Shown here piece by piece: positions 1-64,000 of a stretch of 64,000 nucleotides of DNA. The first letter of the stretch is position 1, and every line of letters begins with the position of its first letter. The translations under genes and the position numbers were made by a program. The notes beneath the pieces were generated by a model. The model had not been told where the DNA came from. It saw nothing but the letters and a program-made list of their open reading frames with translations, and searched no databases. Source of the stretch: Flavobacteriales bacterium (GTDB lineage Bacteria > Bacteroidota > Bacteroidia > Flavobacteriales_D > Sanyastnellaceae); contig JAKVAX010000003.1 of assembly GCA_022447625.1 (NCBI GenBank), positions 186,001 to 250,000 of the forward strand, read 5' to 3'.

Positions 1-444
1 GAGGTTAACAATGAATACTTCACCGTAGAACGATCCGCAGATGGCGAAACATGGGAAGACATTGGAAATGTTCTTGGCGCTGGAACCATTACTGAGCCTC
101 AGAGCTATCAATTCATTGATCGAGATCCTCTTTTCGGTGTAAGCTACTACCGCATCAGACAAACAGATTACAACGGTGAATTCGACCACTCAGTCATCCG
201 CTCTGTAGAGCGATTACACAGTGGTTTCTCAGTCTATCCAAATCCAGGAAACGGAGTGTTCCGCCTGCAAGGCGCCCAGAAAGGAAACATCAAGATCTAC
301 AACACCCGAGGCAGGCAAGTGCAGGTGCACTGGATGAGCCGCAACGAACTACAACTAGATGTAGCAAGTGGTGTATACTTTTTCGTGTTGGAGTTAGGAA
401 AGGGGGTAGAGCCTCTGCGTCAACGCGTAATCGTTCAGCGATAG
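1..444 (+). CDS. C-terminal end of a T9SS-secreted surface protein (5' partial)
   Basis: The reading frame is open from base 1 to the stop at 442-444, so the true start lies before the window. The visible 147 residues begin with NEYFTVERSADGETW, a beta-sandwich segment often seen just before the sorting domain of Bacteroidetes secreted proteins. They continue with SYYRIRQTDYNGEF and end in a type-A T9SS sorting domain: SVYPNPGNGVF, a KIYNTRGR strand, then SGVYFFVLELGKG and a basic end (RQRVIVQR). Such domains direct a protein through the type IX translocon and are usually cleaved on export. The catalytic or binding part is outside the window, so its function cannot be stated. Confidence 0.85.
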   Translation, partial: EVNNEYFTVERSADGETWEDIGNVLGAGTITEPQSYQFIDRDPLFGVSYYRIRQTDYNGEFDHSVIRSVERLHSGFSVYPNPGNGVFRLQGAQKGNIKIYNTRGRQVQVHWMSRNELQLDVASGVYFFVLELGKGVEPLRQRVIVQR

Positions 445-539
445 TTGGTGGAATGCGAAATGTGGAACGTTGAATAAAGGAATTAAGGTAGGCGTCCCTA
501 TTATTAGAAGGATTTTGAATTAGCTGCCTACTGCCTGCG

Positions 540-1067
540 TTAAGCTGTCATTCGTTTACGCTTAACAATCACTTCATCCAAAAAATCTACTAAGTCTTTT
601 CGGCGTGTGATAAGCCTGCTGAAGTGCTCGTCATGAATGAGCAGTTGACGAAGGAAATATGGGTTCTTCTCATCTTCAAGACGCAAGTAGAGTGGTTCTT
701 TTTGTCCTACCTCTTGAGGGAAGTTGATTTCGGCATCGGGTAATTCGAGGGGGTCGACGAGCAGTAGCTTTTCTAGTGGGATCACACGCTTCCAACGCGT
801 GAAAGAAGAGTAGTCTACGATGACTCCGTAGTTGAGGCTAATCCAGTTTCGGTGATACACCATGCTGTTTAGCGTCAAGCCAAGCATCATGGTCAATCCG
901 AAGAATACAACGAGAAGCAGTACGGCAGTAATGTAGAGCACACCGTGAATTTCTACCTCTCCCATAAGGGTTGGGATGATGAATTTGTCAAGGTAGGTCC
1001 ACCACAAACATGAAATTGTCAAGAGAAGCACTATGGACTTCCATAGCACGGATCTAACATTACGCAT
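540..1067 (-). CDS. Hypothetical inner-membrane protein, two TM helices
   Basis: This is a 175-residue protein of no family I recognise with certainty. Two hydrophobic helices (about residues 8-30 and 43-67) are followed by a soluble domain of about 105 residues starting at YHRNWISLNYG. The layout (two TM helices, then a compact beta-rich domain) resembles bacterial PH-like (bPH2/YdbS) proteins, but that is a guess. I chose the ATG at 1067. A TTG two codons upstream (1073) is also possible. The 3' end is separated from the T9SS cargo by about 95 bases with no gene, and the gene shares a strand with dtd upstream. Confidence 0.6.
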   Translation of the reverse strand: MRNVRSVLWKSIVLLLTISCLWWTYLDKFIIPTLMGEVEIHGVLYITAVLLLVVFFGLTMMLGLTLNSMVYHRNWISLNYGVIVDYSSFTRWKRVIPLEKLLLVDPLELPDAEINFPQEVGQKEPLYLRLEDEKNPYFLRQLLIHDEHFSRLITRRKDLVDFLDEVIVKRKRMTA

Positions 1068-1138
1068 AGCCAACGGTTAAGTTTAATAGTAGTCTTGTCG
1101 TAGTAAAAAAAGTCTGCTCAGTACTTAAGCCATTCGCC

Positions 1139-1591
1139 TTAAGCCTTATCATGCGTATCCATCACAATCGTCACGGGTCCCTCGTTGACTAATGAAACAT
1201 TCATCATCGCTCCGAATTCCCCGCGCTGCACGAGTTTACCTATGGCTTCCGATAGCTTCGTACAGAAGTGCTCGTAAAGCGGAATGGCTTGGTCAGGTTT
1301 TGCTGCGCGTATAAAAGAAGGTCTGGTTCCCTTCTTATACTTCGCATGCAGTGTAAACTGGCTTATCACTAAGCAGTTGCCATTGACGTTACGTATGTCA
1401 AGATTCATTTTTCCTTCCGCGTCAGCGAAAACTCGCAAAGAAGCTACTTTGCTTGCTAGCCAATCCGCGTCTTCCACTTGGTCATCGACACTGATGCCCA
1501 CTAGGATCATAAAGCCTTGGTCTATTTCACCGATGATCTCTCCTTCTACCTCTACCGAAGCTCGACTTACACGTTGTATGACGATCCGCAC
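1139..1591 (-). CDS. dtd: D-aminoacyl-tRNA deacylase Dtd
   Basis: The enzyme hydrolyses D-amino acids (and glycine) mischarged on tRNA, in the cytoplasm. With the GTG at 1591 as start the protein is 150 residues, the usual Dtd length, and begins MRIVIQRVSRASV, the family N-terminus. A longer frame back to 1666 adds 25 unrelated residues and is rejected. Signatures seen: SQFTLHAKYKKGTRPSF (the family SQFTL motif with the active-site threonine) and, near the C-terminus, NEGPVTIVMDT with the NxGPVT cross-subunit Gly-Pro motif. The gene is monocistronic or paired with the membrane protein downstream, and divergent from purL. Confidence 0.93.
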   Translation of the reverse strand: MRIVIQRVSRASVEVEGEIIGEIDQGFMILVGISVDDQVEDADWLASKVASLRVFADAEGKMNLDIRNVNGNCLVISQFTLHAKYKKGTRPSFIRAAKPDQAIPLYEHFCTKLSEAIGKLVQRGEFGAMMNVSLVNEGPVTIVMDTHDKA

Positions 1592-1757
1592 AATTCGAAG
1601 GTAAGGAATTTCATGGTGTAGGTTAATTTGTTCTGTAGACTTGGTCTGGTCTAGGTATAGAGCCAATAGTCATAAGTGAAGTGCACATGGTTCTACGTTG
1701 TTCATATCCTGTATGGATCATGGTAAAACTCTACTGCCTGGATCAAGCTGAAAAACG

Positions 1758-1765
1758 TACTTTTG
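1758..1765 (+). promoter_or_regulatory. Bacteroidetes-type -7 element for purL
   Basis: TACTTTTG matches the -7 consensus TAnnTTTG of the Bacteroidetes primary sigma factor. It lies 20 bases before the purL ATG. No convincing -33 TTTG is seen about 20 bases further upstream, only a weak CTG. Confidence 0.5.
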
Positions 1766-1784
1766 CACCAAAGTTTCTTGTCAA

Positions 1785-4028
1785 ATGAGTACAGCCGCAG
1801 CCCAGGAGCTAGCTACCCTCGATCAGGCCCAAGAAATGGGTCTATTGCCAGAAGAGTTCGAACAGATTAAATCGATCCTCGGACGAACACCTAATTTCAC
1901 GGAAATGTGTGTTTACTCTGTTATGTGGAGTGAACACTGTTCTTACAAGAACTCCATCAAGTGGTTGAAGACCCTCCCGAAAGACGGTCCACACATGTTG
2001 GTGAAAGCCGGAGAAGAAAATGCCGGATTAGTGGATATTGGTGATGGATTGGGGTGTGCATTCAAGATTGAAAGCCACAATCACCCTTCCGCAATTGAGC
2101 CTTACCAAGGTGCAGCAACGGGTGTTGGAGGAATCAATCGCGACATCTTCACAATGGGAGCGCGTCCGGTTGCACAGCTAAATAGCCTCCGTTTTGGAAA
2201 GCTAGAAAACCCACGTACGAAGTGGCTACTCGAAGGGGTAGTGAAAGGAATTGGTGACTACGGAAATGCCTTCGGTATTCCGGTTGTTGGAGGAGAAGTA
2301 TTCTTCGATGAGTCGTACCAAGTGAATCCACTCGTGAACGCAATGTCTGCAGGTATCCTCACGACTGACAAGATCATTTCTGCGACATCGAAAGGACCAG
2401 GAAACCCTGTTTACATTGTAGGTTCTTCTACAGGTAAAGACGGAATTCAAGGGGCTTCGTTCGCATCGAAAGACATTACGGAAGACTCAGCGAATGATCT
2501 TCCATCAGTTCAAGTAGGAGACCCATTCCAAGAGAAACTATTGCTTGAAGCAACGCTCGAACTTGCCAACACTGATGCCATCGTTGGTATGCAAGACATG
2601 GGGGCAGCAGGAATTACCTGTTCATCGTGTGAAATGAGTGCAGCTGGTGAAGTGGGGATGGACATCCACCTTGATAAGGTGCCGCTTCGCCAAGCGGATA
2701 TGAAACCGTTCGAGATCCTACTTTCTGAATCTCAAGAACGTATGTTGGTTGTCGTTCACAAAGGGAAAGAACAGATCGTTGAAGACATCTTCGAGAAGTG
2801 GGATCTTAACGCTGTGAACATTGGTGAGGTAACGGATTCACCAAACATCCGCTACTTCAATCACGGAGAGATCGTGGCAGAAGTGCCGGCAGAATCATTG
2901 GTTCTCGGTGGCGGTGCTCCAGTTTACGAACGTGAATACGCAGAGCCAGCATACTACGCTGAAGCACAGAAGTTCTCGATTGATCAAATCGAAGAACCAA
3001 AGGATATGGTCATCACAGCACGCAAGATGCTTTCGAACTTCAACATCGCTTCTAAGCGTTGGGTGTGGGAACAGTACGACAGCATGGTGGGTACTGGCAA
3101 CATGGGGACGAACCGTCCTTCAGATGCCGGTGTGGTTAACATCAAAGGAACCAACCGCGCCATTGCCTTGACTGTTGATTGTAACGCGCGTTACGTGAAC
3201 AATGATCCAGAGAAAGGAACAATGATCGCGGTAGCTGAGGCGGCTCGTAACATTACATGCTCAGGAGGTATTCCTTCAGCGATTACCAACTGCTTGAACT
3301 TCGGTAATCCATACAACCCAGAAGTATACTGGCAGTTTGTTGGTGCTATCAAAGGAATGTCAGAAGCTTGTCGCCAATTCGAAACTCCAGTAACAGGAGG
3401 AAACGTAAGCTTCTACAACCAGACCGTTGATTCAGACGGTACAGCGAAGCCTGTATTCCCGACGCCAACGATTGGTATGTTGGGTGTATTGAAAGATAAG
3501 TCGACGCACATGTCGCTTGATTTCAAATACAAAGGAGATTTGATCTTCTTATTGGGTGAGTCGCGAAACGATATCAACTCATCAGAATACCTATCAAGTG
3601 TGCACAACGTGCGCCTTTCTCCAGCACCTCACTTCGAGATGCAGGAGGAGTTGAAGCTGCAAAAATGTGTCCAAGATTTGATCAAGAACAACTTCATCAA
3701 TGCATGTCACGATGTGGCTGATGGTGGGTTGTTTGTAGCACTCTTCGAAATGGGGCTACCAGGTGGACTTGGATTCGACGTCGTGTCTGATTCAGAGGTG
3801 CGTAAAGATGCCTTCCTCTTCGGGGAGTCTCAAAGCCGTATCGTTGTTTCGGTAACGGAAGACTACGAAGAAGAGTTCATCGATATGGTTGGTGAGCACG
3901 GTATTCCTCTGACACTACTCGGGCATGTCACAAAAGGCAAGATGGTAGTTGACGGTGAGCACTACGGTTTCGTTCAAGATCTGGGAGATATCTACCAGAA
4001 CTCGATCGGTGATGCAATGACCAAATAA
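1785..4028 (+). CDS. purL: Phosphoribosylformylglycinamidine synthase subunit PurL
   Basis: This ATP-dependent subunit converts FGAR to FGAM, the fourth step of purine synthesis, using ammonia from PurQ with PurS as partner. At 747 residues it is the small bacterial form, without the fused glutaminase of long PurL, so separate purQ and purS genes must exist elsewhere. Motifs visible: SEHCSYK (49-55), the nucleotide loop [15 protein letters not shown] (96-110) followed by ATGVGG, and [10 protein letters not shown] (about 167-176). The second, duplicated AIR-synthase half carries TGGNVSFYN and HDVADGG. The gene heads a plus-strand run that continues, after about 100 bases and another -7 element, into the PASTA gene. 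Confidence 0.97.
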
Positions 4029-4102
4029 TCGAACACGGAAGGCGTTTAGCCTTTAACCTTGTTCGACAAATGTCCAGCCTCTAACGGGGAAGGGCATTTG
4101 GT

Positions 4103-4110
4103 TATCTTTG
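4103..4110 (+). promoter_or_regulatory. -7 element upstream of the PASTA gene
   Basis: TATCTTTG, an exact TAnnTTTG match, lies 20 bases before the ATG at 4131. It places the transcript start inside the longer upstream frame (from 4059), which supports the later start codon. No clear -33 element. Confidence 0.5.
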
Positions 4111-4130
4111 AAACCACACCGATTAACCAC

Positions 4131-4928
4131 ATGGAGTTCTTGAAATTCATCTTTTCGAAGACCTTCGCAAAGAATCTAATCTTTGCCCTCATCTTTGTTG
4201 TCTTGGTTCCTTTGGGGCTTTACTTTTACCTCTCGTGGTCTACAGAGCACGGAGAGCATGTTGATGTGCCCGACCTAACAGGGATGCAGATTGCAGATGC
4301 AGCGAGCAAACTAGATGAGCTCAGCCTCACATATGTGGTCATTGATTCCGTCTATTCTGAAAAGGGAGAACGAGGAGCAATCTTCGAACAATCTCCACCG
4401 GCAGAAGCAGAAGTGAAAGAAGGCAGAACAGTGTATTTAACTGTTTACCGACTCACTCCACCAGCAGAAACCCTGAAGGTCGAAGAAGGAATGAATGAAC
4501 GTGTGGCTGAAATTATCCTCGATAACAAGGGCATTCGTTACGAAAAGGAATACGTAGAAGACCAGCTTCTAGCGGGAATGGTTGTCAAGATCGTTCGCAA
4601 AGGGAAAGAGCTTGATCCAGATGCACAAATCAGGAGGGGAGAACGCGTTACACTTGTAATAGGTAAGCTGGGAGATGAACGCGTGAATGTGCCTTCACTG
4701 AAGGGAATGACGCTTGATTCTGCAGAAATTGCGCTGAACAACGCACGATTAACCCTTGATTCTACGTTGTACGATAGCACAGTACTTACTGAAAGTGATT
4801 CAGCTATGGCGCGCGTCTACAGACAATCGCCTACAGCTGATGGGAAACAAGGAGTTCAGGTGGGTAGCCTGGTGGATCTTTTCCTAGGGATTAGAGCCAT
4901 GGAACCAGACTCAACGATAGCTCCTTAG
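4131..4928 (+). CDS. Membrane-anchored PASTA-domain protein
   Basis: A protein of 265 residues from the ATG at 4131 (MEFLKFIFSKTF). A short cytoplasmic N-terminus and one TM helix (about 14-36) are followed by three PASTA repeats. The repeats start near HVDVPDLTGM (about 44), AETLKVEEGM (about 112) and ERVNVPSLKGM (about 182), each with the xVP-xLxGM pattern. PASTA domains bind peptidoglycan or muropeptides, in Gram-positives usually on Ser/Thr kinases. Here no kinase or penicillin-binding domain is present, so the protein probably senses or scaffolds cell wall from the inner membrane, which is inference. A gene of this kind near rluD is a common Bacteroidetes arrangement. The frame upstream to 4059 lacks family features and precedes the -7 element. 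Confidence 0.88.
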   Translation: MEFLKFIFSKTFAKNLIFALIFVVLVPLGLYFYLSWSTEHGEHVDVPDLTGMQIADAASKLDELSLTYVVIDSVYSEKGERGAIFEQSPPAEAEVKEGRTVYLTVYRLTPPAETLKVEEGMNERVAEIILDNKGIRYEKEYVEDQLLAGMVVKIVRKGKELDPDAQIRRGERVTLVIGKLGDERVNVPSLKGMTLDSAEIALNNARLTLDSTLYDSTVLTESDSAMARVYRQSPTADGKQGVQVGSLVDLFLGIRAMEPDSTIAP

Positions 4929-4944
4929 ATACCGACACCATAAC

Positions 4945-6855
4945 ATGAAACAACACCTACTCTCGATCGTCTTGATGTCGTTCGCTTTGACTGTTTTCGG
5001 ACAGGAAGTGGAGCGCGAGCTCATGATCAATTTCTCGAAGGCAGAGCAGCATAAAAAAGAACAGCAGTTTGAAAAGCGTCATCAGCTAGAGCGCGGAGGT
5101 GAGACGAGCTTGTCTCTTCCATTCTTTGATGATTTCGCTACCTACTCGCTTCCAACAAATGATCCTGAGATTCCGGCAAGTATGCAACGATGGGCTGATA
5201 CTTCAGCTTATGTGAATTGTACATTCCCGATTAACCCGCCTACCATTGGAGTGGCAACACTTGATGGTCTTGATCGCACCGGTTATCCGTATGACTTTAT
5301 TACTGATAGCTACGGTCCTGCAGATACATTGACTTCATTACCAATTAACCTTGAAGGATTGTCAGCAGATGATAACGTTTACCTGACGTTCTTCTACCAA
5401 GGCGGTGGAAGAGGGAATTCACCAGACGCACCTGACTCATTGGTAGTTGAATTCTTCGCACCTATTGGAGGTGAAAATCCATGGTTCCATCAATGGAGTA
5501 TTCCTGGAGCTGAGCACGAAGAGTTTCAACAAGTCTTTATTCCAATTGATCAAGACATCTTCTTGCAAGATGGCTTCCAGTTCCGATTTAGAAATTATTC
5601 TACTCTAACGGGGAACTTGGATCACTGGCACCTTGATTACGTGCTTGTCAATAACAACATTGATCCAGAGAACTTCGACTTTTTCGAAGTGGCTTTTGTG
5701 GAATGCCCGAACACTATGCTTCAGGATTTAACGTCGATGCCTTGGACGCATTTCCAAACGAACCCCACCCAGTTCATGCGTACTACGACATCAACGCTTC
5801 AGCGAAACCTGTCAACTACCCAAGCTGATAACGTGACCTCTGGTTACCGTATCGAGTACGAAGGTGATATCGAAGATTACCAAAATGACTTCTCCATCGT
5901 AGTAGTAGGCCCTGAGTCTTTCTTTACAACGGATTACGCTGTCAATAGTGCACCAAATAACTTTGTCTTTGACGATACAGTAAGTGACACAACAGCGACC
6001 TTTAACGTAAGTTTCTATGCTGACAACATCGGTATTTTGAGCGATGAAAAAGTAGGGGTGCCGGACAATGATTCGTTAGTGTTCCAACAAGTATTCCAGA
6101 ACTATTACTCATACGATGATGGTTCGGCGGAGAGCGCATGGGGCTTGAACGTAGCCGGTGGAAAAGCAGCGGTGAAGTACAACGTGGTAACACCGGATAC
6201 ATTACTGGGCGTATTCATTCACTGGACACCTTTCCAAGAAGATAACAGCAACGAAAGCTTCAACCTTCGTGTTTGGAATGACGATGGAGGTGTGCCCGGA
6301 GATGAGTTGGTAGACAACTTCGCCTTCTTGACACCATACTACTACAACGATGGCTACAACGTATTCACCTTCTACGAATTCGAAGAAACGATTGAGGTGG
6401 AAGGTCCAATCTATGTAGGCTTCAACCAAAACGGGAGTGAAGAGCTTTACGTTGGTCTTGATAAGAACACGAATACGAACCCAACTCGATTATTCTTCCA
6501 GCTCGGCCTCGGTGCAGAATGGACGCAGTCTTCTATCGAAGGAAGTGTGATGATCCGTCCCGTATTTAAAGCGGGAATGACCAATGTGTGGAATAACATC
6601 GAAGAGCAAGCAGAAGTAGAATTCAACGTTTATCCGGTTCCATTCCAGGATCAGTTGAATATTGCTCCTGAGTTTGGGGTTGGATCGTACAATGCCCAAG
6701 TGCTTGACATGAACGGACGTATTGTTGAGCAATCAAACAATCTGTTCGGATCGTCTACGATTGATCTATCTCACTTGGCTCCTGGTGTGTACCTCTTACA
6801 GGTGATGGATCAGAATTCTCAGGCCTACGGCCGAAAGCGTATCATTAAGCGCTAG
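4945..6855 (+). CDS. Secreted protein with C-terminal T9SS sorting domain
   Basis: A protein of 636 residues. The signal peptide is residues 1-19 (MKQHLLSIVLMSFALTVFG, cleavage before QEVERE). A long beta-rich, acidic region follows, with FFDDFATY near residue 68, a motif common in Bacteroidetes surface proteins of unknown role, and a jelly-roll-like segment around 140-230. The last 80 residues are a type-A sorting domain: FNVYPVPFQDQLNI, then MNGRIVE, then LAPGVYLLQVMD, ending RKRIIKR. It is therefore a probable T9SS cargo, exported or attached to the surface. No catalytic motif is recognisable. It starts 17 bases after the PASTA gene and ends one base before rluD, suggesting one transcript. 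Confidence 0.85.
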   Translation: MKQHLLSIVLMSFALTVFGQEVERELMINFSKAEQHKKEQQFEKRHQLERGGETSLSLPFFDDFATYSLPTNDPEIPASMQRWADTSAYVNCTFPINPPTIGVATLDGLDRTGYPYDFITDSYGPADTLTSLPINLEGLSADDNVYLTFFYQGGGRGNSPDAPDSLVVEFFAPIGGENPWFHQWSIPGAEHEEFQQVFIPIDQDIFLQDGFQFRFRNYSTLTGNLDHWHLDYVLVNNNIDPENFDFFEVAFVECPNTMLQDLTSMPWTHFQTNPTQFMRTTTSTLQRNLSTTQADNVTSGYRIEYEGDIEDYQNDFSIVVVGPESFFTTDYAVNSAPNNFVFDDTVSDTTATFNVSFYADNIGILSDEKVGVPDNDSLVFQQVFQNYYSYDDGSAESAWGLNVAGGKAAVKYNVVTPDTLLGVFIHWTPFQEDNSNESFNLRVWNDDGGVPGDELVDNFAFLTPYYYNDGYNVFTFYEFEETIEVEGPIYVGFNQNGSEELYVGLDKNTNTNPTRLFFQLGLGAEWTQSSIEGSVMIRPVFKAGMTNVWNNIEEQAEVEFNVYPVPFQDQLNIAPEFGVGSYNAQVLDMNGRIVEQSNNLFGSSTIDLSHLAPGVYLLQVMDQNSQAYGRKRIIKR

Positions 6856-6856
6856 T

Positions 6857-7885
6857 ATGTCTGAAGCTACCGAAGAACCGGAATTGAATGAGGAGGGCGA
6901 CCTCTTCGAACATCATCGATTTGAAGCAGATTCAGGTCAAGCGCCATTGCGCGTAGATAAGTTCCTAATCGATCGAATTCCGAACACCTCACGCAACAAG
7001 CTACAGATGGCGGCGAAGTCCGGCTACATTCGTGTGAACGAAGTGGCGGTTAAACAGAACTACAAGGTGAAGCCGGGTGATACGGTTACCCTTGAGTTAC
7101 CTCACCCAGTACGTGAGATTGAGTTGATTCCGGAAGATATTCCTCTCGATATCGTTTATGAAGACGATGAGGTGTGTGTAGTCAATAAGCCTTCTGATTT
7201 GGTGGTCCACCCAGGTTATGGAAACTACCACGGAACGTTGGTGAATGCCCTGATCTATCACTTTGACAACCTTCCAGATAAGAAAGACTTTGATACACCG
7301 CGTCCAGGTCTTGTCCATCGGTTGGATAAGAAGACCACTGGATTGATGGTGATCGCCAAAACAGAAACAGCACTAACGAAGTTGGCGGAGCAGTTTTACG
7401 AGCGTACCGTCGAACGTCGTTACAATGCCCTCGTTTGGGGCGATATCACAGAAGACGGCACGGTTACCGGACATATCGGTCGCTCCCTCAAAAACCGTAA
7501 ACGCATGGACGTGTTCCCAGAGGGAGATCATGGAAAGCACGCCGTGACGCATTACAAGGTCATTAAGCGGTTTGGATATGTCACGCTAGTAGAATGTAAA
7601 CTGGAAACTGGAAGAACGCACCAAATTCGGGTTCACATGAAGCACATTGGAAGCCCACTCTTCGGTGACCCTGAATACGGCGGAAACAAAATCCTCAAAG
7701 GCCCAAGCTTCTCGAAGTACAAGCAGTTCGTAGAAAACTGTTTTGACCTTCTTCCACGTCAAGCGCTCCACGCACGAACATTAGGCTTCACTCACCCAGG
7801 CACAGGTAAGTTCATGCAATTCGAAAGCGAACTACCAGAAGATTTCACCAGCGTCCTAGACAAATGGGAACGACGCGCTGAATAG
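6857..7885 (+). CDS. rluD: RluA/RluD-family 23S rRNA pseudouridine synthase
   Basis: Isomerises specific uridines in RNA, typically 1911/1915/1917 of 23S rRNA for RluD. It has 342 residues: an S4 RNA-binding domain (about 30-95, with KLQMAAKSGYIRVNEVAV) and the RluA-type catalytic domain. The catalytic Asp157 sits in HRLDKKTTGL (154-163), preceded by VVNKPSDLVVHPG (108-120); the late family motif RTHQIRVHMKHIG follows. The first 25 residues are an acidic extension. It follows the secreted-protein gene by one base and is the last gene of this run. Symbol assigned by family; the precise target uridines cannot be read from sequence. Confidence 0.93.
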   Translation: MSEATEEPELNEEGDLFEHHRFEADSGQAPLRVDKFLIDRIPNTSRNKLQMAAKSGYIRVNEVAVKQNYKVKPGDTVTLELPHPVREIELIPEDIPLDIVYEDDEVCVVNKPSDLVVHPGYGNYHGTLVNALIYHFDNLPDKKDFDTPRPGLVHRLDKKTTGLMVIAKTETALTKLAEQFYERTVERRYNALVWGDITEDGTVTGHIGRSLKNRKRMDVFPEGDHGKHAVTHYKVIKRFGYVTLVECKLETGRTHQIRVHMKHIGSPLFGDPEYGGNKILKGPSFSKYKQFVENCFDLLPRQALHARTLGFTHPGTGKFMQFESELPEDFTSVLDKWERRAE

Positions 7886-7924
7886 CCCCATTCCCCGATT
7901 AGAATATTAAGTAATAAATAATGA

Positions 7925-7939
7925 GCGCTGATTCAGCGC
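7925..7939. repeat. Perfect 7-bp inverted repeat in the rluD - 8070 gap
   Basis: GCGCTGATTCAGCGC: two 7-base arms around one base. No T-run follows, so it is not a classic terminator. The rest of the 184-base gap (7886-8069) holds a second, imperfect dyad around AAGCCTTATG (about 7952-7978). Similar TTAAGCC words recur near 1125-1147, after the first minus-strand genes. No gene is visible in this stretch. Confidence 0.5.
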
Positions 7940-8069
7940 CAGTCATACTTAAGCCTTATGCCCTAGGCCATAAGCCTGAATAAGTTTATTTGTGTCGCCC
8001 AAAACTTCATAGTTGTAAGCCCTTGTGCAACAAGCTTGCTGTACCTTGTGGCTAACAAAACTTACCATT

Positions 8070-8741
8070 ATGATACATTGGACACGGTGGGCTGTGATAG
8101 GCCTGCTTTCCCTCAGTGCCTTGTTGGTGCGCGCTCAAGAAGCGAACCCGAAGAATGAAATCGGAGTAGATGCCACTTATTTAATAGCTCGGTTTATTCC
8201 CAATAGCACAGGTTTCGAATTGAGCTCAACTGCCCTCACATACAGACGTTATTTCGATTCATTTAATCTCCGAGCAGGTCTCGGCTTTCAATCAAGTAAT
8301 CAAGAGTATACCCTTGAAGGTATTGATGAAGTTTTTACATCGAATCGTCGCTTTTTTCTCGCTTCGCTCGGAATCGAACGTCCCATTGAGTTGAGTGAGC
8401 GGTGGCAAACCTACTTTGGTTTAGACATCTTCTACAGTCAATTGGATGACCTTGGCTTGACCATTTACAATTTCAATGCAGGGGTGAGGGAAGAGCAGAT
8501 CGTAGAATCGAACCAAGGAGTATCCCCCTTCCTTGGCATCAGGTTCAGAATCAATGACCGAGTGTCTCTATTTTCGGAGGCCAACTTTCAGCTGTATATC
8601 ACAGATACAAAGGAAGATCAAAGGGTCATCTATGAGGCAGAAGGATTCTTTGTCCCTATTGACGAAGATGTGCCAAGTTTAGAGTCAATGAATGTGGCGT
8701 TCAATGCGCCTTATACCATTCGGATTGCGGTGAGTTTGTGA
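8070..8741 (+). CDS. Hypothetical outer-membrane beta-barrel-like protein
   Basis: A protein of 223 residues from the ATG at 8070. A signal peptide (MIHWTRWAVIGLLSLSALLVRAQ) is followed by alternating aromatic and polar strands (RYFDSFNLRAGLGFQSS, WQTYFGLDIFYSQL, SPFLGIRFRINDRVSLF), the look of a small outer-membrane barrel. No named family is recognised. The longer frame from 8025 would put 15 polar and cysteine residues before the signal peptide. A weak promoter (TTG at 8023, TACCTTGT at 8042-8049) also favours the later ATG. It faces the ABC-F gene tail to tail with one base between stops. Confidence 0.65.
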   Translation: MIHWTRWAVIGLLSLSALLVRAQEANPKNEIGVDATYLIARFIPNSTGFELSSTALTYRRYFDSFNLRAGLGFQSSNQEYTLEGIDEVFTSNRRFFLASLGIERPIELSERWQTYFGLDIFYSQLDDLGLTIYNFNAGVREEQIVESNQGVSPFLGIRFRINDRVSLFSEANFQLYITDTKEDQRVIYEAEGFFVPIDEDVPSLESMNVAFNAPYTIRIAVSL

Positions 8742-8742
8742 G

Positions 8743-10689
8743 CTAGTCTTCAGACGCGTCATTGATGGAAGAGAGCTCTTGTTCGGCTGCTTCCCATGTG
8801 GCCATGAGCTCTTCCACTTTCGCTTTCAGCTCATTGTATTCACCTAAGAGTTTCTCCGTTCCTTCCTTATCGGAATAGTCATGGAGCGAAATCGCTTCAT
8901 CGAGTTCGGCGATTCGTGCCTCTGATTCTTCGATTTCACGTTCACATTTACTGATGCGATTCGTGAGTTTACGTTTTTGACGTTCGCGTTCTTTGCGTTC
9001 CTGGTAGCTTAGTTTCTGATCAGAAGGAGCGGCTTTGGCCTTTTTCTCCTTTTCTATGTCAGCTTCATAAGCCGCAATAGACTGAGCGCGACGAACATTC
9101 AAGAACTCTCGAATATCGCCGATGTACTGCTTCAATCCTGTTTTGGTCACCTCGTATACTTGCTCGGTCAGCCCAGAAAGGAAATCGCGGTCGTGCGATA
9201 CGATAATGAGGCTGCCATCGTAATCCATCAACGCTTGCTTTAGAACATCCTTAGAGCGCATGTCGAGGTGGTTGGTAGGCTCATCAAGTATGAGAAGGTT
9301 TGATGGCTTTAATAGGAGCTTACAAAGAGCGAGGCGGGCTTTCTCCCCTCCAGATAAGACTTTGACCTTCTTGTCAATGTCTTCACCCGAGAAGAGGAAT
9401 GCTCCGAGGATTGAACGCAATTGCTTGCGAATCTCTCCTTGCGCTTCGTCATCTAGTGTTTGGAATACAGTTTTGTTCCCGTCGAGTTCTTCCGTTTGGT
9501 TCTGGGCGTAGTAACCAATCTCGACATTATGGCCGAGTTCAAAGTCGCCATCATGCGGCTCTGTGCCCATGATGATGCGTGTCAGGGTTGATTTACCTGC
9601 ACCGTTCTTACCAACCAAGGCCACTTTTTCTTGGCGGGCCATGATCAGGTTCACATCATGAAATACATGGAGGTCACCATAGTTCTTTACTAGGCTATCA
9701 GCCTTCACAACCACTTTACCTGAGCGAGGGGCAGGAGGGAATGAGAACTTCATGACAATATTCTCCATTGAGTCTACCTCAATACGTTCGAGTTTGTCCA
9801 GCTTTCGGATCAAGGTCTGGGCAAAAGCCGCCTTGTTCTTCTTCGCACGGAATTTCTCAATATTCCGCTTGGTATCTTCAATGTACTTCTGCTGGTTTTT
9901 TTGTGCTTGTGACTGTCGATCAATCTCATCCGCTCGCCACTCCATATACTTTGAGTAGTTCGCTTTGAAGTCATAGATGCGAGTCGAAGTTACTTCTATC
10001 GTGCGCTTTGTCAGGGCGTCAAGAAATACTTTGTCGTGAGAGATAAGTACAATCGCTCCGGGATATGTTTTCAGGAAACCTTCAAGCCACTCAATGGATT
10101 CGATATCCAGGTGGTTGGTAGGCTCATCGAGTAGAAGCAGATCTGGATTTTGAAGGAGCAACTTAGCCAGTTCGACACGCATTTTCCATCCGCCGCTAAA
10201 CTCTGACATGGTTCTGTCCATGTCTTCAGAATTGAAGCCGAGTCCTTGGAGCACGCGTTGTGCTTTTTCTTCAATATTGACACCTCCCATTACCGCTAGG
10301 CGATCGTTCAACTCGCTGAGTTCATCAATCAATTGATGGTATTCAGGAGATTCGTAGTCACTTCGTTCAGTGATTTGAGCTGTGATCTCTTCTATTCGGC
10401 CTTCAATTTTTTGCACTTCGCTGAACGCGGAAGCGGCTTCTTCGCGAATGGTGTTTTGCTCGTTGTGCGTCATTTCCTGTTCAAGGAAACCGATGGTCGC
10501 ACCTTTGGGCATGGTTACCGAACCTGAGGTAGGGTTGACTTGCTTCGCGATGACACGCAGAAGGGTGGTTTTCCCAGCTCCGTTTCGGCCTGTTAGGCCC
10601 ACACATTCACGATCACTAATGAACAAGGATAGATCTGAGAAGATCTGTCGTTGTCCGAATGATAAGTTGAGGTTTCCGATCGTTAGCAT
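8743..10689 (-). CDS. ABC-F family ATPase (ribosome-associated)
   Basis: A soluble twin-ATPase of 648 residues with no membrane segments. ABC1 has Walker A GRNGAGKTT (34-42), signature FSGGWKMRVEL and Walker B LLLLDEPTNHLD. A charged linker (about 230-300, RADEIDRQSQAQKNQQKYIEDT) is the ABC-F P-site tRNA-interaction motif. ABC2 follows with GKNGAGKST, LSGGEKARLAL and LLILDEPTNHLD. The C-terminus is a Lys/Glu-rich coiled coil (about 545-640). Family members act on stalled or initiating ribosomes (EttA, Uup, YheS) or protect against antibiotics. The long C-terminal coiled coil fits the Uup/YheS side, but the subgroup is not certain. It lies downstream of gldN but beyond a strong terminator, so it is probably expressed separately. 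Confidence 0.92.
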   Translation of the reverse strand: MLTIGNLNLSFGQRQIFSDLSLFISDRECVGLTGRNGAGKTTLLRVIAKQVNPTSGSVTMPKGATIGFLEQEMTHNEQNTIREEAASAFSEVQKIEGRIEEITAQITERSDYESPEYHQLIDELSELNDRLAVMGGVNIEEKAQRVLQGLGFNSEDMDRTMSEFSGGWKMRVELAKLLLQNPDLLLLDEPTNHLDIESIEWLEGFLKTYPGAIVLISHDKVFLDALTKRTIEVTSTRIYDFKANYSKYMEWRADEIDRQSQAQKNQQKYIEDTKRNIEKFRAKKNKAAFAQTLIRKLDKLERIEVDSMENIVMKFSFPPAPRSGKVVVKADSLVKNYGDLHVFHDVNLIMARQEKVALVGKNGAGKSTLTRIIMGTEPHDGDFELGHNVEIGYYAQNQTEELDGNKTVFQTLDDEAQGEIRKQLRSILGAFLFSGEDIDKKVKVLSGGEKARLALCKLLLKPSNLLILDEPTNHLDMRSKDVLKQALMDYDGSLIIVSHDRDFLSGLTEQVYEVTKTGLKQYIGDIREFLNVRRAQSIAAYEADIEKEKKAKAAPSDQKLSYQERKERERQKRKLTNRISKCEREIEESEARIAELDEAISLHDYSDKEGTEKLLGEYNELKAKVEELMATWEAAEQELSSINDASED

Positions 10690-10695
10690 AGGCGT

Positions 10696-10727
10696 AAAAA
10701 AGAAGCGCCCACCGAGGTGAGCGCTTC
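10696..10727 (-). terminator. Rho-independent terminator of the gld/por operon
   Basis: Read on the minus strand, a hairpin with arms GAAGCGCTCAC and GTGGGCGCTTC (10702-10727, one G-T wobble) is followed by a run of six T (10696-10701). It sits 17 bases after the gldN stop. Confidence 0.85.
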
Positions 10728-10744
10728 AAAGATATTAAGTCGTT

Positions 10745-11596
10745 TTAGTAGTGCCACAAATCGTGTTCTACTTCAAATAGTTCTTCTTTGATACGTTCTG
10801 ATTCTAGAAGTGCATCAATGTTACGAGCGTACGCTGAAATCGAACGATCATATACGTTTGACTCCTTAACTACGTAGCTTGAGAACATGCGCTTCTGGAA
10901 TAGATCTTCAAATGTTCGACGCTGCGAGTCATTATTGAAGTTGTATACATCCGCGTTAGCGAAAACGTAACGACATTCAGGGAAGTACAGCCAGAACAAT
11001 GGCTTATAACCACGTTTTTCACCTTGATCATCGTAATCCTCCATCATAGGACAGATACCAATGATACGAACGAAACGTTCTGAACGCTGCTTGTCAAAGA
11101 GCCAATCCTCTTTGATTTCGTACATCGTCACGTCTTCTGAACGAACTTCATCTTCCACCTCTACAGGGATACGTTCTCCAGTGTCAGGATCCTCGGTGTA
11201 CTGAGTGATCACCGGACGTAAAAGAGAATCAATCTCTGTTTGAGTCATTGGGTAATGGAACTCGTCGTCATCTACAGTTGGCCCGAGGCTGTATGCCGTC
11301 AATGAACCATCTACCAAAAGAGCGTGCTTGATCACGTCAAACAATGACTTACGATCTTCAATCTCCTCGATAGGGTAGTAGAATGGGTGATTCATTTTCT
11401 GGCGCATATCCATACGCTGCCAGATACGCTTAGCGAACATCACATCAGCCTCGCGAAGGTGTGGATACGGGATCACACGTTTCGTGGCATTGTGTTCTTT
11501 GACGTAGGCACCGTCAAGAACGTTCTGCACCTGCGCATCTGCTGTTGAGCAGAAAATGAGCAGTAGAGCAGCAAGAATCGGAACTACCTTTTTCAT
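10745..11596 (-). CDS. gldN: T9SS/gliding component GldN (PorN)
   Basis: A periplasmic partner of the lipoprotein GldK. Together they form the large ring under the outer membrane that T9SS and gliding require. It has 283 residues with a signal peptide (MKKVVPILAALLLIFCSTADA, then QVQNVLDG). Typical segments are FAKRIWQRMDMRQKMNHPFYYP, KHALLVDGSLTAYS, EDWLFDKQRSERFVRIIGI and PLFWLYFPECRYVF. It is the last gene of the run porP/sprF-gldK-gldL-gldM-gldN, 17 bases after gldM, and is closed by the terminator at 10696-10727. Assignment rests on protein features plus gene order. Confidence 0.95.
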   Translation of the reverse strand: MKKVVPILAALLLIFCSTADAQVQNVLDGAYVKEHNATKRVIPYPHLREADVMFAKRIWQRMDMRQKMNHPFYYPIEEIEDRKSLFDVIKHALLVDGSLTAYSLGPTVDDDEFHYPMTQTEIDSLLRPVITQYTEDPDTGERIPVEVEDEVRSEDVTMYEIKEDWLFDKQRSERFVRIIGICPMMEDYDDQGEKRGYKPLFWLYFPECRYVFANADVYNFNNDSQRRTFEDLFQKRMFSSYVVKESNVYDRSISAYARNIDALLESERIKEELFEVEHDLWHY

Positions 11597-11613
11597 GCTT
11601 GCTTTTTTTTTTA

Positions 11614-13335
11614 TTAAGTGACTTTAAGGCTGATGTTCGCCACTTGGCGAGTGGAACCATCAGGCATTTTTACTTTAATCTTCTCAACGTAAACCTTCTG
11701 TCCTTTCTTCACTTTTTCCATGTTGGCCTTCATGTCTGAAGTTACACGGTTATTATTCGAGCTTTTCTCGATAACCTGTCCGTCACGGATGAATACCATG
11801 CTGAATCCAGTCACGGTTACCGTTACGTCAAAGTCGAAGTTTTCCATCTCAGCACGTACACCGGCAGCGATACGCATATCACCACGTGGTACCGTGTTGT
11901 CAGAAGGCTTTTTACCAGCAAATACTGGCACTGGATCAGGAATACGCTTCACACGGAAATCCTTTTCACCAATACGTTGTGTTGAACCGTCAGGCATTTT
12001 AGCAGATACCGCGATCTTACAGTCTTTGCCTTTACCTGGCTTCACAACCCAACCTGCTCCATCTTTTGTGAGCTGGTGTCCTCCAGTGATATTCACTTGA
12101 AGGTCTTCTTGAGCTACACCAGGTACAGAGATTTCCACCGGGTTAGGAAGTCCACGGTAGAATACGTTCATCTTCGTTGGCGACACAACCAATGCTGGTT
12201 CAGCAACTTTGAAAGGTGGTACGTATACGTTGAATTCCTCTGTTCCGAGTGGTCCTTCGTAACGAATCAATCCTTTGTAAGAAGCATCACCCAAAGGCAT
12301 GCCATTCGTAGCGATCTTCAATTCTCCGAGACCTTCAGGGCTGATATCAAGCTTCATGTCAGGAGTTACATCTTCCAAACGTGACGAATCTTGCATGTCC
12401 CAACGATCAGGGTTCATGAAAATCTCTGGTGGGTTCGTTCCATCGTATGCAGCAAGTAGTACTTCTGCACGGAAGGTATCTCCACGAAGGATGTAGTTCG
12501 AAGCAGGGATCACGAATGGTTTCAGGTTCGTAAACTTGTACGACTTACCTTCAATACCAGAAAGCATAGCAGCGAGTACGTCAGCTTTCGCGTTCTGTAC
12601 GTCTACTTCTAGTTTAGTCATCAACGGAAGGATTGCAGCAAGTGGGTTGTGGAAGAAGTTCTTCGTTTCCCATTCTACCGCTAGTCCGTGATCTTCACCA
12701 CCTTCGAAAGTAAAGGTAGTTTCCAAGCTGTTTTGGATACTTTCAGGAACAGTCCATGTTTTTCCAGTCACCTCTTTTACGGAGATTGACGTCAAGAAAT
12801 CTTTGTACTCAATCAATTTCAGCTTGAGCTCATTCGCAGACCAGCTGTCTGTCTTAGGAGCTTGAGGATTTGAACCAACGAGAAGCGCAGTGTTCTCTTG
12901 GTTCTCATCTGACTTAGTGATGTACTTATCTCCTTCTTCGTTAACGTCGTTTGCTTTTACAGCACGACCATCAACCATGAAGTTTTGGTAGTTTTCACCA
13001 TACTTCAACGCGTTATCTCCATGCGAAACACTGATGGTGCGAGCCTTCAGTTCTTCGATGTACTTAACCAGTTCGTCAGCGCGTTCAGCAACTTCAGTTG
13101 CCTTGTTGTAGAAAGGGATTGTCTTTTCAGGGTTCGATGCTTTTTTGTTCTCGAACTCTCCCATGGTAGAAGCGTTCTTAGCATCAAGCGTAGCCTCTGT
13201 CTTCGCTAGACTGCTATCTACAAGTGTAAATGCATCTAGGATTTCTTTGGATACGTTAAGGGCGAGAAGAGCTGTCAATACGAGATACATCATCCCGATC
13301 ATCTTCTGCCTTGGGGTTTCTTTTCCTCCTGCCAT
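11614..13335 (-). CDS. gldM: T9SS motor protein GldM (PorM)
   Basis: Inner-membrane protein whose long periplasmic part spans from the GldL motor to the GldKN ring. It has 573 residues and starts MAGGKETPRQKMIGMMYLVL, with a single TM helix (about 14-32) and periplasmic domains D1-D4 to the C-terminus. Seen: a helical D1 (about 40-220) and beta domains with VFYRGLPNPVEISVPG and FAGKKPSDNTVPRG. GldM and GldL form the proton-driven rotary motor for T9SS and gliding. The start 38 bases after gldL and a conserved MAGGKxTPRQKMIGMMYLV beginning make the call firm. Confidence 0.96.
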   Translation of the reverse strand: MAGGKETPRQKMIGMMYLVLTALLALNVSKEILDAFTLVDSSLAKTEATLDAKNASTMGEFENKKASNPEKTIPFYNKATEVAERADELVKYIEELKARTISVSHGDNALKYGENYQNFMVDGRAVKANDVNEEGDKYITKSDENQENTALLVGSNPQAPKTDSWSANELKLKLIEYKDFLTSISVKEVTGKTWTVPESIQNSLETTFTFEGGEDHGLAVEWETKNFFHNPLAAILPLMTKLEVDVQNAKADVLAAMLSGIEGKSYKFTNLKPFVIPASNYILRGDTFRAEVLLAAYDGTNPPEIFMNPDRWDMQDSSRLEDVTPDMKLDISPEGLGELKIATNGMPLGDASYKGLIRYEGPLGTEEFNVYVPPFKVAEPALVVSPTKMNVFYRGLPNPVEISVPGVAQEDLQVNITGGHQLTKDGAGWVVKPGKGKDCKIAVSAKMPDGSTQRIGEKDFRVKRIPDPVPVFAGKKPSDNTVPRGDMRIAAGVRAEMENFDFDVTVTVTGFSMVFIRDGQVIEKSSNNNRVTSDMKANMEKVKKGQKVYVEKIKVKMPDGSTRQVANISLKVT

Positions 13336-13372
13336 TTTACTCGTTTATTATAGGTTGAATAAAAAGGAGGAA

Positions 13373-14152
13373 TTAAGCCTTGTTACCACCACCCATTGCA
13401 TTCAGCATGTTGCTGTATACAGTGTTAAGTGACTCAAGGTTCTTCGCAAGATCAGAGATATTGTCTTTGTACTTGCGAGTATCTTCGATCGAATCGTTGA
13501 GGTTCTCAACAAGCTCTGCCATACCGCTGTACAATTGACGAGACTTCTCTAGCTCTTGAAGCTGAAGTTCATACATGTTGTTTAGAGACGATAGGTTTTC
13601 GCTCATCTTCTGTAGGTGTTCACCTGCAGCAGCTCCGTGGCTCTGACCTTCCATAAGACCTGTCAATGACTCAGAAGCCTCTTGGTAAGTCGTTGCGAGT
13701 TCGTTCACTTTATCAGATGCTCCACGAAGTGAGCTAGAGTATTCTTGTGTAGCAACGGCTGCGTCAGACATGTCAGAAAGCTGACCTGCTTGAGTGCTCA
13801 AGCTGCGCATTCCGTCTCCTAGGCTAGCGATCAATTCAGGTTCGATCTTCGCCTCTGCTAGCATTCCGTCAAGCTGTTCAGTAAGTGAACCACCAACACT
13901 GTGGTCTCCACCTTCGCGCTGCTCTCCTGTTGCTAGTTCTGGGTATACTAGTGACCAATCTGGTTCTTCGTGTGGCGGCTCAAACGCCGACAGGAAGAAA
14001 ATGATCGCCTCAGTCAAAAGACCGATGATAAGCAACAAAGATGCGAATGGCCAGTGCTGGATCTTAAAGAGTGCTCCAATAATTACAACTCCTGCTCCAA
14101 TACCGTATACTTTCGCCATTAGCAGCTTCCACTTCTTACTTCCAGGTTTCAT
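13373..14152 (-). CDS. gldL: T9SS motor protein GldL (PorL)
   Basis: Inner-membrane proton-channel half of the T9SS motor. It has 259 residues: two TM helices at the N-terminus (about 15-33 and 36-57) and a long cytoplasmic coiled-coil tail. Charged or polar residues in and near the membrane part are Tyr16, Lys30, His33, Glu48 and Glu58. They sit where such residues are reported to be needed for proton flow in GldL; exact equivalence needs an alignment. The segment FKIQHWPFASLLL is typical. The C-terminus ends in MGGGNK. It follows gldK by 84 bases. Confidence 0.95.
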   Translation of the reverse strand: MKPGSKKWKLLMAKVYGIGAGVVIIGALFKIQHWPFASLLLIIGLLTEAIIFFLSAFEPPHEEPDWSLVYPELATGEQREGGDHSVGGSLTEQLDGMLAEAKIEPELIASLGDGMRSLSTQAGQLSDMSDAAVATQEYSSSLRGASDKVNELATTYQEASESLTGLMEGQSHGAAAGEHLQKMSENLSSLNNMYELQLQELEKSRQLYSGMAELVENLNDSIEDTRKYKDNISDLAKNLESLNTVYSNMLNAMGGGNKA

Positions 14153-14236
14153 TTTTTTCTCTTGCTTTTAGGTTTGAATAATAGGATGAATAAGGCTCCG
14201 AAAAGTCTCAATTTGGTTTCAAAAAGATGTTTCTTC

Positions 14237-15604
14237 TTAGTTAAAATCTTCTGGGTCTACGTTCTTACCACGTCCGAGGTAAGACATCACACAACGGAAA
14301 CCGATGTATGACTTCGCAGTGTCAGAATACTCGAATGAGCGTGTACCTGTCTGACAGTAGTAACCGATATCTTTCCAGCTACCTCCACGAATAACCTTGC
14401 GCTTCAGAGAAGGTGGGTCATCCACTTTTGCATGGTACTGGTATTCCGGACTCATGTCGTGCGTGAAGTCATAAACAGACTCATCGTACGCGGTGTTAGT
14501 CCACTCAGCTACGTTTCCAGCCATTTGGAATAGACCGTAGTCATTCGGGCTGTATGATTCGATCGGTACGGTATGACATCCAGCATCTTCCACGTAGTCA
14601 CCACGCATTGGCTTAAAGTTCGCCAGCGGACAACCCTGAATGTTACGGATGTATGGACCACCCCATGGGTACGGACTCAATTCAAGTCCACCACGAGAAG
14701 CGTATTCCCACTCTGCTTCTGAAGGCATGCGGAACCGCTGAACAAAACTTTCGCCTGTCTTTTGTTTCCACTCATTCAGAATCTGCGTACGCCAAGCGTT
14801 GAACGCTTTCGCTTGTCCCCAAGTCACACCAACAACTGGGTAGTCGTCGTATGCTGGGTGCCAGAAGTAAGTCTCAGTAAGCGGCTCATTAAAGCCGTAC
14901 GTGAAGTCGTGTACCCATACTAAGGTATCAGGGTAAACGTTGATTACCTCTTCTATGATGAATTGAGAACGGTCAGAGTGCCCACGCACAGAGTGAAGTT
15001 GGTTCAAAGAGTTCACTTCACCATATTCTTCATCTTTACCTTCTTTACGGGCGGCTCCTTCCAGGTCGATCCACCAGTAACGGTATTGAAGTTTACGAGT
15101 ATCAATCTGCCATCTGTTGTAGAAACGGTCAGACCCTTGTAGGTAGAACTCGTCGTAGATAAGATCGAAGATATCTTCGTCTTCCATGTCAATTTGTTCT
15201 TCCCAGTTCAAGACATACCCCTTATCGATAAAACGATCGAGTTCTCGTCCGAATTCATCTTCTGCATAGAAGTACAATTCATTGTCATTCTGCGCCAATG
15301 CATCACGCATTAGTGAGTCACGAACGTAGTATACAAATTGACGGTACTCATTATTTGATATCTCGTGGATGTCGATGTAGAAGGCCGGTACAGTTACCGT
15401 CTTCGATTTTGTGTTGAGTGCGTACGGTACATCTTGATCACTAGGACCCATAGTGTATGAGCCATAGTGGATGTAGTTCATTCCATAAGGATTGACTTGC
15501 ACCCAATCTTCGCGCGGATAAACCCCAACCAGCTCACCCCTTGGACCAGGGTAGCAACCGGCGAGACCGATCAGCAACAATAGCGGATAAAACGACTTTT
15601 TCAT
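14237..15604 (-). CDS. gldK: T9SS lipoprotein GldK (PorK)
   Basis: Outer-membrane lipoprotein of the periplasmic GldK-GldN ring. It has 455 residues with a lipoprotein signal (MKKSFYPLLLLIGLAGC, lipobox LAGC at 14-17). The bulk is a formylglycine-generating-enzyme/sulfatase-modifying fold. Recognisable pieces are YHWIDLEGAA-like aromatic segments, YPVVGVTWGQAKAFNAWR, RMPSEAEWEYASRGG, LFQMAGNVAEWT and RKVIRGGSWKD. In GldK this fold is structural and not known to modify sulfatases. The stop is followed by gldL after 84 bases, and the gene begins 93 bases after the porP/sprF stop. Confidence 0.95.
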   Translation of the reverse strand: MKKSFYPLLLLIGLAGCYPGPRGELVGVYPREDWVQVNPYGMNYIHYGSYTMGPSDQDVPYALNTKSKTVTVPAFYIDIHEISNNEYRQFVYYVRDSLMRDALAQNDNELYFYAEDEFGRELDRFIDKGYVLNWEEQIDMEDEDIFDLIYDEFYLQGSDRFYNRWQIDTRKLQYRYWWIDLEGAARKEGKDEEYGEVNSLNQLHSVRGHSDRSQFIIEEVINVYPDTLVWVHDFTYGFNEPLTETYFWHPAYDDYPVVGVTWGQAKAFNAWRTQILNEWKQKTGESFVQRFRMPSEAEWEYASRGGLELSPYPWGGPYIRNIQGCPLANFKPMRGDYVEDAGCHTVPIESYSPNDYGLFQMAGNVAEWTNTAYDESVYDFTHDMSPEYQYHAKVDDPPSLKRKVIRGGSWKDIGYYCQTGTRSFEYSDTAKSYIGFRCVMSYLGRGKNVDPEDFN

Positions 15605-15697
15605 GATTTCCTTGTTTTACAACAGCTTACAGTTCCGTTGTAGAAATAGCAGGTTTACTCCGTCAGGTTACGTTATATTAACTTCGTTTGTTTCAAT

Positions 15698-16666
15698 TTA
15701 TTTCCCCAAAAAGCGTGGGTTCGAGTGAATATTCTTCAAAGGCTTGTTGATTACATACCAACAGTAGCCTAGGAAAATTTCATGCGAACCGCTACTAAAG
15801 TTACTAATTTCAGAAGTAGTAACGTCGTAGCTGTATCCGAAACGGAAACAATTCTTTGCTTCTTTCAGGTCTGTTGAGTTGTCCATGCAGTATTCAACAC
15901 CTACCATAGGTGCGATGGCATCCCCAGGTCTGTATGAAACACCTCCATAAAGGAAGTTGCTGTACAGCACATTTGCATTGACATCCAACGCCCATTTGTT
16001 AAAGTCAGACTTCACCAAAAGATTTGTCCTTAAATCTAGATTTGTCGCAATTTGATTGAAGTTGTATCCACCCATGGTGTAGAAGTGGCTCTTGAGCTGA
16101 ATGCTCAATTGATCAAGGTCGCTCTGCGTCAAATGCGTAGCAGAGATTCCGAAATAATATTCACCTGGTTTCCAGTAATAAACACCTAGGTTCAAGTCGA
16201 ACCCATTGTCATTACGTACATCACTGTTGATCGCCGCATCGCTTCCGATGGATTCAACACCATCTGGTGGCAGCCAATCGTTCCCTAGCTCTTTTCCGTA
16301 GTAGCCTAATCCCAGTCCAAGACTGAGTTTGCCTGGTCCTGCTGCGGGTAAGTGATAAGCACCCGATGCACGGAAGATTGTATTTGACTCCTGACCTAGT
16401 TGATCATTGTAAAAGGTCAACCCGATTCCTCCAAATCCGTTGATCTGACCAGTGTAGTTCAACATGAAGGTTTGTGGTTGACTGTCGAAACCAGTCCACT
16501 GGTTACGGAAGAACCCCGTGATACAGTTTCCAGGCTGTAGTCCGTTAGCAGCTGGGTTGAACGACTGCTTGTCGTTAAACCACTGCGTGAACTGTGGGTC
16601 TTGTTGTGCTGTTGCAGTAGCGGCACAGGCAAAGAATACAATCGCAGTAATTAGGATGCGTTTCAT
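15698..16666 (-). CDS. PorP/SprF-type T9SS outer-membrane protein
   Basis: Beta-barrel of the PorP/SprF family, needed for T9SS function or for anchoring particular cargo such as SprB. It has 322 residues from the ATG at 16666 (MKRILITAIVFFACAATATA, then QQDPQFTQWFND). QDPQFTQWFxNxxxxNPA is the family N-terminal signature. Later strands include RNQWTGF, FGGIGLTFYNDQLG, KLSLGLGLGYYGK and the C-terminal HEIFLGYCW. The longer frame to 16810 adds 48 residues ahead of the signal peptide and is unlikely; AAGGAAT lies just before 16666. It is first in the run with gldKLMN, the same order as porPKLMN in Porphyromonas gingivalis. Confidence 0.93.
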   Translation of the reverse strand: MKRILITAIVFFACAATATAQQDPQFTQWFNDKQSFNPAANGLQPGNCITGFFRNQWTGFDSQPQTFMLNYTGQINGFGGIGLTFYNDQLGQESNTIFRASGAYHLPAAGPGKLSLGLGLGYYGKELGNDWLPPDGVESIGSDAAINSDVRNDNGFDLNLGVYYWKPGEYYFGISATHLTQSDLDQLSIQLKSHFYTMGGYNFNQIATNLDLRTNLLVKSDFNKWALDVNANVLYSNFLYGGVSYRPGDAIAPMVGVEYCMDNSTDLKEAKNCFRFGYSYDVTTSEISNFSSGSHEIFLGYCWYVINKPLKNIHSNPRFLGK

Positions 16667-16858
16667 TCCAAATTCCTTGTTAGTAAGCATTATTAGTTTA
16701 CCTCTTCTCTCTGAGAAGTGGCTAATATAGCCAAATTTATTAGCACGCAAAATAGGTGAACCTGTGTTCATAATGCTTCCAATCCCCTGTAAATCGGGGA
16801 TTCCCGTCAAACATAACCCATATTTGCTATTGGGTCTTGTAGGAATCGACGGAAGCTT

Positions 16859-18022
16859 TTATGTCAGTTTTTGGAAAGTTTTCCACCATCGGTCGGGCAT
16901 TTCTTCATTCGTTGCCTCTTGATAATCCTCATAAGTACAAGGAACTAGGTGGTGACGCTGGTAGCGATTGCCACTTTTCGATGGGTAAGGAACATCCATC
17001 CACCATCGGTCAGTAAGTGGACTTTTGTAGAAAATCAATTCGTGGTCTGCTAACGGAACGATGTACTTGATGTAATCGTCTTTCGTGCCCACAGGGAAGT
17101 CTCCACGACGGTGTGAAATGCCCTCAATGAAGTGCCAAACCATCTGTGCAGCAAGGTGACCACTAATGCCACGTTCATCATAACGAGGGTTGTACTCATA
17201 GATTCCGAACGAAGTGAGCTTATCAGCCATACCTGCATAACGACAAATCTGGCAAGCCAATTCAGCGTAGAGTCCGTTTGGTCCTGCAAGTTGGTGTCCT
17301 GGGCTATCTCCTGCCCGAATGGCACTCATGTCGAAGCTCATGATGTCGGCATTTCGAATCACGGGCTCGGCATGGGTGATTTGACCGTTGACTTCTCCTA
17401 GACGGTGAAGATCGAAATACATCTTCTCCATCAGTTCGATCAAGTCTTTGTCGATCAGGTATCGTTGGTTGGCGATGTTGGAATAGTTGAACAAGTAGTT
17501 CGGCTGATGCAGCACAATCTTGTTCAAGTAATTCCAAGAGTCAGGTTGTTCAGGATTGCCTCCAAAGTCGAGGCGAGAATCAACCGTTACCAAATTGACC
17601 GTTTGCTCCATGCTCTCATAAGCAGCATAGTTCGCATAGGTCAAATCTTGAGAACCACCTAGAATGACCGGAATGATGTTTTCACGCAGGAGGTCATGGC
17701 AAACCACACGTACTGCGGCGTAGGTGTCTTCAAGGCGTTCACCAGGGTGTATATTCCCGAGGTCAATGATGCCCATAGGCTCATCGATGTCGTGAAGGCG
17801 ATATAGGTATTCTCGAATGACATCCGGTCCATCAGAACAACCCTCATTATTGTGCGCCCCTCGGTCGTCCATGACGCCGAAGATGGCAATGCGCTGGTCT
17901 TCCGGTACAGGCATGAAATCCTGCGTGTGAATCAACGCACTATCTGCTAGACGACGAACTCCGTCCTCAGATTGTTCAATACTAATGTTGGCGGGTTGGA
18001 AAAAATCTAGGATGCCATCCAT
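16859..18022 (-). CDS. Arginase/formimidoylglutamase-fold protein with degenerate metal site
   Basis: A protein of 387 residues with the arginase/ureohydrolase fold, usually annotated as formimidoylglutamase. The three manganese motifs are eroded. The GGDHS-type motif reads GGSQDLT (122-128). DAHxD reads DSRLD (148-152). SFDxDxxD reads SFDMSAIR (229-236). Most of the residues that normally coordinate the two Mn ions are thus replaced, so hydrolase activity is unlikely. A binding or structural role is inferred. The frame is intact and long, so this is not a decaying gene. It lies six bases downstream of topA and about 190 bases upstream of porP/sprF-gldKLMN, which hints at a link to the T9SS locus. 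Confidence 0.85.
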   Translation of the reverse strand: MDGILDFFQPANISIEQSEDGVRRLADSALIHTQDFMPVPEDQRIAIFGVMDDRGAHNNEGCSDGPDVIREYLYRLHDIDEPMGIIDLGNIHPGERLEDTYAAVRVVCHDLLRENIIPVILGGSQDLTYANYAAYESMEQTVNLVTVDSRLDFGGNPEQPDSWNYLNKIVLHQPNYLFNYSNIANQRYLIDKDLIELMEKMYFDLHRLGEVNGQITHAEPVIRNADIMSFDMSAIRAGDSPGHQLAGPNGLYAELACQICRYAGMADKLTSFGIYEYNPRYDERGISGHLAAQMVWHFIEGISHRRGDFPVGTKDDYIKYIVPLADHELIFYKSPLTDRWWMDVPYPSKSGNRYQRHHLVPCTYEDYQEATNEEMPDRWWKTFQKLT

Positions 18023-18028
18023 GGTCTC

Positions 18029-20338
18029 TTACTTCTTGCTTCTTCTACGTGCTGGACGATCCGGAGCATTCGCTACCAATTCGCGCACTTCTTCTAATGT
18101 CAACTCTTCCGCTTTCTTGTCTTTCGGAATCTTGACGTTCTTCTTTCCTGCTTTGATGTATGGTCCGTAACGTCCGTTCAATACGCGGATGTCTGGTTCC
18201 TCATCCCATGTTTGAATGATGGCCTTAGCATCAGCTTCACGTTTTACTTTGATCAACTCAATAGCACGTTCAAGAGTAATCGTGTACGGATCATCTCCTT
18301 CATCTTCTTTGATGCTGACAAAGCTCTTGTTGTGACGAACGTAAGGTCCGAAACGACCAATTGCTGCTGAGACGGCTTCACCTTCAAACTCTCCTAATTG
18401 ACGAGGAAGTTTGAATAGGTCAAGCGCCTCCTCCAATGTGATGTTCGTGATTGATTGGTCTGGAAGCAGAGAAGCGAATTGCTTATCCTCATCTTCGCTA
18501 TCACCGATCTGAATCATCGGGCCGTAACGACCGATACGTGCAATGATTGGCTTTCCGCTTTCTGGGTGATCACCCAAAGCACGTTCACCCGTAGCACGCT
18601 CTGAAGTCTCGATCGTTTCCTCCACGTTCGTGTGGAAGTCGCCGTAGAAGTTGCGGATCATTTCGTTCCAAGCTACCTCTCCACGAGCAATGCTATCGAA
18701 TTCTTCCTCCACATTCGCTGTGAAGTTGTAGTCTAGAATGTCTTCGAAGTTATCTACCAAGAAATCGTTCACTACGATACCAATGTCAGTAGGGAAGAGC
18801 TTCCCGCGTTCAGCTCCAGTATTCTCAGTAGCTGTGTCTTTCGAGATCGCTTCGTTCTCCAGTTTCAATACGCGGTATTGACGCGCTCTTCCGTCGCGGG
18901 CTTCTTTGACAACGTATCCACGTTTCTGTACAGTGGAAATCGTTGGTGCGTAAGTTGATGGACGACCGATTCCCAGTTCCTCCAACTTGCGCACGAGGCT
19001 TGCCTCTGTGTATCGAGGTGGGTGTTGAGAGAAACGTTCCGTGGCATTGATGTGCTTGAGCTCGAGCTCTTGCCCAATGTTCAATGGAGGAAGCATTCCT
19101 TTCGTTGTCTCTTCATCTTCGTCGTCAGTTCCTTCAAGGTAAACTTTCAGGAATCCTTCGAACTTGATTACCTCACCTTTAGCCTGCAATGTGCTTGAGC
19201 TTCCAGAGATCGCAATCGTTGCTGTGGTCTTTTCCAGTTTTGCATCTGCCATTTGAGAGGCGATGGTGCGTTTCCAGATAAGATCATATAGTCGTTGCTC
19301 TCCGCTGTCACCTTCGATCTTTTGAAGACCGAGTTCCGTTGGGCGGATGGCTTCGTGTGCTTCTTGTGCACCTTTACTCTTCGAAGAATATTTACGCGTT
19401 TGCGCGTATTCGTCACCGTAGTTATTTCCAATAACCTCTTTGGCTTGGTTCAAAGCCAAGTCACTCAAGTTCACGGAGTCAGTACGCATGTATGTGATGC
19501 GTCCACTTTCATACAATCGCTGCGCCACGACCATAGTCTGCGATACAGAGAAGCCCAGTTTTCTGGAAGCTTCCTGCTGAAGCGTAGAAGTAGTGAATGG
19601 TGATGCTGGTGACTTCTTCGAAGGCTTGGTCTCAAGATTCTGGATAGAGTAGGAACTACCGAGGCATTCATTCAAGAACGCCATCGCTTCTTCCTCTGTC
19701 GCAAAACGTTTCGGGAGTTCCGCCTTTAGTTCTCCCCGTTCGAGATTGAACATCGCGATGACGCGGAATGAACTTGTCGCTTTGAAGTTGTTGATTTCGC
19801 GCTCACGCTCTACAATGATTCGAACAGCCACACTTTGTACACGTCCGGCACTAAGTGATGGTTTTACTTTCTTCCAGAGTACAGGACTCAATTCGAAACC
19901 TACCAAACGGTCCAACACACGACGAGCCTGCTGAGCATTCACCAGGTTCACGTCAACCGTTCTTGGGTTGTCAATAGCGCGTAGGATCGCATTCTTCGTA
20001 ATTTCAGAGAAAACGATACGACGTGTTTTCGAGGCATCGATTTTCAGAGTTTCCGCTAGGTGCCAAGAAATGGCTTCCCCTTCGCGGTCCTCATCCGTCG
20101 CGAGCCATACGATTTCCGCATCCTTCGCAAGTTTCTTCAACTCTGTGATCAACTTCTTCTTATCGGAAGAGACCTCATACACCGGGGTGAAATCATTTTC
20201 GACATCAATCGCCAGGTCACTCTTCGGAAGATCGCGAACGTGTCCGTAACTAGAACGAACGACGAAGTCCTTCCCGAGGTAGCCTTCGATGGTCTTAGCT
20301 TTCGCCGGTGACTCTACAATAACCAGGTTCTTTGGCAT
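18029..20338 (-). CDS. topA: DNA topoisomerase I
   Basis: Type IA topoisomerase that relaxes negative supercoils. It has 769 residues. The Toprim domain opens with NLVIVESPAKAKTIEGYLG and has the metal motif DEDREGEAISWHLAE. The active-site tyrosine is in GRITYMRTDSVNLS. The ALxxKGxGRPSTYA equivalent reads LEELGIGRPSTYAPTIS. The C-terminus lacks Cys4 zinc fingers and instead has Toprim C-terminal repeats (GRYGPMIQIGDSED, GRFGPYVRHNKSFVSI, GRYGPYIKAGKKNVKI) and a basic tail RPARRRSKK, the usual form in Bacteroidetes. The ATG is at 20338. The 190-base gap to divergent miaB holds both promoters. Confidence 0.97.
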   Translation of the reverse strand: MPKNLVIVESPAKAKTIEGYLGKDFVVRSSYGHVRDLPKSDLAIDVENDFTPVYEVSSDKKKLITELKKLAKDAEIVWLATDEDREGEAISWHLAETLKIDASKTRRIVFSEITKNAILRAIDNPRTVDVNLVNAQQARRVLDRLVGFELSPVLWKKVKPSLSAGRVQSVAVRIIVEREREINNFKATSSFRVIAMFNLERGELKAELPKRFATEEEAMAFLNECLGSSYSIQNLETKPSKKSPASPFTTSTLQQEASRKLGFSVSQTMVVAQRLYESGRITYMRTDSVNLSDLALNQAKEVIGNNYGDEYAQTRKYSSKSKGAQEAHEAIRPTELGLQKIEGDSGEQRLYDLIWKRTIASQMADAKLEKTTATIAISGSSSTLQAKGEVIKFEGFLKVYLEGTDDEDEETTKGMLPPLNIGQELELKHINATERFSQHPPRYTEASLVRKLEELGIGRPSTYAPTISTVQKRGYVVKEARDGRARQYRVLKLENEAISKDTATENTGAERGKLFPTDIGIVVNDFLVDNFEDILDYNFTANVEEEFDSIARGEVAWNEMIRNFYGDFHTNVEETIETSERATGERALGDHPESGKPIIARIGRYGPMIQIGDSEDEDKQFASLLPDQSITNITLEEALDLFKLPRQLGEFEGEAVSAAIGRFGPYVRHNKSFVSIKEDEGDDPYTITLERAIELIKVKREADAKAIIQTWDEEPDIRVLNGRYGPYIKAGKKNVKIPKDKKAEELTLEEVRELVANAPDRPARRRSKK

Positions 20339-20504
20339 AGTGCTGTTGTGTTGGTACCCTTAAGAACACGTAAATGTGTTTTGGGTTCCCGCCTGTTAAA
20401 ATCGGGTGCAAATTAACGACAATCCTATTCAAGGCAAGTGCACTCTTCGTTAACCTTATATATGTAGGCCATTCTTTTGTGCTTGTTTAACGAGGAATTT
20501 TGAG

Positions 20505-20542
20505 TGACAAATTGTCAGACTTGACCTCGTGTCGTATCTTTG
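20505..20542 (+). promoter_or_regulatory. miaB promoter with overlapping dyad
   Basis: The -7 element TATCTTTG (20535-20542) is preceded after 20 bases by ATTG (20511-20514) as -33. The dyad TGACAA-a-TTGTCA (20505-20517) covers the -33 region and could be an operator. The promoter position decides the miaB start at 20571, because the frame's earlier codon (20529) would lie upstream of the transcript. Confidence 0.6.
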
Positions 20543-20570
20543 TCAACCTTTATCAATCGGGGAGAACGTA

Positions 20571-22001
20571 ATGTTACACGACGGAAATAAAGTGATCGAC
20601 GAATCTCGTCAGGGAGAAGCGATCATGACCAAGACATCTGAAAGCGGAGAACGTAAGCTACTCTTAGAGAGCTACGGATGCCAAATGAACTTCTCTGACT
20701 CTGAGATCGTGGCATCGATCATGGGAGAAGCAGGATTCTCTACTACACGTGATGCGGAAGCGGCAGATGTAGTCCTTATTAATACATGTGCAATTCGCGA
20801 TAACGCAGAGCAACGTGTGCGCGGACGTCTGCAATTCTTCAAGAACCTGAAGAAGACAAAACCAGATATGGTAGTTGGAGTACTTGGTTGTATGGCCGAA
20901 CGTCTTCGTGAGAAACTACTGGAACAAGAGCAATTGGTTGATTTGGTTGTTGGACCAGATGCTTACCGTGATCTTCCGAACCTCATTGGTCAGGTTGATT
21001 CAGGACAAAAAGCGGTGAACGTATTGCTGTCTCGTGAAGAGACCTATGCAGAAATCGCACCTGTTCGTCTTGACTCAAATGGAATCACTGCCTTTATCTC
21101 GATCATGCGTGGTTGTGATAATATGTGCTCATTCTGCGTAGTGCCTTTCACTCGCGGACGCGAACGTAGTCGTAAGCCAGAATCGATTGTAAGAGAGGTG
21201 CAAGAACTCTTCGATCAAGGATACCGTGAAGTGACACTTCTTGGACAGAACGTTGATTCCTACAAGTGGAACTTGACGAACAAAGGAGAGATCAAGGATC
21301 CAGAAAAGGAGACGGTGAACTTTGCTCAGCTGATGGAGAAAGTGGCTTTGGTGAATCCAGACCTTCGTGTTCGCTTCTCAACGAGCCACCCTAAAGACAT
21401 GACGGATGACGTACTTCACACCATGGCGAAGTATGAGAACATCTGTAAGTATATCCACCTACCTGTACAAAGCGGAAGCTCTGAAGTGCTGAAGAGGATG
21501 AATCGCGGTTACACACGTGAGTGGTACCTCGATCGTATTGCTGCCATTAACCGCATTATGCCAGACTGTGCGATTTCAACAGATATCATCACTGGTTTCT
21601 GTGGCGAAACAGAAGAACAACACCAAGAGACCTTGAGTCTGATGGCCGAAGTTCGTTACGACATGGCTTTCATGTTCAAGTACAGTGAACGACCACGTAC
21701 TTTAGCTGAGCGTAAGTACGAAGACGATATTCCTGAAGATGTAAAAGGGCGTCGCTTAAGAGAAGTGATTGACCTACAGATGGAATGTGGAGCCGAGCGA
21801 ACGAAAGCACTTGTAGGCAAAACCCACCGCGTATTGGTGGAAGGAACATCGAAGAAATCGGAAGATCAATTGTTCGGTCGTACGACGTACAACACAGTGA
21901 TTGTCTTCCCTAAAGGTGATATCAAACCAGGTCAATACGTTGACGTTCACGCGCATGACTGTACGTCAGTGACTTTGCTTGGTGAGGTAGTGCCATCTTA
22001 A
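20571..22001 (+). CDS. miaB: tRNA-2-methylthio-N6-dimethylallyladenosine synthase MiaB
   Basis: Radical-SAM methylthiotransferase that adds the 2-methylthio group to i6A37 of tRNAs. It has 476 residues from the ATG at 20571, which has GGGGAG 8 bases upstream. The N-terminal UPF0004 domain holds the second cluster's cysteines ([33 protein letters not shown]). The radical-SAM motif is CxxxCxxC in [22 protein letters not shown]-terminal TRAM domain (about 400-465) carries [18 protein letters not shown]. The RSRKPESI and THPKDMT-like segments fit MiaB rather than RimO or MtaB. It is first in the run with the sigma-54 activator (8 bases downstream), lptE, a TPR-like gene and secG. Confidence 0.97.
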
Positions 22002-22009
22002 ATTCATTC

Positions 22010-23251
22010 ATGGAGATCCAATCGGTTAAACAACGTTTCGGAATCATCGGGAACTCGACCCCGTTGAATCGTGCCATTGATATTGCGGTGCAAGTTGCAC
22101 CTACGAATATCTCTGTGCTCATCAATGGAGAGTCTGGTACCGGTAAAGAGGTGATGCCGAAGATCATTCACAACCTTAGTTCCAGAAAACATGGCCCATA
22201 CATCGCAGTGAACTGTGGTGCGATTCCAGAAGGAACTATTGATTCTGAGCTCTTCGGTCACGAGAAAGGCGCCTTTACGGGTGCGCATGATTCTCGAAAA
22301 GGTTATTTCGAAGTCGCCAACGGCGGAACCATCTTTCTGGATGAAGTGGCTGAGCTGCCACTTCAAACCCAAGTGCGCTTGCTTCGTGTCTTGGAAACAG
22401 GAGAGTTCATCAAAGTGGGGTCGAGTAAAGTTATCAAGACAGACGTTCGTGTGGTTGCCGCTACGAACGTAAACTTCGGAGACGCGATTGCTAAAGGACG
22501 ATTCAGAGAAGACCTTTATTACCGACTAAATCAAGTGCCGATTTTCATGCCTCCATTGCGAGATCGCAAAGAGGATGTCCACTTGTTGTTTAGAAAGTTT
22601 ACTACAGATTTTTCTGAGCAGTACCGCATGCCTCCTTTAGGATTGGATCATGATGCGGTGGAGATTCTGATCAATTATCGCTGGCCAGGGAATGTTCGTC
22701 AACTGAAGAACATCACAGAACAGATGTCAGTAATTGAGAAGGAGAGAGACATTGACGCGCAAACCTTGCTTCAGTACCTACCTGTTGACGAAGTGAACCA
22801 CCTTCCAATGGTGGTTGATAAACAGCAACAAGAGTCACAAAACTACTCTGAGCGTGAGATCTTGTATCAGTTGTTGTTCGATATGAAGAACGATTTGACT
22901 GACCTTAAGAAACTGGTGCTACAGATGATTCAGCATGATGGACATTTAGATCCAACAGAATCCAATGTAGCTTTGATGAAGCGTGTGTTTGAAGACGATG
23001 CTCAGTCCGAGAATATGAGCCCTGCTGCAAGTTCAGGCGTACTTCATCTTCCGCAGCGTACGGCCACACCTTCTTATGAGGAGCATCACGTGCACGAAGA
23101 AGTGGAGGAGACTTTCTCGCTCCAAGAGACAGAGAAGGAGTTGATCAAGAAGGCCCTCGCCAAGCACAAGAACAAGCGTAAGTACGCAGCGCGTGAGCTA
23201 GGAATTAGTGAACGCACACTTTATCGTAAGATCAAGGAATACAATCTTTAA
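22010..23251 (+). CDS. Sigma-54-dependent transcriptional activator without receiver domain
   Basis: An NtrC-family activator of 413 residues that starts directly with the AAA+ domain. Walker A is GESGTGKE (about 41-48), the sigma-54-contacting loop is GAFTGAHD, Walker B is GGTIFLDEVAELP, and RWPGNVRQLKN follows. A variable, partly acidic linker (about 255-365) leads to a C-terminal Fis-type helix-turn-helix (KYAARELGISERTLYRKIKEY). With no N-terminal sensory domain, its activity must be set by level, linker or partners. It lies between miaB and lptE, an arrangement I know from other Bacteroidetes. The targets are unknown. Confidence 0.93.
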   Translation: MEIQSVKQRFGIIGNSTPLNRAIDIAVQVAPTNISVLINGESGTGKEVMPKIIHNLSSRKHGPYIAVNCGAIPEGTIDSELFGHEKGAFTGAHDSRKGYFEVANGGTIFLDEVAELPLQTQVRLLRVLETGEFIKVGSSKVIKTDVRVVAATNVNFGDAIAKGRFREDLYYRLNQVPIFMPPLRDRKEDVHLLFRKFTTDFSEQYRMPPLGLDHDAVEILINYRWPGNVRQLKNITEQMSVIEKERDIDAQTLLQYLPVDEVNHLPMVVDKQQQESQNYSEREILYQLLFDMKNDLTDLKKLVLQMIQHDGHLDPTESNVALMKRVFEDDAQSENMSPAASSGVLHLPQRTATPSYEEHHVHEEVEETFSLQETEKELIKKALAKHKNKRKYAARELGISERTLYRKIKEYNL

Positions 23252-23345
23252 TTAGGCGTTAGGCTACTGGTACTTATTTTTTTGAGTGCTTAGTTCTTAG
23301 TTATTGATTATTGATTGTCGATGTCTAGTTTAGTATTCGATTGAA

Positions 23346-23843
23346 ATGAAGTTAAGACTTAACCATATCCTCCCCATTGCTTTTGCGATCATTTTGATTT
23401 CGTGTTACACACCTTACGGTGCGCAGACTTCAGGAGCCAAAACGTTTTCTGTGGAATACTTCAAGCCGCAGACTCCTTTGGCTAGTCCGATTGTGGCGCA
23501 GAACTTCACGGAGGAACTGCGTGATTTGATTCAGCGTCAATCTACCCTTCAGTTAATTGATACCAAAGGTGAATTGCGCTTTGAAGGATCGATCACCGAT
23601 TATCGCGTGAGTCCTGTTGGGGTTTCTGATGGAGAAACAGCTTCTCGAAACCGATTGACAGTCACTGTCAAAGTGAAGTACACCAACACCTTAGAACCGG
23701 ATCTAAGTTTCGAACGCAACTTCACCCGATTCGCTGATTACGAGAGTTCTCAAGATCTTCTAACCGTTGAAGAACAATTGACAGGAGAGATTAATGAGCA
23801 ACTCACCCAAGAAATCTTCAACGCTTCCCTCGGAAACTGGTAA
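23346..23843 (+). CDS. lptE: LptE-like LPS-assembly lipoprotein
   Basis: A protein of 165 residues with a lipoprotein signal (MKLRLNHILPIAFAIILISC, Cys20). After that comes TSGAKTFSVEYFKPQTPLASP and a small alpha/beta domain with FTEELRDLIQRQSTLQLI and LRFEGSITDYRVSPV, typical of Bacteroidetes LptE. LptE plugs the LptD barrel and assists lipopolysaccharide insertion at the outer membrane. The stop overlaps the next start by one base (TAATG), so the two are probably translated together. The 94 bases upstream hold only TTAGTTCTTAG/TTATTGATTATTG-type low-complexity sequence. Confidence 0.85.
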   Translation: MKLRLNHILPIAFAIILISCYTPYGAQTSGAKTFSVEYFKPQTPLASPIVAQNFTEELRDLIQRQSTLQLIDTKGELRFEGSITDYRVSPVGVSDGETASRNRLTVTVKVKYTNTLEPDLSFERNFTRFADYESSQDLLTVEEQLTGEINEQLTQEIFNASLGNW

Positions 23844-24880
23844 TGCTTAAAGAAGACTTCTATACCGCCCTCAATTCTCAAGGACAGGCACTTTCAGATT
23901 TACGTCCTGAGCTGCTTCGCCTGAGCAAAGACATGCCTTGGTTCACCGGAGCACATGTCATGCTAGCCAAAGCAGATCATCAACTCCAACATTTCGATTA
24001 CGACGCCCACTTGAAATTGGCAGCCATTCATGTCTTTGATCGTGATGTGCTGTTTGATCTATTGGTGCGCCAACCGATGTTAGATAAGGTGCGGCAGATT
24101 GATGTAGAGATTGAGGCGGTTGTTTTAGAGGAAGAGTTAGAAGAAGAATTAGAATCAGAGGAAAAGGAAGAGACCGGCAGTGGCGCATATATGCGCCCAC
24201 CACAACCAAATTCTGAAGAAGAAGAGAGAAAGGAAGAATTAGAAGTAGAGGAGGAACCTCCTGCACCGCGAACAAAGTTGGAGGATTTTGATCCAATTCA
24301 ACAGGGGGTGATTTTGGAGGCGATTACCTCTACAATAATGCTGGAGTCGCAGGAAGAGGTAGAGGCAGAGGAAGAGTTAGAAGATGAGACCGGTAGTGGC
24401 GAATATATGCGCCCACCACAACCGAATTCTGAAACAGAAATTACGGTAACACCACCTACAACGGAGGTGAATTCATCTTCGAGTAAAATTCAAGAGGGGC
24501 ATTCCGATAAAGCGCAGTTGTCGCCATTTGCGGCTTGGTTGGTGAAGAATAATAGCGCGAAGAAGCGAAGCGTTCCGCCGTTAGGCGATCAAAATCAAGA
24601 AGAACGTAAACAAGCACTGATTGACCGCTTTATTGCGGAAGATCCGAAGATCAAGCCAAGGCGTGCGGCAGAATTTTCGACATATGATTTGGCAAAGATG
24701 AGTGTGGTGGAAGATGAAGATATGGTGACTGAAACCATGGCTAAAATCTACGCTGTGCAAGGGAATCAGCGCAAGGCGATAAAGGCCTACAAACTATTGA
24801 GCTTGAAATTCCCAGAAAAAAGCATTTATTTTGCAAACCAAATTAAAAAGCTCCGGGACTCCGGAAAATCAAAGAAATAG
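23843..24880 (+). CDS. Acidic protein with TPR-like C-terminus and repeat-derived linker
   Basis: A protein of 345 residues. The N-terminal 90 residues are helical with no assigned family. The middle (about 93-215) is an acidic, low-complexity linker that contains the same segment twice, TGSGAYMRPPQPNSE and TGSGEYMRPPQPNSE. The C-terminal 90 residues (KQALIDRFIAEDPKI, then AKIYAVQGNQRKAIKAYKLL) look like one or two tetratricopeptide units. The linker DNA matches an intergenic repeat family of this window (copies near 52331 and 62202), so the linker probably grew by insertion of that element. It is sandwiched between lptE (one-base overlap) and secG (9-base gap). Function unknown, possibly a scaffold. 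Confidence 0.75.
   Translation: MLKEDFYTALNSQGQALSDLRPELLRLSKDMPWFTGAHVMLAKADHQLQHFDYDAHLKLAAIHVFDRDVLFDLLVRQPMLDKVRQIDVEIEAVVLEEELEEELESEEKEETGSGAYMRPPQPNSEEEERKEELEVEEEPPAPRTKLEDFDPIQQGVILEAITSTIMLESQEEVEAEEELEDETGSGEYMRPPQPNSETEITVTPPTTEVNSSSSKIQEGHSDKAQLSPFAAWLVKNNSAKKRSVPPLGDQNQEERKQALIDRFIAEDPKIKPRRAAEFSTYDLAKMSVVEDEDMVTETMAKIYAVQGNQRKAIKAYKLLSLKFPEKSIYFANQIKKLRDSGKSKK
24170..24217 (+). repeat. In-gene copy 1 of the GGCGCAtatTGCGCC repeat
   Basis: A 48-base unit starting GAGACCGGCAG with the perfect 16-base palindrome GGCGCATATATGCGCC in its middle. It matches copy 2 (24386-24433) at 45 of 48 bases. The preceding purine tract (GAGGAAGAGTTAGAAGAAGA) is also shared. Confidence 0.85.
24386..24433 (+). 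repeat. In-gene copy 2 of the GGCGCAtatTGCGCC repeat
   Basis: Second 48-base unit, in the same reading frame as copy 1 and 216 bases away. One of its three differences breaks the palindrome (GGCGAATATATGCGCC). Confidence 0.85.
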
Positions 24881-24889
24881 AAGGAAAAG

Positions 24890-25222
24890 ATGGGTACTTT
24901 CATCATAGTTTTGATCCTGATCGTATGCTTTTTGCTAGGCGTGGCTATTCTAGTCCAGAACCCAAAGGGTGGCGGACTAGCAACAGGATTCCAGGGAGCA
25001 AGCCAAATCGGAGGCGTACAGAAAACAACTGATTTCCTTGAGAAGTCAACTTGGTACCTTACGATTGCTTTGTTTGTACTTTGTATGGCATCTGCCGCTT
25101 GGTATGATGGAGGTGTGTCAACAGATGACGGAAGCTTCCAAGAAGATGCCATTACTGCTCCAGCATTCGATGCTGAAGGAGCTGGTGACCTAGACGGCGG
25201 AGACGCTGCTCCAGTAGAATAA
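24890..25222 (+). CDS. secG: Preprotein translocase subunit SecG
   Basis: The small Sec translocon subunit that aids SecYEG-SecA export at the inner membrane. It has 110 residues with two TM helices (about 3-23 and 53-70) joined by the family loop VQNPKGGGLATGFQGASQ. A Bacteroidetes-type acidic C-terminal tail (about 76-110, DEDGG-rich) follows. It ends the miaB-to-secG run and is followed 20 bases later by a terminator. Confidence 0.95.
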   Translation: MGTFIIVLILIVCFLLGVAILVQNPKGGGLATGFQGASQIGGVQKTTDFLEKSTWYLTIALFVLCMASAAWYDGGVSTDDGSFQEDAITAPAFDAEGAGDLDGGDAAPVE

Positions 25223-25241
25223 GATTAACATCGACCATAGT

Positions 25242-25277
25242 AAATGTCAGTATGTCACGCATGCTGACATTTTTTTT
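25242..25277 (+). terminator. Rho-independent terminator after secG
   Basis: A nine-base stem AAATGTCAG / CTGACATTT (25242-25250 with 25264-25272) is followed by a T-run. It separates the secG run from groESL. Confidence 0.85.
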
Positions 25278-25320
25278 GTTCGAAACTGTCGTTTTTGCCA
25301 CTTCTGACCGAAAACATGAA

Positions 25321-25338
25321 TTGGCACAAAATCTGACA
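25321..25338 (+). promoter_or_regulatory. Candidate groESL promoter region (sigma-54-like)
   Basis: TTGGCACAAAATCTGACA resembles a -24/-12 element: TGGCAC is exact, and CTGA stands where TTGC is expected with the right spacing. Several TGTC/CTGAC half-sites lie in the preceding 60 bases (ACTGTC, TTCTGACC). No TAnnTTTG element is evident before groES. The assignment is tentative. Confidence 0.35.
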
Positions 25339-25381
25339 GTGTAGATGCAAACAATTTTGAAATTCAATTAATCGAACCAAA

Positions 25382-25657
25382 ATGTCAGTAAACGTAAAAC
25401 CATTGGCAGACCGCGTTCTCGTAGAACCGGCTCCTGCAGAAGAAAAAACTGCCAGCGGAATCATCATTCCTGACTCGGCAAAAGAAAAGCCACAACGCGG
25501 AACTATCGTTGCCGTTGGAAACGGGAAACCAGATGAACCACTTACAGTCACTGTAGGTGACAATGTTCTCTACGGAAAGTACTCCGGAACAGAGATCAGC
25601 ATCGAAGGTAAAGATTACCTCATTATGCGCGAGGCTGACATCTTCGCGATCGTTTAA
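25382..25657 (+). CDS. groES: Co-chaperonin GroES
   Basis: The heptameric lid of the GroEL chamber. It has 91 residues beginning [25 protein letters not shown]. The mobile loop is [17 protein letters not shown], and the later conserved strand is [13 protein letters not shown]. It is followed by groEL after 31 bases, the universal groESL pair. Confidence 0.98.
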
Positions 25658-25673
25658 CCTATTCACAAACTAG

Positions 25674-27320
<1,647 letters not shown>

Positions 27321-27340
27321 GCATTCTTCTTGATAGTATT

Positions 27341-27368
27341 AAAGCCCCGCAAATGCGGGGCTTTTTTT
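27341..27368 (+). terminator. Rho-independent terminator after groEL
   Basis: A ten-base stem AAAGCCCCGC / GCGGGGCTTT with loop AAAT, followed by further T. Confidence 0.92.
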
Positions 27369-27432
27369 GTTCGTGGTACGTTGTTGGTGGACCGTGGGCC
27401 GTGGACGGTTGACCGAAGGAATATTGAATGTT

Positions 27433-27502
27433 GAATGAAGGCTCAGCATAAGCTAATCACTCAAATTCATCATTCATTATTCACGAATCATTATTTATTA
27501 TT
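27433..27502 (+). repeat. Left copy of a ~65-base imperfect direct repeat
   Basis: Begins GAATGAAGGCT and contains CATTCATTATTCACGAATC. The right copy lies at 28275-28339, so the two flank the gene at 27582-28280. The preceding stretch (27386-27418) is a GGACCGTGGGCCGTGGACGG-type low-complexity tract. The whole gap 27369-27581 holds no gene. Confidence 0.75.
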
Positions 27503-27581
27503 CTCCCAGGTCGTTCTTACCCAACGTCAAGGAATCATTGGTCTTGGCTATTCTACCTTCGTTATATTAACAGTATAAGAG

Positions 27582-28280
27582 ATGAATAAACTAATTCAAC
27601 AACATAAGATTGTCGCTGTCATTACCGGATTGTCGATTATTGTGATGGCGGTTGTGGCGACATTAATCATGGTATCAGGTCGTACCAGTATGAACGGAGA
27701 TCCAGAGGGGGCAGTGGACATGCTAAGGAGCGGACAAGAAAAAGCACGCGCTGAGGCATTTGGTTGGATCGTAGTGCTGATCCTGGATATCATTGCTTCC
27801 TGGGGAATATACCTCATCTTCAAATTAAAGAATCAGGAGCTTGCTTCGCTTTCCGCACTGTTCAGGTTGATCTACTCAGCGATACTAGGAGCTGCCATCG
27901 GGTTCTTGGTGTATGGATTGTTTTTAGGTCAAAAAGGCATAGAAAATAGTGTCGCTGATTTAGCGGGGTATTTCGTTTTCGCCTTTCAAGAAGTATGGAG
28001 TTTTGGACTGATCATCTTTGGACTTCACTTGGTCACCTTAGGGTGGCTTACGTGGGATAAATCGATTCTTGCAAAGATTCTCGGAACTCTTCTCGTTATC
28101 GGTGGTTCAGGCTATGTTCTTATTCATTCAGCTCATGTTTTGATGGCAGATGATTCCGTCTTCAAGATGTTAGCAGAACCTTTATTCATGGCGCCAATGA
28201 TTCTTGGTGAACTTGGTTTCGCTCTTCTACTATTTGTAAGAGGAATAAAGAAAGGAACCACTTCTAGACCTGAAGAATGA
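27582..28280 (+). CDS. DUF4386-like integral membrane protein
   Basis: A protein of 232 residues with about six to seven TM helices (near 9-31, 57-80, 90-115, 124-150, 163-180, 195-222). The segment MLRSGQEKARAEAFGWIVVLILDIIASWGIYLIFK and the general layout fit the DUF4386 family, whose function is not known. An imperfect promoter (ATTGG, then TACCTTCG at 27554-27561) precedes it. The stop codon lies in the first bases of a repeat (28275-28339) whose partner precedes the gene, so the cassette may have moved or been duplicated as a unit. It could be another small membrane-protein family. Confidence 0.7.
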   Translation: MNKLIQQHKIVAVITGLSIIVMAVVATLIMVSGRTSMNGDPEGAVDMLRSGQEKARAEAFGWIVVLILDIIASWGIYLIFKLKNQELASLSALFRLIYSAILGAAIGFLVYGLFLGQKGIENSVADLAGYFVFAFQEVWSFGLIIFGLHLVTLGWLTWDKSILAKILGTLLVIGGSGYVLIHSAHVLMADDSVFKMLAEPLFMAPMILGELGFALLLFVRGIKKGTTSRPEE

Positions 28281-28339
28281 AGGCTGAATCTGAGTTGATT
28301 ACTGAAACTCATCATTCATCATTCACGAATCATTATTTC
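28275..28339 (+). repeat. Right copy of the ~65-base imperfect direct repeat
   Basis: Begins GAATGAAGGCT and includes CATTCATCATTCACGAATC, followed by CCGTCGCCGTCCACG. Its first bases are the last codon and stop of the membrane-protein gene. Confidence 0.75.
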
Positions 28340-28413
28340 ATCCCGTCGCCGTCCACGCTCCACCTTCTAAATAAACGTCTAGTTCTTTCATGAATCGACG
28401 AGAATGGCAGACC

Positions 28414-29328
28414 TTATTTCGAGGTCGTCAATTGCTTGAAGACGTCTTCTAGGCTCACTTCGTCTTCGCGGAGGGTAAGGATGAGAACGTCATTCTGAAC
28501 CGCCCAAATTGAAATGGCTTTTCTAGGGTCTACATTTCCGTTCGATGTCAGTGAGAAGCTTCCATCAGGGAGTTCTTTGACATTGCTGATATTTTCAATC
28601 TTCGCTAGTGCGGAAGCTGTGACATCTTGCGCAAACTCAACCGTAATGGTCTTCGTTTTACGACCTGTCATTTTTTGGAGCTCTTGTGTTGGAGCATCGG
28701 CGACAATGTTCCCCTGGTTGATGATAATCACGCGGCTACACAGGGCTTCAACCTCCTGCATGATGTGCGTTGACAGCATCACCGTTTTTGATTCCCCAAT
28801 CTGTGTGATGAGGTCTCGGATCTCTACAAGTTGGTTTGGATCAAGACCACTGGTAGGCTCGTCGAGAATAAGTACTTCAGGATTGTGGATCATGGCTTGA
28901 GCAAGTCCTACACGCTGACGGTATCCTTTTGAAAGGGCACCAATCTTTTTGTGTTGCTCACGTCCCAAACCAACCAAATCGATCATTTCATTGACGCGAT
29001 CACGACGGTTCTTGATTTTATGGATGCCTCCAACGAAATCAAGGAACTCTTTCACGTACATATCGAGATACAACGGATTGTGCTCAGGAAGGTATCCAAC
29101 GCGCTTGCGTACTTCGATGGAGTCTTCCATGACATTGCGGCCACAGACTTCGGCCTTCCCACCGTCAGGTGGAAGATAGCATGTGATGATCTTCATCATC
29201 GTTGACTTACCGGCTCCATTGGGTCCGAGGAATCCAACGACTTCGCCAGTAGAGATCTCGAAACTCACCTCATCCAGTGCTTTCTGCTCTCCGTATAGTT
29301 TACTTACGCCACTAATGCTGATCGACAT
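28414..29328 (-). CDS. gldA: Gliding-motility ABC transporter ATPase GldA
   Basis: ATP-binding subunit of the GldA-GldF-GldG ABC transporter associated with gliding in Bacteroidetes. It has 304 residues from the ATG at 29328 (MSISISGVSKLYGEQKAL). Walker A is GPNGAGKST, the Q-loop region is VGYLPEHNPLY, the signature is LSKGYRQRVGLAQ, Walker B is VLILDEPTSGLD and the H-loop is STHIMQEVEALC. The C-terminal 80 residues have the GldA extension. GldA is called over a general ABC ATPase from YLPEHNPLYxDMYVxEFLxF and the gliding context. gldF and gldG are not in the window. The frame running upstream to 29721 crosses rsgA in antisense and is rejected. Confidence 0.85.
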   Translation of the reverse strand: MSISISGVSKLYGEQKALDEVSFEISTGEVVGFLGPNGAGKSTMMKIITCYLPPDGGKAEVCGRNVMEDSIEVRKRVGYLPEHNPLYLDMYVKEFLDFVGGIHKIKNRRDRVNEMIDLVGLGREQHKKIGALSKGYRQRVGLAQAMIHNPEVLILDEPTSGLDPNQLVEIRDLITQIGESKTVMLSTHIMQEVEALCSRVIIINQGNIVADAPTQELQKMTGRKTKTITVEFAQDVTASALAKIENISNVKELPDGSFSLTSNGNVDPRKAISIWAVQNDVLILTLREDEVSLEDVFKQLTTSK

Positions 29329-29349
29329 CTGCTGTTCTTTTCTCTGTGA

Positions 29350-29383
29350 CAAAGTTACAATTACTACGCATAGCCTACGAAAC
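29350..29383 (-). promoter_or_regulatory. gldA promoter
   Basis: On the minus strand the -7 element TAACTTTG (29357 to 29350) is preceded after 20 bases by GTTTCG (29383 to 29378), close to the -33 TTTG. It lies 22 bases before the gldA ATG, supporting that start. Confidence 0.65.
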
Positions 29384-29430
29384 TTATTATTTACAGAATC
29401 ACAATCGTAAGTAAGTCTGACCTCGGTGGT

Positions 29431-29438
29431 TATCTTTG
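29431..29438 (+). promoter_or_regulatory. -7 element of rsgA
   Basis: TATCTTTG ends ten bases before the rsgA ATG, so the leader must be very short. The gldA promoter lies back to back in the same 120-base gap. Confidence 0.55.
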
Positions 29439-29448
29439 TGCCCAGCGA

Positions 29449-30372
29449 ATGCAGGAAGGACTCGTCATAAAATCTACTGGGAAGTGGTGTGAGGTCAGAC
29501 AAGAAAACGGTGAAATCATCGATTGTCAGATCAAAGGTAAATTCCGCTTGGCGGGTATTAAGACCACCAACCCCATTGCCGTAGGTGACCGCGTTGGCTT
29601 CGAGATTGATGTTGATGGCACCGGAGTGATCAGTGTGATTCATGATCGCCAGAACTACATCATTCGCAAAAGTGTCAATCTGAGTAAACAAGCGCACATC
29701 GTGGCCAGCAATATTGATCACGCATTTCTCATTGTTACTTTGGCACAGCCTCCAACAAGTACCGGGTTCATCGATCGTTTCTTAGTCACCGCTGATGCCT
29801 ATGGCGTTCCGGTGACCATCGTGTTCAACAAGATTGATGTCTATGACGAGAAGGCCAAGACTACACAAGCCGAGCTGACTCAGATTTATGAAGATGCGGG
29901 TTACGCTATTGCGGAATCGGTAGCGAGTGAGGGCACAGGTGTTGATGCCTTGGCGGAAGCCATGAAAGGAAAGATCAATATGGTCTCTGGTCATTCAGGA
30001 GTGGGTAAGAGCACGCTGATCAATCAATTGATTCCAGATGCCGACATTCGAACGGCTGAAGTCTCTGAGTACCATTTGAAGGGAAGGCACACGACAACCT
30101 TCGCAGAAATGCACGAGCTGCCATCGGGTGGTTTCATTATCGACACTCCAGGGATCAAAGGATTTGGTTTGGTTGACCTTCCAAAAGAAGAATTGCACCA
30201 TCATTTCCCAGAAATGTTCGCACTACTTCCTGAGTGTAAGTTTAACAACTGCCTCCATATTAATGAGCCTGGATGTGCCGTGAAACAGGCGGTTGAAAAT
30301 CGTGAAGTCAGCATTTCTCGATATGAGAATTACCTAATGATGTATCACGAGGATGAAGGTCCTTACCGTTAA
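29449..30372 (+). CDS. rsgA: Ribosome small-subunit biogenesis GTPase RsgA
   Basis: Circularly permuted GTPase acting in late 30S maturation. It has 307 residues. An N-terminal OB fold (about 1-70) is followed by the GTPase motifs in permuted order: NKIDVYD (G4), then HSGVGKST (G1), then DTPGIKGFG (G3). The C-terminal zinc site has Cys-x6-Cys-x-His-x5-Cys in ECKFNNCLHINEPGCAV. It is divergent from gldA and followed 14 bases later by cysQ. Confidence 0.96.
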   Translation: MQEGLVIKSTGKWCEVRQENGEIIDCQIKGKFRLAGIKTTNPIAVGDRVGFEIDVDGTGVISVIHDRQNYIIRKSVNLSKQAHIVASNIDHAFLIVTLAQPPTSTGFIDRFLVTADAYGVPVTIVFNKIDVYDEKAKTTQAELTQIYEDAGYAIAESVASEGTGVDALAEAMKGKINMVSGHSGVGKSTLINQLIPDADIRTAEVSEYHLKGRHTTTFAEMHELPSGGFIIDTPGIKGFGLVDLPKEELHHHFPEMFALLPECKFNNCLHINEPGCAVKQAVENREVSISRYENYLMMYHEDEGPYR

Positions 30373-30386
30373 CTCGCTCGCGCGGA

Positions 30387-31181
30387 ATGGAGAAACAAAC
30401 AAACATGAGTGATCTAGAACTACTAAAGCTCGCCTATGAAGCGGCTTCCAAAGTAGCACCGGTCCTTGTGGAGTTTCAGGAGTGTGGCTTCAAAACGGAA
30501 TACAAAGACGACGCCTCTCCTGTCACTGAAGCGGATATCGCCGCCGACAAACTGATTACAGCGACACTCAAAAAATCAGGACTATTCATCGTCTCCGAAG
30601 AAGGTTCCCGAGCAGACATGTATGCCCGATCGGCACATGAACGTTTCTGGGTGGTCGATCCTCTCGATGGCACCAAAGAATTTATCGCCGGTCGTCCAGA
30701 CTTTACCATCAACATCGGCCTCATCAACCAGGGAACACCCGTCCTCGGAGTCATCGTTCACCCAAGGGTCAATACAGCTTATCTCGGATTAACATCTCTC
30801 GGTTTCACCCAATCAGATTGCCGAGAATCCTTCCCTTCGGAATGTTCTTTCACCACTGAGATACCGACATTAGATATCCCACACACCGCCGTCGTGAGTC
30901 GATCTCACCTCAAAGAGAACACCCTCAACTACCTAGAGGAAATCCGCCAAAAGCATCCACACCTTCAAGTCATTCGCGCAGGCAGCTCACTCAAATTCTG
31001 CAAACTCGCTCTCGGCGAAGCGCACCTCTACCCCCGCTTCTCCCCCTGCATGATCTGGGACACCGCAGCAGGAGACGCCATCCTCAGATCGGTAGGAAAG
31101 AAGATTGTCCAGATGGAGAATGGGGAGGACTTGGATTATGTGGAAGGGAGGCTTGTGAATCCGTCATTTCTCGCGGAATAA
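30387..31181 (+). CDS. cysQ: 3'(2'),5'-bisphosphate nucleotidase CysQ
   Basis: Magnesium-dependent phosphatase of the inositol monophosphatase superfamily that removes the 3' phosphate of PAP from sulfate assimilation. It has 264 residues. Metal motifs: VSEEGS (about 70), WVVDPLDGTKEF and the late WDTAAGDAIL. A second possible start is the ATG at 30405 (MSDLELLKLAYEA), which matches the family start better; the earlier one adds six residues. Codon use is richer in C-ending codons (CTC, ATC, GCC) than in neighbouring genes, a mild hint of different origin. The CGCTCGCGCGGAA sequence at its start (30375-30387) is a one-mismatch relative of the dispersed 13-mer. Confidence 0.93.
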   Translation: MEKQTNMSDLELLKLAYEAASKVAPVLVEFQECGFKTEYKDDASPVTEADIAADKLITATLKKSGLFIVSEEGSRADMYARSAHERFWVVDPLDGTKEFIAGRPDFTINIGLINQGTPVLGVIVHPRVNTAYLGLTSLGFTQSDCRESFPSECSFTTEIPTLDIPHTAVVSRSHLKENTLNYLEEIRQKHPHLQVIRAGSSLKFCKLALGEAHLYPRFSPCMIWDTAAGDAILRSVGKKIVQMENGEDLDYVEGRLVNPSFLAE

Positions 31182-31310
31182 TCGAAAATCGATAAACGAT
31201 AAACGATAATCTATAACTGGTGGCTCGGAATCGAAAATCGATAAACTATAATCGATAACTGATAGCTCGGAATCGAAAATCGGTAATCTAGAACCAAAGA
31301 CCAAAGACCA
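31182..31310. repeat. Left arm: low-complexity ATCGAAAATCGATAAAC repeats
   Basis: About two and a half imperfect units of ~55 bases, each opening GGAATCGAAAATCG and holding GATAAACGATAATC-like words. The arm ends in ACCAAAGACCAAAGACC. It lies just past the 3' end of the four-helix-bundle gene. A 21-base word at 31198-31218 recurs exactly, inverted, at 31894-31914. Confidence 0.85.
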
Positions 31311-31321
31311 ATAACCAACAA

Positions 31322-31708
31322 CTATTTTCCACCATTAGCGTCGTCATCGATTGACCTAGAAAGGTGTCTTTTGAGGCTGTAAAGTTGTTTGATGACCTCG
31401 TCCAAAGCATTCAATAGAGGTCGTGTTTGTTCGGTGGACCAATGATTGATTTTCACACCAATTTCTAGCTGATTAGCCAGTTCAAACGCAGAGCCAATCG
31501 CAATATTCACATGACGTCGCATGAGCTTGTCACTTCCGGCCCCAGATCCTTCAGCAAGATTGAAACAAATTGAAGTAGATGCACGCTTCATTTGATTGAA
31601 GAAATAGAAGTCTTGCGGATCAGCTGATTCCGATATCAAATCATAACAAAGCTTGACTATATCAGCTGAGTCATGCCATACTTTCATGTGATGATATTTG
31701 TAAGGCAT
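31322..31708 (-). CDS. Four-helix-bundle protein (23S rRNA intervening-sequence/S23 family)
   Basis: A 128-residue helical protein of the family found in rRNA intervening sequences and as free-standing genes in Bacteroidetes; the bAvd accessory protein of diversity-generating retroelements has a similar fold. Family features: MKVWHDSADIVKLCYDL, FYFFNQMKRASTSICFNLAEGSG (the FxxQxxRAxxSIxxNIAEG signature) and, later, GSAFELANQLEIG. The start codon at 31708 fits the usual length. It is not inside an rRNA here, and no reverse transcriptase is seen. Repeat arms of opposite orientation flank it on both sides. Molecular function unknown. Confidence 0.9.
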   Translation of the reverse strand: MPYKYHHMKVWHDSADIVKLCYDLISESADPQDFYFFNQMKRASTSICFNLAEGSGAGSDKLMRRHVNIAIGSAFELANQLEIGVKINHWSTEQTRPLLNALDEVIKQLYSLKRHLSRSIDDDANGGK

Positions 31709-31829
31709 GCAACAATAGTATGTGGAAAATCATCACCCACCGCATCTATTTTATGAGCGTAGTTCGAAAGTTTATAGATGAAGAATAAGTACACTGCAAG
31801 CAAGAATCTACAATGAAATCATAGGCCGT

Positions 31830-31960
31830 TGGTCTCTAGCTGCTAGTTGTTGGTCTTCGGTAGTTAGTTCTTAGTTCTTAGTTTTTGGTTCTGAGTTATA
31901 GATTATCGTTTATCGTTTCCAAGGTGGAGAGTTATAGATTATCATTTATCAGTTATTGTT
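31830..31960. repeat. Right arm: inverted counterpart of the left low-complexity repeats
   Basis: TTGGTCTTCGG, then TTAGTTCTTAGTTCTTAG, then AGTTATAGATTATCG and TTATCGTTTCC. Read on the other strand it runs in the same order as the left arm: GATAAACGATAATC words first, then ACCAA-type words towards the gene. Together with the rest of 31709-31955 this stretch of more than 250 bases holds no gene. Confidence 0.8.
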
Positions 31961-31984
31961 TCCTAAAGGGATTAAATACCTTTG
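31955..31984 (+). promoter_or_regulatory. Promoter of the TPP-riboswitch transcript
   Basis: ATTG (31955-31958) as -33 and TACCTTTG (31977-31984) as -7, 18 bases apart. Transcription would begin near 31990, just ahead of the riboswitch aptamer. Confidence 0.65.
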
Positions 31985-31994
31985 TCCCGTCTCA

Positions 31995-32082
31995 AACAGG
32001 GGTGCCTAAAACAAAACGTTGTGGATGGCTGAGATTATACCCTTCGAACCTGCCCGGGTTATGCTGGGAAGGGAGCGGGTTT
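31995..32082 (+). ncRNA. TPP (THI-box) riboswitch
   Basis: The conserved thiamine-pyrophosphate aptamer is visible. GGGGTGCC (31999-32006) forms the first half of the pyrophosphate helix. CTGAGAT (about 32029-32035) is the pyrimidine-binding turn, followed by ACCCTTCGAACCTG and CCGGGTTATGCTGGGAAGGGAG. AAAC near 31994 and GTTT near 32079 can close the basal stem. Between the aptamer and the ATG at 32142 lies a hairpin, GTGTTC-CCCCT-GAACAC (32093-32109), without a T-run. This suggests that control is not by a simple intrinsic terminator. It regulates the TonB-dependent receptor downstream. Confidence 0.93.
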
Positions 32083-32141
32083 AATGATTGACGTGTTCCC
32101 CCTGAACACTGTCGGGAGTTAACAGAAAATTTAGTTACAAC

Positions 32142-34829
32142 ATGAGACGAGTATTACTGGGACTATTTGTCCTACTATTCTCGAGCGCGGCGCTCGCGCA
32201 AAAAGGAACGATCAAGGGGCGCTTGGTCGATGGAAATTCAAATGAATCTTTACCATTTGCTGCGGTCTATGTAGTAGGCACTGACTTAGGTGCAACAACT
32301 AACCTAGATGGGTATTATCAAATCCAAGTGGATCCGGGTGAGTATACACTTGAGTTCAAATTGGTGGGGTATCAGCCAATGCAAAAGAAGGCAACGGTGA
32401 AAGCCGGACAAGAAGTGGCGCTGGATGTCACAATGGCATCGCAACAGGATATTACGGACTATCCGACCAGCGTGCCTGCCATTGATGAGAAGATCATCAA
32501 CTTATCTACAGCATCCATCGCAGTGACAGGGTCGGCTCCGGAGAATGGGGTGTTTGCCTCTTCAGATGTGAGTGCGGCTCAACTGGATAAGTTGAACAAC
32601 GGACAAGATCTACCGATCCTCCTTCGATTTACACCTTCGATCGTGACGACATCTGATGCAGGTGCAGGAATTGGATATACCGGATTGCGTATCCGTGGTA
32701 GCGATCAGAGTCGAATCAATGTGACCATCAACGGGATTCCATACAACGATCCGGAGTCGCAAGGGGTATTCTGGGTGAATCTTCCAGACTTCTCCTCATC
32801 CATTGACAACGTGAGTATTCAGCGTGGTGTGGGGTCTTCAACCAACGGAGCGGGTGCTTTCGGTGGGTCAATTGGACTTCGTACTGACCGTATGGCGCCA
32901 CAGGCTTTTGCTGAGATTACGAACAGCGTGGGATCATTCAACACCTTCCGTCATACGGTAGAATTTGGAAGTGGGTTGATGCCCAATGGTTTTGCCATTG
33001 AAGGACGCCTATCACAGATTACTTCTGACGGATACATTGACCGTGCATCAAGTGACTTGAAGAGCTACTTTTTGAACGGACAGTACAACAAAGGACGCGT
33101 AAGCATCAAAGGATTGGTGTTTGGTGGACGTGAAGAAACTTACCAGTCTTGGTGGGGTGTTCCAGAGGTAGCCCTTGATGGAACCGAAGCTGAAATTCGC
33201 GAGTGGGGAGTGAACAATGGTTACTCTCAACAACAGACAGATGACTTGGTGAACCTAGGGCGTCAATCGAACTACTACACCTACGCAAATGAGGTAGACA
33301 ACTACGCGCAAGATCACTACCAACTGCACTTCGCTTATGATTTTGGCAGCGGATTGGTTTTCCGTGCAGCAGGTCACTACACCTACGGTCGTGGTTATTT
33401 TGAGCAATTCCGCGATAGCGATGATTTGAGCGATTACAACATTGATAACATCATCTTGAACGCCGCGCAGCAATTTGCAGACGCAGAAGACTCGGATGGG
33501 AACCCAACGAACACGACCTTCAATAACAACTATGATTGGGATGAAGTAGAAATCAGCCATACGGTAGTGACTAATCAAAACGGTGACCCGATTACTGATG
33601 GCAGTGGAAATCCGTTGCTGAACTCGATCGCTCAGATTTCAACGAGTGATGTGATTCGTCGCCGTTGGTTGGAGAATGACTTCTATGGTGCCACTTGGTC
33701 ACTTGATTTTACACGTCGTTTCGACAACGATCAATTGAACGCAGTGCTTGGTGGAGCATGGAACGCATACGATGGTGATCATTTCGGTGAGATCATTTGG
33801 ATGGAGCACCCAAACAACTCTGAGTACCAAGATTTCTATTACTTGAACAATGGTTTCAAAACGGATTTCAACTCCTACTTGAAGGTGAACTACCTCCTCA
33901 ACCGCCGCATGAATGTTTACGCTGATCTTCAGGTGCGTCAAGTGACGTATGAGGCGTCAGGAATCGATGCTGATTTGATTGCCATTGACGTGACTGATAC
34001 GCTGAACTTCTTCAACCCTAAGGTTGGTTTCTCGTTTGATGTGAACCGCAATAACATGGTGTATGCTTCGTACGCTATCGGAAATCGCGAACCAACGCGT
34101 AACGATTACATCGATGCACTCGACGGAGAAGCACCTCGTCCAGAACAGATGGGAGACCTTGAATTCGGTTACCGTCGAATCATGCCTCGCTACAACTTAT
34201 TGGTGAACTTCTACAATATGGATTACACAGATCAGTTAGTATTGACTGGTGATGTGAATGATGTCGGTACAGCTATCCGAACAAACGTTGCAGAAAGCTA
34301 CCGTCGAGGAGTAGAGGTTGAGTTCGGTTACCGTCCGTTCAGAAAATTGTTGTTTATAACGAACGCGACATACAGCCAGAATAAGATTAAGAACTTCAAC
34401 GAAAAGGTGATTGACTACGACCAAGGCGGGTTCTTGGAAACAGATCTAGGGGAAACAGATATTTCTTTCTCTCCTGACCTCGTCGCCTCAGCTCAGTTGA
34501 TCTACACTTTCCTGCAGCGCGGACGTATCTCAGGTGAAGTAGCTTGGCAAACCAAGTACGTGAGTGAACAATACTTGGATAACACTTCAAACAGTGAGCG
34601 TGTAATTCCTTCTTACCTCGTGAACGACTTCCGCATGGCGTTTTATGTGCGCGATTGGGGAATGCGTCAACTATCTGTGAACTTCATGGTCAACAACGTC
34701 TTGGACGAAATATATGTGAACAATGGGTATACCTACGGATTCATTGCCGGCGGCGCACGTATCCAAGAAGAGTTCTTCTTTCCACAAGCTGGAAGAAACT
34801 ACTTGGTTGGATTGACCCTCCGATTCTAA
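32142..34829 (+). CDS. TonB-dependent outer-membrane receptor under TPP control (probable thiamine-compound uptake)
   Basis: A protein of 895 residues: signal peptide (MRRVLLGLFVLLFSSAALA, then Q), then a carboxypeptidase-regulatory-like domain (about 22-105, KGRLVDGNSNESLPFAAVYV and LVGYQPMQKK). A TonB plug follows (about 140-255, with GLRIRGSDQSRINVTINGIP and SSTNGAGAFGGSI), and a 22-strand barrel ends in the terminal aromatic GLTLRF. The upstream TPP riboswitch points to import of thiamine or a derivative, as proposed for riboswitch-linked receptors in Bacteroides. The usual partner genes (pnuT, thiamine kinase) are not next to it, so the inner-membrane step must be encoded elsewhere. Its 3' end overlaps a convergent lipoprotein gene by 159 bases. 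Confidence 0.93.
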   Translation: MRRVLLGLFVLLFSSAALAQKGTIKGRLVDGNSNESLPFAAVYVVGTDLGATTNLDGYYQIQVDPGEYTLEFKLVGYQPMQKKATVKAGQEVALDVTMASQQDITDYPTSVPAIDEKIINLSTASIAVTGSAPENGVFASSDVSAAQLDKLNNGQDLPILLRFTPSIVTTSDAGAGIGYTGLRIRGSDQSRINVTINGIPYNDPESQGVFWVNLPDFSSSIDNVSIQRGVGSSTNGAGAFGGSIGLRTDRMAPQAFAEITNSVGSFNTFRHTVEFGSGLMPNGFAIEGRLSQITSDGYIDRASSDLKSYFLNGQYNKGRVSIKGLVFGGREETYQSWWGVPEVALDGTEAEIREWGVNNGYSQQQTDDLVNLGRQSNYYTYANEVDNYAQDHYQLHFAYDFGSGLVFRAAGHYTYGRGYFEQFRDSDDLSDYNIDNIILNAAQQFADAEDSDGNPTNTTFNNNYDWDEVEISHTVVTNQNGDPITDGSGNPLLNSIAQISTSDVIRRRWLENDFYGATWSLDFTRRFDNDQLNAVLGGAWNAYDGDHFGEIIWMEHPNNSEYQDFYYLNNGFKTDFNSYLKVNYLLNRRMNVYADLQVRQVTYEASGIDADLIAIDVTDTLNFFNPKVGFSFDVNRNNMVYASYAIGNREPTRNDYIDALDGEAPRPEQMGDLEFGYRRIMPRYNLLVNFYNMDYTDQLVLTGDVNDVGTAIRTNVAESYRRGVEVEFGYRPFRKLLFITNATYSQNKIKNFNEKVIDYDQGGFLETDLGETDISFSPDLVASAQLIYTFLQRGRISGEVAWQTKYVSEQYLDNTSNSERVIPSYLVNDFRMAFYVRDWGMRQLSVNFMVNNVLDEIYVNNGYTYGFIAGGARIQEEFFFPQAGRNYLVGLTLRF

Positions 34830-35174
34830 GCTATAGAACTCGACCAATGAAACTTCTACCCGGTCGGCATGATGTCCGGGTAGCCATAAACGGAAACGTT
34901 TTTTATCTCCTGCAACGAGCTCCATCTTACGGTAAGTCCGGAAAGATGTGAGCTCGTTTCCTTTGGCATCCCATGCGCAGACATCAATCAATGCACCGGT
35001 AACAAGTTCAGGAGTGGTATTCCATAGCTGCACCCTAGCTACGGGTTGCTTAATGGCGTTGTTCCACCAGTCGTAATGGAGCAGCACTTCAGGTTGCGCT
35101 TGATGATTCTGTGGCGGAAAGCTGGCACACGAACTAAGCACAAATACAAGCAATATGAGGTAGGCTAAGCGCAT
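34671..35174 (-). CDS. Hypothetical lipoprotein, overlapping the TonB receptor gene tail to tail
   Basis: A protein of 167 residues with a lipoprotein signal (MRLAYLILLVFVLSSC, Cys16). A beta-rich domain of about 100 residues follows (VLLHYDWWNNAIKQPVARVQLWNTT to RVEVSLVEFYSL) of the type often labelled YcfL- or DUF1425-like, though I am not sure of the family. Residues after about 116 are encoded antisense to the last 159 bases of the TonB receptor gene. The natural end may once have been earlier, with the stop lost, because the domain looks complete near residue 115. Confidence 0.65.
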   Translation of the reverse strand: MRLAYLILLVFVLSSCASFPPQNHQAQPEVLLHYDWWNNAIKQPVARVQLWNTTPELVTGALIDVCAWDAKGNELTSFRTYRKMELVAGDKKRFRLWLPGHHADRVEVSLVEFYSLESEGQSNQVVSSSLWKEELFLDTCAAGNESVGIPIVHIYFVQDVVDHEVHR

Positions 35175-35208
35175 ACCTAGATCAATGCAAGAAGTATACC
35201 TTGTTTGA

Positions 35209-35931
35209 TTATTGCCTTAATTCGGCAAGAAGATCCGGCTCATTTTCAATCACCGTGCCCAAGACAGTAAGGTCAGCACCCGCCATAAATGCAGCGTCTA
35301 GCTGCTCTCTGCGTCGAATTCCTCCACCGACGATAATCGGGAGGTCAACTGACTGTCGAACCGCTCGAATCATTTCTGAAGGCACCGGAGCATCTGCTCC
35401 ACTTCCTGCGTCGAGAAAAATGAGTTGATGTCCGAGTAGTTCACTGGCCATGGCCGTTGCAGCGGCAATTCCAGGCTTGTTTCGAGGGATTGGCTGAGTA
35501 TTACTTATGTAGCTAGCAGTAGTTGGTCTGCCGCCGTCTATAAGCATGTATCCGGTAGAAAGACATTCGAGTCCGAGATCTTTGATCACCGGGGCGGCAG
35601 TGACGTGATGCCCGATAAGTAGCTCTGGGTTTCTTCCTGAAACTAGACTTAAGAACAGCAACGCGTCAACATGCGGAGTGAGTTGGGCTGGAGAGCCAGG
35701 AAATAAGACCAAAGGCAGATTCGTGGCTTCACGAACGGCTTTCATTTTGTCTTCAAATCCTTGTTCTGTAATGAGGCTTCCACCCACGAAGATGAGGTCA
35801 GGCGGGAAATGATCGAACTGGTCAAACACCTGATCAACTTCACCTGCCTGCAGCTTGTCGGGGTCTAAGAGATAGGCGATTCCTTTCTCACCAGAACTTC
35901 GAAATGACCGAATTTGCTGCAATACGCTCAT
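35209..35931 (-). CDS. Geranylgeranylglyceryl phosphate synthase family protein (GGGPS/PcrB, group II)
   Basis: TIM-barrel prenyltransferase that joins a polyprenyl diphosphate to glycerol-1-phosphate, the reaction that starts ether-lipid synthesis in archaea; homologues occur in Bacteroidetes and Firmicutes. It has 240 residues. Features: YLLDPDKL near the N-terminus, FVGGSLIT, LFPGSPAQLTPHVDALLFLSLVSGRNPE, the SxGYMLIDGG strand, and phosphate-binding DAGSGADAPVP and IIVGGGIRRREQL. Flavobacterial group II enzymes have been shown to work, but the lipid's cellular role is unclear. The preferred chain length cannot be read from this sequence. The gene is on the minus strand, 35 bases upstream of the lipoprotein gene. 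Confidence 0.92.
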   Translation of the reverse strand: MSVLQQIRSFRSSGEKGIAYLLDPDKLQAGEVDQVFDQFDHFPPDLIFVGGSLITEQGFEDKMKAVREATNLPLVLFPGSPAQLTPHVDALLFLSLVSGRNPELLIGHHVTAAPVIKDLGLECLSTGYMLIDGGRPTTASYISNTQPIPRNKPGIAAATAMASELLGHQLIFLDAGSGADAPVPSEMIRAVRQSVDLPIIVGGGIRRREQLDAAFMAGADLTVLGTVIENEPDLLAELRQ

Positions 35932-35989
35932 GAAGCAAAGATAGTGCTTCCAGTCAATGCTGCGTGATCAATCTCTATACCCATCGCCA

Positions 35990-36805
35990 TCACCACAGTT
36001 TATGCTCCATAATATGTGCCACGGTTTGTTCATTCATGAGCTGGTGGCCAGAGTCAATTAAGTGAAGTGCTTGGTGGTTCAATAGCGCTTGAAACGGTGC
36101 TCCCCAACTTGACGGAATGACGCTGTCTGTCTTTCCAAAAAGCATATTGAATTTGATCTTTTCGCCATTGATTTGATCCGCTAGCGCGGGAAGCGGTGGG
36201 TGAAACTCTTTATAGATACTCCATGCATCAAAAACGAGTTGTCGGGTGGCTGCTTCGCCCATGTGCACATGCACAAAGCGATGCAATTTATGATCAATCA
36301 ACTTCATGTTCCGCGCCCAGTCTGTTGGTTTCAACAAGAGGTTCGGTCGCTTCAAGATCATCTTGTAGACAGATCGTCCAATGGCGGTATCAATCGCAAA
36401 GGCGTTCAGCTTACTCTTTCTAAAACCATCGGGTGCAATTAATAGCACCTGATCCACGCTATCGCGGAATAGCGAAAGGGTAGTGAGCGCAACACGTCCT
36501 CCCATACTGTAAGCAAGCATCGAGAACCGATCAGCATTGAACGAAGATAGCAATGAAGTGATCAAGGCGTTGTGTTCTTCGAGGCGAAGATGGTCTTGCA
36601 CATTTCGAGATGCAGGCCAATCACTATTTCCATGTTGGAATAGATTCACCGAGATAATGAATTGATCTTCCTTCAGCATGGCTTGAAAAGGAATGAAGTC
36701 TTTTGCTTCCCTACCGAATCCGTGAAATGCTAATACCGGATGGTGCCCCTCTCCAATGATGAGGTACTCCAATGCCAACGAACCTTCTTCTACACGCTTG
36801 TACAC
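35990..36805 (-). CDS. Alpha/beta-fold hydrolase
   Basis: A cytoplasmic alpha/beta hydrolase of 271 residues. Oxyanion motif: AFHGFGREAKDF. The nucleophile serine is in LAYSMGGRVAL, the acid is probably in FGKTDSVIP, and the histidine is in IDSGHQLMNE. No signal peptide is seen. The substrate is unknown. It shares the strand with the GGGPS gene 58 bases downstream. A variant of the dispersed 13-mer (36179-36192) lies inside. Confidence 0.85.
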   Translation of the reverse strand: MYKRVEEGSLALEYLIIGEGHHPVLAFHGFGREAKDFIPFQAMLKEDQFIISVNLFQHGNSDWPASRNVQDHLRLEEHNALITSLLSSFNADRFSMLAYSMGGRVALTTLSLFRDSVDQVLLIAPDGFRKSKLNAFAIDTAIGRSVYKMILKRPNLLLKPTDWARNMKLIDHKLHRFVHVHMGEAATRQLVFDAWSIYKEFHPPLPALADQINGEKIKFNMLFGKTDSVIPSSWGAPFQALLNHQALHLIDSGHQLMNEQTVAHIMEHKLW

Positions 36806-37037
36806 GCCGTGAAGGTACTGCGCTTCTGTTTAACAGTGATCCCCAAATTGAACCGATTGGGTCTTCAATTGCAGTAGAAGCAGCGTGAAAACGTGGGTTA
36901 TTAACACCAAAACGAAAGCTGTGTAAAAGAATCTGTTGGGGGATGAATAGGATTGACTATTTTCGCCCCCAGAATATTCCAAATGGTTTCTTTTTTTCTC
37001 GTCCAGCTGCTGACAAATGTCGGCGGCTAAAAAAAAA

Positions 37038-39854
37038 ATGCCTAGAGACAAAAGCATACGTTCGGTCCTGATCATCGGAAGTGGACCCATCGTCATCGGA
37101 CAAGCCTGTGAATTCGACTATTCTGGAAGTCAGGCATCACGCTCACTTAGAGAGGAAGGTATTGAGGTAACCCTCATTAACAGTAATCCAGCTACGATCA
37201 TGACCGATCCTGTAGTTGCGGATAATGTATACCTAAAGCCCCTCGAGCCAGAATCGATTATTCAAATTCTAGAAGAGCATAATGTTGATGCGGTTCTTCC
37301 TACCATGGGAGGTCAAACGGCATTGAACCTTGCGATCAAATGTGACGAGATGGGAATCTGGGAAGATTTCGGCGTACGTATGATCGGGGTAGACATCTCT
37401 GCCATCGATATCACGGAAAACCGCGAGGCATTCCGAAAGTTGATGGATGAGATCGGAGTTCCGATGGCTCCGCAGTCGACAGCAAAAAGCTTCCTTGAAG
37501 GAAAAGAAGTAGCCCAAGAATTTGGCTTCCCACTTTGTATTCGTCCTTCATACACACTAGGAGGTTCAGGAGCTGCGATTGTACACGATAAAGAGACATT
37601 CGAAAAACTCTTAACACGCGGGCTTCACGCATCACCAATTCACGAGGTGATGATCGACAAGGCCTTGATGGGATGGAAAGAGTACGAGTTGGAGTTGCTA
37701 CGTGACTCAAACGATAACGTAACGATCATTTGTTCGATAGAGAACTTTGATCCGATGGGAATCCACACAGGAGACTCGATCACAGTGGCACCTGCCATGA
37801 CCCTTTCTGATACGGTGTTCCAGCGCATGCGTGATATGGCAATCCATATGATGCGCTCTATTGGTGATTTCGCCGGAGGATGTAACGTACAGTTCGCAGT
37901 AAGCCCAGATGATGCTGAAGATATCATCGCTATCGAGATCAACCCACGTGTTTCTCGTTCTTCCGCGCTAGCGTCAAAAGCAACTGGATACCCAATTGCA
38001 AAGGTCGCAGCGAAACTTGCGATTGGATACCATCTAGATGAACTCGATAACCAAATTACAGGGAATACATCAGCGATGTTCGAGCCAACGCTCGACTACG
38101 TTATCGTAAAAATCCCTCGTTGGAACTTCGATAAATTCGCTGGTGCAGATCGTGAGCTAGGTCTTCAGATGAAGTCTGTTGGTGAGGTAATGGGAATCGG
38201 ACGTTCATTCCAAGAGGCATTGCAGAAGGCATGTCAGAGTTTGGAGTTGAAGCGAAACGGTCTTGGCGCTGATGGCAAAGAACTTCGTGATCAAGATAAG
38301 ATCCTTCATTCGCTAGAACACCCGAGCTGGAACCGCTTGTTCCACATCTACGATGCGATCAAGTTGGGTATCCCGTTCAAGACAATTCAAGAAAAAACAC
38401 GCATCGACTTCTGGTTCTTGAAGCAGATCGAAGATTTGATCAAGCTAGAACGACGCATTGAGAAATATACTCTGGAGAATATTCCACGTGAGCTTCTTTT
38501 TGAAGCGAAGCAGAAGGGATATGCTGACCGTCAGATTGCTCATCTATTGCGATGCCTTGAAAGCGAGGTGTACACGAAGCGTGACGACATGGGAATACAG
38601 CGCGTTTACAAACTCGTTGATACTTGTGCGGCTGAATTTCAGGCACAAACACCATACTATTACTCAACCTTCGAAGACGAGAACGAATCAGTTCGCTCTG
38701 ACAAAAAGAAGATTGTAGTTCTTGGCTCTGGACCGAACCGTATCGGACAAGGAATTGAGTTTGATTACTGCTGTGTGCACGGTGTATTGGCAGCGAAAGA
38801 GTGTGGTTACGAAACCATCATGATCAACTGCAATCCAGAAACGGTAAGCACCGATTTCGATACGGCTGACAAACTCTATTTCGAGCCCGTATTTTGGGAG
38901 CACATCTATGACATCATCCGTCACGAGAAGCCAGAAGGAGTCATTGTTCAGCTCGGTGGTCAGACGGCCCTCAAGTTGGCAGAGAAACTCGATCGCTACG
39001 GCATTCCTGTGATCGGAACGAGCTTCGAAGCACTTGACCTTGCAGAGGATCGTGGAAGCTTCTCAAGCCTGCTACGTGATAATAACATTCCATACCCTGA
39101 ATTCGGGGTGGTTGAGAGCGCTGAACAAGCGATTGAGTTGTCTCGTGAGCTCGGTTTCCCGTTGCTTGTTCGTCCTTCGTATGTTCTTGGTGGACAGCGA
39201 ATGAAAATCGTAATCAACGAAGACGATCTAGAAAAGACGGTAGTAGACATTCTGCGTGACATGCCGGATAACAAGATCCTTCTTGACCACTTCCTTGACG
39301 GAGCGATGGAATGTGAAGCGGATGCTATCTGTGATGGAGAAGACGTGTACATCATCGGAATCATGCAGCACATTGAGCCTGCAGGTATCCACAGTGGTGA
39401 TAGCTACGCGGTACTTCCTCCATACAACCTCGGAGACATGGTTATTGAGCAGATTGAAGAGCACACGAAGAAGATTGCCGTTGAGCTGAAAACGAAAGGA
39501 TTGATCAATATCCAGTTCGCAGTGAAGGATGATAACGTATACGTTATTGAAGCCAATCCACGTGCTTCACGCACCGTACCTTTCATCGCGAAGGCTTACA
39601 AGGAGCCTTACGTGAACTACGCTACAAAGGTGATGCTAGGTGAGAAGAAGGTGAAAGACTTCAACTTCAGGCCACAGCGCGAAGGTTATGCAATCAAGAT
39701 TCCTGTATTCAGCTACTCGAAGTTCCCTGATGTAAATAAGGAGCTCGGACCTGAAATGAAATCTACCGGGGAAGCGATTCGTTTTATCAAAGATTTACGC
39801 GATCCATTCTTCCGCAAGATTCACGCAGAGCGAAACCTCTACTTGAGTAAATAG
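37038..39854 (+). CDS. carB: Carbamoyl-phosphate synthase large subunit, short form
   Basis: Makes carbamoyl phosphate for pyrimidine and arginine synthesis with the glutaminase CarA. The start MPRDKSIRSVLIIGSGPI at 37038 fits the family; an in-frame ATG at 37017 (MSAAKKK) is an alternative, and a run of ten A separates them. Two ATP-grasp halves are visible: GSGPIVIGQACEFDYSG and INPRVSRSSALASKATGYPIA, then GSGPNRIGQGIEFDYCC and EANPRASRTVPFIAKA. The protein ends about 130 residues short of E. coli CarB, right after the second ATP-grasp, so the C-terminal MGS allosteric domain is absent. The frame is intact and the stop is natural; short CarB is common in flavobacteria. carA is not nearby. 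Confidence 0.96.
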   Translation: MPRDKSIRSVLIIGSGPIVIGQACEFDYSGSQASRSLREEGIEVTLINSNPATIMTDPVVADNVYLKPLEPESIIQILEEHNVDAVLPTMGGQTALNLAIKCDEMGIWEDFGVRMIGVDISAIDITENREAFRKLMDEIGVPMAPQSTAKSFLEGKEVAQEFGFPLCIRPSYTLGGSGAAIVHDKETFEKLLTRGLHASPIHEVMIDKALMGWKEYELELLRDSNDNVTIICSIENFDPMGIHTGDSITVAPAMTLSDTVFQRMRDMAIHMMRSIGDFAGGCNVQFAVSPDDAEDIIAIEINPRVSRSSALASKATGYPIAKVAAKLAIGYHLDELDNQITGNTSAMFEPTLDYVIVKIPRWNFDKFAGADRELGLQMKSVGEVMGIGRSFQEALQKACQSLELKRNGLGADGKELRDQDKILHSLEHPSWNRLFHIYDAIKLGIPFKTIQEKTRIDFWFLKQIEDLIKLERRIEKYTLENIPRELLFEAKQKGYADRQIAHLLRCLESEVYTKRDDMGIQRVYKLVDTCAAEFQAQTPYYYSTFEDENESVRSDKKKIVVLGSGPNRIGQGIEFDYCCVHGVLAAKECGYETIMINCNPETVSTDFDTADKLYFEPVFWEHIYDIIRHEKPEGVIVQLGGQTALKLAEKLDRYGIPVIGTSFEALDLAEDRGSFSSLLRDNNIPYPEFGVVESAEQAIELSRELGFPLLVRPSYVLGGQRMKIVINEDDLEKTVVDILRDMPDNKILLDHFLDGAMECEADAICDGEDVYIIGIMQHIEPAGIHSGDSYAVLPPYNLGDMVIEQIEEHTKKIAVELKTKGLINIQFAVKDDNVYVIEANPRASRTVPFIAKAYKEPYVNYATKVMLGEKKVKDFNFRPQREGYAIKIPVFSYSKFPDVNKELGPEMKSTGEAIRFIKDLRDPFFRKIHAERNLYLSK
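37961..37973 (+). repeat. Dispersed 13-mer TTCCGCGCTAGCG, copy in carB
   Basis: Exact copy, read as Ser-Ala-Leu-Ala (codons TCC GCG CTA GCG). The match to the copy at 40663 extends to 16 bases (adding TCA). Confidence 0.8.
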
Positions 39855-39855
39855 A

Positions 39856-40254
39856 CTAGGCGGGATTTTTGTCATGCAGGAATTGCATGATACGCTCGTC
39901 ATCGATATCAAGCCACTCGCATGCAGCTTCCAAACTGCTGAATATGCGGGTGGTTTGTTTTGTTTGGGCCAAACTGTACAACATCCCCATCGCAGTTTCT
40001 TTCGAACCGTCTGTGAGGATGGCCACATTTCCAGTAACGTGATTGGTTTCCAGATAGCGGTTCATAAACTTGTCAAAATCAGTCTTGTCACTCGTGATAA
40101 TACATCCTCTATAATCAGAAATAGCGTCTAGGCCTGGATAATATTCCGGGTCATTTTGGAAGGTCAGTAGGTTCATCAGGACTTGCTCAAGGGAGTACTT
40201 TCCCTTGGTTTGATTGACCAGAAGGTTGATATCAGAAAGGATTCGAAACCGCAA
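39856..40254 (-). CDS. Hypothetical protein, possible STAS/SEC14-like fold
   Basis: A soluble protein of 132 residues without signal or TM helix. The pattern VLMNLLTFQNDPEYYPGLDAISDYRGC, then FMNRYLETNHVTGNVAILTD and IFSSLEAACEWLDID, resembles small SpoIIAA/STAS-like proteins seen widely in Bacteroidetes. The family is not certain. It converges on carB with one base between stops. Confidence 0.65.
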   Translation of the reverse strand: MRFRILSDINLLVNQTKGKYSLEQVLMNLLTFQNDPEYYPGLDAISDYRGCIITSDKTDFDKFMNRYLETNHVTGNVAILTDGSKETAMGMLYSLAQTKQTTRIFSSLEAACEWLDIDDERIMQFLHDKNPA

Positions 40255-40338
40255 ACTTTCAATGTTTCGTCTATAGACGTTAGGAGGATTTCATTAGAAA
40301 ACGAAACAGGGAGGGTGCCAATGACTGAAATACGGGCA

Positions 40339-41538
40339 CTACCTGCCGATTTCGAGAATAGCAGTTTTATAATCTGCTTTTTCTGGCTCGCTGATATGTG
40401 ACGAAGCAGCCAAGATAGCTAGTGCTTTTTCCCTCCAGAGCTCTCTTTTTTCGGAGTCTTCCATGAGATGGTAAGTCAGTGAAAGCTCGTAAGCGAAGTT
40501 GTGGTCGTTTGGATAAAGACGATGGGCCAATAGCATGATTTCAAGCCATCCGTCTTGACCATCATTGTAGAAATAGTAACTACCTATTGACCAGAGGTGA
40601 ATGATATCCGGTTTGATCAGCATACCCTTTTCATCAGATAACTTCTGGAAATCGCGAATCAATTCCGCGCTAGCGTCAGCAGAAGCCACCTTGTCTTGCT
40701 TATCGTAGAGCCAATCATCCAGAATTTTAGCGTAGCTACCGTAGTAATCAGAGAAGGCCCAAGCCAATGACATCATGAAGTTGCCCATATGCCCATTGTA
40801 GTCGAACTCTTTATGTCGCCAGTAAATGGATCCTGGTTGAGCCATAGCGCGTAGGCTGTCTTCCAGCTGGTCATAGGCCCCTTTGTAACTCGACTCTTCG
40901 CGAGAAATTCCGTTAGTGAAATACCACGCCGGAGAATCTTCCTTGACAATCCAATCTTTGACAAGTGAGCGGATGTCGGCAGGTTCAAAACCAGGCTCAA
41001 AGAACCCACTTGCCGCGAGTCCCATGGCGTATTGATCAGGATTTGAAATCAGTAGATAATTTACAAGCCAACCCGTTCGAGAGTGACCAACAATAATGAC
41101 ACGCTCGATGATTTTGTAGTCTTTTTTTAGGGTTGGAATCAGTTCGTCTTCAATGAATCGACGCGTTCCTTCGGCGCCTGTGATGCTGTCTCCATCGGCT
41201 AATCGTGAGGCGGTACGTTGGTTTCGAATTTGATAGTCAAAGGGCACTCCTACGATCAACGACTGTGGCATCTGCGCATTGATCATCATCAAATCGAAGG
41301 TCAATAAATGATGCTGGTAGGTATACTTGTGTTGCTGATCAAGAACGATGACGCATGGTATTGAGTTTTCTTCACCAGTAGTGTAAAAGGCTTCAGGCAA
41401 TGCTAAGTCAACGCGAGTTTCACCCCAATATTCACTGCTGATTTGAATTGAGTCTCGGGTTAAGTATGCCATGTCTTGCGCTAGCGCGGAAACGGTAGTT
41501 AGTAAAAGGGCGAGGAATAGGGAGATGATCGTCTTCAT
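40339..41538 (-). CDS. Secreted esterase of the alpha/beta (esterase D) family
   Basis: A protein of 399 residues from the ATG at 41538. The signal peptide is MKTIISLFLALLLTTVSALA, cleaved before QDMAYL. A putative-esterase domain follows, with ALPEAFYTTGEENSIPCVIVLD, then RRFIEDELIPTLKKDYKI. The nucleophile motif reads VGHSRTGWL where GHSxGG is usual; the serine is kept. A C-terminal segment (about 300-385) has TPR-like character (WLEIMLLAHRLYPNDHNFAYELS). The start overlaps the stop of the M90 peptidase gene (ATGA), indicating translational coupling. An exact copy of the 13-mer lies inside the signal-peptide codons and another further on. Confidence 0.85.
   Translation of the reverse strand: MKTIISLFLALLLTTVSALAQDMAYLTRDSIQISSEYWGETRVDLALPEAFYTTGEENSIPCVIVLDQQHKYTYQHHLLTFDLMMINAQMPQSLIVGVPFDYQIRNQRTASRLADGDSITGAEGTRRFIEDELIPTLKKDYKIIERVIIVGHSRTGWLVNYLLISNPDQYAMGLAASGFFEPGFEPADIRSLVKDWIVKEDSPAWYFTNGISREESSYKGAYDQLEDSLRAMAQPGSIYWRHKEFDYNGHMGNFMMSLAWAFSDYYGSYAKILDDWLYDKQDKVASADASAELIRDFQKLSDEKGMLIKPDIIHLWSIGSYYFYNDGQDGWLEIMLLAHRLYPNDHNFAYELSLTYHLMEDSEKRELWREKALAILAASSHISEPEKADYKTAILEIGR
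40663..40675 (+). repeat. Dispersed 13-mer TTCCGCGCTAGCG, copy in the esterase gene
   Basis: Exact copy on the plus strand, antisense to the esterase gene, where the complement is read as Asp-Ala-Ser-Ala-Glu. Confidence 0.8.
41479..41491 (-). repeat. Dispersed 13-mer TTCCGCGCTAGCG, copy in the esterase signal peptide
   Basis: Exact copy on the minus strand; it encodes Val-Ser-Ala-Leu-Ala at the signal-peptidase site of the esterase. Confidence 0.8.
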
Positions 41539-42305
41539 AGTTCTTGTTTCGCGGCCCATTCTTCTTGGCGAAGAATCTTAGCAGTTAAATCATATACGGT
41601 AGGGTGTACTTCTCTAAGTTGAGCTGGGCGCTCGAAGAAATTCTCTACCACGACAGCAAAAAACTCACGTTGGTTCGTTGCAGCATACGGACGAAGCAAG
41701 CTGGTGCCTGCATCAATCTCTGGTATCACCTTACGGGCTTCCTTTTTGAAGGCCTTCATTTCATCTTCTGGAATGAAGGCCCATTCACCGTTTTGTACAA
41801 TGTTCTCGATTTCCAGCGCATGTGCAATTTCATGGATGACGAGGTTGATTCCATCATCTGGTATGCGCACACCATCCATCACGTGGTTCCATGAAAGAAC
41901 GATTACGCCTAAGGCGTTTACTTCTCCTTTGTGCTTTTTTCCTGTAACACGAGAAGGGTATTCAATTGGGTAGAGAATGATGCGTTTGAAATGCGCCAGC
42001 ACGAGCGCAGGGTAACCAAAAGTGATTTGAACAGCATGAGAGGCAATGATGACTTTCATTTCCATGGTGATCTCTTTCATGCTTCGAGGAATCCATTCAC
42101 GGTATTCGATGAACTCACCCACACGACGCGTAAATTCAGCCTGTTCTTCTTGGGAAAGAGAGTTGTAGTAATCGTTGTTGGCTTGAATGATGCCAGAGAG
42201 AAATCTAAACTTCGAAGGGAGCTTTCGCAGTTTTCTTGTCTTCGGTTTTCGGCGGGCAAAAACAACAACGCCGATGATCACGGCTGTAGCAATTAGCACT
42301 TTCAT
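41535..42305 (-). CDS. M90-family zinc peptidase (MtfA-like)
   Basis: A protein of 256 residues. One N-terminal hydrophobic segment (about 2-17) is followed by a glucose-regulated-metallopeptidase (M90) domain. The zinc motif HEIAHALE (HExxH) is seen, with a downstream glutamate in NQREFFAVVVENFFERP as the likely third ligand. MtfA of E. coli acts on the glucose regulator Mlc; here the N-terminal anchor suggests a membrane-bound enzyme, as in many Bacteroidetes homologues. It shares a four-base ATGA overlap with the secreted-esterase gene downstream. Confidence 0.9.
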   Translation of the reverse strand: MKVLIATAVIIGVVVFARRKPKTRKLRKLPSKFRFLSGIIQANNDYYNSLSQEEQAEFTRRVGEFIEYREWIPRSMKEITMEMKVIIASHAVQITFGYPALVLAHFKRIILYPIEYPSRVTGKKHKGEVNALGVIVLSWNHVMDGVRIPDDGINLVIHEIAHALEIENIVQNGEWAFIPEDEMKAFKKEARKVIPEIDAGTSLLRPYAATNQREFFAVVVENFFERPAQLREVHPTVYDLTAKILRQEEWAAKQEL

Positions 42306-42420
42306 TGGTGACGTAAACTTACAACCCGAGATTGATAAAGCAGAATAACTTTCCTAACTTCCTGAAATACCGAGAAAAAGAAATGACGGTGTTGGGTATG
42401 GCGAACTAAAAACACAGCCT

Positions 42421-42693
42421 ATGCAACGTTACATTAAGAGCTTTGCAACGCTCACAGATCAGCATATTTCGCTGATCAAAGATCAATATCCTTCTGGGTT
42501 CGATAAGAACGACCTAGTAGTGATGAAAACGGGTGACGGACGATCATTCGAGGTGCTAGAAGTACGCGGTCAAGACGCGATTTATCTGGTCAAAGTATCC
42601 AATGACTTATTGGAAAAGGTAGATGACGATCTATGGGATCTTCCTGATAATGAACTATTGGGTGAATTGGCGGAGATGAGCTCCACTGACTAA
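42421..42693 (+). CDS. Small hypothetical protein
   Basis: An acidic, soluble protein of 90 residues (MQRYIKSFATLTDQHISLI to ELAEMSSTD), rich in Asp and Leu, with no recognised domain, signal or membrane helix. It converges on the response-regulator gene, the stops overlapping by four bases. The length and regular codon use support a real gene, but the evidence is thin. Confidence 0.6.
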   Translation: MQRYIKSFATLTDQHISLIKDQYPSGFDKNDLVVMKTGDGRSFEVLEVRGQDAIYLVKVSNDLLEKVDDDLWDLPDNELLGELAEMSSTD

Positions 42694-43388
42694 ACAGTCA
42701 CCTCTAAACGGAATCCGACTCCGTGCACATTGGAGATGGCTACGCGCTCATCTCCTTTGAGGTATTTACGTAATCGTGTGATGAAGACATCCATGCTTCG
42801 TCCAACGAAATAGCTGTCGTCGCCCCAAACCATATTCGCGATTAACTCTCGTTCAATCACTTGATCTTGATGCTTGCAAAGCAGTTTGAGCAAGTCAGCC
42901 TCTTTCTTTGTCAATTTCCGACAGTCATCTTCAAGGCACAGCTGAAAACTCTTTGGGTCATAGCTGTATTTCCCAATCGTAAAAGTCTCCGGCTCTTCAT
43001 TCGTTTCTTTTCCAGCACTGCGCTTCAGAATTGCCTTCACACGCAACAAGAATTCATCGTTATGGAAGGGTTTTGTGATGTAATCATCACCGCCTACCTG
43101 GAATCCTTTCACCTTGTCTTCCGCCATTCCTTTGGCCGTGAGGAACACAATCGGAACAGAAGCGTTGACCTTTCGAATGTCTTGTGCGAGCTCAAACCCA
43201 TCCTTTGATGGAAGCATAACATCCAGAATACACAAGTCAAAGGAAGCTTTGTTGAACTGCATCAGACCTTCTTTCCCATCTTTCGCTAATGTGACCGCAT
43301 AACCTTCTAGCTTGAGTAGATCTTGAATCACAAAACCAAGATTGAAATCATCTTCGACCAATAGGATCTTTGTCTTGCTCTCTCTCAT
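42690..43388 (-). CDS. OmpR-family response regulator (RprY-like)
   Basis: A protein of 232 residues. The receiver domain carries the acidic pair at 13-14 (LVEDD), the phospho-acceptor Asp56 in CILDVMLPSKDG, Thr and Lys in FLTAKG. The C-terminal winged helix is of OmpR type (about 135-230, with LTKKEADLLKLLCKH and VFITRLRKYLKGD). It overlaps its partner kinase gene by four bases, so the two are coupled. The pair resembles RprX/RprY of Bacteroides; the target genes are unknown. Confidence 0.93.
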   Translation of the reverse strand: MRESKTKILLVEDDFNLGFVIQDLLKLEGYAVTLAKDGKEGLMQFNKASFDLCILDVMLPSKDGFELAQDIRKVNASVPIVFLTAKGMAEDKVKGFQVGGDDYITKPFHNDEFLLRVKAILKRSAGKETNEEPETFTIGKYSYDPKSFQLCLEDDCRKLTKKEADLLKLLCKHQDQVIERELIANMVWGDDSYFVGRSMDVFITRLRKYLKGDERVAISNVHGVGFRLEVTV

Positions 43389-44662
43389 GATGTGGTTGAT
43401 TTAAGTTTGACAATGAATCGACTTCCCTGGCCCGGTTCGCTCTCAACGATGACTTGACCGTCATGCGCTTCAACCACGGTGTGGACGTAGAATAAGCCCA
43501 GTCCAAATCCTTTCACATTGTGAACATTTCCAGTTGGAACACGGAAGAACTTATCGAAGATCATACGCTGATGCTTCTGGTCAATTCCGATTCCGTTATC
43601 TTTGACTTCCATAACAATGAAGCCTTTCTCGTTTCCAGAAGAGATGGTGATCTGAGGTTGAGCTTCGGTGTACTTCACGGCGTTGTCAATTAGGTTGTAC
43701 ACCAAATTTGTGAGGTGAACACGGTCCCCTTCAACCATCGAATCCGTAGCATCAATGTTCAAAATCAATGCACCTTCGCGGTCGTGCAAGTGCAACTGTT
43801 GCGACTCGGTAGCTTGCTGAATAATCTCATGCATATCAACGATTTCTTTGTTCAGCTTCAACTTATCTGGAGATAGTGTAGCTACCGAAAGCACACGTTC
43901 CACCTGAGACTGAAGTCGTTGATTTTCATTCTTGATGATCGAAGCATATTGCATCATGCGCTCTTCATCAGACTGCACATCATTGCGAAGCAGCATTTCA
44001 CTGCTGATCGCGATGGTTGAAATCGGTGTTTTCAACTCATGCGTCATGTTATTGATGAAGTCTGTCTTTACTTCTGATAGTCGTTTCTGCCGAAGGATGA
44101 TGGTAATCGCATAAGCGAAGAAGAAAATCACCACGATGATGGCCACACTGGAGAAGATCCAGAAGTCCATTTGACGAATCAATACCGTCGTCTTTTTCGG
44201 GAAATAAATCCCGAAGTAATGTCCGTCGTTATTGAATCGTTTCTGATTTCCCAGGTTCAACGCGGGCGCTCGTTCAGTATCTTCTCCCATGTTGATGCGC
44301 GCACCATAGACAATGGAGTCGCTGAAACAATCGTAGATCGCATACTCAAAGTCTTCTTCCAGATTGAGACTGGTGAATTCTTCTTTGAGCAGGGTCTCCA
44401 AGAAATAGGGGTGAAGTGTGTCGTTAATGTTCGCCACGTAATAAGAAGGCGATACCTGACTTACCGGCTCTACAAAGGCACTGTCGTGATTGGCCTCTTG
44501 AATTCGGTCTACCACAGAGCTTAGCGCAATCACCACTCGGTCATTGAATTGCTTTTCTTGAAGCCCATAAGCTTTGCCCACCCAATAGATTTGAGTGATG
44601 ATGATCCCAGAGAGTGAGATCACCGCAATAATGATCAAGAGATAGATCGTCTTTCGGCTCAC
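43385..44662 (-). CDS. Membrane sensor histidine kinase (RprX-like)
   Basis: A protein of 425 residues. The first TM helix (about 7-27), a periplasmic sensor region (about 30-165) and a second TM helix (about 168-190) precede the HisKA domain with phospho-acceptor His208 (NNMTHELKTPIS). The HATPase_c domain has the N-box NLIDNAVKYT, G1 DNGIGI and G2 GFGLGLFYV. No HAMP domain is evident. It autophosphorylates and passes phosphate to the adjacent OmpR-type regulator (four-base overlap). The divergent lipoprotein gene begins 60 bases away. Confidence 0.94.
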   Translation of the reverse strand: MSRKTIYLLIIIAVISLSGIIITQIYWVGKAYGLQEKQFNDRVVIALSSVVDRIQEANHDSAFVEPVSQVSPSYYVANINDTLHPYFLETLLKEEFTSLNLEEDFEYAIYDCFSDSIVYGARINMGEDTERAPALNLGNQKRFNNDGHYFGIYFPKKTTVLIRQMDFWIFSSVAIIVVIFFFAYAITIILRQKRLSEVKTDFINNMTHELKTPISTIAISSEMLLRNDVQSDEERMMQYASIIKNENQRLQSQVERVLSVATLSPDKLKLNKEIVDMHEIIQQATESQQLHLHDREGALILNIDATDSMVEGDRVHLTNLVYNLIDNAVKYTEAQPQITISSGNEKGFIVMEVKDNGIGIDQKHQRMIFDKFFRVPTGNVHNVKGFGLGLFYVHTVVEAHDGQVIVESEPGQGSRFIVKLKSTTS

Positions 44663-44722
44663 ATCTCGAAATTACATGAATTCGCATCTTTGTGCTCTAC
44701 ATTAACAAGTGATTAACAGCAG

Positions 44723-45811
44723 ATGCGTTCCATTCGCCTATTCATTCTCCCTATTCTTTTCTCGATCGCGCTCTTCTCTTGCGAGGAAACCACGGTCATT
44801 GATACGCCCCTTCGTGCTTCCTACGCGATTAGTAGTCCGGATACTGGAGCTAAAGGTCTTGTGCATACTTACTTCGGAGATCGTATGGACTATCTCATCT
44901 TTGATTCAACGCATTTTGTCATGTCCCGTGAAGCACTTGTTGGGAAATTGGTGCAATGGTACGACGGTGACAATCTGTGGATTCGTCAGATGGAAGGTGA
45001 GTACTGTTCTTGCATTCAGTTGGAAGGTGGGTTGCTTGATATCTGGCGTGAAGACGAATGGCTCCAAGATTTCACTTACAATGAATCTACCTCTGAAGTC
45101 AATGGCTGGGAGGTGAATGAAGGGATCGCGATGGATGAATTGGGCGATACCACTTGGGTGGCGCTTTCGACGCAGTACCCGAATGCATGGTTCGAGAATC
45201 CGACTTTTAACGGACTTCCTCTTCGTTATCAATATCGCTTGCGCGGGGCCAAGGTGACCTATGAAGTTGATACCATTGAATCGATTGACGCCTCTTTCGA
45301 TCCTTCAGGATACGATTATCAATGCGTTAAAATGCCGGCAGAAGCCTTCCTCGGATACGCTCCGCAGGATACTGTTTTCGTGGGTGACAATCGCGTTTGG
45401 GTTTATGGTGATTTAACGAATGATTTCGGTGAGTACATTAATGGTGAGCTAATGGTGGAGTCTTTCGATGGTAATACAACACAGTCAGCTAAGGTGCGTG
45501 TTGAGCAAGGTACTTTCGATGTCGAGCTTCCTTACGGTCTGTTGTATACCTTGGATTTGACCGCTGATGGCATGGTGCATCGTCGCATTGAAATTGATAC
45601 TCGAGACGTCCCTCAAGATGGTAATCAGATTACCATGGATCTCTCCATGAGCGTGTTTGCTCCTGAAAATAATGAGGTTGACGAGTATCTTTCTTCCACT
45701 AACGTGGGAATAGCTCGCTACAGCGCGGATGCTGGTGGAATCATTTTTGATTTTGAATACACAGAGGCCGTTATGGCTGAAGTAGAACGACTCCGAAATC
45801 TCGACAACTAG
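44723..45811 (+). CDS. Hypothetical lipoprotein
   Basis: A protein of 362 residues with a lipoprotein signal (MRSIRLFILPILFSIALFSC, Cys20) followed by acidic residues. The body is beta-rich and aspartate-rich, without a recognised family; the last part (about 205-310, RVWVYGDLTNDFGEYINGELMV) looks like an Ig- or carboxypeptidase-regulatory-like sandwich. The promoter-like CATCTTTG (44686-44693) precedes it. It ends overlapping the LytTR gene by four bases, tail to tail. It may be an exported surface or outer-membrane lipoprotein. Confidence 0.7.
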   Translation: MRSIRLFILPILFSIALFSCEETTVIDTPLRASYAISSPDTGAKGLVHTYFGDRMDYLIFDSTHFVMSREALVGKLVQWYDGDNLWIRQMEGEYCSCIQLEGGLLDIWREDEWLQDFTYNESTSEVNGWEVNEGIAMDELGDTTWVALSTQYPNAWFENPTFNGLPLRYQYRLRGAKVTYEVDTIESIDASFDPSGYDYQCVKMPAEAFLGYAPQDTVFVGDNRVWVYGDLTNDFGEYINGELMVESFDGNTTQSAKVRVEQGTFDVELPYGLLYTLDLTADGMVHRRIEIDTRDVPQDGNQITMDLSMSVFAPENNEVDEYLSSTNVGIARYSADAGGIIFDFEYTEAVMAEVERLRNLDN

Positions 45812-46539
45812 AGGCTTTTGATCTCCTTGAATCGTGCTGCTTGACGGCGGGATACTTCGATTTCTTTTCCATCTTTTAAGGTGCAACGTAATCCACCGTT
45901 GAACCATGGTTCGATATCATCGATCCATGAAAGATTTACGATGTGCTTTCTGCTTGTTCTGAAAAATTGTTTCGGGTCTAGTCGCTCATCAAGTTGATTA
46001 AGAGAACGGAGAATCAACGGTTTGAAATCACGGAACCAAACACGTACATAATTTCCTTCGCTTTCGAATAGGCGAACTTCTTCTAGCGGAACAAACCAGC
46101 ATTTCTCTCCGTCTTTGATGAAGATACGATCTGAGGCACTCAACAAGTCGTTTTTGGCTTCCTCAACGAAAGCTTCCTCTCGCTCGAAACGCTCCGTGAC
46201 CTTGGCAATGGCGCCAGCCAATCGTTCTTCTTCAATCGGCTTCAGTAGATAGTCTAGAGCGTTAACCTCGAATGCGCGAATCGCATAGTCATCATAGGCA
46301 GTGACGAAAATGATCTCTGGCACATTGTCGAGTTCCGCAAGCATATCGAAGCCAGACATTCCTGGCATTTGAATGTCTAAGAACACAAGATCGGGCTCCT
46401 TGCTTTCTATGAGCTCAATACATTCCGGACCGTTGCTTGCCTCGCCAACAACTTCTACTTCGGTATGCTTTTCGAGGAGGCGCATCAATTCCTTGCGCGC
46501 CAAACGTTCATCGTCAACTACGAGTGCCTTCATGGTCAA
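45808..46539 (-). CDS. LytTR-family response regulator
   Basis: A protein of 243 residues. The receiver domain has the acidic pair in VVDDERLA and phospho-acceptor Asp55 (FLDIQMPGMSG). The LytTR DNA-binding domain (about 135-240) carries LFESEGNYVRVWF and FFRTSRKHIVNLSWID. A start two codons later (46533) is possible. Its gene overlaps the LytS-like kinase gene by 26 bases. Members of this pair type control extracellular or metabolic functions in Bacteroidetes; the target is unknown. Confidence 0.93.
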   Translation of the reverse strand: MTMKALVVDDERLARKELMRLLEKHTEVEVVGEASNGPECIELIESKEPDLVFLDIQMPGMSGFDMLAELDNVPEIIFVTAYDDYAIRAFEVNALDYLLKPIEEERLAGAIAKVTERFEREEAFVEEAKNDLLSASDRIFIKDGEKCWFVPLEEVRLFESEGNYVRVWFRDFKPLILRSLNQLDERLDPKQFFRTSRKHIVNLSWIDDIEPWFNGGLRCTLKDGKEIEVSRRQAARFKEIKSL

Positions 46540-47599
46540 TGGTTTTAGGAATGATCAGGGTGCATATGACCAGTCGATCCTGTTCTTTTATATCAAAGGA
46601 AGCCTTCTCCTTGTACAACAGTTGAAGGCGCTTTTCGATGTTTTCTAATCCGGTTTTCGTGCTCTCAGGTCCATTCTCAGATTGAATGGATCCGCTGTTC
46701 TCAACTACAATCTTGGTGTTTCCTTGATCATCCGAGATTTGGATATGCAGCGCTCCACCTGAGGTAAGCTTAGCAATGCCGTGCTTGATGCCATTCTCTA
46801 CTAAGGTTTGCACAATGAGCGGAGGCACGGGGGCTTCGGTCATAGAAGGAGCAACATCGCTCGTGTACTCCAGTCGTTCCTCAAAACGAATCTTCTCCAT
46901 CTCAAGGTACTTGTGCACCAATTCGAGCTCTTCTGAAAGCGGAACCAGCTGATGTTTACCAATCAACAAGGTATTTCTCAGGATAGAAGATAAGGTGGTA
47001 ACGGCCACTTTCGCCTTCTCTGGATCCTCTTCAATCAACGCGCGAATGGAGTTCAGCGAGTTGAACATAAAATGCGGACGCAACTGGTTACGTAGGTTGC
47101 TCAATTCGATCTCAGTATTGACCGCACGTAGTTCTAAGTTGCGGATTTCAACGCGGCGTTGATTTTCGAAATAATGAACCGTGAAGTACAAGAAGTTCCA
47201 TAGAAGGAAGAGCAGTACAAAGTTCATTGAGACCAGGAAAAAGGCAGAAGATGTGAGCGTTGGCGTATTGGCAATCCGCTCAGGAAGAAGGTCGTTCACT
47301 CCCCCTACAATAAGGGTAAAGATGAAGCTCTCAATTCCTGAGACAATCAACACACGAGGCAGCAGTGCCCATGGTGAGAGTTGATTCCAATTCCAGCGAT
47401 GATAGAGTTCTCGGAATACGTGTGAGGTAGTGATTCCTGCCACGAACATGGCGCCTAATGAAATCAACACTCCAGAAAATAACTGATCTCTGAGGAACAG
47501 GTTAAGCGCATTTCCTCCTGCGAAAATGAGCCATCCAATAATCTGGGCTGCCCAATAGGCGCGAGTTCTACGTTTACTTTGGTGCTGTTTAAAAGACAT
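46514..47599 (-). CDS. LytS/YehU-type sensor histidine kinase
   Basis: A protein of 361 residues. Four TM helices occupy the N-terminal 150 residues (about 17-35, 42-63, 75-100, 118-142). A short coiled coil follows, and the His_kinase domain has its phospho-acceptor in RNQLRPHFMFNSLNSI. The ATPase part has PPLIVQTLVENGIKHG and TGLENIEKRLQLLY. No separate sensor domain is seen, so the TM bundle is probably the sensor. It partners with the LytTR regulator (26-base overlap). Confidence 0.93.
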   Translation of the reverse strand: MSFKQHQSKRRTRAYWAAQIIGWLIFAGGNALNLFLRDQLFSGVLISLGAMFVAGITTSHVFRELYHRWNWNQLSPWALLPRVLIVSGIESFIFTLIVGGVNDLLPERIANTPTLTSSAFFLVSMNFVLLFLLWNFLYFTVHYFENQRRVEIRNLELRAVNTEIELSNLRNQLRPHFMFNSLNSIRALIEEDPEKAKVAVTTLSSILRNTLLIGKHQLVPLSEELELVHKYLEMEKIRFEERLEYTSDVAPSMTEAPVPPLIVQTLVENGIKHGIAKLTSGGALHIQISDDQGNTKIVVENSGSIQSENGPESTKTGLENIEKRLQLLYKEKASFDIKEQDRLVICTLIIPKTIDHEGTRS

Positions 47600-47705
47600 C
47601 CCAACGAAAGTACGACAAGATGTCTCAACGATGCGCTGTCTTAGTACTAATGGAACTCTTTTACTTTCAATGGTCGCTTCGCTTGCGAAACGGTACCTTC
47701 GCTTC

Positions 47706-48296
47706 GTGAATTATTTAGCACACTGTTTTCTGAGCGGCGAAGACGATGACATCCTCGCGGGGAACTATATGGGAGACTTCATCAAGGGGAACGACTGGAA
47801 GAAGCTTCCTGGAAGGCTAGGAAATGGCGTGGTGCTGCACCGATTGATTGATTCCTTTACCGATGAACATCCTGAGACTAATGAGCTGATGGAGATCGTT
47901 CGTCCGTGTTGTGGTCGCTACGCGGGAATCGCGATAGATATGATCTACGACCACTTGCTCGCCTCACGATGGGACGAATTCCATGGTATTGAATTATTAA
48001 ACTTTACCACAAACACCTATCAACGTTTAGAGAAGTACATAGAAATCATGCCTCCGGTATGCCAACGTATGTTTTCGTATATGTCAACAGGCGACTGGAT
48101 GTATGAATATCGACGATTGGAAGGACTCCATCAATCGCTTTCAGGATTGGAACGCAGAATTGGTAGGGAAACTGGTTTGCCTGATGTTGTCCAAGTGGTT
48201 GAAAATGAGCGATATCGATTTGATAAGGGCTTCGAACGCTTTTTTCCGGAGATTCAACGAGCTTGTTCACAGAAATTAGCTAGTTTTGGGTCTTAG
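47706..48296 (+). CDS. Acyl-carrier-protein phosphodiesterase family protein (AcpH-like)
   Basis: A protein of 196 residues from a GTG at 47706, which gives the family start (MNYLAHCFLSG); an in-frame ATG at 47670 adds 12 residues and is an alternative. Features of the HD-like AcpH family: DDDILAGNYMGDFIKG, LHRLIDSFTDEHP, and the metal-site segment AIDMIYDHLLASRW. Related enzymes remove the phosphopantetheine arm from ACP. The identification rests on these motifs. Confidence 0.85.
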   Translation: MNYLAHCFLSGEDDDILAGNYMGDFIKGNDWKKLPGRLGNGVVLHRLIDSFTDEHPETNELMEIVRPCCGRYAGIAIDMIYDHLLASRWDEFHGIELLNFTTNTYQRLEKYIEIMPPVCQRMFSYMSTGDWMYEYRRLEGLHQSLSGLERRIGRETGLPDVVQVVENERYRFDKGFERFFPEIQRACSQKLASFGS

Positions 48297-48363
48297 GATG
48301 GGAAGGCTAACTTTCCTTGAATATGAATATGAAGGTTGACCAAGACCAAGAACTTACACTAAG

Positions 48364-49152
48364 ATGAAACTAATTGTTATGCTGTTCGCCTTGATGCTCG
48401 GTGGTGCTGTTACTTCAACAGCTGGAACGATCGTCATGGAAGGGAAGTACCAGCAAAAGAACATCTTCGTGATCAACTCTATTGCACCCGAAGGAGTTGG
48501 TTTCTGCGTATATGAAGTTACTGTAAACGGAGAGATCACATCTGACGAAGTGAACTCTAACGCGTTTGAAGTTGATCTGTCTATTTACGGACTAAAGCTC
48601 GGAGATGATGTTGTTGTAGTAATCAACTACAAAGATGGATGTGAGCCAAAGGTGCTCAATCCTGGCGCACTCGAGCCACAACCAACATTCGAAACTGTTG
48701 ACATCAAAGTTGATGACGCAGGTATGTTGACTTGGGAAACATTGAACGAGCAAGGCCGTCTTCCTTTCATCATTCAGCAATATAAATGGAACAAGTGGGT
48801 GAACGTTGGTGAAGTAATGGGGAAAGGAACCTCAGTAAAGAATAACTACTCGTTTCAGACAAACCCTGTATCAGGAGAGAATAAGTTCCGCTTGATTCAA
48901 AAGACCTACGAAGGCGATAACCGTACTTCTCCTTCTGTCACTTACGACTCAGGAAAAACAGCCATAACTTTCGAATACGATAAGAAGTCGAAGTCGGTGA
49001 AGTTCAGTGGTGAAACGAACTACGAGCTTTATAATGAGTACGGTCAGATTATCAAAAGAGGATTTGGAACTTCTGCAGATCTAAGCAGTCTTCCAAAAGG
49101 AACCTACTACGTTTCTTTCGACTCTGATACTCAGAAATTCGAAAAGAAATAA
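48364..49152 (+). CDS. Secreted hypothetical protein with T9SS-like C-terminus
   Basis: A protein of 262 residues. The signal peptide (MKLIVMLFALMLGGAVTSTA) is followed by a beta-rich domain (VEVTVNG-like strands, about 30-105) and a fibronectin-like stretch (about 110-190). The C-terminus (about 195-262) has NYELYNEYGQIIKRG and LPKGTYYVSFDSDTQKFEKK, which resemble a T9SS sorting domain, though the usual YPNP motif is missing. Export by T9SS is therefore less certain than for the other cargos. No function is recognised. Confidence 0.65.
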   Translation: MKLIVMLFALMLGGAVTSTAGTIVMEGKYQQKNIFVINSIAPEGVGFCVYEVTVNGEITSDEVNSNAFEVDLSIYGLKLGDDVVVVINYKDGCEPKVLNPGALEPQPTFETVDIKVDDAGMLTWETLNEQGRLPFIIQQYKWNKWVNVGEVMGKGTSVKNNYSFQTNPVSGENKFRLIQKTYEGDNRTSPSVTYDSGKTAITFEYDKKSKSVKFSGETNYELYNEYGQIIKRGFGTSADLSSLPKGTYYVSFDSDTQKFEKK

Positions 49153-49230
49153 TCCTGATTATCAAGGGGTTAAGGTCTTGTTTCGTAACCCTGAATACTA
49201 CTCTGGCGTATTATTCTCAAATTGAGACTT

Positions 49231-50652
49231 ATGGAGAAGGCACAGAAGATTTGGCTTCTGTTGGCTGCCATATGCTTGTTTGTTGCCTGTAATTCAGGTG
49301 AAACACAACAAGTTGAGAGCCCAGCTGAAGCCCCTGCCGATTCATTGGTCATTGACCTAGCTGAAATACGAGAGCGCGGTAAACTTGTGCTCCTAACTGA
49401 AAACAGCAGCATCTCTTATTACTTATATCGTGGTCAAGCCATGGGCTTTGATTATGAAATGGTACGAGAGTTCGCACGCGCCAATGACCTTGAACTTGAA
49501 GTACGTGTATTGGAAGATCTCAACGATATGTTCCAATTGCTCAACGAGGGTAAAGGTGACCTGATCGCATGTAACCTTGCGATTACCGATGACCGTCAAG
49601 GCCTTGTTGACTTTACTATGCCCCTTGCGGAGACACGGCAGGTGCTGGTGCAGCAGAATCCCACAGAACCCGAAGATTCATTGATTGATGAATGGCATGA
49701 ACTGGATGGTCGCGAGCTATTCGTGCATCGCTACAGCTCATTCTATGAGAATATCGTCAAGCGCGAAGCCTCAGATTCTTCAGGCGTAGAAATAATCGAA
49801 GCCAGTGGTAACATTGACAGTGAACAGATGATTCGTCTGGTGGCTGAAGGTCAAATTGATCTGACGTTAGCCGATGAGAACATGGCTATGTTGAATGCGA
49901 CCTACTACGATAACATCGATATTAGTATGCATGTCAGTGATGGCGAGCAAATCGCCTGGGCCGTACGTAAAGATTCGGATAGCCTGCTACTCGCACTAAA
50001 TGAATGGATTGAAAACCGATCTACAAAACGACGTCTAGCTTACACGTACCAGAAGTACTTTGTAGCGAGAAAGGATCAGCAAGCCAGAGTTCAAAGTCCG
50101 TTCTCATCATTGAGCGGGAAGCAGATCTCAGAGTTTGATAATACTATTCAGGAATACAGTTCGGAATTGCGTTGGGATTGGAAGCTATTGGCGGCCATGA
50201 TCTACCAAGAGTCACGATTCAATCCTGAGGCCAGATCTTGGGCGGGTGCGTTCGGATTGATGCAGCTGATGCCGAACACGGCGAAGCGTTTTGGAATTGA
50301 TACAACACATACCCGCGAACGCAACATTAGAGCAGGAGTGGCATACTTGAAATACCTCGACAATTTCTGGCGAAATCGTATCCACGATCCGCAAGAGCGA
50401 GTGAAGTTTATTTTGGCCAGCTACAACGTCGGTCCAGGACACGTTCAGGATGCCCAGCGAATCGCCCAACACGTAGGTAAGAATCCATACGTGTGGGATA
50501 ACAATGTCTCAGATTGTTTGCTACTTAAGAGTGAACAGAAGTACCTTGCACTAGAGGGTGTGAAACACGGCTATTGTAGAGGTAAAGAACCTGTGCAATA
50601 TGTTCGTAACGTGATTTCACAGTACTCGATGTATCAAAGCATGGAATTGTGA
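49231..50652 (+). CDS. MltF-like membrane-bound lytic transglycosylase (lipoprotein)
   Basis: A protein of 473 residues from the ATG at 49231 (an in-frame TTG three codons earlier is unlikely). The lipoprotein signal MEKAQKIWLLLAAICLFVAC ends at Cys20. An SBP_bac_3-like substrate-binding domain (about 45-275, GKLVLLTENSSISYYLYRGQ) is followed by a lysozyme-like SLT domain. Its catalytic glutamate sits in YQESRFNP, followed by GAFGLMQLMPNTA and ASYNVGPGHV. MltF cleaves peptidoglycan to release anhydro-muropeptides. It overlaps the next lipoprotein start by a GTGA junction. Confidence 0.92.
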   Translation: MEKAQKIWLLLAAICLFVACNSGETQQVESPAEAPADSLVIDLAEIRERGKLVLLTENSSISYYLYRGQAMGFDYEMVREFARANDLELEVRVLEDLNDMFQLLNEGKGDLIACNLAITDDRQGLVDFTMPLAETRQVLVQQNPTEPEDSLIDEWHELDGRELFVHRYSSFYENIVKREASDSSGVEIIEASGNIDSEQMIRLVAEGQIDLTLADENMAMLNATYYDNIDISMHVSDGEQIAWAVRKDSDSLLLALNEWIENRSTKRRLAYTYQKYFVARKDQQARVQSPFSSLSGKQISEFDNTIQEYSSELRWDWKLLAAMIYQESRFNPEARSWAGAFGLMQLMPNTAKRFGIDTTHTRERNIRAGVAYLKYLDNFWRNRIHDPQERVKFILASYNVGPGHVQDAQRIAQHVGKNPYVWDNNVSDCLLLKSEQKYLALEGVKHGYCRGKEPVQYVRNVISQYSMYQSMEL

Positions 50653-51293
50653 CACGTCTTGTATTAATTCTTTCAGTCATACTGATCGCCTCCGCTTGTA
50701 ATAAGGAGGACAATACAAATTTGATTCTTGAAGGTAAGACGACGGACTCCAGAAATGGGGCCGGGCTCAATGGTGTTACCGTAGATATCGAAGAGCAAAT
50801 TCTAGAAGGAGGAGCCTTGAACGCTGCGTATCAATATGCAGGCGGGGCGACCTCAGCTTCTGGAGGCAACTACCGCATTGAGTTTGAACGTGAGAACTCC
50901 CTGGAGTATCGTGTGGGTTACGCGAAGGAAGGGTACTTCTTTCAGCAATATTCACTGAACCCAGATTTATTCAATCCAGGAGAAGTCGTGACGCGGAATA
51001 TCAGTATGATTCCGGAGGCAACGATTGCTGTTCGTATCCAAAACGTCAATCCCGAAACGGAAGATGATGAGATTCGCTTCCGTTACCTCGATGCGAATTT
51101 CAATTGCGAGTGTTGTGATAATGAGTTTACGATCTTAGAAGGAACGGCCATCGACACTACGCTCGAGTGTCAGCTTCACGGTGATTATATGCTTCACTTC
51201 GTATATGAGATCATGCGTGATTCTGATACCACTATCGTGGATTCAGTATACTGTCCGGCTTTTCAGTTGACAGAGGTAAACATCAATTACTGA
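50649..51293 (+). CDS. Lipoprotein with carboxypeptidase-regulatory-like domain
   Basis: A protein of 214 residues starting at GTG 50649, whose last bases overlap the stop of the transglycosylase gene. The lipoprotein signal is MTRLVLILSVILIASAC (Cys17). The domain after it (about 25-110, LEGKTTDSRNGAGLNGVTVDIE and YFFQQYSLN) is a carboxypeptidase-regulatory-like beta sandwich. The C-terminal half has a cysteine cluster, NCECCDN. Probably an outer-membrane lipoprotein of unknown role. The next start overlaps its stop by one base. Confidence 0.75.
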   Translation: MTRLVLILSVILIASACNKEDNTNLILEGKTTDSRNGAGLNGVTVDIEEQILEGGALNAAYQYAGGATSASGGNYRIEFERENSLEYRVGYAKEGYFFQQYSLNPDLFNPGEVVTRNISMIPEATIAVRIQNVNPETEDDEIRFRYLDANFNCECCDNEFTILEGTAIDTTLECQLHGDYMLHFVYEIMRDSDTTIVDSVYCPAFQLTEVNINY

Positions 51294-51919
51294 TGGCTGA
51301 ACATCACATCGAAGTATCTCGGAACCTGCGATACTTCGACAATGAACAACCGGATCAGCCAGAGTTGTTGATAGCACTACACGGTTATACACAGCATCCC
51401 AAATTCTTCCAACGAAAGTTCAATATACTCGATGATCGTGCCTACGTTGTGGCACCTGAAGGATTGCATCGCTTTTACATTCAAGGACATTCAGGAAGGG
51501 TGGGAGCCTCATGGATGACAAAAGAAGATCGCTTGATAGACATCGCAGATAACATGAACTATCTCGATCAGTTGTACCAACGTCTCTTGACCCAGAACTA
51601 CGAACGCAAGACTCTCTTGGGTTTCTCACAGGGAGCAGCCACCGCGGTTCGTTTTTTCTGCCATCAACCAAGTTACTTTGACCGTTTGGTTCTTTGGGCA
51701 GGTTCTTTTCCTCCAGATTTAGACTTGCCTAGTAATGCGGAAGCTCTGAATCAAACGGGTATCGATTTGGTCATTGGCGATGATGATGAATTTATCAAAG
51801 AAGATCACATCGTAGAGCTATCAAAGATCTTCGATGCGCACCAAATCAAGTATCGACTGCACCGTTTTTCCGGCGGACATGACATTCATTCTTCCACGCT
51901 CTCAGGGCTTTTTCGTTAG
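51293..51919 (+). CDS. Phospholipase/carboxylesterase-type alpha/beta hydrolase
   Basis: A cytoplasmic hydrolase of 208 residues. Motifs: LIALHGYTQHPKFF (oxyanion loop), GFSQGAAT with the nucleophile serine, VIGDDDEFI with the acid aspartate and SGGHDIH with the histidine. This is the phospholipase/carboxylesterase (YpfH-like) family. It is third in the run transglycosylase, lipoprotein, esterase with overlapping stops and starts. Confidence 0.9.
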   Translation: MAEHHIEVSRNLRYFDNEQPDQPELLIALHGYTQHPKFFQRKFNILDDRAYVVAPEGLHRFYIQGHSGRVGASWMTKEDRLIDIADNMNYLDQLYQRLLTQNYERKTLLGFSQGAATAVRFFCHQPSYFDRLVLWAGSFPPDLDLPSNAEALNQTGIDLVIGDDDEFIKEDHIVELSKIFDAHQIKYRLHRFSGGHDIHSSTLSGLFR

Positions 51920-51934
51920 AAATGATATTATTCA

Positions 51935-51977
51935 AACTAAGTTTTTAGTTCAATAACTAAAAGTTTAGTTATATTTG
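51935..51977 (+). promoter_or_regulatory. blaI promoter with two dyad operators
   Basis: The -7 element TATATTTG (51970-51977) is four bases before the ATG. Two dyads of AACTAA/TTAGTT type lie upstream: AACTAA-gttt-TTAGTT (51935-51950) and the perfect AACTAAA-ag-TTTAGTT (51955-51970). Their centres are 20 bases apart, about two helical turns. The second abuts the -7 element and the first covers the -33 position. This is the expected layout for self-repression by a BlaI-type dimer. Confidence 0.8.
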
Positions 51978-51981
51978 TGTC

Positions 51982-52344
51982 ATGATTCAATTGACACGAG
52001 CAGAGGAAGAGGTAATGCAAGTTCTATGGAAGCTTGAAAATGCCTTTGTCAAGGAGATACTCGAGCAGTTCCCTGAGCCAAAACCTGCCTACAATACCCT
52101 AAGTACGATCGTCCGCATCCTCGAACAGAAAGGAGTGGTTTCTCATGAAGCGATTGGGAGATCGCACAGGTATTTTCCCGTATTAAGTAAAACCCAATAC
52201 CGTTCCGCGTCTTTAGAGCGATTGTCTTCAGATTACTTCGGCGGTTCATTCAAAGAACTCGCAAGTTGCTGGCTTCAAGACAACCAAATCAACATCGATG
52301 ATCTCGAAGAGATCAAGGCATTGATTGGGAAGAGGAAGAATTAG
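51982..52344 (+). CDS. BlaI/MecI/CopY-family transcriptional repressor
   Basis: A protein of 120 residues with an N-terminal winged helix (LTRAEEEVMQVLWKLENAFVKEIL, then PAYNTLSTIVRILEQKGVVSHEAIG) and a C-terminal dimer part. In the classic system a BlaR-type membrane peptidase inactivates the repressor by cleavage. Here an M56-family membrane peptidase gene follows, separated by a palindromic repeat and a heptamer tract. Its own promoter carries two matching dyads. The C-terminal codons lie within a purine-rich repeat. Confidence 0.94.
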   Translation: MIQLTRAEEEVMQVLWKLENAFVKEILEQFPEPKPAYNTLSTIVRILEQKGVVSHEAIGRSHRYFPVLSKTQYRSASLERLSSDYFGGSFKELASCWLQDNQINIDDLEEIKALIGKRKN

Positions 52345-52400
52345 AGGAAAAGTTAGAAGAAGAATAAGTTAGGGGCGCAAATGTGCGCCCAATGGAAGAG
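52331..52400 (+). repeat. Intergenic copy of the GGGGCGCA-n-TGCGCCC repeat
   Basis: A purine tract (AGAGGAAGAATTAGAGG) and then the dyad GGGCGCA-AATG-TGCGCCC, followed by AATGGAAGAG. The tract overlaps the end of the blaI gene and shares its order with the copy at 62202-62275 and the in-gene copies near 24.2-24.4 kb. Confidence 0.85.
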
Positions 52401-52411
52401 AGAAATACTTT

Positions 52412-52467
52412 CGTCAACCGTCAACCGTCAACCGTCAACCGTCAACCGTCAACCGTCAACCGTCAAC
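52412..52467 (+). repeat. Eight perfect tandem copies of the heptamer CGTCAAC
   Basis: 56 bases, eight identical 7-base units, ending nine bases before the ATG of the M56 gene and starting at the end of a promoter-like TACTTTCG (52406-52413). It is a candidate slipped-strand (phase-variable) tract. Confidence 0.92.
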
Positions 52468-52476
52468 CGATAAACC

Positions 52477-53628
52477 ATGATCACAGACATCCTTACATAC
52501 AACGCATTCTTACTTGTTTGGTCATTAGCTATGTTCCTACTGACAATGAAGTCTCGACCTGCGAAGTGGTACCGATTTGCATGGCTAGCTGGTCCTTTGG
52601 TGGCTTTGACTCCTTTCCTGGTTCCAAATGGAGCTGTGGAGATGGTATTACCAACAATTGAGTTACCCGTTCTAGAACTGACAGGAGAAGCGGCTGCGTC
52701 ATCTTCAATGTCATGGTGGGCTATGCTCTATGTGGTTGGGATCGTTTCCGCGCTAGCGATATTGTTAGTCAGAATCACCCGACTCATCATGATCCACCGT
52801 AGGTCAACAAGAGACAATAACGTCTATCTATTGGCAGCGCAGGATGTAGATCGTGGAGCATTTTCATTCTTCAAGATGATCTACTTACCAAGCACACTCG
52901 GACCTGATTTGCGATCATGCGTGATCAAACACGAGCAGGTTCATGTGCAGCGCGAGCATAGCCTCGACGTAGTGTTTGTGGAGGTATTGAAAATTTTATT
53001 TTGGTTCAACCCAGCGGTGTACCTGATGAAGGCCGGTCTATCGATTTGTCATGAATACGAAGCGGATGAATTGACTTCAGAAGCCGTTGGTGATGAGCAA
53101 TATGTGAATGCATTGTTGAGCAGTTCTTTCGGACTGAATCACATTGCATCTATCGTTCACCCTTTCAGTAAAGCAAATATCAAAACCCGTATAACTATGT
53201 TACATTCAAGTAAGAAGCTACGCCTAGCGTGGATCCTACCTATGGTTGCTTTCGCAATGATTCTCTCATTGCAAGCATGTACGAAAAAGGCAGACACTGC
53301 CGCAGACGAAAATATCTACGAAACCGTAGATAAGATGGCAGAATTCCAGGGAGGAATGGAAGGTCTGATTACCTACGTTTCCAACAATTTGGAGTATCCA
53401 CAAGAAGCCAAGGATGGAAATATCCAAGGAATGGTAGCGGTGTCTTTTGTTGTTGGTGCCGATGGGAAAGTGAAAGACGCAACAGTCTTGAAGTCTCTGT
53501 CAGAGGCTTGTGACGCGGCTGCACTCTCAGTTTTTAATGACATGCCAGATTGGACTCCTGCCGAAGTAAACGGCGAAACGGTAGCTCAATCATTGACACT
53601 TCCAATTCGATTTCAGATCGATGCCTAA
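52477..53628 (+). CDS. M56/BlaR1-type membrane metallopeptidase fused to a TonB C-terminal domain
   Basis: A protein of 383 residues. TM helices lie near 8-25, 34-52 and 82-105. The M56 peptidase domain follows, with zinc motif HEQVH (152-156) and HEYEAD near 190. A further TM helix (about 248-265) leads to a TonB_C domain (about 290-380, YPQEAKDGNIQGMVAVSFVVGADGKV). The combination is common in Bacteroidetes. It probably senses an envelope signal and inactivates the adjacent BlaI-type repressor, while the TonB domain reaches the periplasm; that role is inference. One exact copy of the 13-mer lies in TM3. Confidence 0.92.
   Translation: MITDILTYNAFLLVWSLAMFLLTMKSRPAKWYRFAWLAGPLVALTPFLVPNGAVEMVLPTIELPVLELTGEAAASSSMSWWAMLYVVGIVSALAILLVRITRLIMIHRRSTRDNNVYLLAAQDVDRGAFSFFKMIYLPSTLGPDLRSCVIKHEQVHVQREHSLDVVFVEVLKILFWFNPAVYLMKAGLSICHEYEADELTSEAVGDEQYVNALLSSSFGLNHIASIVHPFSKANIKTRITMLHSSKKLRLAWILPMVAFAMILSLQACTKKADTAADENIYETVDKMAEFQGGMEGLITYVSNNLEYPQEAKDGNIQGMVAVSFVVGADGKVKDATVLKSLSEACDAAALSVFNDMPDWTPAEVNGETVAQSLTLPIRFQIDA
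52746..52758 (+). repeat. Dispersed 13-mer TTCCGCGCTAGCG, copy in the M56 gene
   Basis: Exact copy, read as Val-Ser-Ala-Leu-Ala within a transmembrane helix. Confidence 0.8.
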
Positions 53629-53650
53629 CCAAGAGTAAGGCAATCCGTCA

Positions 53651-53681
53651 TTGTGCCCGCAGAGATATTGTTGTACTTTCA
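53651..53681 (+). promoter_or_regulatory. Promoter of the peptidylarginine deiminase gene
   Basis: TTG (53651-53653) as -33 and TACTTTCA (53674-53681) as -7, 20 bases apart. The ATG at 53708 is then 26 bases downstream, which argues against the longer frame from 53651. Confidence 0.55.
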
Positions 53682-53707
53682 GGTCCGTTTTGAAACCAAT
53701 GCTGATC

Positions 53708-55507
53708 ATGAAAAAGACACTACTATCTCTGACGGGCATTTTTATGCTTTTTAGTCTGGTAGCCCAGGAAAACAATGAGAACGTTATTCCTCATCACCTT
53801 ACTTGGGAAGAAATCATTGCTGCTAGACAGTATGACTTTTCTCAAACCGTAGCTCGCGGGATTGAAACTCCTCCTGAGTTCGAAAACTTGAGAACCCCTG
53901 CTGAATGGGAAGAGCAACAAGCACTTGTCATCGGGTGGGAAGGATACCCTCAAATCCTCAAGCAAATCACCGCAGCAGCTCGCCTCGAATGTGAAGTCAT
54001 CATCCTTACAGAAGATGAAGATCAGACGATTGATTTCCTCTACGGAAATAGCGCTGGTGGTCCTTTTGAAGACCTGACTAACGTTACAGTAATTGAGACT
54101 GATCTCAACACCATTTGGATGCGTGACTATGCGGCGACAACCGTATACGGCAACGAAGTAGATCAAGCATTCCTGGTAGACTGGATCTACAACCGTCCAC
54201 GTCCTGATGATGATGCTTCACCTGCAGAAGTAGCTGAACACCTCGACCTTCCTTTGTACTGCACTACAAGTGCTCCATACGATTTGATGGGTACTGGTGG
54301 TAACTGGATGACTGATGGATTCGGACTTGGTTTCTCTTCAGAGCTCATCATGGATGAGAACGAAGGTGGAAACACATGGTGGGGAACACAATACCCAGAT
54401 CAAACAGAAGACGAAATTGACGAAATCTTCAACCTCTTTATGGGAATCAATGAGTACGTAAAGATGGATAACCTTCCTTACGATGGAATCCACCATATCG
54501 ATATGCACTTGAAGATGTTGGATGAAGAGACACTACTTTGGGCTGAGTACCCGGAAGGTGTCGCTGATGGTCCTCAGATCGAGGCGAACATCGAATACGT
54601 GTTGAGCAACTACACTACAAAGTGGGGAACGCCATTCAAGGTGATTCGAGTTCCTTCTCCGCCTCAGTTCGGAAACAATGATTACCCTGATGATGGAGGA
54701 TGGTACTTGACCTACACAAACTCTGTGTTTGTCAATAAGACGGTACTTCTTCCTACGTACTACACTGAGTATGATACAACGGCAATTCGTATCTACGAAG
54801 AGGCCCTACCTGGCTACAACATCGTTGGCATTGATTGCGATACATCACCTAACAATATCATCGCGCTTTCAGGAGCGATTCACTGTATTACGCACGAAGT
54901 TGGAGCAGACGATCCCTTGCTGATCAGTCACCAAGCACTGCCCGATACAGAAGATGATCAGAACCCTTACCCAGTGGTAGCCTACATGGCTCACCGCGAT
55001 GGGGTAGTAAACGGAACTCTTTATTACAAGACATCGCTTGATGGTGATTACCAAAGTGTAAGCATGTCAGATATCGGAGATGGTAACTGGCAAGGAGACA
55101 TTCCCGCTCAGCCATTTGGAACAACTGTTTACTACTACGTACAAGGAGAAGCTGCCGATGGGAAAGTTCAGGTTCGTCCGATGCCAGCACCAGAGGGATA
55201 CTGGGAGTTTGATGTCGTGAACGAGATCGTATTTATTGAAGAGAATGAGATTGGCGCTTTCGCTCCTGCATTCCCAAACCCTGCCAATGCGATTACATGT
55301 GTGCCGTTGACATTGAATCAAGAGATGGATGGAATCCTTAAAATCTCAGATGTTACTGGTCGTACTATTGAAGTGATTCACCGAGGCTCTTTCCCTAGCG
55401 GAGAAACGAAATACTTCTTCAATGCCAGTGAAATGGCACAAGGAGCGTACTTGATTGAATTCGTTGCTGGAGCCGAGCGCTTCACACAACGCATCATGGT
55501 GAAGTAA
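53708..55507 (+). CDS. Peptidylarginine deiminase-family protein with T9SS sorting domain
   Basis: A protein of 599 residues from the ATG at 53708. The signal peptide is MKKTLLSLTGIFMLFSLVA, followed by QENNEN. The guanidino-deiminase domain belongs to the Porphyromonas-type peptidylarginine deiminase/agmatine deiminase family: WMRDYAATTVYG (substrate Asp), VDWIYNRPRPDDD, GTGGNWMTDG, HHIDMHLKML (catalytic His and Asp) and GAIHCITHEVG (nucleophile Cys). A beta-sandwich domain comes next, then a T9SS sorting domain (AFPNPANAITCVPL to RFTQRIMVK). The protein is probably exported and converts arginine residues or peptides to citrulline at the surface. Whether the substrate is peptide arginine or agmatine needs assay; the NRPRPDDD segment favours the PPAD side. 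A strong terminator follows. Confidence 0.9.
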   Translation: MKKTLLSLTGIFMLFSLVAQENNENVIPHHLTWEEIIAARQYDFSQTVARGIETPPEFENLRTPAEWEEQQALVIGWEGYPQILKQITAAARLECEVIILTEDEDQTIDFLYGNSAGGPFEDLTNVTVIETDLNTIWMRDYAATTVYGNEVDQAFLVDWIYNRPRPDDDASPAEVAEHLDLPLYCTTSAPYDLMGTGGNWMTDGFGLGFSSELIMDENEGGNTWWGTQYPDQTEDEIDEIFNLFMGINEYVKMDNLPYDGIHHIDMHLKMLDEETLLWAEYPEGVADGPQIEANIEYVLSNYTTKWGTPFKVIRVPSPPQFGNNDYPDDGGWYLTYTNSVFVNKTVLLPTYYTEYDTTAIRIYEEALPGYNIVGIDCDTSPNNIIALSGAIHCITHEVGADDPLLISHQALPDTEDDQNPYPVVAYMAHRDGVVNGTLYYKTSLDGDYQSVSMSDIGDGNWQGDIPAQPFGTTVYYYVQGEAADGKVQVRPMPAPEGYWEFDVVNEIVFIEENEIGAFAPAFPNPANAITCVPLTLNQEMDGILKISDVTGRTIEVIHRGSFPSGETKYFFNASEMAQGAYLIEFVAGAERFTQRIMVK

Positions 55508-55529
55508 GCACGTTTTAAGACATAAAAAG

Positions 55530-55560
55530 AATCCCGATCCGGCAACAGATCGGGATTTTT
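55530..55560 (+). terminator. Rho-independent terminator after the deiminase gene
   Basis: Stem AATCCCGATC / GATCGGGATT with loop CGGCAACA, followed by T's. Confidence 0.92.
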
Positions 55561-55601
55561 ATTGGGGTAAACTTCAGATCGTGTGGGTTCTGTCGAATGG
55601 A

Positions 55602-56024
55602 TTATTCTCCGCCGTAGTAGTCAGCGTAGTTATTCTCCGTTTCGTAGAGTCTGAGTTTATGAAGAGTACATCCCGTTTCACTGATCGGACCTTCTAGCTG
55701 TTCCCAGATGGCGATGATGATGTTCTCTGTCGAAGACATCTTGCCTGCCATGAAAGGAACATCAAGGTTGATGTTCTTGTGATCGAGGGGCTCTATCACT
55801 TTGTCATTGACAATATCTTTCAAATCTTTTAGGTCCATGCAGTACCCAGTATCTGCGCTTGGAGTTCCTTTGACAGTCACGTGGAGTTCGTAGTTGTGTC
55901 CGTGCCAATTTGGGTTGGCACATTTGCCGAACACTTCTAGGTTCTTCTCCTTTGACCAACTGTCGTTCCACAGCTTGTGAGCTGCGTTAAATCGTTCTCG
56001 ACGTGTGACGTATACTACGCTCAT
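55602..56024 (-). CDS. queD: 6-carboxytetrahydropterin synthase / 6-pyruvoyl-tetrahydropterin synthase (QueD family)
   Basis: Turns dihydroneopterin triphosphate into 6-carboxytetrahydropterin on the queuosine route, or 6-pyruvoyl-tetrahydropterin in relatives. It has 140 residues from the ATG at 56024. The zinc-binding histidines are in FNAAHKLW and HGHNYELHV, and the catalytic cysteine is in GKCANPNWHG. The frame upstream to 56081 has only a basic tail without family similarity. The function is assigned by family; queuosine partners are not in the window. Confidence 0.88.
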   Translation of the reverse strand: MSVVYVTRRERFNAAHKLWNDSWSKEKNLEVFGKCANPNWHGHNYELHVTVKGTPSADTGYCMDLKDLKDIVNDKVIEPLDHKNINLDVPFMAGKMSSTENIIIAIWEQLEGPISETGCTLHKLRLYETENNYADYYGGE

Positions 56025-56065
56025 GTGTTTCTTTTTTCGTTCCCTGTATCCTCGGGCTTTTACAA

Positions 56066-56095
56066 TACCTTTGCCGAGCATTTTGTTCGAACAAA
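56066..56095 (+). promoter_or_regulatory. hldD promoter and palindrome
   Basis: TACCTTTG (56066-56073) is a good -7 element; no clear -33. Just downstream, at the expected transcript start, lies the perfect 14-base palindrome TTTGTTCGAACAAA (56082-56095), a possible operator. Confidence 0.5.
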
Positions 56096-56105
56096 GTAAA
56101 AAAGC

Positions 56106-57071
56106 ATGATCATTATCACGGGAGCGGCAGGCTTTATTGCAAGTTGCCTAGTCGCAAAGTTAAACGAGGAAGGTTATAACGATCTCGTCTTAGTAGATGA
56201 TTTCTCACATGAGTCAAAAAAGGCCAACTTCGAAGGGAAGAAGTACAATATTTTGATTGATCGTGAGCTATTCCCAGCGTGGCTGGAAGAGAACGAGAAT
56301 CAAGTACAGTTCATCTTCCACCTTGGAGCTCGCACCGATACCACCGAGTTTGACAAATCGATTTTTGATCATCTCAACTTGAACTACACCAAGAAGATCT
56401 GGAACCTCTGCGTAGAGTATGGCATTCCATTAGTTTACGCGTCGTCTGCTGCAACATATGGTGGTGGAGAACATGGTTACGATGACAATCATGAAGTCGT
56501 GAATAAGCTCGTTCCGCTCAATCCATATGGTGATTCTAAGAATGAATTCGATAAGTGGGCATTAGCACAAGAGAAGCAGCCTTATTTCTGGGCTGGTTTG
56601 AAATTCTTCAATGTATACGGACCCAATGAGTACCACAAGGGCAGAATGGCCAGCGTGGTCTTTCATGCCTACAATCAAATCACGAAGACCAATGCGATGA
56701 AGCTCTTTCGCAGTCATCGAGAAGACTACGAGAATGGACATCAGCAACGCGATTTCGTGTATGTGAAAGATGTAGCCAAGGTTTGCTACTTTCTCATGCA
56801 TCACCGCAAAGACAGCGGACTCTACAACCTAGGTTCAGGGAAGGCTCGTACTTTCTTAGATCTAGCAAAAGGGGTTTTCGCTGCGCTAGACAAGCCTGAA
56901 GACATTGGCTTCATCGACACCCCAGCTGACATTCGCGATAAGTACCAGTACTTCACAGAAGCGAATATGTCGAAGCTTCACTCAATCGGTTACCCACATG
57001 AATTCACTAGTCTCGAGGATGGGATTGAGGATTATGTGAAGGGGTATTTGGTGGAGACGCGTTACCTCTAG
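56106..57071 (+). CDS. hldD: ADP-L-glycero-D-manno-heptose 6-epimerase
   Basis: Epimerises ADP-heptose for the lipopolysaccharide inner core. It is a short-chain dehydrogenase-type protein of 321 residues with NAD(P)-binding GAAGFIAS at the N-terminus. The substrate and catalytic region reads LGARTDTTEFD, YASSAATYGGG and YGDSKNEFDKWA (Tyr and Lys of YxxxK); GLKFFNVYGPNEYHKGRMASVVFH is typical of HldD/RfaD. The start follows the palindrome at 56082-56095. It is divergent from queD. Confidence 0.94.
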   Translation: MIIITGAAGFIASCLVAKLNEEGYNDLVLVDDFSHESKKANFEGKKYNILIDRELFPAWLEENENQVQFIFHLGARTDTTEFDKSIFDHLNLNYTKKIWNLCVEYGIPLVYASSAATYGGGEHGYDDNHEVVNKLVPLNPYGDSKNEFDKWALAQEKQPYFWAGLKFFNVYGPNEYHKGRMASVVFHAYNQITKTNAMKLFRSHREDYENGHQQRDFVYVKDVAKVCYFLMHHRKDSGLYNLGSGKARTFLDLAKGVFAALDKPEDIGFIDTPADIRDKYQYFTEANMSKLHSIGYPHEFTSLEDGIEDYVKGYLVETRYL

Positions 57072-57140
57072 GGCTCTAGAGCTAACGGGTAAAAAGGCTA
57101 AATGGCTAAATGTTTTGGGTGACCTGTATTTGAGGACACT

Positions 57141-57797
57141 CTATTTCTTACTTCTCTTTTGCTTCTCTTTCTTTTTCTGCTTCTCATTCTTCCTCTCACT
57201 CTCCTTCTTCCTCTTAAGCCTTTTGGTAAAGATGGGTTGAAGAATGAACACCAATGCGAATCCGGAGCGTGACCAGAAGGGGAGCGCCATGGAGAGCAAT
57301 CCGGTGAACACGAAGACTGCGAGGGCTACGTATGCTCTAGTCATTTCATATTTGAAGGTGAGTTCTTCCATTGTTGATTGTGACGTCACCTTCTTGACGA
57401 TGAGCAGATGGAGAAGTCCGATCATGGCGAGGTTGGTACAGTAGAGCATGAATGGACCTGCCGTTGCAAACCCCGTGACATAGAATGCGGTAGAGAAGGG
57501 AAGAAGGACAACGAAAAAGAGCAAAAGGATATGGCGCTACAACAGCGGGTGATCAATCTCTTCAACGTATTTACTTATTCTCAAGTGAGCCACCCAGTAT
57601 AGCGCAATCACAAAGAAGCTGACGATAAAGCCGATGAGTTCAAGTTGAATGCTGGCAATGATATCCCAGAAGGAAGTCTGGTGAAAGGCTTCAGCAGAAG
57701 GAATATTCACCTCAAGAATGAGGAGCGTTAGGGCAATCGAGAAGACAGCGTCAGTGAAGTTCAGAACTCTCCGATGGTCGTGAGTAGTATGTGGCAT
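57141..57797 (-). pseudogene. TMEM175-family (DUF1211) potassium-channel gene interrupted by an in-frame TAG
   Basis: The N-terminal half (57540-57797) has the bacterial TMEM175 channel signature RVLNFTDAVFSIALTLLILE and a second-helix region LELIGFIVSFFVIALYWVAH, ending EIDHPLL. The C-terminal half (57141-57536) continues in the same frame as RHILLLFFVVLLPFSTAFYV, exactly as in intact relatives. A single TAG codon at 57537-57539 separates them, where relatives usually have Trp, so one TGG-to-TAG change would explain it. The tail is strongly basic (TKRLKRKKESERKNEK), probably encoded by a purine-rich repeat. It is either a pseudogene, a suppressed stop or a sequence error. Family channels conduct potassium, and the first-helix FTD fits. 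Confidence 0.8.
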
Positions 57798-57870
57798 TGG
57801 AGAGCGATTCTAAGGTGTATTTTAGGAAAACCACATCACCCAGCTCAATTGTTCTACTCTGGGGAAATTC

Positions 57871-58125
57871 TCACTCTATTTCAATGTCTCCATCCAGAGC
57901 ATCGATGGGTTTCTGTCGAACCTTTCCCACCCTACTGATCATGTAAATGATGTAAATAAAAGAGAATAGAAAAGGCAACATCCCAACGAGAACGGGTGAA
58001 GAGAAATCTGGTCCGTTAGTGCGCAAGGATTGGAGTCCACCTGTTTTTTGGACCCAAGTGAGCACAAAAAGGCCGAGTACAATAACATTAGAAAGTAAGA
58101 GGAAACGAAGAAGCTGTTTTGACAT
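57871..58125 (-). CDS. Small hypothetical membrane protein
   Basis: An 84-residue protein with two TM helices (about 7-25 and 43-64) and a short charged C-terminus (DALDGDIEIE). No family is recognised. Its start overlaps the stop of the MerR-type gene upstream (TAATG), suggesting co-translation. Confidence 0.6.
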   Translation of the reverse strand: MSKQLLRFLLLSNVIVLGLFVLTWVQKTGGLQSLRTNGPDFSSPVLVGMLPFLFSFIYIIYMISRVGKVRQKPIDALDGDIEIE

Positions 58126-58460
58126 TAAAGCTGCTCCTTCAATTCGATCAAGAAGGCACGGATTTGCTGGAGACGTCCTGCTACTTCAGCATCGCGATCC
58201 GCTTCTTTTGGTTTTGCCTTGAGATGCTTTCGGGCGCCTTCTAAGGTGAAGCCACGCTCCTTAACCAAATGATGGATGGTGCGAATAGTCTCCAGGTCTT
58301 TACGCGTGAAGAGGCGATTGCCTTTCTTGTTTTTTTTGGGTTTGATAGCGTCGAACTCTCGTTCCCAAAATCGAATCAAGGAGGCGTTGACATCAAACAT
58401 TCCAGCTACTTCTGAAATGGTGAAATACTGCTTCTCTATTTCTTTTTCCCGATACGGCAT
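58125..58460 (-). CDS. MerR-family transcriptional regulator
   Basis: A protein of 111 residues from the ATG at 58460. The MerR helix-turn-helix is QYFTISEVAGMFDVNASLIRFWEREFD, followed by the wing (GNRLFTRKDLETIR) and a short coiled-coil dimer helix (AEVAGRLQQIRAFLIELKEQL). No effector domain follows, as in the small MerR proteins that are widespread in Bacteroidetes. An alternative start at 58475 would add five residues. It lies between the M23 peptidase (24 bases upstream) and the small membrane protein. Confidence 0.9.
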   Translation of the reverse strand: MPYREKEIEKQYFTISEVAGMFDVNASLIRFWEREFDAIKPKKNKKGNRLFTRKDLETIRTIHHLVKERGFTLEGARKHLKAKPKEADRDAEVAGRLQQIRAFLIELKEQL

Positions 58461-58483
58461 TAACCTAAGATACAAAGGATAGA

Positions 58484-59455
58484 TCAGTCGAACGACTGAT
58501 TACCTGTAGAAGAACGTTCCAATAACTGCTCGAATTGTTCTGGAGACAAGTCATTGAAGTAGAAATACGCAGGGTTAACCTTCGTTCCATCTTTAATGAC
58601 TTCGTAGTGCAAGTGAGGCCCTACTGAGGTACCTGTGTTTCCGATCAAACCAATAACTTCACCACGCTTTACTTTTTGACCTTTCTTCACATTGATTTTA
58701 CTCATGTGAGCGTAGAGCGTTTCGTAACCGAATCCGTGCTTGATGACTACGTTCTTTCCGTAACCATTGCGCTTACTTTGAACACGCACTACGACTCCAT
58801 CCCCTGTAGCGAAGATGTCAGTTCCTGTAGGCGCGGTAAAATCCATTCCGGTGTGAAGCTTCCGCACTTTGTAGATCGGGTGAATACGGTATCCGTAACC
58901 ACTCGCTACGCGTGTGAGGTCTTCGTTTCTTACCGGCTGGATAGCAGGAATCGAGGCCAGCATCTCTTCCTTATTCCGCGCTAGCGTAAATAGCTCATCA
59001 AACGACTTGCTTTGAGCCACCAACTTGCGCTGGATCTTAGAAAGTCGTTCACGTGTTTGAATGATGGTTTGAGAATGATCGAAACCACGCAAATCACGCA
59101 TACGGTCAGTACCACCCACACCTGGTTGTCTTAAATGCTCAGGATAAGGCTCGGTTCCAAAAATGTTTCGGTAGATGTTGTCATCGCGTTCAGCGATTTC
59201 ACTCAATACATGATCAACCTTTTCCAACTCACTTCCCATAATCGCCAGCTGACCTTCGAGGTATTCAACCTCACGTTCCAATGCGCGTTGTTTCGGACTT
59301 TCGAAGTATGAATTGAAGATGTAAATCGATGCAAAAGCCACCACACCAGCAAAGCCAACCCACTTCACACCTAGGATGAGGTAGTCACTCCAAGTGTAGG
59401 GTACTTTTTCGTACTGTAACTGTTCGGGATTGTATCGATATCTATAGCGAGCCAT
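58484..59455 (-). CDS. M23-family peptidoglycan metallopeptidase
   Basis: A protein of 323 residues. One TM helix (about 30-50) is followed by a coiled coil (about 55-95, ALEREVEYLEGQL) and a C-terminal M23 (LytM-type) domain. The zinc ligands are in HTGMDFTAP (His, Asp) and in HLHYEV (His). The intervening segment is GYGKNVVIKHGFGYETLYAHMSK. Such envelope-anchored endopeptidases cut peptidoglycan cross-links during growth. The layout fits Bacteroidetes MepM/NlpD-like proteins. It starts divergent from alaS, with back-to-back promoter elements. One copy of the 13-mer lies inside. Confidence 0.93.
   Translation of the reverse strand: MARYRYRYNPEQLQYEKVPYTWSDYLILGVKWVGFAGVVAFASIYIFNSYFESPKQRALEREVEYLEGQLAIMGSELEKVDHVLSEIAERDDNIYRNIFGTEPYPEHLRQPGVGGTDRMRDLRGFDHSQTIIQTRERLSKIQRKLVAQSKSFDELFTLARNKEEMLASIPAIQPVRNEDLTRVASGYGYRIHPIYKVRKLHTGMDFTAPTGTDIFATGDGVVVRVQSKRNGYGKNVVIKHGFGYETLYAHMSKINVKKGQKVKRGEVIGLIGNTGTSVGPHLHYEVIKDGTKVNPAYFYFNDLSPEQFEQLLERSSTGNQSFD
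58974..58986 (+). repeat. Dispersed 13-mer TTCCGCGCTAGCG, copy in the M23 peptidase gene
   Basis: Exact copy, antisense to the gene and in another frame: the complement reads Thr-Leu-Ala-Arg-Asn. Confidence 0.8.
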
Positions 59456-59486
59456 GGATAGAGAGAGGGTCTCAAATAAAGTCGGA

Positions 59487-59514
59487 CGAAAGTAACAGAA
59501 TTAATCTACTTTTG
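59487..59514. promoter_or_regulatory. Divergent -7 elements of the M23 and alaS genes
   Basis: On the minus strand TACTTTCG (59494 to 59487) precedes the M23 start by 31 bases. On the plus strand TACTTTTG (59507-59514) precedes alaS by 69 bases. The -33 elements are weak. Confidence 0.5.
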
Positions 59515-59583
59515 CAATCTGGAATACCCCGTGTGACGTGGGTTTAACAAGCCTTTAGAGAATTCGTTCAAAGCCTTACATAG

Positions 59584-62189
59584 ATGGAATCAGCTAAGAT
59601 CCGCAAAGTATTTTTTGACTTCTTCGCTTCGAAAGGACATGAAATCGTGGCTTCTGCACCGATGGTGGTGAAAGATGACCCTACGCTTATGTTCACGAAT
59701 GCGGGGATGAATCAGTTCAAAGATTTGTTTCTAGGAAATAGTGTAGTGAAGGATCCTCGTGTGGCCAATTCGCAGAAATGTTTGCGTGTATCTGGTAAGC
59801 ACAATGACTTGGAAGAAGTAGGGGTAGATACCTATCACCACACCATGTTCGAAATGCTTGGGAACTGGTCTTTCGGTGACTACTTCAAGAAAGAAGCCAT
59901 CGAATGGGCTTGGGAACTACTGACAGAACACTACAAACTTGAAAAGGATCGTCTCTACATCACGTACTTCGAAGGTGATAAAGAAGACGGATTACCTGCG
60001 GATGAAGAAGCAGTTTCGTACTGGAAGCCATTGATTGATGAGGATCGAATCATTGCTTGTGACAAGAAAGATAACTTCTGGGAAATGGGCGAAACAGGGC
60101 CTTGTGGGCCATGTTCAGAGATCCATATCGACATTCGCAGTGACGCTGATCGTGCAGTTACTCCTGGAAAAGAGCTGGTGAATCAAGACCACCCTCAAGT
60201 GATTGAAATTTGGAATCTAGTATTCATGGAGTTCAACCGAATGGCTGATCGTTCTTTGATGCCACTTCCGAATAAGCATATCGATACAGGAATGGGGCTC
60301 GAGCGTCTGGCAATGGCTTTGCAAGACAAGACCTCGAACTACGACACTGATGTATTCCAATACTACATCAACGAAATTGAAAAGAAGTCTAGTAAGAAGT
60401 ACCAGCAATCAGATAGCAAGCAAGACGTAGCTATGCGTGTGATCTCAGATCACTTACGCGCCGTATCATTCTCTATTGCAGATGGACAGCTTCCATCGAA
60501 TTCAGGAGCAGGATATGTGATCCGTCGAATCTTGCGGCGTGCGATTCGCTATGCATTTAGCTTCCTAGATATTAAGGAGGCGTTCATTTATGAATTGAGT
60601 GCGAAGCTAGTTGAGCACATGGGTGAATTCTTCCCTGAATTGGAGAAGAACAAAGACCTCATTGCGAAAGTGATCAAGGAAGAAGAAGAAGGATTCCTCC
60701 GCACCTTGGATAAAGGAATTCAGCGTCTGGAAGAGCTTTTCGCGAACTCTGGAGATACGTTGGATGGAAAGTCAGCTTTCGAATTGTACGATACTTACGG
60801 TTTCCCAATCGACTTGACGGCTTTGATCGCCTCAGAGCGTGGTGTTTCTATTGATGAGCAGCCTTTGATACTGAGCTTCAGAAGCAAAAGGAACGCTCAC
60901 GTGCCGCTGGAAAGGTAGAAACCGATGACTGGGTTATCCTTCACGAAGATGAGCGCGAAGAGTTCATCGGATATGATCGAACTCACAGTCATGCGAAGAT
61001 TACACGCTACCGTCGTATAAAGCAAAAAGGAAAAGACCGTTACCAATTGGCGTTCAACATCACTCCATTCTATGCAGAGAGTGGTGGACAGGTAGGAGAT
61101 ACCGGTAAGATCGTCGCTGGGGGTGAGGAAGTATACATTATTGACACCAAGAAGGAGAACAACCTAATCGTTCACTTCACAGAGAAATTGCCGTCAAACC
61201 CGAAGGTGGAGTTCGAAGCATTTGTCAATGTGAAACGTCGCAAGAGCACGGCTCGAAATCACTCAGCAACGCACTTATTGCACGAGGCCTTGAGAGAAGT
61301 ACTCGGAACGCACGTGGAACAGAAAGGATCATTGGTTCACCCTGATCATCTTCGTTTTGACTTCTCACACTTCGCCAAAGTAACGGATGAAGAAGTGGAA
61401 CGCGTAGAAGCCATCGTTAACCAGCGTATTCTCGAGAACATCGAGCTTGATGAACGTCGCAACGTACCTATTGACGAAGCGAAAGACCTAGGGGCTATGA
61501 TGCTCTTCGGTGAGAAGTACGGAGACTTGGTTCGTGTAATCAAGTTTGGTTCTTCTGTGGAGCTTTGTGGAGGAATTCACGTTCCAGCAACAGGTTCAAT
61601 TGGCTACTTCAAGATTCACCACGAGACCGCAGTAGCGGCGGGTGTTCGTCGTATCGAAGCCTACACCGGACAGAAGGCATCTGATTACCTGAATAAACAA
61701 CTCAGCACATTAGCTGAATTGAAAGAGGTGTTGAAGAATCCAAAAGATATGGTGAAAGCTGTGAACGATTTGGTTTCTAAGAACAACGAACTCAGTAAGA
61801 AGCTCGAGCAGCACGAAAAGCAGAAAGCAGGTGGTGTCAAGAAAGAGCTTGCAGGTAGAATCACCGAAAACCAAGGAATCAACTTCTTGGCTGAAAAGGT
61901 AGACCTTGCGGCTGGAGAGATCAAAGACATCGCCTTCCAACTTCGTGCAGAGTACGAGCGACTCTTCGCCGTTCTCGGTTCAGATGTTGACGGTAAGACA
62001 ACGCTTACAGTCTTCATTTCTGATGACTTGGTGAAAGACAAGGGGATGAACGCAGGCCAGATTATTCGTGAACTCGCTAAAGAGATTCAAGGTGGTGGCG
62101 GTGGTCAACCATTCTTCGCAACCGCAGGAGGGAAGAACCCTGATGGAATTGGGGAAGCGTTGAAGAAGGCTGAGAATTTCCTACGGTAG
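59584..62189 (+). pseudogene. alaS: Alanyl-tRNA synthetase gene with a one-base frameshift
   Basis: Charges tRNA(Ala) with alanine. The N-terminal part reads normally to about residue 424 ([52 protein letters not shown]). It then loses the frame at GATGAGCAGCC (60853-60863). The +1-shifted reading continues with the expected [19 protein letters not shown] and the zinc/editing region (AFNITPFYAESGGQVGDTG, HSATHLLHEALR), ending in the C-Ala domain (GGGGGQPFFATAGG). Restoring one base gives 868 residues, the normal AlaRS length. As the gene is essential, a missing G (GAGGCAGCC expected) is most easily a sequence error; otherwise another alaS copy must exist. No slippery heptamer is seen. Confidence 0.9.
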
Positions 62190-62201
62190 GGATGCATATG
62201 C

Positions 62202-62275
62202 TTTAGAGGAAGAATTAAAATGAGAGGTTAGGGACGCACATGTGCGCCCAATGGAAGAATAAAATAAGAATGAGA
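62202..62275 (+). repeat. Intergenic copy of the GGGACGCACATGTGCGCCC repeat
   Basis: A purine tract, GGTTAGG, then a dyad centred on CGCACATGTGCG, followed by CAATGGAAGAATA. It lies directly after alaS. The rest of 62190-62412 holds only the two terminators below. Confidence 0.85.
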
Positions 62276-62296
62276 GGGTGCTTAGGCACCCTTTTT
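62275..62296 (+). terminator. Rho-independent terminator after alaS
   Basis: Stem AGGGTGC / GCACCCT with loop TTAG, followed by T's. It starts at the end of the palindromic repeat. Confidence 0.88.
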
Positions 62297-62346
62297 CTTT
62301 TGCTGTATTCCAGCTTTTGCGAGCATCATACCAAAAGTTATGGCAC

Positions 62347-62375
62347 AAAAAAAGCGGCCACAAAGTGGCCGCTTT
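62347..62375 (-). terminator. Rho-independent terminator of the minus-strand gene at 62413
   Basis: On the minus strand an eleven-base stem AAAGCGGCCAC / GTGGCCGCTTT with loop TTT is followed by a T-run (A's at 62347-62353). Confidence 0.92.
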
Positions 62376-62412
62376 ACACCAATACGTAGAGCTAGTTTTA
62401 GGACGCTGAGCG

Positions 62413-62838
62413 TCAGGCTGTGGCGTAGCGCGCCTCGCGTTCCTGGATCTCCTCCTTTGAGAGCCCGTAAACGGGTCCATGGAATTCCTCGTTGTACGCC
62501 AGACCGAGGTTTAGGAGGTAGAAGATGTTAAATACAATGGCGAATACGTAATCGATCACCTGATTCTTTCCGAAGCTTTGAGCAAGCTCAATAATCAAGC
62601 GGAAAGCAAAATAAATGTTGAATACAGGAATCAGGAATAATAGAATGTGGCTCCCAGGACGACCAACGATCTTGAGAGTAACGATAAGATCCCAAATCGG
62701 CACGAGTGAGGCAATTCCAGGCTGATTAGCCTTTACGAAGAGCTGCCATTTGGCCAAAGCACCGACTAGGAGCAAGAATCCAGCTAGTACTGCAATTCCG
62801 GTATTGTCACTGTTTAGAATTTGATGAATCCACTCCAT
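62413..62838 (-). CDS. DUF5684-like membrane protein
   Basis: A protein of 141 residues with four TM helices (about 11-28, 42-58, 65-85, 97-113). The pattern KANQPGIASLVPIWDLIVTLKIVGRP, then LLFLIPVFNIYFAFRLIIELAQSFGK, fits the DUF5684 family, of unknown function, often found near signal peptidases elsewhere. The C-terminus is polar. A strong terminator follows. Confidence 0.75.
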   Translation of the reverse strand: MEWIHQILNSDNTGIAVLAGFLLLVGALAKWQLFVKANQPGIASLVPIWDLIVTLKIVGRPGSHILLFLIPVFNIYFAFRLIIELAQSFGKNQVIDYVFAIVFNIFYLLNLGLAYNEEFHGPVYGLSKEEIQEREARYATA

Positions 62839-62975
62839 GATTCGAAATTTTTAATGAAACACTTTCGGTGTGTTCCATATGTAAGACGCTACTTACATAA
62901 ACTGGTTGCCTCTTTTTGTAACTTTTTTTGAAAGAGGCTATAGGAGCGGGATTCCGAAGGTTTCCGTTGGTAAGA

Positions 62976-64000
62976 CTAGCTAATTTGGGCGTATTTCTTC
63001 ACGTCTGCACCGTCAATCTTGTCTGGACACAAAATAATGAGACGCTCAATCACGTTCCGCAGCTCGCGGATGTTTCCTGTCCATTCACCCTTCTGGAGTT
63101 CTTTAATGGCAGAAGCAGTAATCTCTTTAGCTGACATACCGTAATCATTGCAGATGTTCTCGATAAAGAAGTCTGCCAACAGCGGAATGTCGTCTTTGCG
63201 ATCCTTCAATGAAGGAACGTGAATCGGAATCACATTCAAACGGTGGTATAAATCTTCACGGAAGTTCCCTTCAACGATTTCTTTGCGCAGGTCTTTATTA
63301 GTGGCAGCGAATACACGAACATTCACTTTAATGTCTTTGTCGCCTCCAACACGTGTGATTTTGTGTTCTTGTAATGCACGTAGCACTTTGGCTTGCGCCG
63401 AAGCGCTCATATCACCAATCTCATCTAAGAACAGCGTTCCGCCGTCTGCTTGTTCGAACTTTCCTTTACGCTGCTTAATTGCGGAAGTAAAGGCACCTTT
63501 TTCGTGACCGAACAATTCGCTTTCAATCAACTCAGAAGGAATGGCCGCACAGTTAACTTCAATGAAGGGCTTCTTCGCGCGTTCGCTGTTGCTGTGCAAT
63601 GAACGAGCAACCAATTCTTTACCTGATCCATTTCCACCAGTAATCAGCACGCGCGCCTCACTTGGAGCTACCGTTTCGATCATCTTCTTAATCTCTATGA
63701 TAGCTTCAGACTCGCCAATGATGTTACTGCTCAGCTGCTTATTGATCTTGCGCTTGAGGGTCTTCGTTTCCTCCACTAGTGCGCTTGTGTCAGAGGCATT
63801 ACGAAGAGTAACCAAAATGCGATTGAGGTCGAGTGGCTTTTCAATGAAATCCCATGCCCCTTTCCTTAGCGCTTCCACGGCTGTTTCTACGGTACCGTGT
63901 CCTGAAATCATGACAACGGGAGTCTCCACTTCCATTAAACGAATACGTTCAAGAGTTTCGATGCCGTCCATTCCTGGCATTTTGATATCACAGAAGATCA
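62976..64000 (-). CDS. NtrC-family sigma-54 response regulator (5' truncated by window edge)
   Basis: The frame runs off the 64000 end. The visible part starts inside the receiver domain at IFCDIKMPGMDG, where the Asp is the phospho-acceptor, followed by PVVMISGHGTVETAVEALRKGAWDFIEKP. The AAA+ domain follows: GGNGSGKE (Walker A, GExGxGKE type), GAFTSAIKQ (GAFTGA loop with Ser for Gly), GGTLFLDEIGDM and WTGNIRELRNVIERL. The frame ends shortly after with CPDKIDGADVKKYAQIS, so a Fis-type helix-turn-helix is lacking; it may bind DNA weakly or not at all. The cognate kinase is not in the window. Confidence 0.9.
   Translation of the reverse strand, partial: IFCDIKMPGMDGIETLERIRLMEVETPVVMISGHGTVETAVEALRKGAWDFIEKPLDLNRILVTLRNASDTSALVEETKTLKRKINKQLSSNIIGESEAIIEIKKMIETVAPSEARVLITGGNGSGKELVARSLHSNSERAKKPFIEVNCAAIPSELIESELFGHEKGAFTSAIKQRKGKFEQADGGTLFLDEIGDMSASAQAKVLRALQEHKITRVGGDKDIKVNVRVFAATNKDLRKEIVEGNFREDLYHRLNVIPIHVPSLKDRKDDIPLLADFFIENICNDYGMSAKEITASAIKELQKGEWTGNIRELRNVIERLIILCPDKIDGADVKKYAQIS

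Follow-up and report, generated by a model that had tools for sequence, protein, structure and literature searches.

Opposite-facing short repeat arrays accompany S23-family genes: a possible stand-alone relative of rRNA intervening sequences

S23-family genes are best known from inserts in ribosomal RNA. One such gene lies between two protein genes in the window studied here (the whole stretch of 64,000 nucleotides from a Flavobacteriales bacterium), framed by repeat arms that face opposite ways, and this raises the question of whether gene and arms form one unit and whether that unit moves. An earlier note on this DNA had described both the gene and the arms, and both were found where it placed them (Table 1). 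The encoded protein exceeds the cut-offs of PF05635 (86.2 bits against 33.8) and TIGR02436 (83.6 against 24). PF05635 is the sole family found in it, and the HUH tyrosine transposase of RAYT-REPIN systems was not seen. Its AlphaFold model has four helices and a mean pLDDT of 93.7, and the best predicted fold match is 2gsc (TM 0.84 by query length). Apart from S23, no ORF of at least 60 aa lies between the arms. The absence of transposase and reverse transcriptase had been pointed out before, and indeed no transposase is present in the unit and PF00078 (reverse transcriptase) had no match in the window's genome, G000, which is 99.8 percent complete; the congeners G012 and G032 have one match each. 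The unit is an S23 ORF within inverted terminal sequences, as in an rRNA intervening sequence (IVS), and insertion in a 23S rRNA helix was not found. The window had no Rfam match at gathering scores, and the neighbours on either side of the unit are protein genes, namely one ending at 31181 and, at 32142-34829, one for a TonB-type receptor (named by eye). A candidate TPP riboswitch at 31988-32091 (+) sits just past the right arm and precedes the receptor gene; it scored 42.9 bits (E 8.8e-7), under the gathering score of 54.3.

Table 1. Features of the S23 unit, in positions of the window.
Feature	Position	Strand	Basis
S23-family (23S rRNA IVP / TIGR02436) four-helix-bundle gene, 128 aa	31322..31708	-	profiles and AlphaFold model
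Left arm, period-7 array, 3' side of S23 gene in coding sense	31182..31321	.	self-similarity
Five G-core heptads, TTGTTGG TTATTGG TCTTTGG TCTTTGG TTCTAGA on minus strand	31287..31321	-	chain of 5, spacing 7
Right arm, period-7 array, mirror image of left, 5' side of S23 gene in coding sense	31844..31961	.	
Exact inverted match, 25 bases, left copy	31194..31218	+	
Exact inverted match, 25 bases, right copy	31894..31918	-	
Leader, right arm to S23 start codon	31709..31843	-	conserved in congener G012

The arms share one mirrored order of words, as had been claimed, with ATCGATA-like words outside and ACCAA-like words inside. The exact inverted match between them is real; given earlier as 21 bases, its true length is 25, compared with a maximum of 12 in 200 Markov-1 shuffles of both arms and of 10 in 200 random pairs of window pieces. 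The defining property of the arms, absent from the earlier note, is a period of 7. Of the lags from 4 to 12, it was at lag 7 that self-similar stretches of the window were most numerous and strongest, among them an array at 52401-52488. The left arm starts immediately past the stop codon of the 30387-31181 gene and contains a 42-nt higher-order repeat, and its run of five heptads lies directly behind the S23 stop codon, on the 3' side and in reversed orientation. Elsewhere in the window, 52412-52469 is a perfect gene-less heptad array (8.3 copies of CGTCAAC) and 23279-23326 is another period-7 stretch (lag-7 identity 0.74).

An association of S23 with repeat DNA, suggested before from this locus, proved to be general. 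The GTDB collection was scanned with 10 S23 proteins, and the best 80 of 581 confirmed loci were analysed, syntenic relatives included (44 synteny groups). Among these best 80, arrays with periods of 5-11 lie within 350 nt of S23 at 24 loci, compared with 42 of 752 other genes of the same loci (Fisher p 4e-10), and on both sides at 9 loci, compared with 4 of 752 (Fisher p 2e-7). Dereplicated to 44 groups, the fractions were 0.30 for S23 and 0.056 for control genes. Where arrays were found independently on both sides, at a slightly lower threshold, the two periods agreed in 10 of 10 cases. Inverted arms were scored by aligning the upstream stretch to the reverse complement of the downstream stretch (score of at least 16). 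They occurred at 33 of 78 S23 loci from the best 80 of 581, compared with 8 of 78 in direct orientation, 4 of 468 mismatched S23 arm pairs and 14 of 752 neighbouring genes. By synteny group, the inverted-arm fraction was 0.44 against 0.12 for direct arms. At least one inverted-arm case was present in 22 of the 43 scorable groups; therefore about half (21 of 43) show none at this threshold. Agreement of period at 33 of 33 loci of this arm set is partly built in, because both stretches were aligned first. Position relative to the gene is narrow: the downstream arm begins within 10 nt past the stop codon at 17 of 33 loci, and the upstream arm ends 0-128 nt ahead of the start codon at 32 of 33. 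Comparison of arm sequences at other S23 loci of the window's genome, as the earlier note had proposed, showed quite different heptads at several of them. The association of S23 with opposite-facing arms is genuine and not confined to this locus, and no description of it was found in the titles, abstract openings and passages available from the open-access literature. In phages there was no S23 match. That S23 sets array density was considered and rejected: 160 kb of four S23-free genomes held 0 arrays with periods 4-11, yet 240 kb of arbitrary stretches from six S23-rich genomes held only 3 period-7 arrays, and therefore density is not simply set by S23.

A closer inspection of the 5'-side arms, read in the coding sense, revealed a repeat of A-G-(T/G) plus four or five letters that vary, and with it an AG core every 7 or 8 bases. 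This core scored 12.88 at period 7 (n=19) against at most 11.1 in permuted controls with equal restarts, and 9.23 at period 8 (n=12) against at most 7.0. G exceeds C on the 5' side in 82 of 88 labelled loci, with the reverse in 6. With one locus per synteny group the counts are 36 and 4, and the window, with its reversed arms, belongs to the rarer state (4 of 40 groups). The labelled sets used for the core, unit counts, period tree, dN/dS and the dereplicated 40 were picked for having matching arms. Five units were counted upstream in 24 and downstream in 25 of 34 Flavobacterium units, syntenic loci included; shuffles nearly always gave 1-2. With one locus per synteny group (n=40) the mode is weak, five units being found upstream in 12 of 40 (followed by four units in 7) and downstream in 8 (four in 7, three in 6). 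Both solved S23 structures, 2gsc and 2rld, to which the model of the window protein is similar, have five chains each, which does not of itself give the state of the window protein.

Array period clusters on the S23 tree as a tendency at best. When 59 of the 88 labelled loci were put on a tree after partial dereplication, the 7/8 label needed 8 changes, and 0 of 500 shuffles were as low; on a tree of 40 proteins, one from each synteny group, it needed 7 against a shuffled mean of 9.1, and 32 of 500 were as low. A rule that period follows the protein was dropped, the signal being strong with syntenic loci present and weak once fully dereplicated. In one octamer group, the final letter is uniform across the units of a locus, either T or A, apart from single exceptions at 5 of 34 loci. 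This letter changes once on an S23 tree of 54 rows (52 different), where the A-type members come from Bacteroidota, Thermodesulfobacteriota, Elusimicrobiota and Pseudomonadota. Residue 84 tracks the type, being K in all 27 T-type proteins and mostly F or Y in the A-type. As a specificity residue K84 was nevertheless rejected: the association is clean, but letter and residue switched once on the S23 tree and therefore give no independent evidence of recognition. Maintenance of an RNA stem in the sense transcript was also rejected, wobble-type mismatches numbering 127 against 172 of the A-C type (93 loci), which is the wrong direction. Transversion-type mismatches between arms (476) outnumber those of transition type (299).

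The window's genome contains 10 S23 genes. Inverted arms of distinct heptads flank several of these, for example GGTTCTT / ACCAAGA at L006, GTTCGTG / ACCACGA at L008 and ATTGCGG / ATCCGCG at L009. Three of the ten genes (L004, L006 and L009) carry an internal stop codon. In the complete congener G012, S23 is present at 8 of the 10 corresponding places. At the window place, flanks and gene are conserved in G012 and both arms are altered by whole heptads; at L010/L114 the arms differ, as does much of the S23 sequence. The L120 place has about 19.5 kb of other sequence in place of the unit. A site without the gene, which the earlier note had proposed to look for, was found at the L124 place, where the G012 sequence is 173 bases long, lacks S23 and carries other heptads. 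In G032, a more distant member of the genus, inverted heptads but no S23 come after the counterpart of the upstream gene (by eye). Conserved synteny of the gene together with lack of the arms in close relatives had been named beforehand as evidence against a mobile unit; synteny was kept in one congener, but so were the arms. Concerted evolution of arms was sought between G000 and G012 and gave no signal (mean score 23.3 within and 22.4 across genomes, eight ortholog pairs). Two further observations concern L121 and L111. A segment at L121 4715-7981 that includes the S23 gene is inverted between two congeners relative to L111, and at the S23 locus L003 the arms contain a longer palindromic repeat, GCCTTCGGC-like with AGCATGATT, and not plain heptads.

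Arms without the gene, the other observation named beforehand as counting against the unit, do occur, so that these counter-indications were found in part. At least 45 stretches of G000 are similar to the left arm of the window (40 of 74 candidates scored), of which 42, by position, adjoin none of the 10 S23 genes. Arbitrary stretches yielded 3 arrays in 40 kb of G000, 13 in 120 kb of G012 and 2 in 60 kb of G032. In 17 of these 18 arrays, the match to S23 arms of the same genome was better than to equal-sized foreign arm sets in at least 19 of 20 draws, and own arms were better than those of one other genus member, at equal arm numbers, in 15 of 18. A first form of this test, with 34 comparisons, had used unequal arm numbers and 17 stretches of which 6 were picked for known arrays; it was repeated on the 11 arbitrary ones with equal numbers. 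In the six chosen stretches (L150, L151, L152, L155, L156 and L157), 16 of 16 favoured own S23 arms. Gene-less arrays in the window's genus thus carry the arm words of the resident S23. They are longer than five units (median 6.9). An arrangement of these arrays as inverted doublets was rejected, an inverted partner lying within 450 nt in 6 of 36 cases and a direct one in 3. Outside the window's genus, a match of distal array words to the nearest S23 was partial only, own arms being in the top 5 percent in 19 of 54 cases, clustered in few loci.

One intergenic site could be followed through the genus Flavobacterium. A unit-spanning match was present there in at least 38 of 111 genomes, plus one in two pieces; 34 of these units were read, three with shortened S23 frames. 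Sites from 36 other genomes were fetched, of which 5 carry a different S23 subfamily with TTTAAAC arms (two with broken frames), one is masked and 30 hold hairpins, gene-less arrays or almost nothing. By eye, CCTCTCC / GGAGAGG hairpins replace the S23 unit at L299, L302 and L320. Within the 34 units, each arm resembles the other arm of its own unit more than it does the corresponding arms of sister species (mean percentile 0.77, p 8e-6). The pair L268 and L281 has flanks that are 94-100 percent identical up to the neighbouring stop and start codons, S23 genes that are 71 percent identical and arms of different type. On the flank trees, T/A type needs 12 (downstream), 11 (upstream) and 10 (both) changes, about as many as shuffled labels, compared with 1 on the S23 tree; the starred branches of the flank trees force 6, 9 and 6 changes, respectively. 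In 31 of 31 units the type is identical in both arms. Taken together, this pair, the contrast between flank and S23 trees and the agreement of the arms indicate that the gene and both its arms are exchanged jointly between species, as one cassette whose edges lie at the neighbouring genes. On the downstream-gene tree (54 rows, 20 of the 36 fetched sites used), the three states of this S23, other S23 and none need 12 changes.

Transposed copies of the Flavobacterium type-1 unit were looked for and not found: among 199 genomes, all 17 matches to an A-type unit of at least 75 percent over at least 300 nt lie at this same site. Three short matches (75-76 percent, 90-144 nt) were also seen, of which that in G296 lies elsewhere. 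The second S23 subfamily occurs at the Flavobacterium site and in other places, with about 76-78 percent identity over the gene. No target-site duplication, which the earlier note had proposed as a test, was seen by eye at the Flavobacterium site or the L124 site, where the junctions lie within repeats. Self-expansion of the gene was not borne out, given that S23 is syntenic in the congener both at the window place and at 7 of the 9 remaining loci of G000 and that the close, long matches in Flavobacterium are all at one site. Median dN/dS of S23 was 0.14 (47 usable of 60 sampled pairs, with a median dS of 1.35, near saturation), and from these comparisons S23 appears to be under purifying selection. 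In another set, of 42 sequences, 10 were dropped, three of them with stop codons.

The association of S23 with such arms extends to a genuine 23S rRNA IVS, the setting in which S23 genes were first seen according to the earlier note, and this case came from plasmids. S23 was found in 32 plasmid records, mostly cyanobacterial. Eight were fetched, seven with a stand-alone S23 and one, Azospirillum AZO_p2, with an S23 unit inside a 23S rRNA gene (LSU model, 2529 bits). The Azospirillum IVS ends in period-7 arms whose match spans 36 positions, 5 of them mismatched; these arms have a GA core and five heptads on each side, and fold to a long RNA stem. In Coxiella, the IVS has tandem GACAGAT heptamers ahead of the S23 start codon according to the passages available from PMC4990558, which term the functionality and origin of rRNA IVSs unclear and draw no link between the heptamers and S23 genes elsewhere. 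From Azospirillum and Coxiella it follows that known IVSs (two cases) and stand-alone units share one architecture. Among the seven stand-alone plasmid loci, inverted arms scored at least 16 in four (L400 still scoring better in direct orientation), L402 and L405 scored 15.0 and 14.5 and L401 had none. Two cyanobacterial plasmids carry S23 with flanking repeats among CRISPR-associated genes, between cas6 and cas4 at L400 and between cas10 and a cmr3-type gene at L405; a figure legend in PMC10910872, among the parts available, lists the 23S rRNA IVP among CRISPR adaptation-linked proteins.

The reading that we tentatively prefer, at somewhat under an even chance, is that the unit is a stand-alone relative of the 23S rRNA IVS, in which a pentameric S23 wraps its own array of about five units, and that it is a site-faithful cassette spreading by allele replacement. 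Such a cassette would consist of an arm, a leader, the S23 gene and a mirrored arm, each arm being an array, often of about five AG-core units of 7 or 8 bases. S23 would form a five-fold ring that wraps the single-stranded form of its own array, one unit per subunit, and this wrapping could both mark the two ends of the cassette and bring them together. The trp RNA-binding attenuation protein (TRAP) is a ring that binds regularly spaced triplets, one per subunit; it is unrelated to S23 and serves as a borrowed model for the putative S23 ring, whose binding would be analogous. Cutting and joining would be done by host enzymes. The cassette may be long-lived at its site and would presumably spread by replacing the allele there. 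In lineages such as the window's genus, in which the arrays have become numerous, the gene-less copies carry the arm words of the resident S23, much as REP sequences do for RAYT genes. We infer recognition of the arms by S23, the pentamer in solution and the mode of spread. The mobile unit of the earlier note was therefore partly right: units change as cassettes at one Flavobacterium site and gene-less arrays carry resident S23 words in the window's genus, which fits an exchangeable, site-faithful, IVS-like cassette, but not one that transposes itself. A bolder extension, which we think rather unlikely, is that S23 proteins are five-fold rings reading cognate five-unit arrays in a widespread class of site-faithful, homing-like selfish cassettes, of which the 23S IVS was the first found, and that gene-less arrays of some lineages depend on the resident S23. 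If S23 does read a five-unit array, the function and origin of rRNA IVSs become testable. Such reading of arrays by S23 would also give a cause for part of the heptanucleotide repeats reported in bacteria, and would add an element in which a gene moves and evolves jointly with the sites it recognises.

Exchange at one site can stem from ordinary homologous recombination, and trans-species allelic types would yield the same tree pattern. In one rival reading, S23 is a resident, TRAP-like RNA-binding protein of the host that binds this array both in the leader of its own mRNA and in further transcripts and controls translation or read-through, with inverted arms serving both directions and exchange reflecting homologous recombination at a polymorphic locus. 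Such host regulation agrees with the purifying selection (dN/dS 0.14), with synteny kept over the long term, with the closeness of the upstream arm to the start codon (0-128 nt ahead at 32 of 33 loci) and with the confinement of close, long unit matches to one site. However, control of its own mRNA needs one arm and both are kept, the downstream one starting no more than 10 nt past the stop codon at 17 of 33 loci. Patchy presence, two S23 subfamilies and S23-free alleles at one site and the same kind of unit within a 23S rRNA gene also argue against it, and we consider regulation of the host unlikely.

It is improbable that the arms count in themselves, as hairpins or bidirectional terminators, with S23 merely tolerated in their loops as in those of rRNA. 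The Flavobacterium site does also have simple hairpins and gene-less arms, G032 has the upstream-gene copy followed by inverted heptads without S23 (by eye), and the Azospirillum arms form a long RNA stem; yet G-U is not in excess of A-C (127 vs 172, 93 loci), the arms share a core, whose G falls on the 5' side for 36 of the 40 groups, and arbitrary stretches of the six S23-rich genomes, 240 kb in all, contain only 3 period-7 arrays. Neutral mutation, with slippage making arrays of period 7 or 8 and template switching at quasi-palindromes copying arm to arm, would leave functionless repeats. It could explain why arms turn over faster than flanks between congeners, why own partner arms match best (mean percentile 0.77), the excess of transversion-type (476) over transition-type (299) mismatches and the weakness of the five-unit mode beyond one site. 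A core common across phyla, the enrichment of arrays at S23 over neighbouring genes and a five-unit count held at one site despite changes of letter nevertheless make it distinctly improbable. An autonomous transposon with terminal inverted repeats, moving to new sites, is scarcely credible: the ends are inverted, the second S23 subfamily occupies at least two different Flavobacterium places and 2 of 10 S23 loci of G000 are without a counterpart in G012, but the unit is without a transposase, 17 of 17 matches (at least 75 percent over at least 300 nt, 199 genomes) lie at one site and no target-site duplication was seen (by eye).

Among known systems, Avd of diversity-generating retroelements (4dwl, 8ub7) resembles S23 in predicted fold: the model of the window S23 aligns to 4dwl chain D with a TM of 0.74 by query length (Foldseek E 0.15), a less sure match than that to 2gsc, and homology of S23 and Avd is stated in the passages available from PMC10053308. 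Diversity-generating retroelements differ in that the window's genome has no PF00078 reverse transcriptase. The TAACTGA heptamer repeats of Beggiatoaceae, Cyanobacteria and Bacteroidetes (MacGregor 2015, PMC4679880), as described in the parts of that text available, are likewise period-7 intergenic arrays, often just ahead of start codons and with other heptamers mixed in. They are, however, mostly direct repeats of a single word, and the terms S23 and four helix have 0 occurrences in its text. RAYT-REPIN systems, in the portions available from PMC3116915, are like S23 units in that repeats flank a gene, that the gene copies are single, distinct and seemingly unable to move themselves, and that gene-less repeats are dispersed; gene-less repeats with the words of the gene's flanks are present in the window's genus (17 of 18 arrays). 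In contrast, S23 is without the HUH transposase fold and S23-type gene-less arrays are mostly unpaired (6 of 36). The 23S rRNA IVS differs from the window unit in its location, the latter lying between protein genes and not in rRNA. In the passages available from PMC4990558, the IVS with an S23 ORF (Coxiella, Leptospira) nevertheless has the same protein family and inverted ends in common with it.
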